Source: an uncultured Sphingomonas sp.
Lineage (GTDB): Bacteria; Pseudomonadota; Alphaproteobacteria; Sphingomonadales; Sphingomonadaceae
Direction: 5' to 3'
Assembly (NCBI RefSeq): GCF_902806265.1
Contig: NZ_CADCVZ010000027.1
Span: 1-39,763 of the forward strand
DNA: 39,763 bases
The notes under the pieces are model-generated. The model had not been told where the DNA came from, searched no databases, and saw only the letters and a program-made list of their open reading frames with translations. The stretch's first letter is position 1. Every line of letters begins with the position of its first letter. Shown one piece after another: positions 1 to 39,763 of the stretch. A program made the position numbers and the translations under genes.

Positions 1-85
1 TGCTCGGCCGAAAGCAACTCGGATACCTAGCTTGATACCTTTGCCGGCGCTGGAGAGCCTCGGCCTGCGCTAAGTGGTTGAAAGG

Positions 86-161
86 TGGTGCCGCTTACAG
101 GACTCGAACCTGTGACCCCATCATTACGAATGATGTGCTCTACCAGCTGAGCTAAAGCGGC
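86..161 (-). tRNA. tRNA-Thr (anticodon CGT)
   Basis: Read on the minus strand this is a complete 76-nt cloverleaf. The 7-bp acceptor stem GCCGCTT/AAGCGGC is followed by discriminator A and an encoded CCA. The D-arm has AGCTCAG..GGTAGAG and the T-arm has GGTTCGAGTCC. The anticodon loop TTCGTAA sits on a 5-bp stem and gives CGT, which reads the threonine codon ACG. U33 is present. No integrase or attachment-site duplication is seen beside it. Confidence 0.97.
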
Positions 162-232
162 GTGCCGTTCACGAAGGCGAGTGGGGCCAGTAACAGCGGG
201 GAACGGCGCAAACAAGGGTAGCGGGGCTGAAA

Positions 233-1183
233 GTGAAGGTTGCGGTCATCGGGGTGGGAGCGATCGGCGGCTGGCTGGCGGGGCGGCTGGCGCTGGCCGG
301 GCACGAGGTCAGCGTCATTGCGCGGAAGAACACGGCGGAAGCGCTGCGCGGGGGTCTTCGGCTGATCCAAGGTGGGCGCGAGGAGCTTGCCTCCGTTCGG
401 GTGCTGGCCGAGGCGGACGGAGAGAAATGCGACCTGCTGCTGCTCGCCACTAAGGCGACCGGCCTGGCCGAGGCGGCGGAGCAGGCCCGACCGTTGATCG
501 GCGCGGACAATCTGATCCTGCCGCTGCAGAACGGCGTGCCCTGGTGGCTGCCGGGCGGGGAGCCGCTGCGCAGCGTGGATCCGGACGGCCGGATCGCCGC
601 CGCACTGCCGCTCGGCCAAGTGCTCGGCGGGGTGGTTCACGCCGCCTGCCGCCGAAGCGCTCCGGCGATTGTGGAGGTGGTCCATGCCGACCGGCTTATC
701 CTGGGGGAGATCGGCGGCGGGGTCAGCCCGCGGGTGGAGGCACTCGCCCGCACCTTCGCCGATGCCGACGTTCCCGCCGAGGCCAGCGGCGATGTCCGCC
801 GGGCGATCTGGTACAAGCTGTGGGGCAACATGACTATCAACCCCATCTCCGCCACCACCGGGCTGACCGCCGACCGCATTCTCCGAGACCCGGAGCATCG
901 GGCGGAGATCGTCGCCGCAATGGAAGAAGCCCGGCTGGTCGGAGCAGCGATCGGCTGCCCCATCGAGGAGAGCGCGGCTGAGCGCCTGGCCGTCACTGCG
1001 CGGCTCGGAGCCTTCAAGACTTCCATGCTGCAGGATGTCGAAGCCGGACGACCGATCGAGTTGGAAGCGCTGGTCGGGGCCGTGGTGGAAATCGCCCGCC
1101 GAGTTGATGTCGCAACGCCGGTGATCGATGCGCTTTTTACGCGAACCCAGGCCTTCGCCGCCGCGCGTGCGTTGCTCTATTAG
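233..1183 (+). CDS. 2-dehydropantoate 2-reductase family protein (ApbA/PanE-like)
   Basis: A 316-residue NAD(P)-dependent oxidoreductase of the ketopantoate reductase family, which reduces 2-dehydropantoate to pantoate for pantothenate/CoA synthesis. The N-terminus has the Rossmann motif GVGAIG at residues 7-12. K74 lies in LLLLATKA, QNG at 99-101 is the usual family motif, and the C-terminal helical domain carries WYKLWGN at 193-199, where the lysine matches the family's catalytic lysine. Length fits the family. The start is GTG after a purine-rich but weak ribosome-binding site, 71 bp past the divergent tRNA. Many Sphingomonadales carry ApbA paralogues acting on other 2-oxoacids and no other pantothenate gene is here, so the exact substrate is uncertain. 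Confidence 0.85.
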   Translation: MKVAVIGVGAIGGWLAGRLALAGHEVSVIARKNTAEALRGGLRLIQGGREELASVRVLAEADGEKCDLLLLATKATGLAEAAEQARPLIGADNLILPLQNGVPWWLPGGEPLRSVDPDGRIAAALPLGQVLGGVVHAACRRSAPAIVEVVHADRLILGEIGGGVSPRVEALARTFADADVPAEASGDVRRAIWYKLWGNMTINPISATTGLTADRILRDPEHRAEIVAAMEEARLVGAAIGCPIEESAAERLAVTARLGAFKTSMLQDVEAGRPIELEALVGAVVEIARRVDVATPVIDALFTRTQAFAAARALLY

Positions 1184-1193
1184 GCAAAAACCT

Positions 1194-1203
1194 CTGTCCT
1201 ACA
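1194..1203 (+). promoter_or_regulatory. CTGTCCTACA motif upstream of the lysozyme gene
   Basis: CTGTCCTACA ends 59 nt before the lysozyme start. The identical 10-mer occurs, in the matching orientation relative to its gene, upstream of the small HTH gene (16701-16710, minus strand). Its core TGT-CCT-ACA has inverted TGT/ACA ends. I infer a shared regulatory site; I do not know the regulator. Confidence 0.4.
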
Positions 1204-1205
1204 CA

Positions 1206-1220
1206 TAACCAAAAAGGTTA
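1206..1220. promoter_or_regulatory. TAACC-AAAAA-GGTTA palindrome
   Basis: A perfect 5-bp inverted repeat around five A residues, just after the CTGTCCTACA motif and 42 nt before the lysozyme start. It could be an operator or a small hairpin; it is too weak and lacks a T-run for an intrinsic terminator of the preceding gene. Confidence 0.35.
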
Positions 1221-1262
1221 GCGCGTCAGCGACTCGGTGGATAGTGGCAGGCGAGGTTGGAG

Positions 1263-1831
1263 ATGAGCGTACTTGGTGTGGCGGAGTTGATCGAGGCGTT
1301 GATCGAGCGCGAAGGTGGGTATGTGAACCACCCGGCCGATTGCGGCGGACCGACGCGGTGGGGCATCACTGAGGCGGTGGCCCGCGCCCACGGCTATGGC
1401 GGGGCGGTGGCATCTCTGCCGCGGGAGGAAGCCGAGGCAATCTACCGGCGGCTATATTGGCAGCGGCCGCGCTTCCACCAGGTGGCCAGGTGGCCAGGCG
1501 GGCACCGCGGGTCGCCGCGGAGCTGTTCGATACCGGCGCCAACATGGGGCCGGGCGTAGCGGCGACCTTTCTCCAGCGCGCGCTCACCGCGTTGAACCGC
1601 AACGGCAAGGATTATCCGGATCTCGTGCCCGACGGGCGGCTGGGTCCGATTACCTTGGCCGCGCTCGATACCTTCCTGGAGGTGCGGGGCGCAATCGCGG
1701 GCGAGACGGTGCTGCTGCGGGCGCTGGAGGCGCTCCAGGGTGAACGCTACCTGCGGCTGGCGGAGAAGCGGCCGGCCAACGAGGCCTTTCTTTACGGCTG
1801 GCTGGCGAACCGTATCGGTGAGTTCGGCTAA
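1263..1831 (+). pseudogene. GH108-type lysozyme/endolysin, frameshifted by an 8-bp tandem duplication
   Basis: The first part (ATG 1263) encodes a GH108 N-acetylmuramidase domain with REGGY at residues 16-20 (E17 the expected catalytic acid), then NHPADCGGPTRWGIT. The frame is lost near residue 76, and the family sequence resumes in another frame as QVARRAPRVAAELFDTGANMG, followed by the peptidoglycan-binding domain with DGRLGPITLAALDTF. The cause is visible: GTGGCCAG is present twice in tandem at 1482-1497. Removing one copy joins the two frames with no other change and gives about 186 residues. As it stands the reading from ATG ends at 1559. A holin gene follows. It could be a real inactivation, a reversible slippage allele or an assembly error. 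Confidence 0.85.
1478..1498. repeat. Period-8 tandem repeat (about 2.6 copies of GTGGCCAG)
   Basis: Positions 1478-1498 keep an exact 8-nt period; 1477 and 1499 break it. Two full GTGGCCAG units lie at 1482-1489 and 1490-1497. Because 8 is not a multiple of 3, gain or loss of one unit switches the lysozyme frame. Confidence 0.9.
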
Positions 1832-1889
1832 GCCAAAATCAGCTAGGACCGCGACCTCTGGGACCATTCGCGATAGAAAGGATGCAAAC

Positions 1890-2303
1890 ATGGCTATTCT
1901 TGAGGCGGTCGTTGGGCCGTTGGCCAAGCTCATCGACAAGATCATTCCCGACCCGCAGGCACGCGACCGGGCCAAGCTGGAGCTGCTGAGGTTGCAGGGC
2001 GACCAGGAGGCCGCCGCCATCGCCCAGCAGATGCAGGCGATCATCGCCGAGGCCAACTCCAACGATCCCTGGACCAGCCGCGCCCGCCCGAGCTTCCTCT
2101 ACATGATGTACGCACTGATTCTATGGGCCATCCCCATGGGCCTGATCTCCGCGGTGAACCCCGACATGGCGAGGGGCATCGCCAACGGCATGACCGCCTA
2201 CCTGCGCGGCATTCCCGAAGAGCTCTACGCGCTGTTCGGCACCGGCTACCTTGGCTACACGGCGGCCCGGACCTGGGGCAAAGTGAAGGGCGCGGAACGG
2301 TAG
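1890..2303 (+). CDS. GTA-type holin, 3-TM family
   Basis: A 137-residue protein. The N-terminus is an amphipathic, charged helix (LAKLIDKIIPDPQARDRAKLELL). It is followed by the conserved NSNDPWTSRARPSFLYMMYAL segment, here at about residues 55-75, then a hydrophobic helix (ALILWAIPMGLISAV) and a C-terminal region ending in GTGYLGYTAARTWGK. This matches the holin family found with gene transfer agents and phages of Alphaproteobacteria, which lets endolysin out through the inner membrane. ATG 1890 has GAAAGGA upstream at good spacing. It follows the broken lysozyme by 58 bp, the usual endolysin-holin pairing. No phage structural genes are in the window. Confidence 0.82.
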   Translation: MAILEAVVGPLAKLIDKIIPDPQARDRAKLELLRLQGDQEAAAIAQQMQAIIAEANSNDPWTSRARPSFLYMMYALILWAIPMGLISAVNPDMARGIANGMTAYLRGIPEELYALFGTGYLGYTAARTWGKVKGAER

Positions 2304-2315
2304 GTCCGCGCCTTT
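2286..2315 (+). terminator. Hairpin overlapping the holin stop codon
   Basis: GGCGCGGA (2289-2296) pairs perfectly with TCCGCGCC (2305-2312), and the stem extends through a G-T pair and two A-T pairs to 2286/2315, with an 8-nt loop. The holin stop codon is in the loop. The T tract on the 3' side is short (TTTC), so this is a plausible but weak intrinsic terminator. Confidence 0.55.
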
Positions 2316-2316
2316 C

Positions 2317-2338
2317 ATCCCGGGCTACGACCCGGGAT
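2317..2338. repeat. Palindromic ATCCCGGG repeat element between 14-bp direct repeats
   Basis: ATCCCGGG (2317-2324) and CCCGGGAT (2331-2338) form an 8-bp stem with a 6-nt loop, resembling the dispersed CCCGGG-type palindromes common in alphaproteobacterial intergenic DNA. It lies between two copies of GCGCGGAACGGTAG (2290-2303 and 2349-2362), the first being the 3' end of the holin gene, so the 59-bp unit looks like an insertion or local duplication. Confidence 0.6.
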
Positions 2339-2435
2339 CCATGCTGAAGCGCGGAACGGTAGCGCCGCCAACGCCCATTGCGCCGCCCGAGCGAACGGGC
2401 CACCTTGTGCTCACGAGTTGCGTAACGGAGGTGGG

Positions 2436-3905
2436 GTGAGCCTGTTCGATCCTGGACGGAATTGCTGGCGGATCGAGCGGGCCGACCGAGCGGCGGTGAT
2501 CATCGACGCATGCGACTACTACCGCGTGATCCGCCAGGCGATGCTGCAGGCCAAGCACCGCATCCTGATCATTGGTTGGGACTTCGACCCGCGGATCAAG
2601 CTCGATCGGACGGAGGAGGCGAACCGCGACGAGACGCTGGGCGCCTTTCTGCTTCATCTCGCCAAGACCAAGCCGGACGTTCCGATCAAGATCCTGCGTT
2701 GGGATTTCGGTGCGCTCAAGACCTTGTTCCGCGGCAGCGCCATGGGTTGGATGGCGCGACTTGCGGTGCAAAAGGCGATCCACTTCCGGCTCGACGGCGC
2801 GCATCCGCCTGGCTGCAGCCACCACCAGAAGATCGTGGTGATCGACGATTGTTTCGCCATTTGCGGTGGTATCGACATGACCGGCGATCGCTGGGACCGC
2901 CCGATCCATGCGGATGGCGATCCGGACCGGGTGCGTCCCAACGGGCGGCCCTATCCGCCGTGGCACGACGCGACCATGGCGGTGGAGGGTCCTATCGCCG
3001 CCGCGATCGGCGGACTGGCGCGAGACCGCTGGCAGCGCGCCACCGGCGAGGAGCTTCCCGCGATCAGCGAAGCCGACTGCATCTGGCCCCATGGCCTGGA
3101 GCCGCAATACCGAAACGTTGAACTGGCGATCGCCCGGACCAGCGCCGGTTATCGTGACTGGCCGGAGGTCAGGGAAGTCGAGGCCTTGTTCCTGGACATG
3201 ATCCGCACGGCCAAGCGGTTCATTTACGCCGAGAACCAGTATTTTACTTCGCCCAAGGTCGCGGCCGCCATTATCGAGCGGATGAAGGAGCCCGACCCGC
3301 CCGAGATCGTGCTGGTGGGACCGGTCAAGGCGGAAGGCTGGCTCGAGCAGGTGGCGATGGATGCGACCCGGGTGCGGCTGGCGCAGCTGATCGGGCGGTT
3401 CGATCCGCACAACCGCTTCCGCATCTTCACCGCCAAGACCAAAGGCGGGGAGGACATCTACGTCCATGCCAAGGTGATGATCGTGGACGACCGAATCCTG
3501 CGCGTGGGCTCATCCAACATGAACAATCGTTCGCTGGGACTCGACAGCGAATGCGACCTGACCATGGAAACAGCGGACGAGGGGCGGCGCGAGACGATCG
3601 CGGCGCTTCGAACGCGGTTGATGGCCGAACATCTCGCCGCAACGGAGGAGGAAGTTGCCCGGACCTTCGCGGAAACCGGCTCTCTGCTGCGGACGATCGA
3701 GCGGCTGCAGCGGCCCGGCAAGACGCTGGTCCCACTGTCGGTGGAGGACCCCGGTTCCGCGGCCAAGCTGATCGCCGACACCGAATTGCTTGATCCCAAG
3801 AGCCCGGACGCCATGTTCGAGCAGGTGACCCGCCGCAGCCTGTTCGACCCCCTCCGCCGCCGCATGCGCCGCAGGAGCTTCTCGCGGGCGCCTGCCCGGG
3901 CGTGA
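2436..3905 (+). CDS. Phospholipase D / cardiolipin-synthase-like protein (two HKD motifs)
   Basis: A 489-residue phospholipase D superfamily protein with two complete HKD motifs: HHQKIVVID at 129-137 (H130, K132, D137) and HAKVMIVD at 344-351 (H344, K346, D351, followed by GSSNMNNRS). Enzymes with this pair hydrolyse or exchange phosphodiester bonds of phospholipids. There is no membrane segment or clear signal peptide, so it is closer to soluble bacterial PLDs than to classical membrane-anchored cardiolipin synthase. The GTG start at 2436 is chosen because GGAGG lies at 2427-2431. Its stop overlaps the start of the following esterase gene by 3 bp (GTGA), suggesting translational coupling. 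The substrate cannot be told from sequence. Confidence 0.88.
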   Translation: MSLFDPGRNCWRIERADRAAVIIDACDYYRVIRQAMLQAKHRILIIGWDFDPRIKLDRTEEANRDETLGAFLLHLAKTKPDVPIKILRWDFGALKTLFRGSAMGWMARLAVQKAIHFRLDGAHPPGCSHHQKIVVIDDCFAICGGIDMTGDRWDRPIHADGDPDRVRPNGRPYPPWHDATMAVEGPIAAAIGGLARDRWQRATGEELPAISEADCIWPHGLEPQYRNVELAIARTSAGYRDWPEVREVEALFLDMIRTAKRFIYAENQYFTSPKVAAAIIERMKEPDPPEIVLVGPVKAEGWLEQVAMDATRVRLAQLIGRFDPHNRFRIFTAKTKGGEDIYVHAKVMIVDDRILRVGSSNMNNRSLGLDSECDLTMETADEGRRETIAALRTRLMAEHLAATEEEVARTFAETGSLLRTIERLQRPGKTLVPLSVEDPGSAAKLIADTELLDPKSPDAMFEQVTRRSLFDPLRRRMRRRSFSRAPARA

Positions 3906-4831
3906 ACCTGCAGGCTAGAAGGTTGCGCGACCGCCGTTGGCGCCGGCCGGCCCTGGCGGCGACCTTGATGGCGCTGACCGGCTGCACCGGGGCGGGATTG
4001 CTGAACGGCCTGGACCGGCTGACGCCCGGCGGCGACGGCGCGACCCGGGTCGTCCGCGGTGCGGCCTACGGATCGCAGCAGCGGCAGGCGCTCGACGTGT
4101 GGGTGCCGACTGCTCGCCGGTACCGGGGGCAGAAGCTGCCGGTCCTGGTGTTCTTCTACGGCGGCGGTTGGGACTCGGGCTCACGCGGCGATTACGGTTT
4201 CGCCGGCGCGGCCTACGCGGGGCAGGGCTTCGTCACGGTCGTGCCCGACTACCGGCTGGTGCCGGCGGTGCGCTTCCCGGCGTTCGTGGAAGATGGTGCG
4301 CTGGCGCTTCGGTGGGCCCGCGAGAACGTCGCGCGCTACGGCGGCGATCCCGAGCGCATCACCCTCGCCGGGCACAGTGCCGGCGGCTACATCGCGGCGA
4401 TGCTGGCGCTGGACCGCCGCTGGCTCGACGGCGCCGGTGTTGATCCGCGCACGGTCAAGGCGGCAGCGCTGCTGGCCGCGCCGCTCGACTTCGCGCCGTT
4501 CACGGAGAGCCGTGGCCGCAACGCCTTCGCACATTGGTCGGACGTCCGGGCGACGCAGCCGATCAGCTTTGCCCGCGCTGATGCCCCGCCGATCTTCCTG
4601 GCGCACGGCACGGCCGATCGAGTCGTCTTCCCACGCAACAGTCAGCGTCTCGCCGCCCGGCTGCAGTCGCTGGGGGCGCCGGCCACCTTGCGCCTCTATC
4701 CAGGCGCCAACCACACCGACCTGGTCGTATCGCTCGCCCGGCCCTTCCGGCGGAAGACGCCGGCGCTGCGCGACACTGCGGCTTTCTTGCGCTCCGCCAC
4801 CGCGCCACCCACCTCAGGGTCGAGCGAGTAG
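3902..4831 (+). CDS. Alpha/beta-hydrolase esterase, predicted lipoprotein
   Basis: A 309-residue serine esterase/lipase. The N-terminus is arginine-rich, then hydrophobic, then LTGC with a lipobox cysteine at 28, predicting export and lipid attachment. The oxyanion segment [10 protein letters not shown] at about 84-93 takes the place of the HGGG of the BD-FAE/hormone-sensitive-lipase type. The nucleophile is S159 in GHSAGG; D239 (HGTADRV) and H271 (GANHTD) complete the triad. The GTG start overlaps the stop of the PLD gene, so the two are probably co-transcribed and may both act on lipids. The natural ester is unknown. hslV begins 13 bp after the stop. Confidence 0.86.
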
Positions 4832-4844
4832 CGGGAGCAACCAA

Positions 4845-5378
4845 TTGGAAAGCTGGCACGGGACCACGATCCTGGGCGTGAAGAAGGACGGGCGTACGGT
4901 CATCGCCGGCGATGGCCAGGTATCGATGGGCAACACGGTGATGAAGCCCAATGCCCGCAAGGTCCGACGCATCGGCAAGGACGGCAAGGTCATCGGCGGC
5001 TTCGCTGGCGCAACGGCCGACGCATTCACCTTGTTCGAGCGGCTAGAGAAGAAGCTGGAGCAGCACCACGGCCAGCTGATGCGGGCGGCGGTGGAGCTGG
5101 CCAAGGACTGGCGGACCGACAAGTACCTGCGCAATCTTGAAGCGCTGATGATCGTCGCGGACGCGGAGGTCATGCTGATCCTCACCGGCAACGGCGACGT
5201 GCTGGAGCCCGAGGCGGGGATCGCGGCGATCGGGTCGGGCGGCAATTACGCGCTGGCAGCGGCGCGGGCGCTGGCAGAGTATGAGTCGGACCCGGAGACG
5301 CTTGCCCGCCGCGCCATGCAGATCGCCGCGGAGGTCTGCGTGTTCACCAACGATCGGTTGACGGTCGAGATCATCTAG
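4845..5378 (+). CDS. hslV: ATP-dependent protease subunit HslV (ClpQ)
   Basis: The proteolytic subunit of the HslVU protease, a cytoplasmic threonine peptidase. The 177-residue sequence begins [12 protein letters not shown]; the first Thr after the short MESWHG propeptide is the expected catalytic N-terminus after processing, as in alphaproteobacterial HslV. GDGQVSMG and the C-terminal [11 protein letters not shown] are typical. The start is an unusual TTG at 4845 preceded by GGGAG at 4833-4837; the same frame is open far upstream, but that part overlaps the esterase gene and lacks family similarity. hslU begins 6 bp downstream. Confidence 0.97.
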
Positions 5379-5384
5379 GAACCC

Positions 5385-6683
5385 ATGAACGACAATCTGA
5401 CTCCCAAGGCCATCGTGCGTGCCTTGGACGAACATATCATCGGCCAGGACGAGGCCAAGCGGGCGGTCGCGGTGGCGCTGCGCAATCGCTGGCGGCGGCA
5501 GAAGCTCGCGCCCGAGCTGCGCGACGAGGTCACGCCCAAGAACATCCTGATGATCGGGCCCACCGGCTGCGGCAAGACGGAGATCAGCCGGCGGCTGGCG
5601 AAGCTCGCCGACGCGCCGTTCGTCAAGGTGGAGGCGACCAAGTTCACGGAGGTCGGCTACGTCGGCCGTGACGTCGAGCAGATCGCCCGCGACCTGGTCG
5701 AGGAAGCGGTGCGGCTGGAAAAGGAACGCCGCCGCGAGCGGGTGCGGGAAGCGGCGGAGGAAGCGGCCATGGACCGGCTGCTCGATGCGTTGACGGGCAA
5801 GGGCTCGAGCGAGGCGACGAGGGCATCGTTCCGCCAGCGCTTTCGCGACGGCAGCCTGGATGGCGCCGAGGTCGAGATCGAAGTGTCGGAAGCGCCGGCC
5901 ATGCCGTTCGACATGCCGGGCGGCGGCGGGGTCGGCATGATCAATCTGGGCGAGATCATGAGCAAGGCGATGGGCGGCGCGCCCAAGAAGCGGCGCAAGC
6001 TCAAGGTGCCCGCGGCCTTCACAAAGCTGGTGGAGGAAGAGGCCGACAAGCGGCTCGACCAGGACGATGTCAATCGGGCGGCGCTGGCCGACGCGGAGGC
6101 GAACGGGATCGTCTTCCTCGACGAGATCGACAAGATCGCCGTGTCGGACGTGCGCGGCGGCTCGGTCAGCCGCGAAGGCGTGCAGCGCGATCTCTTGCCG
6201 CTGATTGAGGGCACCACGGTCGCAACCAAGTACGGGCCGATCAAAACCGACCACATCCTGTTCATCGCTTCTGGCGCGTTCCACGTGGCCAAGCCGGCGG
6301 ACCTGCTGCCCGAGCTTCAGGGTCGCCTGCCGATCCGGGTCGAATTGAAGGCGCTCAGCGAAGACGACTTCGTGCGCATCCTGTCGGCGACGCGGGCGAG
6401 CCTGACCGAGCAGTACCAGGCTTTGTTGGGCACGGAGAACGTCACGGTGAACTTCGCCGAGGACGGCATCCGCGCGCTTGCGCGGACGGCCGCGGAGGTC
6501 AACGAAGCGGTCGAGAACATCGGCGCGCGGCGGCTGCAGACGGTGATGGAGAAGCTGCTGGAAACGGTCAGCTTCGAGGCGGAGGACCGTGGCGGCGAAA
6601 CGCTAACGGTGGATGCGGGATTCGTGGACTCGCAGCTGAGCAGCATCGCGCGGGATACGGATTTGTCGCGGTACGTGCTCTGA
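5385..6683 (+). CDS. hslU: ATP-dependent protease ATPase subunit HslU (ClpY)
   Basis: The AAA+ unfoldase that feeds substrates into HslV. The 432 residues include the Walker A GPTGCGKT at 58-65, the pore loop GYVGRD, a variable charged I-domain rich in Arg/Glu at about 105-215, Walker B IVFLDEID at 242-249, and a C-terminus ending SRYVL, the tail that docks into HslV. Length is normal. AGGA precedes ATG 5385. It forms an operon with hslV. Confidence 0.98.
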
Positions 6684-6684
6684 C

Positions 6685-6699
6685 GTTCTTGTGATGTTC
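6685..6699 (+). promoter_or_regulatory. LexA-box-like GTTC-N7-GTTC
   Basis: GTTC-TTGTGAT-GTTC begins 2 nt after the hslU stop and ends 54 nt before the GFA-family gene. It matches the alphaproteobacterial LexA consensus GTTC-N7-GTTC. About one chance match would be expected somewhere in a window this size, so the intergenic position is the main support. Confidence 0.45.
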
Positions 6700-6753
6700 T
6701 TTTTGGTCTGTCATTTTCGCGCAGTTGGTTGAGTCGGCAACTGGAGTTGGAAG

Positions 6754-7155
6754 ATGGCTGAAGCAGGTGGCTGCCACTGCGGTTCGGTGAGCTATGAGCT
6801 GAGGGAAGGCGCCGCGCCGGTTCATCATGCGCTGTGCCATTGCGCAGACTGCCGCAAGTTCAGCGGCGCTCCGGCGGTGGCGTGGACTCTCTTCGCCAAG
6901 GAGGATGTCACCGTCAGGGGAGAGCCGGCGCGCTATCGCAGCTCGGAGCATGCGGAACGATACTTCTGCGCCACTTGCGGCAGCAGCCTCTTCTACACGA
7001 ACGACCAGATCTTCCCGGGTCAAATCGACATCCAGTCAGCGACGCTCGATCGACCGGATGCCTTTCCGCTGCAAGCGCAGATACAAACAGCCGACCGCAT
7101 CGGGTGGATGGAGAACCTTGACGGTCTGCCTCAGTTCGAGCGCTATCCGAGCTGA
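6754..7155 (+). CDS. GFA / CENP-V family zinc protein
   Basis: A 133-residue protein of the glutathione-dependent formaldehyde-activating (GFA) family. All seven zinc cysteines are visible at the family spacing: C7 and C9 (CHC), C28, C30 and C33 (CHCADC), and C72 and C75 (CATC). The original member accelerates S-hydroxymethylglutathione formation from formaldehyde, but most relatives have unknown activity, so a detoxification role is only an inference. ATG 6754 follows GGAG. The gene stands alone between hslU and a convergent gene whose 3' end overlaps it by 13 bp. Confidence 0.88.
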   Translation: MAEAGGCHCGSVSYELREGAAPVHHALCHCADCRKFSGAPAVAWTLFAKEDVTVRGEPARYRSSEHAERYFCATCGSSLFYTNDQIFPGQIDIQSATLDRPDAFPLQAQIQTADRIGWMENLDGLPQFERYPS

Positions 7156-7832
7156 GCGTCGGTTTTCCGGTACCGCCAAGTCAGCCCTTCCGCGAACGGC
7201 GACCACAGGCTTGCCTCCACCCCCGCCAGCCGCATTTGCTCGGCGGCCCAGTTGTTGCAGGTGCTGACGGCGCTCGCCTTGCCGCGGCCCTCGTAGAAGG
7301 CGTCGTCGGAGCCGTAGCCGGGATGATCGATCCGCCGTGGCCCGCCCGCGCTGAGATCGAATTGGGCCCGGATGGCGGCCCAGAGCCGGCGATACTCTTC
7401 AGGGCGGAGGCGGATGGCGCGGAGGTTCGGCCCCGGTCGCTCCAGCCGATCGACGTGCATGACCCGCTCGCCACCGGCCAACGCCGCCCATACCGTACGC
7501 GGGCTGATGTCCCACCAGGTCGGGGTCTCCAGGTACACCCGCCGCTCGCCCGCGCCGAAGCTGAACCAGCTCGGGGAGGCGGGCGCGTCGCGGAAGTGAC
7601 CGCGCGGAAACAGCGGCCGCCAATCGAGACCCTCCGCAACCGCTGGCATGACGATGTCGACGTGGATGCCGTTGGAGCGGAGGTACACGGTCGTGCCGCG
7701 GTTCGGCTCCTCCCAGCCGCGATTGACGGGAATCAGCGATCCGGCGAGCGCCGCAAGCAGGTACAGCGCCGGGATCGCCAGCAGCGCTAGCGCCGCCCGA
7801 CCGATCCCTTTGCCCTTGCGCCGACGTGCCAC
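7143..7832 (-). CDS. DUF2459 / TIGR02117 family membrane-anchored protein
   Basis: A 229-residue protein with a basic N-terminus (RRRKGKGIG), one hydrophobic segment (about residues 10-30) and a large presumably periplasmic domain. RSNGIHVDIVMP, the WGDxx-like ETPTWWDISP segment and STCNNWAAEQMRLAG match the DUF2459 family, which has no known function. The conserved Cys and His pattern (HVD..., STCNNW) suggests a papain-like fold, but that is an inference. The GTG start at 7832 is chosen because GGGGAGG precedes it at 7-nt spacing; the open frame extends 17 codons further. It converges on the GFA gene. Confidence 0.75.
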   Translation of the reverse strand: MARRRKGKGIGRAALALLAIPALYLLAALAGSLIPVNRGWEEPNRGTTVYLRSNGIHVDIVMPAVAEGLDWRPLFPRGHFRDAPASPSWFSFGAGERRVYLETPTWWDISPRTVWAALAGGERVMHVDRLERPGPNLRAIRLRPEEYRRLWAAIRAQFDLSAGGPRRIDHPGYGSDDAFYEGRGKASAVSTCNNWAAEQMRLAGVEASLWSPFAEGLTWRYRKTDAQLG

Positions 7833-7902
7833 CCTCGATCCTCCCCGCGTGGCCCTATGCCTTGCCTTGTGCCGGGCTCGCAACTAGATGCCGCACTTCG
7901 GT

Positions 7903-7979
7903 CGGGGCGTAGCGCAGCCTGGTAGCGCATCACACTGGGGGTGTGGGGGTCGCTGGTTCGAATCCAGTCGCCCCGACCA
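7903..7979 (+). tRNA. tRNA-Pro (anticodon GGG)
   Basis: A 77-nt cloverleaf. Acceptor stem CGGGGCG/CGCCCCG is followed by A and an encoded CCA. The D-arm has AGCGCAGCCTGGTAGCGC, the T-arm GGTTCGAATCC, and the loop CTGGGGG on a TCACA/TGTGG stem gives anticodon GGG (proline CCC/CCU). yajC starts 30 nt downstream with no terminator between. Confidence 0.97.
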
Positions 7980-8009
7980 TCTTTGCTCAAGGACCCGAGT
8001 ACCACGCCA

Positions 8010-8357
8010 ATGTCGAGCGCGCTTCTCCCCTTCACCGCGGCCGCCGCGGGCGGAGCCCAGCCGGGCGCAGCCGCCTTTCTGATCGGCATCCTCCCCTGGG
8101 TCCTCATCTTTCTGATCTTCTACCTGCTGATGATTCGGCCGCAGCAGAAGCGGGTCAAGCAGCACCAGGCGGCGATCTCCGCGATCAAGAAGGGCGACGA
8201 GGTCGTCACCGGCGGCGGCATCCGCGGTCGGGTCACTCGCGTGGTCGACGACACTGAAGCCGAGGTCGAGATCGCGCAGGGCACCCGCGTCCGCGTGGTC
8301 AAGAGCACCATCAGCCAGGTGCTTACCCCGGCGAGCACGAAACCGGCCAACGACTGA
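8010..8357 (+). CDS. yajC: Preprotein translocase subunit YajC
   Basis: A 115-residue single-span inner-membrane protein that associates with SecDF. An Ala/Gly-rich N-terminus is followed by a strong hydrophobic helix (FLIGILPWVLIFLIFYLLM, about 26-44), then the hallmark IRPQQKRVKQHQ, then a small cytoplasmic domain with KGDEVVTGGGIRG. ATG 8010 is chosen because family similarity starts there; CAAGGA lies 16 nt upstream. The stop overlaps the start of secD by one base (TGATG). Confidence 0.95.
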   Translation: MSSALLPFTAAAAGGAQPGAAAFLIGILPWVLIFLIFYLLMIRPQQKRVKQHQAAISAIKKGDEVVTGGGIRGRVTRVVDDTEAEVEIAQGTRVRVVKSTISQVLTPASTKPAND

Positions 8358-9940
8358 TGTTGGACTTCCCCCGCTGGAAGGTGTGGGCGATCAGCCTGAC
8401 GATCCTGCTCGGCATCCTGCTGGCGGTCCCGAGCCTGCTTCCGGCGGATCGGCTCCCGTCCTGGCTGCCGCAGAGCCGCATCAACCTCGGCCTCGACCTG
8501 GCGGGTGGCAGCCACCTGCTGCTGGAAGCCGATCTTGCCGATGCGGAGAAGCAGCGCCTCCAGTCGATGGAGGACAATGTCCAGACGGAGCTTCGGCGCG
8601 AGCCGCGGATCCAGATCGGCGACCTGTCCACCGCGGGCGGCCGCATCTCCTTTCTGGTGCGCGATCCTGTCCAATTGGACGACGCGGTGGAGCGGCTGCG
8701 GACGCTGACCCAGCCGGTTGGCCTGACCGGCACCCGCACCTGGAACGTGGCGGTGCAGGACGGCAACCGGATCGTCATCACCCCAACCGAGGCGGGAGCA
8801 CAGGCCAGCCTGCGCGACGCGATGACCGTGGCGCGCGACGTGGTCCGCCGCCGCATCGATCCCGGCGGCACCAAGGAGATCACCGTCATCAACCAGGGCG
8901 ACCGCCGCATCCTGGTGCAGGTGCCTGGGGTCGAGGATCCGGAAGCGCTAAAGGATCTGATCGGCCAGACCGCACGGCTCGAATTCAAGCTGGTTGACCT
9001 CAGCGCGGACCCGCAGCAGGTTGCGCAAGGACGCGCTCCGCCGGGTAGCCAGGTGCTGCCGATGGCCGACGGCACCGGCGCCATCGCCGTGCAGCGCCGC
9101 GTGATCGTTGAGGGCAAGCAGCTGGTCGATGCCAAGCAAACCTTCGACCAGCAGTCGGGCGCGCCGGTCGTCTCCATCACCTTCAACTCCGCGGGTGCGC
9201 GCCGCTTCGGGCGGGTCACGCAGGAGAATGCCGGCAAGCCGTTCGCGATGATTCTCGACGACAAGGTGCTGTCGGCGCCCAACATCAACGAACCGATCCT
9301 CGGCGGCCAAGCCCAGATCACCGGCAACTTCACGGTGGCAAGCGCCAACGCGCTGGCGATCAGCCTGGCGTCCGGCCAGCTGCCGGTGGAGCTTAACGTG
9401 ATCGAGGAACGCTCAGTCGGTCCCGACCTCGGCAAAGATTCGATCCGGGCGGGCGCGATCGCGTCGGCCATTGCCATCCTGGCCGTGATGGCCTTCATGC
9501 TGATCACCTATGGCCGCTTCGGCGTGTACGCGAACCTGGCGCTGATCATAAACGCGCTGATGATCCTCGGCATCATGGCGATCTTCAATGCGACGCTAAC
9601 GCTGCCCGGCATCGCCGGCTTTGTGCTGACCATCGGTGCGGCGGTCGACGCCAACGTGCTTATCAACGAGCGCATCCGCGAGGAGCTGCGACGCGGGCGC
9701 AAGGTGCTGGACGCGCTGGAGACCGGCTACAAGGAGGCATCCACCGCCATCTTCGACGCCAACATCACCAACACGATCGCGGCCGCGCTGATGTTCTACT
9801 TCGGCTCCGGCCCGATCCGCGGTTTCGCCGTGGTGCTGTTCATCGGCATCATTACCTCCGTGTTCACGGCGGTGAACTTCACCCGCATGCTGGTGGCCTT
9901 GTGGGTCAAGCGCCGGCGCCCCCGCGCACTGACGATCTAG
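8357..9940 (+). CDS. secD: Protein translocase subunit SecD
   Basis: The larger subunit of the SecDF complex, which uses the proton gradient to help exported proteins clear the Sec channel on the periplasmic side. The 527 residues have an N-terminal membrane helix, the GLDLAGGSHLLLEAD motif at about 41-55, a large periplasmic domain with two similar halves, and five C-terminal helices including the conserved ALTLPGIAGFVLTIG-like segment (here TLTLPGIAGFVLTIGAAVDANVL region) and NERIREE. Length is normal for Alphaproteobacteria. It is coupled to yajC upstream, and secF begins 9 nt downstream. Confidence 0.97.
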   Translation: MLDFPRWKVWAISLTILLGILLAVPSLLPADRLPSWLPQSRINLGLDLAGGSHLLLEADLADAEKQRLQSMEDNVQTELRREPRIQIGDLSTAGGRISFLVRDPVQLDDAVERLRTLTQPVGLTGTRTWNVAVQDGNRIVITPTEAGAQASLRDAMTVARDVVRRRIDPGGTKEITVINQGDRRILVQVPGVEDPEALKDLIGQTARLEFKLVDLSADPQQVAQGRAPPGSQVLPMADGTGAIAVQRRVIVEGKQLVDAKQTFDQQSGAPVVSITFNSAGARRFGRVTQENAGKPFAMILDDKVLSAPNINEPILGGQAQITGNFTVASANALAISLASGQLPVELNVIEERSVGPDLGKDSIRAGAIASAIAILAVMAFMLITYGRFGVYANLALIINALMILGIMAIFNATLTLPGIAGFVLTIGAAVDANVLINERIREELRRGRKVLDALETGYKEASTAIFDANITNTIAAALMFYFGSGPIRGFAVVLFIGIITSVFTAVNFTRMLVALWVKRRRPRALTI

Positions 9941-9949
9941 AAGGCTCCC

Positions 9950-10915
9950 ATGAAGCTGCTGAAGCTCGTCCCGGACAACACCAACGTTGATTTCATGGGG
10001 ATCCGCAACATCGCGCTGATCCTGTCGGTGCTGGTCACGATCGCCGCGCTGGTGCTGGTGGGCATGCGGGGCCTCAACCTCGGCGTGGACTTCGTCGGCG
10101 GGCAGATGGTCCGCACGACTTTCGCCCAGCCGGTGGACGTGGAGCAGCTTCGCGGCCGTATCGGCAGCCTGGGTCTCGGCGAAGCCAGCATCCAGGAGTT
10201 CGGCGGACCGACCAGCTTCCAGATTCGCTTGCCCAAGCCGGAGGGGGGGGAGGCCTCCGCGAATGCCGCCGCTTCCCGCGTGCGCCAGTTGCTGGCGCAG
10301 CAATACCCGGGCAGCCGCGTCGATTCGGTAGAGACGGTGTCGGGCAGGGTGTCGGAAGAGCTGGGCCGCGACGGGCTGCTCGCGCTGGTGCTCGCAATGC
10401 TTGGCGTTGCCCTCTACATCTGGCTGCGCTTCGAATGGCAGTTCGGGGTCGGCGCACTGGCGACGCTGTTCCACGACGTTTCGCTGCTGCTTGGCTTCTT
10501 CGCACTGACCCAGTGGCAGGTCGATCTCAACATCGTCGCGGCTTTCCTAGCGGTGGTCGGCTATTCGCTCAACGACACGGTGGTGATCTACGACCGCATC
10601 CGTGAGAACCTGCGCAAGTACCGCAAGATGGCCATGGTCCCGCTGCTCAACCTGTCGCTCAACGAGACGCTGTCGCGAACCATCGTAACCTCGGGCTCAA
10701 TCCTGCTGGCCCTCGGAATGCTTCTGCTGTTCGGCCCTGACGTCATCTTCGGGCTGACCTTCGCGATCTTTCTTGGAACGGTGATCGGGACCTATTCGTC
10801 CATCTATATCTCCGCGCCGATCCTGGTCTGGCTGGGGGTCAAGCCGGACAGCTTCGTGCGAGCGGAAGAAGCAAGCGCGGCGCCCGTCAAGCGCTCGGAT
10901 GGAGCGGTGGTCTGA
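9950..10915 (+). CDS. secF: Protein translocase subunit SecF
   Basis: The 321-residue partner of SecD. It has an N-terminal helix, the GLNLGVDFVGGQM motif at about 45-57, a small periplasmic domain, and a five-helix C-terminal block with SLNDTVVIYDRIREN and LNETLSRTIVTSG, both diagnostic. A run of eight G residues (10243-10250) falls in the periplasmic domain but does not break the frame. ATG 9950 lies 9 nt after the secD stop, so yajC-secD-secF form one operon. Confidence 0.97.
   Translation: MKLLKLVPDNTNVDFMGIRNIALILSVLVTIAALVLVGMRGLNLGVDFVGGQMVRTTFAQPVDVEQLRGRIGSLGLGEASIQEFGGPTSFQIRLPKPEGGEASANAAASRVRQLLAQQYPGSRVDSVETVSGRVSEELGRDGLLALVLAMLGVALYIWLRFEWQFGVGALATLFHDVSLLLGFFALTQWQVDLNIVAAFLAVVGYSLNDTVVIYDRIRENLRKYRKMAMVPLLNLSLNETLSRTIVTSGSILLALGMLLLFGPDVIFGLTFAIFLGTVIGTYSSIYISAPILVWLGVKPDSFVRAEEASAAPVKRSDGAVV
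10243..10250 (+). repeat. G8 homopolymer inside secF
   Basis: Eight consecutive G residues encode the Gly-Gly of PEGGEAS in the SecF periplasmic domain. The frame is intact in this sequence. Confidence 0.9.
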
Positions 10916-10994
10916 CCCGGCCAGCCGCCGTTCAGCCATGGGGCGTCATCGCGCCGCTTTCCTCGCCGCCAGGGCAGCGCTAGAAGGCCACTCC

Positions 10995-11801
10995 ATGCTC
11001 AACCTTTCCCGATCCACGACGGCGCTTCTGCTGTGCGCCATTATCCTTCCGGCAGCGGGCTGCGCGCGCAACCGCGCCAGCACCGATACGAGCTACGTCG
11101 CGACCGACGTGAACACGCTTTACGGCGTGGCGAAGCAGTATCTGGACGACGGCCGCTACGAGGAAGCGGCCAAGCTGTTCGACGAGGTCGAGCGCCAACA
11201 CCCTTATTCGGTCTGGGCCCGCCGCGCGCAGCTGATGAGCGCGTTTAGCTATTACACAGCCAAGAAATATCCGGAAGCGATCAGCTCGTCCCAGCGCTTC
11301 CTGACGATCCATCCGGGCAACAAGGATGCGCCCTACGCCAACTACCTGATCGCGATGAGCTACTACAACCAGATTGCGGACGTCAGTCGCGACCAGCGCA
11401 CTACCCAGCAGGCTTCGGACTCCTTCAACGAGCTCATCCGCCGCTATCCGGAAAGCCGCTACGCCGCCGACGCCCGGCTCAAGCTCGACCTCATCAACGA
11501 CCATCTCGCGGGCAAGGAGATGGAGGTCGGCCGCTTCTACCAACGGCAGGGCAACTGGCTGGCCTCGGTGACCCGGTTCCGCGCGGTAGTCGACAAGTAT
11601 CAGACGACCAGCCACACGCCCGAAGCGCTCATGCGGCTGACCGAAAGCTATCTTGCGCTGGGCGTACCCACCGAGGCGCAGAAGACGGCGGCGGTGCTTG
11701 GCCGCAACTATCCCGGGACCGAATGGTACCAGCGCGCCTACCAGCTGATCCAGCGCAACCCGCCGCCGCAGCAGGTCGCGGCGGCCGCTCCGCAGAGCTG
11801 A
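10995..11801 (+). CDS. bamD: Outer-membrane assembly lipoprotein BamD
   Basis: An essential lipoprotein of the BAM complex that inserts beta-barrel proteins in the outer membrane. A 22-residue signal peptide ends in the lipobox PAAGC (C23). The rest is a set of tetratricopeptide-like helices: LYGVAKQYLDDGRYEEAAKLF, FSYYTAKKYPEAI, YANYLIAMSYY and the conserved RYPESRYAADA. The 268-residue length is typical for Alphaproteobacteria. ATG 10995 has AGAAGG at 10982-10987. A 79-bp gap separates it from secF, and recN begins 19 bp after. Confidence 0.95.
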   Translation: MLNLSRSTTALLLCAIILPAAGCARNRASTDTSYVATDVNTLYGVAKQYLDDGRYEEAAKLFDEVERQHPYSVWARRAQLMSAFSYYTAKKYPEAISSSQRFLTIHPGNKDAPYANYLIAMSYYNQIADVSRDQRTTQQASDSFNELIRRYPESRYAADARLKLDLINDHLAGKEMEVGRFYQRQGNWLASVTRFRAVVDKYQTTSHTPEALMRLTESYLALGVPTEAQKTAAVLGRNYPGTEWYQRAYQLIQRNPPPQQVAAAAPQS

Positions 11802-11820
11802 GGAGCGACGCACCCGCGCG

Positions 11821-13469
11821 ATGCTGAGGCAGCTCGTCATCCGCGACGTGGTGCTGATCGACCGGCTTGAACTCGATTTCGGCGAAGGGCTGGGCGTCCT
11901 CACCGGGGAGACCGGGGCGGGCAAGTCCATCCTGCTCGACGCCCTGGGGCTCGCACTCGGCGCCCGCGCGGACAGCGGCCTGGTGCGGAGCGGTCAGCAG
12001 GCCGCCGCGGTCACCGCAGCGTTTGAACTGCCGGGAGATCATCCGGCAGCTGCCCTGCTCGACGAGGCGGGGATCGATGCCGAGCCCGGCGAACCGTTGC
12101 TGCTACGCCGCCAGCTCAAGGCCGATGGCGGCAGCCGCGCGTTCGTCGGCGGCTCGGCCGCTCCGGCTGCGGTCCTGCGGGAGGTCGGCGGAACCCTGGT
12201 CGAGATCCATGGCCAGCACGACGACCGCGGGCTGCTCAACCCCAAGGGCCACCGCGCTCTGCTGGACGCTTTCGGAAGGATCGACACGGTCGCGGTGAGC
12301 AGGGCGTGGGGCAGCGTCGCGCGCCTTGCCAACGAACTCGCCCGGGCTCGCGCGGAGGCCGAGGCAGCGGAGCGCGATCGCGATTACCTGACCCACGCCG
12401 CCCAGGAGATTGCGAAGCTCGCTCCTGAGGCCGGTGAAGAGACCAGCCTAGCAGAGCAGCGCGCCACCATGCAGGCCGGAGCCAAGGCGGGCGAGGCGCT
12501 GCAGGGACTGGACGAGCTCTTGGGCGGGTCGGACGGCGCGCTCGCGTCTCTGCGGACGGCGGCGCGGCGGATCGAGCGGGGTGCGGCGGATCACCCGCTA
12601 CTGGCCGAGGCCTTAGCCTCGCTCGACCGCGCGGTGATCGAGACGGCCGAAGCGGAGGAGAAGATCGAGCGCGCGGCGGAGGCCATGGCGTTCGATCCGC
12701 AGCGACTGGAGCTGGTCGAAAGCCGCCTGTTCGACATCCGCGCGCTCGCCCGCAAGCATCGGGTCGAGGCGGACGCGCTGGCCGCGTTCGGGGAGGAGAT
12801 GGAGGCAAAGCTGGCGCTGATTGAAGCAGGCGGCGAGCGCATCGCCGAACTCGAGCGGCAGCTGGCGGAAGCGCGGCGGACCTATGACGCCGCTGCGACT
12901 GAACTTCGGCAGAGGCGACAAGCCGTGGCGGAGCGGCTGGACGCGGCGGTGGCGACCGAACTCGCCCCGTTGAAGTTAGAGGCCGCAGGCTTCCGAACCT
13001 CGCTGTCGGAGGCGGAGGCTGGTCCCTCGGGCATCGACCGGGTGGAGTTCACCGTCTCGACCAACCCCGGGGCGCCGTTCGGGCCGCTGACCAAGATCGC
13101 TTCGGGCGGCGAGCTGTCGCGGTTCATCCTGGCGCTCAAGGTCGCGCTGGCGGAGGCGGGCGGCGCCTCGACCATGATCTTCGACGAGATCGACCGCGGG
13201 GTCGGCGGCGCGGTGGCGAGCGCGATCGGCGAGCGGCTGGCTCGCCTCGCGGGGCAGTCGCAGCTGCTGGTCGTGACCCACTCCCCGCAGGTCGCGGCAC
13301 GGGCGCAGCATCATTATCGGATCGAGAAGAGCCACGGCGCGGAGGGCACCCGCACTACCGTGCGCAAGCTTTCCGCGGACGAACGCCGCGAGGAAATCGC
13401 GCGGATGCTGTCGGGCGCCGCGGTGACGGACGAAGCGCGGGCGCAGGCTGCGCGGCTGTTGGAGGCGGC

Positions 13470-13473
<4 letters not shown>
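11821..13473 (+). CDS. recN: DNA repair protein RecN
   Basis: An SMC-like ATPase that acts at DNA double-strand breaks. The 550 residues begin MLRQLVIRDVVLIDRLEL, with Walker A GETGAGKS at 29-36. A long charged coiled-coil arm (about 150-370) follows, and the C-terminal head holds GPLTKIASGGELSRF (ABC signature), TMIFDEIDRGVGG (Walker B) and VTHSPQVAA. In many bacteria recN is LexA-controlled, but no GTTC-N7-GTTC site is found between bamD and this start. The stop overlaps the next gene by 4 bp (ATGA). Confidence 0.97.
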
Positions 13474-16218
<2,745 letters not shown>

Positions 16219-16256
16219 GGGCTCGCCAACGCCGATCGCTTGACTCGTTTCGCTCC

Positions 16257-16670
16257 TCATTTTGTCAGCTTTCGCGAGCGGTCCAGCATCCGGTCCAGCG
16301 AGCGGAGCCGGGCCATGGCGCCCCGCATGTCGTCGCGCTCGATCGTGCCGATCAGCCGGCCGCGGTAGGCGCGCGGGACGCGCAGGCGACCGTCGGCCGT
16401 CCGTTCCGTGCGGAACCGCGCCTTTCGCGCTTGCGCGGTGCTGCGGGCGGAGGCGGCAGCCTGGTCCCAGGCACGGGCGAAATCGGCGGCCTCGGGGCGT
16501 GAGCGAAGCGCGTAGGCGGTCTGGCGCGACAGGCCGACCTCCGCCGCCGCGTCATGAGCGGAGCAGCCCCCGGCGAGCAGGAGGATGAAGCGCCGCTGCC
16601 GCTCGGCCGTCCAGCCATCGCGGCGGCGGCAAGGGGCGGGGGCGAAGTGCAACGGTGCGGGCGAGTCCAT
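16257..16670 (-). CDS. Small helix-turn-helix protein of unknown function
   Basis: A 137-residue basic protein. The central part, WTAERQRRFILLLAGGCSAHD followed by AAAEVGLSRQTAYALRSRPEA, reads as a homeodomain-like HTH, and FARAWDQAA follows. This layout recurs in short Sphingomonadales proteins and resembles the DNA-binding part of phage small terminases, but I cannot assign a function. The C-terminus (RLRSLDRMLDRSRKLTK) is a basic helix. It lies alone, convergent to ligA with a 38-bp gap. The CTGTCCTACA motif is 30 nt upstream of its ATG. Confidence 0.65.
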   Translation of the reverse strand: MDSPAPLHFAPAPCRRRDGWTAERQRRFILLLAGGCSAHDAAAEVGLSRQTAYALRSRPEAADFARAWDQAAASARSTAQARKARFRTERTADGRLRVPRAYRGRLIGTIERDDMRGAMARLRSLDRMLDRSRKLTK

Positions 16671-16700
16671 GGCCCGAAAGAACTATGCGCAAAGTGGGGC

Positions 16701-16710
16701 TGTAGGACAG
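16701..16710 (-). promoter_or_regulatory. CTGTCCTACA motif upstream of the HTH gene
   Basis: On the minus strand this reads CTGTCCTACA, identical to 1194-1203 upstream of the lysozyme gene, and lies 30 nt before the HTH gene start. A common regulator is inferred only from the identity and the placement. Confidence 0.4.
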
Positions 16711-16810
16711 CTTGAAGTTGAGGTTGGACGCCGTGAGGTGATGATGTGCTGAAGCAGAAGTCGGTTGCGGCCGGACACAGCGCGATCCCGCGGGACGGAT
16801 CGGATTTTGG

Positions 16811-16843
16811 ATGTCTGCTTTGGGTGGAAAGCGGACATTAGCG
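16811..16843. repeat. Dispersed palindromic repeat, copy 1
   Basis: ATGTCTGCT at 16811-16819 and AGCGGACAT at 16830-16838 are near-perfect inverted arms around TTGGGTGGAA. The same element in the same orientation lies at 17656-17687. The pair brackets the Crp/Fnr gene; this copy ends 37 nt before its start. The rest of the 16671-16879 gap shows only the CTGTCCTACA motif and no further gene. Confidence 0.75.
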
Positions 16844-16879
16844 TTGGACGCTGCCGCGTCTACGTCCTAACCTACGTTA

Positions 16880-17629
16880 ATGGCCACACAGCGCGATTTG
16901 CCGGAGGCCGAAAACCCTCTGTTGATGAAGCTGGGTGGCTTCATGCCGCTCTCCAGGGATGATCGACAGGCCATCGTTCATGCCAGTCGCAAGGTGCGGT
17001 CGGTTCAGGCGCATTGCGATATCATCTCCGATGGAGAACGGCCCAACCACGTTCATCTCATCATCGATGGTTGGGCTGCCCGGTATAAGATCCTTCCCAA
17101 CGGCGAGCGGCAGATCACCGCATACCTGATCCCAGGCGATTTCTGCGACTTGCATGTGACCATCCTCAGAGAGATGGATCACGGGATTGTCGCGCTCACC
17201 CCGGTCTCGGTCGCTGACATCTCCCGTCACGAAATGGACACGCTATGCGACGACCGGCCCCGCCTCATGCGAGCGATGTGGTGGGCCACGTTGGTCGATG
17301 AGGGCGTGCTGCGGGAGTGGATCGTCAATATCGGACGGCGCGATGCTTATGCGCGGATCGCCCACCTCATGTGTGAGATGCACGTCAGAATGCGGAACGT
17401 CGGCCGTGCGGAAGAAGGTGCCTTCCACCTTCCGCTCACGCAGGATCACCTCGCCGACACGCTTGGCCTCACGCCGGTCCACATCAACCGAATGCTTCAA
17501 CGATTAAGAGCCGAGCATTTGATCGAGCTTGGGGGAAGGACGCTCACGATCCTCGACCCGGTTGGCCTGCGAAGTGCGGCAGGCTTTGACGCATCCTACC
17601 TTCACAACAATGAACAGAATGGACGATAG
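16880..17629 (+). CDS. Crp/Fnr family transcriptional regulator
   Basis: A 249-residue regulator. An N-terminal cyclic-nucleotide-binding-like beta-roll (about 15-125; LIIDGWAARYKILPNGERQITAYLIPGDF region) is joined by a dimerisation helix to a winged helix-turn-helix at about 184-215 (LPLTQDHLADTLGLTPVHIN). The N-terminal cysteine cluster of oxygen-sensing FNR is missing, so it is probably not an Fe-S sensor. Members of this type (often with phrases such as DFCDLHV) are common and multi-copy in Alphaproteobacteria, with few ligands known. Its base composition looks less GC-rich than its neighbours, and a repeat copy flanks it on each side, which suggests a mobile or recently gained cassette. 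No ribosome-binding site stands out before ATG 16880. Confidence 0.85.
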   Translation: MATQRDLPEAENPLLMKLGGFMPLSRDDRQAIVHASRKVRSVQAHCDIISDGERPNHVHLIIDGWAARYKILPNGERQITAYLIPGDFCDLHVTILREMDHGIVALTPVSVADISRHEMDTLCDDRPRLMRAMWWATLVDEGVLREWIVNIGRRDAYARIAHLMCEMHVRMRNVGRAEEGAFHLPLTQDHLADTLGLTPVHINRMLQRLRAEHLIELGGRTLTILDPVGLRSAAGFDASYLHNNEQNGR

Positions 17630-17655
17630 GTCAGTCCGCTGACCCTCGTTTCGGA

Positions 17656-17687
17656 ATGTCTGCAATGGGTCGTAAGCGGATGTTCGC
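17656..17687. repeat. Dispersed palindromic repeat, copy 2
   Basis: ATGTCTGCAATGGGTCG followed by TAAGCGGATGTTCGCT, aligned over its length with copy 1 at 16811-16843 with a few substitutions, in the same orientation. Its right edge touches the prmA stop codon. As a hairpin it might end transcription of either convergent gene. Confidence 0.7.
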
Positions 17688-18566
17688 TCAGGTGGCGCTC
17701 AGCACCAGGACCGGCCACTCGCCCGAACCCGCGTCGACCAGTGTGAGGCCTCGCGCCGTGTAGGCGACGGCGACGGCTTGTGCCTGCGTGTCGAGCAGGC
17801 CGGCCAGCACTATCGTTCCGCCGGGTCCGAGCTCGCTCGCGAACGCCGGGGCGAGATCGATGAGCGGGCCGGCGAGGATGTTGGCGATGAGGAGGTCGAA
17901 GGAAGCTCGGGCGGCGAGGAGCGAGTGGTCCATGCCGCCGGCTACCGCCAGGAGCAGTTCGCCCGGGTTCTCGCCCAGGGGCACGCAGTTGATCGCGGCA
18001 TTGTCGCGGGCGACCTCCACCGCGACCGGGTCGATGTCGGTGGCGATCGCTTGCGCCTCCGGCCAGAGCTTAAGCGCGGCGAAGGCGAGGAGGCCGGTGC
18101 CGGTGCCGATGTCGGCGATGTTGCGGAAGCGCCTGCCGTCGCGTTCCAGCCGGTCGAGCGCTCCGAGGCAGCCCTTGGTGGTGGCGTGCTGGCCGGTGCC
18201 GAAGGCGAGGCCGGCGTCGATCTGGAAGTTGACCGCGCCGTCCTGGGCCACGTGGCTGGGCGTATGGACGAAGAAGCGGCCGGCGCGGATCGGCTCGAGA
18301 CCGGCCTGGCTGCGGGTGACCCAGTCCTCGTCGCCGAGCTGCTCGACCTGTGGGGGGCCGTCGGCGAGGGATGCGAGCAGCCCTAGCTCGTGGGCGTCGG
18401 GCTCGTCCTCGAAGTAGGCGTGGAGCAGCCAGTCGTCGGGCTTGGCCGGGTCGGGCTCGTCCGCGACCAGCACCGGCGGCGAGGACGAGTGGGCGAACAG
18501 GTCGTCCGCTTGCGGAAGCGCCTCGGCCTGGGCGCGGGTGCAGGGGAGGGTGGCGCGCCAGCTCAC
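17688..18566 (-). CDS. prmA: Ribosomal protein L11 methyltransferase PrmA
   Basis: A SAM-dependent enzyme that trimethylates ribosomal protein L11. The 292 residues have an N-terminal substrate-recognition domain and a C-terminal class I methyltransferase fold with GLAFGTGQHATTKGCL, motif I DIGTGTGLLAFAA, the acidic ATDIDPVAVEVA and the catalytic-site NILAGPL. Length is normal. Its ATG overlaps the stop of the beta-lactamase gene by 4 bp, so the two are translationally coupled although their functions have no obvious link. Confidence 0.94.
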   Translation of the reverse strand: MSWRATLPCTRAQAEALPQADDLFAHSSSPPVLVADEPDPAKPDDWLLHAYFEDEPDAHELGLLASLADGPPQVEQLGDEDWVTRSQAGLEPIRAGRFFVHTPSHVAQDGAVNFQIDAGLAFGTGQHATTKGCLGALDRLERDGRRFRNIADIGTGTGLLAFAALKLWPEAQAIATDIDPVAVEVARDNAAINCVPLGENPGELLLAVAGGMDHSLLAARASFDLLIANILAGPLIDLAPAFASELGPGGTIVLAGLLDTQAQAVAVAYTARGLTLVDAGSGEWPVLVLSAT

Positions 18567-19474
18567 TTGCCGGCGGCTTCCTTCGCCAGCCGCTCGTCGA
18601 GCTGCCTGGTCTTGGCGGCGGCGTAGTTGCGGCAGCCCGCGGGATCGAACAGCGGCTGCTGGCCGGTCATCCGCTCCTTCATCGCACTGGCGGACGGGTG
18701 CGGGGTAAGGAGGATCTCGCAGCGGCTCGCGGCCAGCCTGGCGAGCCCGGCGCGAAACGCGGCCACGGTGGCCGGGTGGTCGGAGAAGCGGTAGTCGTCG
18801 CGGCTGATCGCGGAAAGGCTATCTGCGTAGACCATCGTCCGGCACACGCCGCCGTCGCAGCTCTCCCAGCGCCAGCTCAGCGCGCCCGGGGTGTGGCCGG
18901 GCGTGGCCATGGCGGTGAGCAGGAGATTGCCGAACCGCACGGTGCCGCCGTCCGCGATCACTCGGTTCACCGTGGCCGCGGGAAACGGCTTGTGCATGCC
19001 GACCTGCGGATCGTCAGCGGTGGCGACCCCGGTGGCGAGCGCTGGCCTGGCCGGAGCGGAGGCGACCAGCGCCGCGCCGGTCAGCTGTTGCAGCCGGGCG
19101 GTGCCGCCGACATGGTCGAGATGCTCATGGCTGTGCAGCAGGTAGCGGATGTCGCGCAGGCGGAAGCCGAGCGCCCGGACGTTGGCGGCGATCACCTCCG
19201 CGCCACGCTCGGTACCGCCGTCGATCAGCACATGGCCGTCACTGCCGGTGACCAGGATCGCCGAGATGCCGCAGGTGCCGACCAGATAGGTGTTGGCGTG
19301 GATGCGGACGGGCGGCGCGGGCCGGTCCCAGTCGGTGGAGTCGCCGCAGGCCCCGGCCCATTGCGGACCGGCCTGCTCGATCGGGGCTCGGGCGCGCTCG
19401 ACGGGCGTCGGCCGGCCGAGCGGGACGACGATCTGCTGCGTGGCCAGCGCCAGCGCGACGAGGCTAGCGAACAT
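18563..19474 (-). CDS. bla: Subclass B3 metallo-beta-lactamase
   Basis: A 303-residue zinc hydrolase. A short hydrophobic N-terminus (MFASLVALALATQQ) could act as a signal peptide. The B3 hallmarks are all present: NTYLVGTCGISAILV; HSHEHLDHVGG, giving zinc ligands H116, H118, D120 and H121; H194 in ATPGHTPGALSW; YADSLSAIS; and H259 in LTPHPSA. Nothing essential is missing, so carbapenem and cephalosporin hydrolysis is a reasonable prediction, as for environmental B3 enzymes of Sphingomonadales. The genes around it are housekeeping and no mobile element or regulator is adjacent, which suggests an intrinsic gene. It overlaps the SDR gene by 11 bp and prmA by 4 bp. Confidence 0.92.
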   Translation of the reverse strand: MFASLVALALATQQIVVPLGRPTPVERARAPIEQAGPQWAGACGDSTDWDRPAPPVRIHANTYLVGTCGISAILVTGSDGHVLIDGGTERGAEVIAANVRALGFRLRDIRYLLHSHEHLDHVGGTARLQQLTGAALVASAPARPALATGVATADDPQVGMHKPFPAATVNRVIADGGTVRFGNLLLTAMATPGHTPGALSWRWESCDGGVCRTMVYADSLSAISRDDYRFSDHPATVAAFRAGLARLAASRCEILLTPHPSASAMKERMTGQQPLFDPAGCRNYAAAKTRQLDERLAKEAAGK

Positions 19475-20165
19475 AGCTGGCGCCGTTGGCGTCGACGATC
19501 GTGCCGGTGGCGGAGGCGGGGGCTCCGCTAGCCAGCCAGCGGATGATCTCGCCGATTTCGGCGGCGCTGGCGACGCGGCCGAGCGGGATCTCGGCCAGGA
19601 TCTTCTCGCCGCCGCGGGTGGCGAGATATCCCTCGGTCATCTCGGTCACGGTGAAGCCCGGGCAGACGGCAAAGGCGAGGATGTTCTCGGCCGCGTAGCC
19701 GCGCGCGACGGTCTTGGTGACGGCGATCATCGCCGCCTTGGACGCCGCGTAATGCCAATGCTGAGGCGAGTCGCCGCGGTAGCCGGCGCGGCTCGCGACG
19801 TTGACGATGCGGCCGCCCCCGATCGTGCGGAAATGCTGAACGGCGAGGCGGCTGAGGTCGGAGGAGGCCTGGAGGTTCACGGTCATGGTGCGGGACCAGG
19901 CGGCGTGCCACTCGTCGTCCGAAGCATCGTCGCCGACCGCTTCGTAGACGCCGGCATTGTTGACCAGCACGTCGATCCGTCCGCCGAGCGCATGTACGGC
20001 CTGCTCCCACAAGCGCCGCGGTGCCGCGGGATCGGCCAGGTCCGCGTCGATCAGGCCGGAGCCACCGCGGGTGGAATGGCCGGCGACGCGGTGACCGGAT
20101 GCTTCAAGTGCGGCCAGGGCGGCAGCGCCGATGCCACGGCTGGCGCCGGTGAGGAGGATGTTCAT
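19464..20165 (-). CDS. Short-chain dehydrogenase/reductase (SDR)
   Basis: A 233-residue classical SDR oxidoreductase. It has the NAD(P)-binding TGASRGIG at 6-13, NNAG at 69-72, catalytic S125 (VNVASRAGY) and Y139-x3-K143 (YAASK), then VCPGFTVTEM. The C-terminus (GTIVDANGASYVR) resembles 3-oxoacyl-ACP reductase-like members, but the substrate is unknown. It is the first gene of the SDR-bla-prmA overlapping run, 83 bp after the chemoreceptor gene on the same strand. Confidence 0.88.
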   Translation of the reverse strand: MNILLTGASRGIGAAALAALEASGHRVAGHSTRGGSGLIDADLADPAAPRRLWEQAVHALGGRIDVLVNNAGVYEAVGDDASDDEWHAAWSRTMTVNLQASSDLSRLAVQHFRTIGGGRIVNVASRAGYRGDSPQHWHYAASKAAMIAVTKTVARGYAAENILAFAVCPGFTVTEMTEGYLATRGGEKILAEIPLGRVASAAEIGEIIRWLASGAPASATGTIVDANGASYVR

Positions 20166-20248
20166 GGGCGCGCTCTGTCATCGCCTTCGAGGTGAAGCAA
20201 TGCGTAAGCGGCCGAAACGTCGCTCGACCTCAGCGCAGGATAAAGAAC

Positions 20249-21535
20249 TCAGGCCGCGAACTTGGCCACGAAATCGCTGGTCGCCGAGCGGAGGTCGGCG
20301 ATGTCCTCGACAAAGCGACCGAAGCCCTGCTCCACCAGATCGATGTCGCGTGCCACGTTTTCCGTATCGGTGCGGATCGCGGCGATGGTCGAGCTCATCG
20401 AGTCCGCGGCAAGTGCGGTTTCATCAACCGCTGCGGTGATCATGGTAACGGTCTGCGCCTGCAACTCCATGGCGCCGCGGATGCGGTCGGCGGAGGTCTG
20501 AACCTCCTCGACGGTGCCTTGGATCGAGCTGTTCGCGTCCACCGTCTGACGGGTCGCCTGCTGGATAGCGGTGATCTTGGCAGTGATGTCGTCGGTGGCG
20601 CGAGCGGTCTGGCTGGCGAGGCTCTTCACTTCCTGGGCGACCACGGCGAAGCCGCGGCCGGCATCGCCGGCGCGCGCAGCTTCGATCGTCGCGTTGAGCG
20701 CGAGCAAGTTGGTTTGACCGGCGATGTCGCGAATCAAACCGAGGATCGATTCGATCGCTTCGACGTGAGAAGATAGCGCCTGGCTGACCTGCACGGCCTT
20801 GCTGGCCTGGTTGCCGGCGCGGGTGGCGACGTCGGCCGCGACCTCCACTTCCGACCGGGCGTCCTCGATGGCGCGGATCAGGCCTGCGGCGGTTTGCGCT
20901 GCCTCGCGCATCGCCACGGCTGACTGCTCGGCGGCAGCGGCGACCTCGCTGGTCTTGCCGAGCATCCCCCGCGCGGACGAAGCCGTCACCCGGGTGCGGT
21001 CCGCCAGATCGCTGCTTTTCTGAGTGCTGGCCTGCACGACATTGCTCACCTGCTTCTCGAACTGCGCGGAGCGGAGGTTGCGCGCGTTGGCGACCTGGTC
21101 GGCTTTGAGCAGCGAGATCTGAGCGATGATGATGTCCTGCCCGTAGGTCATGACCTTGGCGTAGGTTTCAAATGCCCGGACCAAATCGTCGCTGCGATCG
21201 CCGAAATGTGTTCGGAAAGCACGTAAGATGTGTCCGGCAACTTTCGCCCGCGCCGCCGCGAACTCGGGAATGCTCGCTCCGTCGGAGAACATCTGGATGC
21301 CGCGCTCGGCGATGCTGCGGATCCACTGCTCGTCCACCGGACGGTTGAGCAAGTCGCGGTTGAAAGACGCGATTTCCTCCCCGTAGTGGCGGCGCAAAAC
21401 CGCGTAGATGACCTCGCCGGCGTCTTTCCACAGCCAGCGCAGCGATTCCTCCAGCTGCCCGCCATCGCCGTATACCGCCAGCCGTTCGGAAACCTCGCTG
21501 TCGCTAAGCCGCTGCAGCGTATTGCGTTCGGTCAT
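20249..21535 (-). CDS. Cytoplasmic methyl-accepting chemotaxis protein
   Basis: A 428-residue chemoreceptor with no membrane segment. The C-terminal part has long coiled-coil helices and the signalling tip [20 protein letters not shown] at 271-290 followed by [14 protein letters not shown], which binds CheA/CheW. The N-terminal 150 residues are helical and laid out like a sensor globin (protoglobin) domain, but at the expected proximal-histidine position I see ERGIQMF (residues 77-83) with glycine, so heme binding is doubtful. ATG 21535 is chosen because TGGAG precedes it at 8 nt and the longer frame has no similarity. No other chemotaxis genes are adjacent. Confidence 0.85.
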
Positions 21536-21563
21536 TCCAAGCTCCAGTCGGTTCAAAGCACGG

Positions 21564-21577
21564 CTCCGGCGCCGGAG
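21564..21577. promoter_or_regulatory. Perfect palindrome between the chemoreceptor and sdhC
   Basis: CTCCGGCGCCGGAG is a perfect 14-bp palindrome 28 bp upstream of the chemoreceptor start in the 170-bp divergent gap (21536-21705). It could be a dimer-binding operator or a chance GC-rich palindrome. A small GCAAC/GTTGC inverted repeat lies nearer sdhC; nothing else stands out in the gap. Confidence 0.25.
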
Positions 21578-21705
21578 GCGAGCACCCGTGATCCGGCAAT
21601 GCTGTGCCGCCACAGTAGTTAAGGCTGAGTTAGCCGCCGCTCGCCTTGCAACGACGTTGGTTGCTGCCTAAGCGGGCGCGGCACCCTTTCAATCCAGGCC
21701 CACCT

Positions 21706-22104
21706 ATGTCCCGCAACACCTCGCGACCGCTATCGCCCCACCTGACCGTCTGGAAATGGGGGCCGCACATGGTGACCTCCATCCTGCACCGCGCGACCGG
21801 CGTCGCGCTGAGCATCGGCGGCCTGGCGCTGCTGACCTGGTGGCTGCTGGCACTGGCCGGGAGCGCGTCGGCCTACGACGACTTCTCCGCCGCGGCTTCG
21901 CACCCGCTGGGCATACTGGTGCTGGTCGGCCTGAGCTGGTCGTTCTTCCAGCATACACTGTCGGGCGTCCGCCACCTGATCATGGATTCCGGCGACGGAT
22001 TCGAGCTAAAGACCAACAAGAACATGGCCTACGCCACCTGGGCCGGGTCGGCGCTGCTGACGATCGCGTTGTGGGCCTACATCCTGCTGGGCCGTGGCGC
22101 ATGA
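21706..22104 (+). CDS. sdhC: Succinate dehydrogenase cytochrome b556 subunit
   Basis: One of two membrane anchors of complex II, which passes electrons from succinate to ubiquinone. The 132 residues have SPHLTVWKW near the start, then [11 protein letters not shown], three membrane helices, and [14 protein letters not shown], whose histidine is the expected heme b ligand. ATG 21706 is chosen from family length; the frame is open 20 codons further up. It overlaps sdhD by 4 bp. Confidence 0.95.
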
Positions 22105-22532
22105 CCGGCCCCAAGCAGATCGGCGCGCAGGACCGCAACGCGGTCCCCAACGGGAAGACGGCGCTGGGCAAGGTCCGCGGGCTTGGCTCCGCGCGGCATG
22201 GCGGGCAGCTGTGGATCCGCGAGCGGGTATCGTCGGCGGCGCTGCTGCTGCTGGGGACCTGGTTCATCGTGTCCCTGCTGCTGCTGCCCGACCTTCGGCA
22301 GGGGACGGTGCTGGAGTGGCTGGCGAGCCCGCTCGCCTTCGTGCCAATGGCGCTGTTCGTGTACTTGAACTTCGAGCACAGCCTGGAAGGCCTCAAGGTG
22401 ATCGTCGACGATTATCAGGGCGACGAAGGCGGCCGCCTGACATGGCATTTGGTCAGCCTCTTCCTACATGTGGGGGCGGGGGCACTGGCGCTGTACGCGC
22501 TGGTTCGCATCGTCTTCGGAGCCGCTTCCTAA
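22101..22532 (+). CDS. sdhD: Succinate dehydrogenase membrane anchor subunit
   Basis: The second membrane anchor, 143 residues. An N-terminal soluble stretch with [21 protein letters not shown] is followed by three hydrophobic helices. The middle helix contains [16 protein letters not shown], with the histidine that normally ligates heme b and the tyrosine that borders the quinone site. ATGA overlap joins it to sdhC, and TAATG overlap joins it to sdhA. Confidence 0.94.
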
Positions 22533-24343
22533 TGCCGACAAGTAGTTCGTACCGTATCGTCGATCACGTTTATGATGTTGTTGTGGTGGGAGCGGGCGGC
22601 GCGGGCCTGCGCGCGACCATGGGCGCGGCCGAAAAGGGACTGAAGACCGCCTGCGTGACCAAGGTGTTCCCGACCCGCAGCCACACGGTGGCGGCGCAGG
22701 GCGGCATCGCGGCCAGCCTGGGCAACATGGGGCCGGACCATTGGACCTGGCACATGTACGATACCGTCAAGGGCTCCGACTGGCTCGGCGACCAGGACGC
22801 GATCGAGTATCTCTGCCGCGAGGCGCCGGCGGCGGTGTACGAGCTGGAACATGCCGGCCTTCCGTTCAGCCGGACCGACGACGGCCGCATCTACCAGCGC
22901 GCATTCGGCGGCATGACCCAGAACATGGGCGAAGGTCCGGCGGCGCAGCGGACCTGCGCGGCCGCCGACCGCACCGGCCATGCGATGCTGCACACGCTCT
23001 ACCAGCAAAGCCTGCGCTACGACGCCGACTTCTACGTCGAATATTTCGCGCTCGACCTGATCATGGTCGACGGCGAGTGTCGCGGGCTGGTGGCGCTCAG
23101 CATGGACGATGGCTCCATCCACCGCTTCCGGGCGCAGGCGGTGGTGCTGGCGACCGGCGGCTACGGTCGCTGCTACTTCTCCGCGACCTCCGCGCACACC
23201 TGCACCGGCGACGGCAACGCCATGGTGCTGCGCGCCGGCCTGCCGCTGCAGGATATGGAGTTCGTGCAGTTTCACCCGACCGGCATCTACGGCGCGGGCG
23301 TGCTGATCACGGAAGGTGCGCGCGGCGAGGGTGGGTACCTTACCAATTCCCAGGGCGAGCGCTTCATGGAGCGCTATGCGCCGAGCGCCAAGGACCTCGC
23401 CAGCCGCGACGTGGTATCGCGCTCGATGGCGATGGAGATCCGCGAAGGCCGCGGCGTAGGCAAGGAGAAGGACCACATCTTCCTTCACCTCGACCATATC
23501 GATCCCAAGATCCTGGCCGAGCGGCTGCCGGGTATCACGGAGACTGCCAAGATCTTCGCCGGCGTCGACATGACCCGCGAGCCGATCCCGGTGGTGCCGA
23601 CGGTGCACTACAACATGGGCGGCATCCCGACCAACTATCATGGTGAGGTCGTCACGCTGAAGGACGGCAACCCGGACGCGGTGGTGCCCGGGCTGTTCGC
23701 GATCGGCGAAGCGGCCTGCGTGTCGGTGCACGGCGCCAACCGGCTGGGCTCCAACAGTCTGATCGACCTCGTCGTGTTCGGCCGGGCAACGGGGCTGCGG
23801 CTGGGCGAGGTGATCAAGCCGGGCGCTTCGCAGGCGCTGCTGCCGGCGGACTCGGCCGACCTGTCGCTCGCCCGCCTCGACCGCTTCCGCTACGCCGATG
23901 GGGGCACCCCGACTGCGGTCATCCGCAACGAGATGCAGCGCACCATGCAGCGCGACTGCGCCGTGTTCCGGACCGAGCAGACGCTGGCCGAGGGGCAGAC
24001 CGCGATCGACGGGGTCTTCCGCAGCATCGCGGACGTCAAGGTCACCGACCGCAGCCTTATCTGGAACACCGATCTCATTGAGACGCTCGAGCTCGACAAC
24101 ATGCTGTCCCAGGCGGTGGTCACCATGCATTGCGCGGCCAACCGCAAGGAAAGCCGCGGGGCGCACATGCATGAGGATTTCGCCCAGCGCGACGATGCGA
24201 ACTGGATGAAGCATACGGTGGCGTGGCTGGACGGCTGGGGCGGCGACTTCGGCCGCGGCGTGGCGATCGACTACCGGCCGGTGCACGAATACACGCTGAC
24301 CGAGGACATCCAGTACATCAAGCCCAAGGCGCGGGTGTATTAG
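22532..24343 (+). CDS. sdhA: Succinate dehydrogenase flavoprotein subunit
   Basis: The catalytic flavoprotein that oxidises succinate to fumarate in the TCA cycle. The 603 residues have GAGGAGL at 20-26 for FAD binding; H51 in SHTVAAQGG, the covalent flavin ligand; [28 protein letters not shown] with the catalytic arginine region; [14 protein letters not shown]; and [19 protein letters not shown]. Length is normal. The iron-sulfur subunit gene sdhB, usually next, is not here: an NTF2-like gene starts 2 nt after the stop. Confidence 0.98.
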
Positions 24344-24345
24344 GG

Positions 24346-24717
24346 GTGGCCACCCCCGGCCTTGATTTCATCGAAGCGATGGAACGTGCGGTCGGTTCGG
24401 GCAACATCGAGGAAGCTGTCAAATACCTTCGGGAGGATGTGTCCTATACGGTAGGCGCTCAGACGTCCCGTAGAGGGATCGACGCCGTCGTTGCTTATGC
24501 TCGGGAGCAGGAGCAGCGGGCGCGCTGGGACGGTCATACGGTGCAGAACGTCACCCGAGCCGACAATTTGCTAGTGGTTGAAGTGCTTAGCCATTTCACC
24601 CGCGTGGTCGACGGGGCCCGCGTAACTTTCCCGTGTGCGGACTTCTATCGCTTTGTGGAGGGCCGGATTCAGGATTGGCGCGTCTACGCCGGCATGTGCC
24701 CGATCCAGGCCACCTGA
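24346..24717 (+). CDS. NTF2-like (SnoaL-type) protein
   Basis: A 123-residue protein with the cone-fold layout of nuclear-transport-factor-2-like proteins: an N-terminal helix FIEAMERAVGSGNIEEAVKY, a strand DVSYTV, and a long C-terminal sheet ending FVEGRIQDWRVYAG. Such proteins include hydrolases, isomerases and ligand binders, and activity cannot be read from this. GTG 24346, 2 nt after the sdhA stop, has no own ribosome-binding site except the sdhA tail, so coupling is likely; ATG at 24379 is the alternative. Composition looks less GC-rich than sdhA, which may mean it was inserted where sdhB would stand. Confidence 0.65.
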   Translation: MATPGLDFIEAMERAVGSGNIEEAVKYLREDVSYTVGAQTSRRGIDAVVAYAREQEQRARWDGHTVQNVTRADNLLVVEVLSHFTRVVDGARVTFPCADFYRFVEGRIQDWRVYAGMCPIQAT

Positions 24718-24796
24718 CGTACCTTCCGTTACAAGCGACCGTATTTCGATTGCCCGCGCAGCAAGCTGAACTCGCCCGCAATCTTCGATTCGAGTG

Positions 24797-24884
24797 TCCT
24801 GCAGCAGAGGCAAGGTTTGCGGTTGCCTCCGCCTTGACGACGAGCCGTGCTTTTCCGTAGACAAGCTGAGTTGCTGCTGCAGGA
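24797..24884 (+). promoter_or_regulatory. Structured leader of creD with an RBS-pairing inverted repeat
   Basis: TCCTGCAGCAG (24797-24807) is the exact reverse complement of CTGCTGCAGGA (24874-24884), and the right arm covers the AGGAG ribosome-binding site of creD (24881-24885). Inside the loop, GAGGCAA (24807-24813) pairs with TTGCCTC (24823-24829). As RNA this could hide the creD start; as DNA the two arms could be operator half-sites. The rest of the 24718-24892 gap shows nothing else. Confidence 0.45.
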
Positions 24885-24892
24885 GAGTGCGC

Positions 24893-26272
24893 GTGGATGG
24901 ACCGACCCCGACCGGCAAGTTCCTCCGCGCCATCGGCATTGCCGCGCTGCTTTCCGTCGGGATCTTCGTGACCTGGCTGCTCGTCTCCGATCGCCAGTCG
25001 CAGTCGGAGCAGGCGCGGGCCAGCATCGCGGAGGGTTGGGGTGGGCCGCAGACGATCGCGGGTCCGGAGCTCAGCGTCCCCTACAAGGTCGCGGTACCCG
25101 CCGCGCGCAATGAGGCAGGGCAGCAGATCACCGCGCCAGGCGTGGCCGAGCGACGTCTGACGCTCGCCCCAACCGGGGTGGATGCCGCGACCAGGCTGGT
25201 GCCCGAACGCCGCAGCCGCTCGATCTACGAGGTCGTGATTTACCGCGCCGACACGCAGGGGCGGGCGACCTTTGCGCTGCCGGCCGACCTGTCGCAGGTC
25301 GGCGTCCCGGCCGGCGCGCTCGAGCTCGACCGAGCGGAGCTGCGGTTCGGGGTCAGCGATCCCCGGGGGCTCACCGCCAATCCGCTGATCCGCGTCGGCA
25401 ACCGGCCGCTGCAGCTTGGACCCGGCGGCGGCACCAGTCTGATTTCGACCGGCTTCTATGCCCCGCTTGACCTCACCAGCATCAACCCGTCTCGCTTCTC
25501 GGTAGACTTCCGCTTCGCCCTGCGCGGCAACCAGTCGTTCGCGTTGGCGCCGCGCGCCGGGGACACGCGGTGGAGGGTTTCCTCGCCATGGCCCAGCCCA
25601 AGCTTCACCGGCGGCTTTCTGCCCGAACAGCGGCAAGTCACTGGCGATGGCTTCAGCGCCGAGTACCGGATCGGCAACCTCGCGCTCGGCCGCTCGCTGC
25701 TGTTCCAGGAAGGCGGAGGCGGCCCGCAGGTGCCAACCGAGCGGGGCGTGCCTCCGCCGATGGCCGCGGATGGACGCAGCGCCGGTGCGGTGGCGGCGGT
25801 CGACCTGATGGAGCCCGTCGACCTCTACAGCCAGGTCAACCGCGCGACCAAGTACGGCTTCCTGTTCATCGGCTTCACCTTTCTCGCCTTTCTGCTGTTC
25901 GACACCATCGGCGGAGTGCGGGTGGCGCCGGTCGAGTATCTGCTGGCCGGCGCGGCGCTGGTGTTGTTCTTCGTCCTCCTGCTCGCCTTTGCCGAAGTGA
26001 TCGGCTTCACGCCGGCCTATGTCTTGGCGGCCGCCACCATCGCCGGGCTGAACACCGCCTATTCCGCCGCGGTGCTCAGGAGCTGGCGGCGCGGCCTGGT
26101 GATCGGCGGCATCCTCGCCGGGCTCTACGCGGTGCTCTACGTCCTCCTCAGCCTGGAAGCCTACTCGCTGCTGATCGGCTCCTTGCTGCTGCTCGCGGCG
26201 CTGGCGGGCACTATGTTCGTCACTCGGCGGCTGGACTGGACAGGACAGCAGCGGGCCGAGGCCGCGCTTTGA
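24893..26272 (+). CDS. creD: Inner membrane protein CreD family
   Basis: A 459-residue CreD (Cet) family protein. One N-terminal membrane helix (FLRAIGIAALLSVGIFVTWLL) is followed by a large periplasmic domain (about 35-300) with the family segments ASIAEGWGGPQTIAGPELSVPY and LDLTSINPSRFSVDF, and then about six C-terminal helices beginning at KYGFLFIGFTFLAFLLFD. In gamma-proteobacteria creD is controlled by CreBC (BlrAB) and linked to beta-lactam and envelope stress; here no two-component genes are adjacent. GTG 24893 is chosen because AGGAG lies 7 nt upstream. The leader can pair with that site. Confidence 0.88.
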   Translation: MDGPTPTGKFLRAIGIAALLSVGIFVTWLLVSDRQSQSEQARASIAEGWGGPQTIAGPELSVPYKVAVPAARNEAGQQITAPGVAERRLTLAPTGVDAATRLVPERRSRSIYEVVIYRADTQGRATFALPADLSQVGVPAGALELDRAELRFGVSDPRGLTANPLIRVGNRPLQLGPGGGTSLISTGFYAPLDLTSINPSRFSVDFRFALRGNQSFALAPRAGDTRWRVSSPWPSPSFTGGFLPEQRQVTGDGFSAEYRIGNLALGRSLLFQEGGGGPQVPTERGVPPPMAADGRSAGAVAAVDLMEPVDLYSQVNRATKYGFLFIGFTFLAFLLFDTIGGVRVAPVEYLLAGAALVLFFVLLLAFAEVIGFTPAYVLAAATIAGLNTAYSAAVLRSWRRGLVIGGILAGLYAVLYVLLSLEAYSLLIGSLLLLAALAGTMFVTRRLDWTGQQRAEAAL

Positions 26273-26307
26273 CGCGCCGTCCAAACCCGCTTAGGGCCCG
26301 CGCGCTT

Positions 26308-27192
26308 ATGACCGATCCAGTACCTCCCAAGCGTATTTTCCCGGACGCCGCCGTCGATGCGGAGGCTGCCAAGCACATACCGTCGTCGCCGCAGACCGAG
26401 AGCCCGGCTTATCAGCTGGCGTTCCAGGACAAGGACTTCCTCCTCCGTCCCGATCTTCGGCCGGTACGCTTCCAGCTCGAACTGCTGAAACCCGAGCTGC
26501 TGCTCGACGAACAGGCGATCGGCTCGACCTTCGTCTTCTACGGCTCGGCCCGGGTGCCGGAGCCGGCCAAGGCCGATGCGCTGCTGGCGGCCGCGCGGAC
26601 CGGCAAGCAGCGGGTGATCGCGGAGCGGCTGAAAGCCAAGTCGCGCTATTACGACGTGGCGCGGGAGCTGGCCCGTCTGGCCAGCCGCTACGACCGGGAC
26701 GAGGAAGGGCAGCGGCATTTCGTGGTCTGCTCCGGCGGCGGGCCGAGCTTCATGGAAGCGGCCAATCGCGGAGCCTGCGACGCCGATGCGGAGTCGATCG
26801 GGCTCAACATCGTGCTGCCCCACGAGCAGCTGCCAAACCCCTATGTCACGCCGTCCTTGAGCTTCCAGTTCCATTATTTCGCGCTCAGGAAGATGCACTT
26901 CCTGCTGCGTGCGCGGGCGGTAGCGGTGTTCCCGGGCGGCTTCGGCACGTTCGACGAGATGTTCGAGCTGCTGACCCTGGTGCAGACGGGCAAGGTCCGG
27001 CGGTTGCCGATCCTGCTGTTCGGGCGCGAGTTCTGGAACCGGGTCGTGAACTTCGACGCCTTGGTCGAGGAGGGCGTGATCTCCGAGGGCGACCTCGATC
27101 TCATCACCTGGTGCGAAACCGCCGAGGAGGGGTGGGCCGCGGTGTGCGATCATTATGCCGCGCAGGATCAGGAGTGGCGGGCGGCCTCATAG
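26308..27192 (+). CDS. LOG family protein (TIGR00730-like)
   Basis: A 294-residue protein with the LOG fold: CSGGGPSFMEAANRGA at about 141-156 and PGGFGTFDE at 209-217, the variant of the PGGxGTxxE nucleotide-binding motif. Well-studied LOG proteins are cytokinin-type phosphoribohydrolases acting on nucleoside 5'-monophosphates; the older name lysine decarboxylase is wrong. An N-terminal extension of about 70 residues precedes the core, as in the larger bacterial subgroup. The last 25 bp overlap the convergent DUF1801 gene. Confidence 0.85.
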   Translation: MTDPVPPKRIFPDAAVDAEAAKHIPSSPQTESPAYQLAFQDKDFLLRPDLRPVRFQLELLKPELLLDEQAIGSTFVFYGSARVPEPAKADALLAAARTGKQRVIAERLKAKSRYYDVARELARLASRYDRDEEGQRHFVVCSGGGPSFMEAANRGACDADAESIGLNIVLPHEQLPNPYVTPSLSFQFHYFALRKMHFLLRARAVAVFPGGFGTFDEMFELLTLVQTGKVRRLPILLFGREFWNRVVNFDALVEEGVISEGDLDLITWCETAEEGWAAVCDHYAAQDQEWRAAS

Positions 27193-27620
27193 TCGCGGAT
27201 GTAGGTTTCGACCGGCACGGCCGCGATCGCCGCGCTGACCGCCTTGTCGCATAGCTCATCGGCGGTGCGGAAGCGCAGGCAGCTCTTGCCCATGTCGAGC
27301 TTCTTGCCTGCCGCGGTGTAGGCCTGCTGCAGGGCCGCCATGCGCTCCGGCGACATGTAAGTGCACATGAGATAGAGCGCGTTGTGGTTCTTTTGCGCCG
27401 CCAACGCTGCGAGCTGCAGCGGCTGCTTGTTGTAGGTGTTCGGGTAGCGGCTGAGCGGAATGCTCCACACGATCATCTTGCCGGACACGCTCTCCTCGTA
27501 GCCGGGCAGGAGCGCGTCGTTCACCAGCTGCCTGGCATGGGCCAGCGCTTCGGCACGTTCGGGGGGAAGCCCCGCCAGCAGGGCTTCGGGCAGGCTGAGG
27601 GGAGACGCCTTAGCGCCCAC
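27168..27620 (-). CDS. DUF1801 domain protein
   Basis: A 150-residue soluble protein. KMIVWSIPLSRYPNTYNKQPLQ, ALAAQKNHNALYLMCTY and the C-terminal GKSCLRFRTADE match the DUF1801/YdhG-like fold, whose function is unknown. The GTG start at 27620 overlaps the cytochrome c stop by 11 bp, so it is probably translated from the same mRNA. Nothing in its sequence suggests a role in respiration. Confidence 0.78.
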   Translation of the reverse strand: MGAKASPLSLPEALLAGLPPERAEALAHARQLVNDALLPGYEESVSGKMIVWSIPLSRYPNTYNKQPLQLAALAAQKNHNALYLMCTYMSPERMAALQQAYTAAGKKLDMGKSCLRFRTADELCDKAVSAAIAAVPVETYIRDYEAARHS

Positions 27621-28338
27621 CCTCGTTCTTCACGGTCGGCGTCGGCCCGGTGACCTTGGAGGCGCCCTCGCCGCGCAGGCTGCCTTGCGGGCTCTGCGCC
27701 GCCTGCTGCTCGGTCAGGATCGGCTCGTTTTCGGCTTTCTGCGCGCCGGCATCGTCCGCTTCCGATGCCGCCTTGTCTGCCGCCGCACCGGGGGTGGACG
27801 CTACTGGCGCCGCCGGGGCGGCCGGCACTGGCAGGGGCGAGGCCCCCTTGCTGTTGAGGTAGGCCATGACGTTCGCGCGATCCTCGGGGTTCGACAGACC
27901 GGCGAAGGTCATCTTGGTGCCCGGCGCGAACTTCTTGGGGTTGGCCAGCCACTCGCTCATGGCGTTCCAGTCCCAGTTGCCGCCCTTGCCCTTCAATGCC
28001 TCGGAATAGGCGAAGCCGGGCACATGGGCGACCGGCACCCCCATGGTGCCGAACAGGTTGGGGCCGAGGCCGTTCGCCCCGCCCTGCTCGATGGTGTGGC
28101 AGGCCTGGCACTTCTTGAACACGTTCGCGCCGGCGGCGGCGTCGGCGCTGGCCAGGTAGAATTCGATCGGTTGCTGCGCTTCGGCGTCTTCGCCCTCGGC
28201 TTCAACGCCCTCGATCGGATAGCCCATCTTCTCCGGCCGCTCGGTATGGAACACCTCACCGGCAACGATCGTGCTGCCGAGCGCGACGATGCCGGCGAAC
28301 AGGAGCCAGCCGGCAATGGTGTTCTTGCGATCGTCCAT
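27610..28338 (-). CDS. Membrane-anchored class I cytochrome c (CycM/c552-type)
   Basis: A 242-residue protein. An uncleaved N-terminal membrane helix (AGWLLFAGIVALGSTIVAG, about 9-27) precedes one heme-c domain with CQACH at 77-81 and the axial methionine M143 in GTKMTFAGL. The domain has the GPNLFGTMG and FAYSEALK motifs typical of mitochondrial-like cytochromes c that carry electrons from bc1 to the terminal oxidase. After the heme domain there is an unusual extension of about 75 residues rich in Pro, Ala and charged residues. Its genomic partners are not respiratory genes. Confidence 0.9.
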   Translation of the reverse strand: MDDRKNTIAGWLLFAGIVALGSTIVAGEVFHTERPEKMGYPIEGVEAEGEDAEAQQPIEFYLASADAAAGANVFKKCQACHTIEQGGANGLGPNLFGTMGVPVAHVPGFAYSEALKGKGGNWDWNAMSEWLANPKKFAPGTKMTFAGLSNPEDRANVMAYLNSKGASPLPVPAAPAAPVASTPGAAADKAASEADDAGAQKAENEPILTEQQAAQSPQGSLRGEGASKVTGPTPTVKNEGGR

Positions 28339-28399
28339 GAAGTGAGATTTCCGCCCGTGGAGAGATTGGCCGTCCCTTTAGGAGGTGCCCCGGCCTTCT

Positions 28400-29278
28400 T
28401 CAAGCGTGGAGCCAATGCTCCAGCAGCGTGCGGGCGATGGCGTAGGGCGGGGGCGGCAGGAACGCGGCCCCGGCTTCGTCGGCCAGAGCCGCGATGACCT
28501 CAGTGCGGGTGAACCAGCGGGCATCGTCCAGCTCGGTGGTGTCGACGGTCAGCTCCGCCCCAAGCGCCCGCGCGGTGCAGCCGATCATCAGCGACGAGGG
28601 GAAGGGCCACGGCTGGCTGGCGACGTAGCGGACGTCCGCCACCGCGATCCCCGCTTCCTCGCCGAGCTCGCGCGCGACCGCGGCTTCGATCGTCTCGCCT
28701 ACTTCGACGAACCCGGCCAATGCCGAGTAGCGGCCGGGCGGGTACTGCGGCTGGCGGCCGAGCAGGACTTGGCCGTCGTGCTCGGCGAGCATGATGACCA
28801 CCGGATCGACGCGGGGGAAGTGCTCCGCGGCGCACGTTGGGCAACGCCGCGACCAGCCGCCGCGGACGATCCCGCTGGCCGAGCCGCAGTTGGCGCAGAA
28901 GCGATGACGGCGGTGCCAATTGCCAAGGCTGAGCGCGGCGGCGAACAGCGGCGCCTCGGCCGGACCGAGCAGGCTCAAGGTGGCGAACTGCGCGCGGAAG
29001 TCGTGGCTACCGTCCGGGATCGCCGAGAAGCGCGGGCCGTCCTCCGCCAGGCCGAGGAACAGGTCGGGGGTGCGGACCGGCTGCCAGCTGAGGGTGCCGT
29101 CGGCAGTGAGTGCGGGCAGTCCGTCCTGCCACCTGAGCTCGCGTGCGTCCGCTTGTGCGGCGAGCGCGCGCAGGGCTTCGGCGTTCGGCCGCAGCAGGTC
29201 GGCGCGGTTCAGGCCCGGGCCGGAGAAAAAGGCTTCAGGCGGCAAGACGGGGCTGCCGTTCGGCGGCGAGCGCTGCAT
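28400..29278 (-). CDS. nudC: NAD(+) diphosphatase NudC
   Basis: A Nudix hydrolase that splits NAD(H) into AMP and NMN(H) and, in E. coli, removes NAD caps from RNA. The 292 residues have an N-terminal domain, a four-cysteine zinc ribbon (C128, C131, C146, C149), the Nudix box from G189 to I211 with RELGEEAGI, and the NADH-diphosphatase signature SQPWPFPSS at 221-229. ATG 29278 lies inside the end of mutY (44-bp overlap), so the two are co-transcribed. A 61-bp gap follows before the cytochrome c gene. Confidence 0.95.
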   Translation of the reverse strand: MQRSPPNGSPVLPPEAFFSGPGLNRADLLRPNAEALRALAAQADARELRWQDGLPALTADGTLSWQPVRTPDLFLGLAEDGPRFSAIPDGSHDFRAQFATLSLLGPAEAPLFAAALSLGNWHRRHRFCANCGSASGIVRGGWSRRCPTCAAEHFPRVDPVVIMLAEHDGQVLLGRQPQYPPGRYSALAGFVEVGETIEAAVARELGEEAGIAVADVRYVASQPWPFPSSLMIGCTARALGAELTVDTTELDDARWFTRTEVIAALADEAGAAFLPPPPYAIARTLLEHWLHA

Positions 29279-30227
29279 CGACGGCGCGGCGGTAAAGAGT
29301 CGGGAGGCCGGCTTCGTCCAGCCGGTCCAGCGGCTGCCACCAGCCGTCGTCCGCCGCCGCCTCGACGACCAGCAGGTCGAGCGAGAAATGGGTGAAGATG
29401 TGGCGGACGGCGGCGAGCGGCTGCACCGCCGGCCGGGCCTCGTTCCACTCGGGTCCGGGAAGCGCAGCCATGCCGCCCAGCAGCCCCCGCGCCGGCCGGC
29501 GGACCAGGCGCACTTCGTCGCCCTGCCGACACCACCAGGCGATCCCGAAGCGATGCGGGCGCTGGCGCTTGATCGGCCTGGCCGGGAACGCCTCGGGAGT
29601 GCCCAGCGCGTAAGCCTGGCAGCCGTCTCGAAGCGGACAGCTGGGGCAGTCGGGCGCCTTGGGCCGGCAGATCGTTGCGCCCAAGTCCATCAGCGCCTGG
29701 GTGAAGTCGCCACCGCCGCTGCCGACGGGCAGCATTGCCGCAGCACGGGCCGGAACGTCGGCCTTGCCCGAAAGTGCGAACAAGCGGGCGATCACCCGCT
29801 CGACATTTGTGTCCACCGCCACGCAGTCCGCGCCAAAGGCGATCGCTGCGACCGCGGCAGCGGTGTAGGCGCCCACGCCGGGGAGCTTGCGTAGTTCGGC
29901 CTCAGTCGTGGGAAAGCCGCCCAGCCGCGCCACCTCCCTGGCGCAGGCGTGGAGGTTGCGGGCGCGGGCGTAGTAGCCGAGGCCCGCCCATTCGGCGAAC
30001 ACCGCTTCCTCCGGCGCAGCCGCCAGCGCCTCCACCGTCGGCCAGCGCTCCAGGAAGCGGGCGTAGCGCGGCGCGACGGCGGCAACGGTGGTCTGTTGCA
30101 GCATCACCTCGGACAGCCACACCCGGTAAGGATCGGTCGGCAGTTCGCCCGGCCGCGAGCGCCAGGGCAGCTCGCGGGCGTGCTGGCGATAGTGGTGGAG
30201 AAGTCGGTCGGCCGCGCTGGCGTGCAT
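29235..30227 (-). CDS. mutY: A/G-specific adenine glycosylase MutY
   Basis: A base-excision-repair enzyme that removes adenine opposite 8-oxoguanine. The 330 residues show catalytic E40 (LSEVMLQQTT), the HhH LPGVGAYTAAA at 115-125, D139 (VDTNVERV) and the Fe-S cluster cysteines C187, C194, C197 and C203 (C-x6-C-x2-C-x5-C), followed by a Nudix-like C-terminal domain that reads 8-oxoG. ATG 30227 is chosen from family length although the frame is open further. Only 27 bp separate it from divergent dciA. It overlaps nudC by 44 bp. Confidence 0.96.
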   Translation of the reverse strand: MHASAADRLLHHYRQHARELPWRSRPGELPTDPYRVWLSEVMLQQTTVAAVAPRYARFLERWPTVEALAAAPEEAVFAEWAGLGYYARARNLHACAREVARLGGFPTTEAELRKLPGVGAYTAAAVAAIAFGADCVAVDTNVERVIARLFALSGKADVPARAAAMLPVGSGGGDFTQALMDLGATICRPKAPDCPSCPLRDGCQAYALGTPEAFPARPIKRQRPHRFGIAWWCRQGDEVRLVRRPARGLLGGMAALPGPEWNEARPAVQPLAAVRHIFTHFSLDLLVVEAAADDGWWQPLDRLDEAGLPTLYRRAVDAALAAERQPRLAA

Positions 30228-30254
30228 GGCGGGCCTATGGCATGACCGCGCCCG

Positions 30255-30800
30255 ATGGCGAAGCGAAACACCACCGACGAGGCTCCACGGCAGGGCCGGG
30301 TGCGCGCGGCCGGCGAGATCGTCGGTGCGGTCGGGGGCATGGCGTTCAAGCGCTTCGGCTTCGTCCAGGGCGCGGTGGTCAGCCGCTGGCGGGAGATCGT
30401 GGGCGAGCGCTACGCCCGGGTGTCCACGCCCGAGTGCATCCGCTTCCCGGCGGGCAAGAAGGCGGGCGGAACGCTGACCCTGCTGGTCGAGGGGGCCCAT
30501 GCGCCACTGATGCAACACCTTGCCCCGACCATCACCGAGCGGGTCAATCGCTTCTTCGGCTACGAAGCGGTGGTAAAGATCGCCTTTCGCCAGGGCACGC
30601 CTGCCAAGCAGGCTCCGCGCCCGTCTCGGCCCGCCGCCACCGCCGTGCCGCGAGAGCTTGGCGAGGGGCTGCGCGCCATTGCCGACCCCGAGCTGCGCAC
30701 GGTGCTCGAGTCCCTGGCGGGCAAGCTCGATTCCACCAACGGGCTGCCGCGGATCAACGCCGCGGCGCCACTGCCCAAACCGATCAACAATCCGGAGTGA
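30255..30800 (+). CDS. DciA-like DUF721 protein
   Basis: A 181-residue DUF721 protein. The N-terminal domain contains the VQGAVVSRWREIVGERYARVSTP segment and LTLLVEGAHAPLMQHLAPTITERVN, which match DciA, the loader of the replicative helicase DnaB in bacteria lacking DnaC. The C-terminal half is Pro/Ala-rich and probably disordered. The family assignment is good; a helicase-loading role is inferred from the family. It begins 27 bp from divergent mutY, and the DsbA-like gene follows after 9 bp. Confidence 0.85.
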   Translation: MAKRNTTDEAPRQGRVRAAGEIVGAVGGMAFKRFGFVQGAVVSRWREIVGERYARVSTPECIRFPAGKKAGGTLTLLVEGAHAPLMQHLAPTITERVNRFFGYEAVVKIAFRQGTPAKQAPRPSRPAATAVPRELGEGLRAIADPELRTVLESLAGKLDSTNGLPRINAAAPLPKPINNPE

Positions 30801-30809
30801 CGTGAAGCC

Positions 30810-31559
30810 ATGAAGAAGCTAAGCCTTTTTGCCGCGGCCTTGCTGGTGTCGGCGTGCGGCGGCGAGGGGAGCAACACTACCGCCGCGACCTCCAACGCGC
30901 CGCTGGAGCAGGTGGCGGCGCCGAACGGCGGGGACTGGACCAGGACGGTTACGCAGACGCCCGAGGGTGGGATGCTCCTGGGCAATCCGAATGCCTCGGT
31001 GAAGGTGGTCGAGTTCGGCTCCATGACCTGCCACATCTGTCAGGAATTCGCGGCCGAGGGCGAGCCCAAGCTGGTCGAGAACTACGTCAAGTCGGGCCAG
31101 GTGTCCTACGAGTTCCGCAACTTCGTACGCGATCCGCTGGACATCAGCATGTCGCTGATCACCCGCTGCGCCGGCGCCACGCCGCAATTCTTCCAGCTGA
31201 CCAGCGCGCTCTACGCCGAGCAGCCACGCATCCTGGAGCAGGTGCAGAAGGTTCCGCCGCAGCAGCTGCAGGCGCTGCAATCGGCATCGCCGGCGCAGCA
31301 GTTCGGGCAGTTCGCGCAGTTTGCGGGACTGCAGGCCTGGGCCGCGCAGCGGGGGCTGCCGTCGGCTAGGACCTCGCAATGCCTAGCGAACCAGGCGGAA
31401 GCGGAGCGGCTGGTGCAGATGACCAGCGATGCCAGCAGCCAGCATGAGGTCACGGGAACGCCGACCTTCCTGCTGGACGGCGAAGTCGCTGCGCCGCCGC
31501 AGGCCGGGCAGACCCACTGGCAGAACCTGGAGCGGCAGATCCGGGGAGCGCTCGGCTAA
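30810..31559 (+). CDS. DsbA-family thiol oxidoreductase, predicted lipoprotein
   Basis: A 249-residue thioredoxin-fold protein. The signal peptide ends in LVSAC with lipobox C16. The DsbA core has an active site CHIC at 74-77 after VKVVEFGSMT, and the cis-proline loop GTPTFL at 216-221. A second cysteine pair, C110 and C191, could form a structural disulfide. A linker of about 35 residues separates the lipid anchor from the domain. Related sphingomonad proteins handle periplasmic disulfides, but whether this one oxidises or isomerises is not clear. It is probably co-transcribed with dciA. Confidence 0.87.
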   Translation: MKKLSLFAAALLVSACGGEGSNTTAATSNAPLEQVAAPNGGDWTRTVTQTPEGGMLLGNPNASVKVVEFGSMTCHICQEFAAEGEPKLVENYVKSGQVSYEFRNFVRDPLDISMSLITRCAGATPQFFQLTSALYAEQPRILEQVQKVPPQQLQALQSASPAQQFGQFAQFAGLQAWAAQRGLPSARTSQCLANQAEAERLVQMTSDASSQHEVTGTPTFLLDGEVAAPPQAGQTHWQNLERQIRGALG

Positions 31560-31578
31560 GGCCGGGGAGGTCCCATTT

Positions 31579-31618
31579 CGCCGGCCGGCCTAGGCGCAAA
31601 GGCCTGCTCCGGCCGGCG
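31579..31618 (+). terminator. Strong hairpin after the DsbA-like gene
   Basis: CGCCGGCCGG (31579-31588) and CCGGCCGGCG (31609-31618) are perfect 10-bp inverted arms with a 20-nt loop, 19 nt past the stop codon. No T-run follows, so it may protect mRNA ends or assist factor-dependent termination rather than act alone. Confidence 0.5.
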
Positions 31619-31708
31619 ACGTGCGGTCCCAAGCATTGGCCGCAGCAGCAGGTGAACCGATCGATCGTGCCCATCTAACAAGTTCTATCGCTGAATACGG
31701 CCCGCTTA

Positions 31709-31727
31709 TTGCGAACGTCTCTCATTA
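31709..31727 (+). promoter_or_regulatory. Fur-box-like site upstream of the TonB receptor
   Basis: TTGCGAACGTCTCTCATTA resembles Fur operators of the TTGCGAATGATTCTCATTA kind and lies 50 nt before the receptor start, where iron repression would be expected. The match is imperfect. The rest of the 31560-31777 gap holds the hairpin above and an AT-richer stretch likely to be the promoter. Confidence 0.45.
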
Positions 31728-31777
31728 GCTTTAGCAACTAGCCGACCAGCGAATCCAATCGTTCAAGGGGAAGGCAG

Positions 31778-33901
31778 TTGCATATCGTCGTTCGCGCCCT
31801 CGCTGGCGCCACCTCTTTGTTCGCCCTCAGCACCGCCGCAGCCGCGGCTGAAGCCACGGACCGGGCTGCCGTCGCCGCCATCGAGGCGGGAGCGGAGGCC
31901 CAGGACGATCAGCAGACCATCGTCGTCACCGGCCAGCGCGGGGAGTATGGGATCAAGTCCACGAGCACCGCCACCAGAACAGACACGCTGCTGCGCAACG
32001 TGCCCCAAGCCATGTCGGTGGTGTCCGAAGCGCAGATCGAAGATCAATCGCTGCGCTCGATCGCCGACCTGTTGCTGTTCGTGCCCGGCGCGACGCCCGG
32101 AACCGGCGAAAGCAACCGCGACCAGCTGACGCTGCGGGGCAACAACACGACCGCTGACTTCTTCGTCGATGGCCTGCGTGACGATGCGCAGTACTTCCGC
32201 GACTTCTACAATCTTGACCGGGTGGAGGTGCTGAAGGGTCCCAACGCGATGATCTTCGGCCGCGGCGGCGGGGGCGGGATCATCAACCGAGTGACCAAGC
32301 GCGCCAGCCTGTCGAGCGGGCAGCAGTTCATCATCAGCCGCGACAGCGAGGGCGGCACGCGCGGCACCGCCGATGTGGATTTGCCGGTGACCGGCGCCGT
32401 TGGCGTGCGCGTCAACAGCGTCTGGGAGAAGGGCGACAGCTTCCGCCGCGACACCGAGATGGAGCGCTACGGCATCAACCCGACAATCGGCTTCGTCGCC
32501 GGGCCGGACACCAGGATCGACCTGTCGTATGAATATTTCCACGACCGGCGGACGACCGACCGCGGGATCCCGTCGCGGCGCGGGCGGCCGCTGGAGGGCT
32601 ATGACCGGACCTTCTTCGGCAATCCCGAGGCGAGCTGGTCCGATGCGGACGTGCAGATCGCCAGCCTGAGCGCGGAGCACGGGTTCAGCGACGCGCTCAA
32701 GGTCCGGCACCGCACGCAGCTCGCCGACTACGACAAATTCTATCAGAACGTGTTTCCGAGCAGTGCGGTGGGTCCGGGGACGGACACGCTGACCGTCGGC
32801 GCTTACAACAGCCGCAACGACCGGCGGAACCTGATCAGCCAGACCGACCTGATCTGGACCGGCCAGCTGCTGGGCATCGACCAGACCCTACTGGTCGGGT
32901 TCGAAGCGGGACGCCAGCGCAGCCGCAACCAGCGGCTGTCGGGCACGATCGCCGACGGGAACAGCGTGTCGTTGGACGATCCGGTCGTGAAGCGGACAAT
33001 CAGCTACGCGCGGGGCGCCAGCGATGCCGACAACCGGACCAGTGCCACCTTCGCGGCGGGCTATGTCCAGACGCAGCTGCGCCCGACCGATACGCTGGAG
33101 ATCGTCGCCGGTCTGCGGTTCGACCGCTTTCGGCTGAGCGTGGACGACGAGCGGCCCGAAGTGGCGACCTTTACCCGCACCGACCGGCTATGGTCGCCGC
33201 GGCTGGGACTGGTGTTCAAGCCGGCGAACAAACTGTCCCTCTACGGCAGCTACTCGCGCTCCTACCTGCCGCAGTCGGGCGAGCAGTTCAGCGGGCTCAA
33301 CCCGGCCACCGCAGCGCTGAAGCCCGAGCGCTTCGACAATATCGAGGTCGGGGCCAAGTGGGAGCCGGTGGACGGGCTGCTGGCGACAGCGGCGATCTAC
33401 CAACTCGACCGCACCAACACCCAGGCCCGCGACTCGTTGGACCGGGTCGTCCTGACCGGCGCAACCCGGACCCGCGGGGTCGAACTCGGTTTGGAGCGGA
33501 GCATCACCGACGAGTGGCAGGTGTCGGGGGGATATGCGCTTCAGGACTCGGGGATCACAGAGGCTACGACCGCCTGTGTCAGCGGAAGCTGCGACGTGCC
33601 GCTGGTGCCGCGGCACAGCTTCTCGCTGTGGACGAAGTATCAGTTCACCAAGCCGTTCGCCGCAGGGCTGGGCGTGCTTGCCAGGTCGCGGAGCTATGCT
33701 TCGATCAGCAATGCGGTGGAGCTGCCGGGCTACGCACGGCTCGACGGCGCGCTCTACTATCGGCTGACCCCGGGGATCGAAGCGCAGCTCAACGTCGAGA
33801 ATTTGCTGAACCGCGACTACTTCCCGACCGCGCACAACGACAACAACATCGCGCCGGGTGCGCCGCGGACGGCACGGCTGACGTTGCGGGCGGATTTCTG
33901 A
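31778..33901 (+). CDS. TonB-dependent siderophore receptor
   Basis: A 707-residue outer-membrane receptor that imports ferric siderophores with TonB energy. A signal peptide (ALAGATSLFALSTAAAAA) is followed by a TonB box-like TIVVTGQR at about 47-54, the plug domain (about 60-180) with VPQAMSVVSEAQI, DFFVDGLRDDAQYFRDFYNL and VEVLKGPNAMIFGRGGGGGIIN, and a 22-strand barrel ending in LTLRADF with terminal Phe. Its style is that of Fiu/FcuA-like catecholate or hydroxamate receptors; the ligand is unknown. The start is TTG at 31778, close after GGGGAAGG. A Fur-box-like site lies upstream. Confidence 0.92.
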   Translation: MHIVVRALAGATSLFALSTAAAAAEATDRAAVAAIEAGAEAQDDQQTIVVTGQRGEYGIKSTSTATRTDTLLRNVPQAMSVVSEAQIEDQSLRSIADLLLFVPGATPGTGESNRDQLTLRGNNTTADFFVDGLRDDAQYFRDFYNLDRVEVLKGPNAMIFGRGGGGGIINRVTKRASLSSGQQFIISRDSEGGTRGTADVDLPVTGAVGVRVNSVWEKGDSFRRDTEMERYGINPTIGFVAGPDTRIDLSYEYFHDRRTTDRGIPSRRGRPLEGYDRTFFGNPEASWSDADVQIASLSAEHGFSDALKVRHRTQLADYDKFYQNVFPSSAVGPGTDTLTVGAYNSRNDRRNLISQTDLIWTGQLLGIDQTLLVGFEAGRQRSRNQRLSGTIADGNSVSLDDPVVKRTISYARGASDADNRTSATFAAGYVQTQLRPTDTLEIVAGLRFDRFRLSVDDERPEVATFTRTDRLWSPRLGLVFKPANKLSLYGSYSRSYLPQSGEQFSGLNPATAALKPERFDNIEVGAKWEPVDGLLATAAIYQLDRTNTQARDSLDRVVLTGATRTRGVELGLERSITDEWQVSGGYALQDSGITEATTACVSGSCDVPLVPRHSFSLWTKYQFTKPFAAGLGVLARSRSYASISNAVELPGYARLDGALYYRLTPGIEAQLNVENLLNRDYFPTAHNDNNIAPGAPRTARLTLRADF

Positions 33902-33910
33902 GCCGGGGTA

Positions 33911-35377
33911 CTAAGCCGTCAGCTCGTCCGCCCGTGCCTTGATGCGGCGAAGGTCTTCGACGAAGCGGGCGCGCTCGGCCGCCTTGCGGTCCTCTTCCGG
34001 GATGCGGAGGAGGAAGGAAGGGTGCACCGTCACCCAGCATTCGCTGCCGTCGACCAGGGTCAGCGGAGCCTCGCGCGCGCGGCTGATGGTCACCGTCTTG
34101 CCGGTGAGCGACCGGGCGGCGGTGGCGCCAAGGGCGACGGTGAGCGGCGGCTTAATCAGCGCGCGTTCCTGCTCCTGCCACCAGCGGCAGGCCTCGATCT
34201 CCCCGGCGTCCGGCTTGGAATGGATCCGCCGCTTGCCACGCGCCTCGAACTTGAAGTGCTTGACGGCATTGGTGACGTAGGTCTGCGAGCGGTCGATCCC
34301 GGCTTGCTGGAGCGACGCGTCGAACAACTGGCCGGCGGGGCCGATGAAGGGACGGCCGGCAAGGTCCTCCTGGTCGCCTGGCTGCTCGCCGACGAACAGG
34401 ATGGCGGCGTCGAGCGGCCCTTCGCCGAACACCGTCTGCGTGCCGCACTTGTAGAGGTCGCAGCGGGTGCACTGCCGCGCTTCGGCCAGCAGCCCTTCCC
34501 AGGCCGCGCGGAGATTGCCCCCGGGCTCGATCCGGCGCTCGGCTTCGAGCGCGCCCGCCATGCCGGCCTCAGCCGCCGACCGATCGATCATCTCCACCTC
34601 CCTCGCCCGCGCGCCGGCAATCAGTGGAGCGATCAACGCGCTTTCCGGCATGTTGCGCCAATATTTCTTGGGCATCTCCTTGGTCATGGCTTTGACCTTG
34701 AGCCGGGCCGGGTTGAAGACCGATGCGTAGTAGGTCTTCCATGTCTCCTCGAGCGGGTCGCCGCCGGGCGCGTCCGCCTTGGTCGCACCCGGACCTTCGG
34801 TCAGCGTCGTCCCGTTCCAATGGATGCTGAGCTCGGGCGTCAGGATCGACCAGCGCATGTTGGCGAAGCGACGCACGAAGAAACCGGCCTCGCGCCGGAC
34901 GATATGGTGCTCGGGCTCGAACCAGGCCACGAAACGTGTCTTGTTGTCCTCCTCCTCGACTTCGCGGAAGCGGACGAAGGCGTGCATCTTGTGCGCGTCG
35001 CGGCGCACCTCCTTGGCAAGCCGCTCGAGCCGGTCGAGCAGCGGGTCGGCGCGGTCCTCCATCGCCTTGCGGTTGCCCTGCAGCTTCCACAGCATGGCGT
35101 AGAGCAGGCCGAAGCGCTCCGGGTCGGAATGGCATACGACCGCCTTGGCCAAGTCGACGAACTGGCGGAGCACGGAGAAGCTCGGTGCGGCCGGGGGGCG
35201 TGGCGCGTCGCCGCCGAACAGGTCGCCGACGCCGCCCTCGACGATCCAGACTACCCGTTCAGGGGCAGTGCCGGCTTCGATCAGGTCGCGGGCGGCATCG
35301 CGCCAGCCGTCGAAATCATCGGCCGCGGCGAGGGTGATGCGAACCGGCTGATCGGCCGAGCGACCGGCGATGCTCAT
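33911..35377 (-). CDS. udgX: DUF4130 / UdgX-type uracil-DNA glycosylase fusion
   Basis: A 488-residue two-domain protein. Residues about 1-275 are a DUF4130 (TIGR03915-type) domain of unknown function, with HKMHAFVRFREV and WSILTPELSIHWN. Residues about 290-488 are a family-4-like uracil-DNA glycosylase of the UdgX group: GEQPGDQED at 330-338, the R-loop KRRIHSKP at 382-389, and HPSFLLR at 452-458. Cysteines C303, C306 and C397 are candidate Fe-S ligands. UdgX is known to form a covalent bond to the uracil site through the histidine of KRRIH (here H386), leaving the protein tethered to DNA. It normally sits beside the radical SAM gene found at 36873-38117; here a glycosidase gene lies between. 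Confidence 0.92.
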   Translation of the reverse strand: MSIAGRSADQPVRITLAAADDFDGWRDAARDLIEAGTAPERVVWIVEGGVGDLFGGDAPRPPAAPSFSVLRQFVDLAKAVVCHSDPERFGLLYAMLWKLQGNRKAMEDRADPLLDRLERLAKEVRRDAHKMHAFVRFREVEEEDNKTRFVAWFEPEHHIVRREAGFFVRRFANMRWSILTPELSIHWNGTTLTEGPGATKADAPGGDPLEETWKTYYASVFNPARLKVKAMTKEMPKKYWRNMPESALIAPLIAGARAREVEMIDRSAAEAGMAGALEAERRIEPGGNLRAAWEGLLAEARQCTRCDLYKCGTQTVFGEGPLDAAILFVGEQPGDQEDLAGRPFIGPAGQLFDASLQQAGIDRSQTYVTNAVKHFKFEARGKRRIHSKPDAGEIEACRWWQEQERALIKPPLTVALGATAARSLTGKTVTISRAREAPLTLVDGSECWVTVHPSFLLRIPEEDRKAAERARFVEDLRRIKARADELTA

Positions 35378-35427
35378 GAAGCGAGCACTGGCAACTTCGG
35401 CGTGACCGGCGGGTTGGGCCCGCGTCC

Positions 35428-36876
35428 ATGTTGCTCCAGATCGGCTTTGCGCCTTCCATCGACTTCGACCGCGAACGCGGCCCGCTCCCGTGGATCACGG
35501 TCGCGCCCGGGGCATCTTACTTCGTTAACGAGCGGGGCCAGCCATGGACCCCCATCGGGCAGAACGACGCGATCAGCTGGCCGGAACTGGCCGGCCTGTT
35601 CCGTCGGCGCGACCTCCCGAGCGTGGAGGCGCACCTGCGCTGGCTCCGCGCGCACGGGGTCACCTGCCTGCGGCTGATGCTGGAATATGCGCAGGTGCGG
35701 CATCGCTATTTCGAGCGCCCGGCGGGGCGTTTCGTTCCAGCCATGGTGCAGCTGTGGGACGACCTGTTCGCCATGTGCGAGCGAGTCGGGCTGCGCATCC
35801 TGCTGACGCCGGTCGATACCTTCTGGATGTGGCTGCACTGGCGGCATCACCCGTGGAATGCGGCGAACGGCGGACCGCTCGGCTCGATGCGGCAGTGCCT
35901 GCTGTGCCCCGCCACGCGCGAGCTGATCAAGGGCCGGCTGGAGTTCGCGGTGCGGCGCTGGGGCGGCTCGGGCGCGCTGTTCGCATGGGACCTGTGGAAC
36001 GAGATTCATCCCGCGCACAGCGGGGACGAGGTCGGCGGGTGGGACGAGTTCATCCACGACCTGTCGAGCCATGTCCGCGGGCTGGAGTTGCAGCTCTACG
36101 GGCGCTCGCACCCGCAGACCGTGTCGCTGTTCGGGCCGGAGCTGGAGCTGAAGCCGCACCTGCCGATGCGACCCTCGGTGTTCCGCCACACCGACCTCGA
36201 TTTCGCGACCCTGCACATCTACGCCAAGGGCACGATCGACAACCCGCGCGATACGGTCGCGCCGGCCGTGGCGATGGGCGATATCGTGCGGGAGGCGCTA
36301 GCCGAGATCGCCGACGGGCGTCCGTTCCTCGACACCGAGCATGGGCCGATCCATGCGTTCAAGGACCGCAAGCGGACGCTGCCGGAAGCGTTCGACGACG
36401 AGTATTTCCGGCATCTGGCCTGGGCTCATCTGGCGTCGGGTGGCGCGGGCGGCGGGATGCGTTGGCCCAACCGCAGCCCGCATGTGCTGACTGCCGGCAT
36501 GCGGGCGGCGCAGAAGGCGATGGCGGGCTTCTTGCCGCTGGTCGACTGGACGCGATTTCGGCGGCGCAATCTCAACGACGAGGTGCGTATGCGGCACTTT
36601 CATGCCTTCGCCTGTGGTGACGAGCGGCAGGCGGTGCTGTGGCTGCTGCGGCGGAACGCGCTTGGTGCAGGCGGGCGGGTGCGGACGGACGCGGTTCCGG
36701 TCGAGGCGAAGGTCAGCCTGCCGGGCCTTGCCAATGGCGAGTATCGGCTACGCGGCTGGAACACGTCGGCTGGTGCCGTCGTCGAGGAACAGCGGGTTCA
36801 GGTTTCCGGCGGCGTGCTTCGGTTCACCTCGACCCCGATCGTCGCCGACCGCGCCTTCGCGATCGTGCCGGCCTAG
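35428..36876 (+). CDS. GH-A clan glycoside hydrolase (GH5-like)
   Basis: A 482-residue glycosidase. The (beta/alpha)8 barrel motifs are visible: WLRAHGVTCLRLMLEYAQ, AWDLWNEIHP with acid/base E192, and RPFLDTEHGP with nucleophile E304, as in cellulases and mannanases of GH5 and relatives. A C-terminal beta-rich region (about 400-482) could be a small sugar-binding or sandwich domain. No signal peptide is seen, so it is probably cytoplasmic, which is unusual for polysaccharide hydrolysis; an oligosaccharide substrate is possible. It starts 50 bp from divergent udgX, and its stop overlaps the stop of the opposing rSAM gene inside CTAG. Confidence 0.75.
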   Translation: MLLQIGFAPSIDFDRERGPLPWITVAPGASYFVNERGQPWTPIGQNDAISWPELAGLFRRRDLPSVEAHLRWLRAHGVTCLRLMLEYAQVRHRYFERPAGRFVPAMVQLWDDLFAMCERVGLRILLTPVDTFWMWLHWRHHPWNAANGGPLGSMRQCLLCPATRELIKGRLEFAVRRWGGSGALFAWDLWNEIHPAHSGDEVGGWDEFIHDLSSHVRGLELQLYGRSHPQTVSLFGPELELKPHLPMRPSVFRHTDLDFATLHIYAKGTIDNPRDTVAPAVAMGDIVREALAEIADGRPFLDTEHGPIHAFKDRKRTLPEAFDDEYFRHLAWAHLASGGAGGGMRWPNRSPHVLTAGMRAAQKAMAGFLPLVDWTRFRRRNLNDEVRMRHFHAFACGDERQAVLWLLRRNALGAGGRVRTDAVPVEAKVSLPGLANGEYRLRGWNTSAGAVVEEQRVQVSGGVLRFTSTPIVADRAFAIVPA

Positions 36877-38117
36877 GCGGCGAACAGCTCCAGCTGCTTT
36901 TGCTTGGGCTTGAGCAGCGTCGGCAGGTCGGCGCGGTCGGTCAGCAGCGTCGGGCGCCAGTCGGCGGTCACGATGAACGGCCGCACCTTGGCGACGCTGA
37001 CCGTCAGCCGCGCAACGTCGTCCAGGGTGAAGCGGCGGAAGCGGCGCGACTTGAGGATGCGGTCGACCGCCTTGGTGCCGAGCCCCGGCACCCGCAGCAG
37101 CTGCTCGCGCGGGGCGCGGTTGACGTCCACCGGGAAGTGCTCGCGAAACTTGAGCGCCCAGGCCAGCTTCGGGTCCATGTCGAGCGGCAGCATGCCGTTC
37201 GCGTCCGCCGCCTGCACCACCTCCGCCGGCTTGAAGCCATAGAAGCGCATCAGCCAGTCGGACTGATACAGCCGATGCTCGCGCATCAGCGGCGGGCGTT
37301 GGAGGGGCAGAACGGCGCTGGCGTCCGGAATGGGCGAGAAGGCGGAATAGTAGACGCGGCGCAGCGCGAAGCGGTCGTAGAGGGTCGAGGCCTTGCGGAC
37401 GATGTCCCCGTCGCTCGCCGCGTCCGCGCCGACGATCATCTGCGTGGATTGTCCGGCCGGTGCAAACCTGGGTGCTGACTTGAAGCGCTTGCCTGCGTCC
37501 TTGGTCTCGTCGATCGCGCCCTTGACCTCGCCCATCGCGCCTTCGATCCGGGCAGCGCTCTTCTCGGGCGCAAGGCGCTTCAGCCCCGGCTCGGTCGGCA
37601 GCTCGACGTTGATCGACATGCGGTCGGCATGGAGCCCGGCCTGCCGCACCAGCTCGGGATCGGCATCTGGGATGGTCTTGAGGTGGATATAGCCGCGGAA
37701 GTCGTGATCCTCGCGCAGCGAGCGCGCGACCTCCACCAGCTGCTCCATCGTGTAGTTGGACGAGCGGACGATGCCGGAAGAAAGGAACAGCCCCTCGATG
37801 TAGTTACGCTTGTAGAAGGCGAGCGTGAGGTTGACGACCTCCTGCGCCGTGAAGCGAGCGCGGCGGACGTTGGAGCTCTTGCGGTTGATACAGTAATGGC
37901 AGTCGAAGATGCAGCTGTTGGTCAGCAGGATCTTGAGCAGGCTGATGCACCGACCGTCGGGCGCATAGGCGTGGCAGATGCCCATGCCCTCCGATGAGCC
38001 CAGGCCCTTGCCGTCGCGGCTATCCCGCTTGGTCGTGCCGGAAGAAGCGCAGCTCGCGTCATATTTGGCCGCGTCCGCCAGGATTGCCAGCTTCTCGCGA
38101 GTGTCCAGCTGCGCCAT
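36873..38117 (-). CDS. UdgX-linked DNA modification/repair radical SAM protein
   Basis: A 414-residue radical SAM protein of the type annotated as putative DNA modification/repair rSAM linked to UDG (TIGR03916-like). The 4Fe-4S/SAM motif is CIFDCHYC at 69-76 (C69, C73, C76). Further signatures are SSGIVRSSNYTMEQ, HLKTIPDAD, SINVELPTEP and VDVNRAPREQLLRVPGLGTKAV at about 330-350, a helix-hairpin-helix that suggests DNA binding. Its reaction is unknown. An SOS box and promoter overlap its start, with a predicted leaderless mRNA. Its usual partner udgX lies on the same strand downstream, beyond the glycosidase gene. Confidence 0.92.
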   Translation of the reverse strand: MAQLDTREKLAILADAAKYDASCASSGTTKRDSRDGKGLGSSEGMGICHAYAPDGRCISLLKILLTNSCIFDCHYCINRKSSNVRRARFTAQEVVNLTLAFYKRNYIEGLFLSSGIVRSSNYTMEQLVEVARSLREDHDFRGYIHLKTIPDADPELVRQAGLHADRMSINVELPTEPGLKRLAPEKSAARIEGAMGEVKGAIDETKDAGKRFKSAPRFAPAGQSTQMIVGADAASDGDIVRKASTLYDRFALRRVYYSAFSPIPDASAVLPLQRPPLMREHRLYQSDWLMRFYGFKPAEVVQAADANGMLPLDMDPKLAWALKFREHFPVDVNRAPREQLLRVPGLGTKAVDRILKSRRFRRFTLDDVARLTVSVAKVRPFIVTADWRPTLLTDRADLPTLLKPKQKQLELFAA

Positions 38118-38152
38118 GCGTTCGATATATGTTCACGGGCAAGCGCTGTCCA
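38118..38152 (-). promoter_or_regulatory. LexA box and leaderless promoter of the radical SAM gene
   Basis: On the minus strand GAAC-ATATATC-GAAC (38134 to 38120) fits the alphaproteobacterial LexA box exactly. A -35 TGGACA (38152-38147) and a -10 TATATC (38129-38124) are 17 bp apart, with the -10 inside the box spacer. Six nt follow before the ATG, so +1 falls at the A of the start codon (38117). No Shine-Dalgarno is present, which agrees with a leaderless mRNA. Confidence 0.75.
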
Positions 38153-38180
38153 GCTTCTCCGCTCTTTTCCGGCGGTTAGC

Positions 38181-38990
38181 TCACACCGGCAGCTTGGATC
38201 GCGCCGCCCGTGCCGCGCCCTCCACCGGCACGTCGTGGATAACGCGGTAGCGCGCCTCGATCAGGCTGAAGATGCCGAACATCATCAGCCCCACCGCCAC
38301 GATCGAGTCCCAGGGGTTGGTCAGCCAGGCGAGTGCCTCGCGCATGCCGCCGGCTTCGCTGGCCTGCTCGTCAAGACCGGCTTGCAGCAGGAAGTAGCCG
38401 GTGATCAGGAAGACGAGACCGCGTGCGGCATAGCCGAGCCGGCCCACCCACTTGACCCATGACTCGTTCGCGACCCGGGCGTCGAGGTGCTTGCGGAAGC
38501 TGGTCTTGTACGCCTTGATCAACTGGTAGAGGCCGACGCCCAGCAGCACGAGTCCGCCGAGCAGCAGCAACAGGGCCCCGCCGGGCAGGCCGAGGGCGGT
38601 TTGCGCGCCCTGCTCCGCTCCGCCGCCGCCGCCGCCGCTGCTGCTGCTCGCGGTGCCACGGATCAGCCGCACGGCCTGCCAGGCCAGGAACAGGTGGACG
38701 AGCCCGCTCGCCGCGGCGCCGAGCCGCTCGCCCAGCCCCTTGGAGCCGTCCGGGTGCCGCTCGATGTTCAGCGCGGCATCGGCCAGCCGCCACAGCCCAT
38801 AGGCGAGCAGCCCTGCCGTCATCAGGATCAGCAGCCACTTGCCGGCGCCGCTCGCCAGTACCTGCAGCGCTCCGCTGGGGTCCTCCGCCCGCCCGCCGCG
38901 CAGGACCAGGAAAGCGATCACGAGGTAGAGCAATCCGCGCGCGGCGAAGCCGAGGCGGGTCAAAGTGGTCAGGCGCGCGGAAGCGTTCAT
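38181..38990 (-). CDS. DUF1206 membrane protein
   Basis: A 269-residue integral membrane protein with six predicted helices in three similar pairs. The DUF1206 signature LTRLGFAARGLLYLVIAFL at residues 7-25 recurs near 180 as VGRLGYAARGLVFLITGYF. An Ser/Gly-rich loop (about 115-127) lies between pairs. Function is unknown. ATG 38990 has AGGAGG upstream. It lies 63 bp upstream of the rSAM gene on the same strand, but that gene has its own promoter. Confidence 0.88.
   Translation of the reverse strand: MNASARLTTLTRLGFAARGLLYLVIAFLVLRGGRAEDPSGALQVLASGAGKWLLILMTAGLLAYGLWRLADAALNIERHPDGSKGLGERLGAAASGLVHLFLAWQAVRLIRGTASSSSGGGGGGAEQGAQTALGLPGGALLLLLGGLVLLGVGLYQLIKAYKTSFRKHLDARVANESWVKWVGRLGYAARGLVFLITGYFLLQAGLDEQASEAGGMREALAWLTNPWDSIVAVGLMMFGIFSLIEARYRVIHDVPVEGAARAARSKLPV
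38620..38646. repeat. (CCG)6(CTG)3 trinucleotide tract inside the DUF1206 gene
   Basis: Six CCG units followed by three CTG units encode, on the minus strand, the loop SSSSGGGGGG. Unit changes would keep the frame and only alter loop length. Confidence 0.85.
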
Positions 38991-39114
38991 GGGCGTGGGT
39001 CCTCCTGTTCGCTTGCCAACGGTTTGCACGAGTGATCCGTTCCGCCGGCGCAACGGCTGCTGCCGCGGCAGCGGCAAGGGCGTTGGTCGCGCAAGCTTGA
39101 ACAGGAGGTCTCCG

Positions 39115-39763
39115 TTGCGCATCCACCATCTGAATTGCGGGACCTGCTGCCCCTGGGGCGGGCGCGTGTTCGACGGTACCAGCCGCGGGCTGCTGCACGG
39201 GCACATCGTCTGCCATTGCCTGCTGCTGGAGACCGATGCGGGGCTGGTGCTGGTGGACACGGGCTTCGGGCGCAAGGATGTGCGCAACCACGGCCGCCTG
39301 TCCAAGTTCTTCCGCACGCTCAATCAGCCGCAGTTCCGCGAAGAGGAAACGGCGCTGCACCAGGTGCGGGCGCTTGGGCACGATCCCGCGGACGTGCGGC
39401 ATATCCTGATCACCCACCTCGACTTCGACCATGCCGGCGGGCTGGAAGACTTCCCCAATGCGACGGTGCACCTGACCGCCCGGGAGAAGGAGGTCGCGGA
39501 CGAGCAGCGCGGCGGCGCGTTCGTCGGCACGCGCCGCTACGCCCCATGGCAGTGGAACGAGGTGGACAGCTGGAAGCTGTACCCGATGGGCCGGGGCGAG
39601 CCGTGGATGGGGTTCGACGCGGTTCGCGACCTGGACGGGCTACCGCCGGAGATCCTGCTGGTGCCGCTGGCGGGGCACACCTGGGGGCACTCGGGGGTAG
39701 CCATCGACACGGGCGCAGGCTGGTTGTTCTACGCGGGCGACGCCTATTTCTTCCATGGCGAGG
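39115..39763 (+). CDS. Metallo-beta-lactamase-fold hydrolase (cut by window end)
   Basis: A TTG start at 39115, 6 nt after AGGAGG (39103-39108), opens a frame of at least 216 codons running off the window. It begins MRIHHLNCGTCCPWGG, then shows HCLLLETDAGLVLVDTGFG; the metal motif THLDFDHAGG at 100-109 (H101, D103, D105, H106); GHTWGHSG with H188; and YAGDAYF with D209. The fold matches the MBL hydrolases that include AHL lactonases, but the second histidine of HxHxDH is aspartate, a variant seen in a subgroup of unknown activity. It is divergent from the DUF1206 gene with a 124-bp gap in which only the two AGGAGG sites stand out. Confidence 0.82.
   Translation, partial: MRIHHLNCGTCCPWGGRVFDGTSRGLLHGHIVCHCLLLETDAGLVLVDTGFGRKDVRNHGRLSKFFRTLNQPQFREEETALHQVRALGHDPADVRHILITHLDFDHAGGLEDFPNATVHLTAREKEVADEQRGGAFVGTRRYAPWQWNEVDSWKLYPMGRGEPWMGFDAVRDLDGLPPEILLVPLAGHTWGHSGVAIDTGAGWLFYAGDAYFFHGE

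Follow-up and report, generated by a model that had tools for sequence, protein, structure and literature searches.

We found that a TIGR03916-family radical-SAM gene in an uncultured Sphingomonas sp. is very likely transcribed from a LexA-repressed, sigma-70-type promoter that is fused to the start codon, an arrangement predicted to give a leaderless mRNA. Its sequence context makes it very probable that DNA damage induces the gene and that its transcript has no untranslated leader. Strong comparative evidence assigns this radical-SAM family, which has received little study, to the alphaproteobacterial DNA-damage response, and in most of the sampled Sphingomonadales the predicted transcription start is fixed on the start codon.

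A predicted operator and promoter packed against the start codon

The gene and its upstream elements lie near the end of the window, that is, the whole stretch of 39,763 nucleotides that was analysed:

36873..38117, minus strand: TIGR03916 radical-SAM gene, 414 aa (NCBIfam score 572.4 bits, cut-off 343.5)
38117..38115, minus strand: ATG start codon
38118..38119, minus strand: two-base spacer GC from operator to ATG, of the same length in 89 of 108 distinct relatives
38134..38120, minus strand: LexA-type operator GAACATATATCGAAC (GAAC-N7-GAAC), assigned by sequence and conservation
38129..38124, minus strand: -10 element TATATC inside the operator spacer, positions -12 to -7
38152..38147, minus strand: -35 element TGGACA, positions -35 to -30 if +1 is the A of the ATG
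38181..38990, minus strand: DUF1206 gene, 63 bp upstream of the radical-SAM gene

The initial annotation had placed GAAC-N7-GAAC immediately before the ATG of a TIGR03916-type radical-SAM gene, and both parts of this statement hold: the profile score is well above its cut-off, and the box ends two bases from the start codon. The plus strand from 38120 to 38134 reads GTTCGATATATGTTC, a GTTC-N7-GTTC direct repeat that overlaps the promoter of the gene, as would be expected of a LexA-regulon member. The two hexamers, TGGACA and TATATC, are separated by 17 bp as had been claimed, and six bases follow the -10 hexamer before the ATG, so that under the usual -35 to -30 and -12 to -7 numbering the A of the ATG becomes the predicted +1, the register of a leaderless transcript. 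The position of the -10 element inside the LexA spacer was likewise borne out, and inspection by eye showed nothing resembling a Shine-Dalgarno sequence ahead of the ATG at 38117, in agreement with the proposed lack of a ribosome-binding site. Together, operator, promoter and start codon occupy about 35 bases.

This arrangement leads us to infer that LexA occupies the site, that transcription starts at the predicted +1, that DNA damage induces the gene and that translation is leaderless, as follows. When bound to GAAC-N7-GAAC, LexA would mask the -10 element and adjoin the start site, blocking RNA polymerase. DNA damage would lead to RecA-stimulated self-cleavage of LexA and free the site; the polymerase would then start at the A of the ATG, and ribosomes would read the resulting leaderless mRNA without a Shine-Dalgarno sequence.

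The protein itself has the CxxxCxxC motif at residues 69-76 and matches Pfam Radical_SAM over the cut-off, with a helix-hairpin-helix match (HHH_3) near the C-terminus that scores 22.1, below the Pfam cut-off of 27. It had no sequence match among solved structures at 1e-3.

The box is conserved at a fixed distance from the start codon

Sequence comparison of two samples shows the box and its conservation, as well as the register of the promoter and the constant two-base offset to the start codon. Within the genus, 55 of the 71 genomes searched match the gene (a match is absent in the other 16), from which 30 loci were fetched, including our own; the second sample consists of the best 80 of 589 confirmed stretches from named genomes. 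The 110 relatives examined gave 108 distinct upstream regions after two duplicates were dropped (L049 = L061 and L053 = L062). They include Sphingomonas, Novosphingobium, Erythrobacter, Sphingobium and similar genera, some being assigned only to a phylum or class; we take the four named genera to belong to the Sphingomonadales, and for Actirhodobacter and Pacificimonas this was looked up. Start codons were placed from the protein match, with eight of them shifted where the match began at residue 2 or 8.

Conservation in close relatives had been set beforehand as what the reading depends on, and we found the box within 100 bp upstream of the gene in 107 of the 108 distinct relatives, compared with a mean of 0.28 in 100 shuffles. 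The sole exception (L077) has a box with one mismatch at the same place. Furthermore, the box stands exactly two bases before the start codon (box at -17) in 89 of the 108, a position that was reached 0 times in 100 shuffles. The distance is three bases in seven relatives and four bases in two; one more (L114) was scored at 26 bases from a later residue and has an in-frame ATG two bases past the box.

Eight relatives have 12-27 bases between box and start (L119, L120, L123, L132, L133, L136, L138 and L139), the lower value resulting from an in-frame ATG in L132, as by the starts used the eight span 13-27. Three of them have a Shine-Dalgarno-like string after the box, and this group looks like an apparent switch between leaderless and leadered forms. 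A general Shine-Dalgarno contrast between two-base and longer offsets was not found, since AGGA, GGAG or GAGG occurs between -20 and -4 in 19 of the 89 two-base-offset loci versus 3 of the 19 others. In about 16 of the 89, a Shine-Dalgarno-like string lies inside the box itself.

Promoter elements are kept in exact register

We aligned the 89 two-base-offset loci on the start codon (85 ATG, 4 GTG). Upstream of it, conservation is confined to three places: positions -36 to -30, the box together with its T-12 and A-11, and position -2, which is a purine in 86 of 89. Conservation of the GAAC half-sites is fixed by the selection of this set; that of T-12 and A-11, which lie outside the half-sites, is not, and each is present in 89 of 89 loci. 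Positions -13, -10 and -9 are more weakly conserved, and -7 of the -10 element is not conserved. In the -35 region we observed T-35 in 80, G-33 in 83 and C-31 in 68 of the 89, which agrees with the initial placement of this element; the complete T.G.C pattern is found at the exact register in 61 loci, compared with 0-6 loci at 39 other registers. The regions from -60 to -37 (maximum 0.20 bits) and from -29 to -19 (maximum 0.32 bits) are nearly flat, so that relatedness does not explain the conservation. Codon-like periodicity begins, by eye, at the start codon, which supports the start assignment.

The lexA and recA genes served as controls. A single match to the lexA model was obtained in the genome, whose lexA and recA both carry the GAAC/GTTC direct-repeat box, which indicates that the motif is the right one for the LexA of this host. 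In the genus, the distance from box to start codon is 13-50 bp for lexA (27 of 30 loci, in which a start was found; three are omitted). A perfect box in the other orientation precedes recA in all 30 fetched loci, at 66-97 bp from the recA start, which could be placed in 29 of them (one is omitted). TA at the matching place of the spacer was seen in 0 of 29 genus recA boxes in either orientation. These controls indicate that the two-base offset and the TA are not general properties of LexA boxes.

Comparison across the class

In the class, 29 of 387 genomes match the gene over the cut-off, our own included, which leaves 28 further loci, some of which may overlap the 108 relatives. Searching 120 bp upstream of the profile match, we found the box in 24 of the 28 (4 of 4 in our own family, 20 of 24 outside it). 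Four lack it in this orientation; in L149, one of these four, a box in reverse orientation stands further upstream. Box and start codon are 1-2 bases apart in seven loci (families f1, f18 and f52), 4-6 bases in four and 9-31 bases in 13, and some of the 9-31-base intervals contain Shine-Dalgarno-like strings by eye (for example L162 and L168). With at least nine bases in 13 of the 24, leaderlessness is not universal. T-12 is present in 21 and A-11 in 22 of the 24, whereas the -35 element has no fixed place across the class (T-35 in 11/24).

Collectively, these results indicate that predicted SOS control is widespread in the class, as is the putative operator with its -10 bases, and that the leaderless register is the variable part, apparently a trait mainly of the Sphingomonadales and a few other families. 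We consider it likely that in the Sphingomonadales a single conserved module of about 35 bp combines operator, core promoter and start codon and would yield a leaderless SOS mRNA, while other alphaproteobacterial families keep the operator and the TA with 9-31 bases to the start codon, some of them Shine-Dalgarno-like. Repression, transcription start and translation start would be tied together in such a module and therefore none could drift alone. Leaderless translation may be advantageous under damage stress.

Alternative explanations

Taken alone, the box at 38120-38134 could be chance. GAAC-N7-GAAC occurs twice in the window with 0.81 matches expected, and at least two matches were obtained in 16 of 100 shuffles; similarly, the 2.33 Mb genome has 65 matches, mostly inside genes, versus 49 for the same pattern read backwards as a control. 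A single site accordingly proves little, and its significance rests on the conservation, that is, on the counts of 107 and 89 among the 108 relatives set against the shuffles. An accidental placement beside the ATG is refuted by the recurrence of the box at the same place in those 89 relatives between nearly flat flanks, and we regard its probability as negligible.

The repeat could also be the site of another regulator, such as the general-stress sigma factor EcfG. The EcfG promoter begins with GGAAC, and a G at -18 extends the box to GGAAC in 38 of the 89 loci. However, initiation by EcfG from either half-site would start transcription inside the gene, and the lexA and recA genes of the genus carry the same direct repeat, which makes this reading very improbable. 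An EcfG-type promoter, searched for as GGAAC-N16/17-CGTT, was found in 1 of 108 loci and was rejected. It is less improbable, though still unlikely, that the LexA site is real and the mRNA is leadered, coming from a second promoter further upstream or by read-through from the DUF1206 gene, with the hexamers being incidental. That gene lies on the same strand at a distance of only 63 bp, so read-through could supply such a transcript. In the 19 two-base-offset loci with AGGA, GGAG or GAGG, a leadered transcript could make use of this string. In Zymomonas, by the account of PMC7566282, an additional leadered start lies upstream in about half of the leaderless units (52). On the other hand, the 89 relatives share no conserved element between -60 and -37, and they keep the -35 and -10 elements in exact register.

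The udgX gene is separated from the predicted SOS promoter

The usual partner of the radical-SAM gene is present in the window and is not adjacent to it:

33911..35377, minus strand: gene for a DUF4130/TIGR03915 - UdgX/TIGR03914 fusion, the usual radical-SAM partner
35428..36876, plus strand: glycosidase-like gene between the radical-SAM gene and udgX

The description of the radical-SAM gene as UdgX-linked is only partly true here: udgX does lie nearby on the same strand, but a gene on the opposite strand separates it from the promoter, so that the one-operon arrangement, with udgX on the same strand within 150 bp, is interrupted. Of the 110 loci, 60 show such an arrangement and 33 have udgX at a greater distance; in the remaining 17 we saw no udgX, and for 11 of these the downstream sequence amounted to 1.5 kb or less. 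The product of the inserted gene weakly matches a DUF5060 protein in the PDB (E 1.2e-6, 62 residues) and has no Pfam match at 1e-3. The inserted gene stands beside the radical-SAM gene in six genus genomes (our own, G066, G067, G065, G006 and G017; in G065, the sequence fetched ended short of udgX). We did not see the inserted gene in G004, in G060 or at the other loci searched.

The UdgX copy has both the GEQPG motif and the KRRIH sequence of the R-loop, which are described as UdgX features in PMC10359453, and its motif B reads HPSFLLR, with F where the same source gives S or A. UdgX is reported there to bond covalently to AP-DNA. Our guess, drawn from the partnership and the shared regulation, is that the radical-SAM product helps to process damaged or UdgX-crosslinked DNA.

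We found no LexA box before udgX in the window, the 300 bp upstream containing nothing closer than two mismatches, and thus in this species predicted SOS control probably extends to the radical-SAM gene and leaves out udgX. In 4 further genomes with the inserted gene, we searched the 300 bp ahead of the predicted start of udgX and found no perfect box. Two of the 33 relatives whose udgX lies beyond 150 bp downstream have a perfect repeat between the two genes; it falls immediately within the predicted udgX start in one case and 364 bp ahead of it in the other. The separation of udgX in some species provides a natural experiment on whether joint induction of both proteins is needed.

Relation to known systems

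SOS control of this family has precedents in the literature. For the comparison, we take COG4277 to be the TIGR03916-type protein. LexA-type regulation of COG1573-COG4277 in Bacteroidetes is predicted in PMC8565304, which also cites earlier reports of SOS-regulated uracil-DNA-glycosylase repair in Verrucomicrobia and Alphaproteobacteria (Erill 2016, Paes da Rocha 2008); for the Alphaproteobacteria, we rely on its account of them. That system resembles ours in the SOS control of a uracil-DNA-glycosylase gene and its partner; it differs in that the Bacteroidetes motifs are different and that in the window the two genes are separated, and the main text of PMC8565304 on COG1573-COG4277 does not use the word "leaderless". 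The GTTC-N7-GTTC motif is the same as that given in PMC8565304 for alphaproteobacterial SOS operators and as that at the host's own lexA and recA. Compared with the lexA and recA operators of the genus, which lie 13-97 bp from the start codon, the radical-SAM box is only two bases away and holds the TA of the -10 element.

Leaderless mRNAs, whose transcription begins on the start codon or close to it, are frequent in the class, as reported for Caulobacter (375 leaderless mRNAs; PMC4117421) and Zymomonas (119 leaderless start-gene pairs; PMC7566282), and LexA does not appear in the main texts of these two papers. In E. coli, stress is described as favouring leaderless mRNAs through MazF cleavage in the mazEF system, not through promoter position. 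Our searches found no literature linking UdgX with LexA or UdgX with radical SAM, and no radical SAM, uracil or leaderless in the main texts of the Caulobacter SOS papers searched, and in a Deinococcus paper the term leaderless turned up solely in a reference; among the matches listed, there was also no description of a conserved fusion of operator, promoter and start codon. Published work already covers SOS control of a gene pair of this kind; as far as we searched, the new part is the predicted start-codon-fused promoter. This promoter offers a simple way to ask whether SOS conditions favour leaderless translation.

Other SOS-like sites

Perfect repeats also stand 15-66 bp from the starts used at lexA, recA and the following candidate SOS genes:

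L016:406-1476: PA0069-family radical-SAM gene with an upstream box
L182:1-1467: rmuC with an upstream box
L200:787-1446: S24-peptidase gene with an upstream box
L003:1232-1456: DUF3072 gene with an upstream box

The host's own lexA has two boxes with one half-site in common (L180:1534-1559), and a similar double box occurs in several relatives. The first of these boxes appears to hold a -10 element, TTACAC, 17 bp past TTGACA, and the gene has a leader with the ribosome-site-like GGGAGAG. The second perfect GTTC-N7-GTTC in the window lies at 6685-6699 on the plus strand, 54 bp before a GFA-domain ORF at about 6754-7155.
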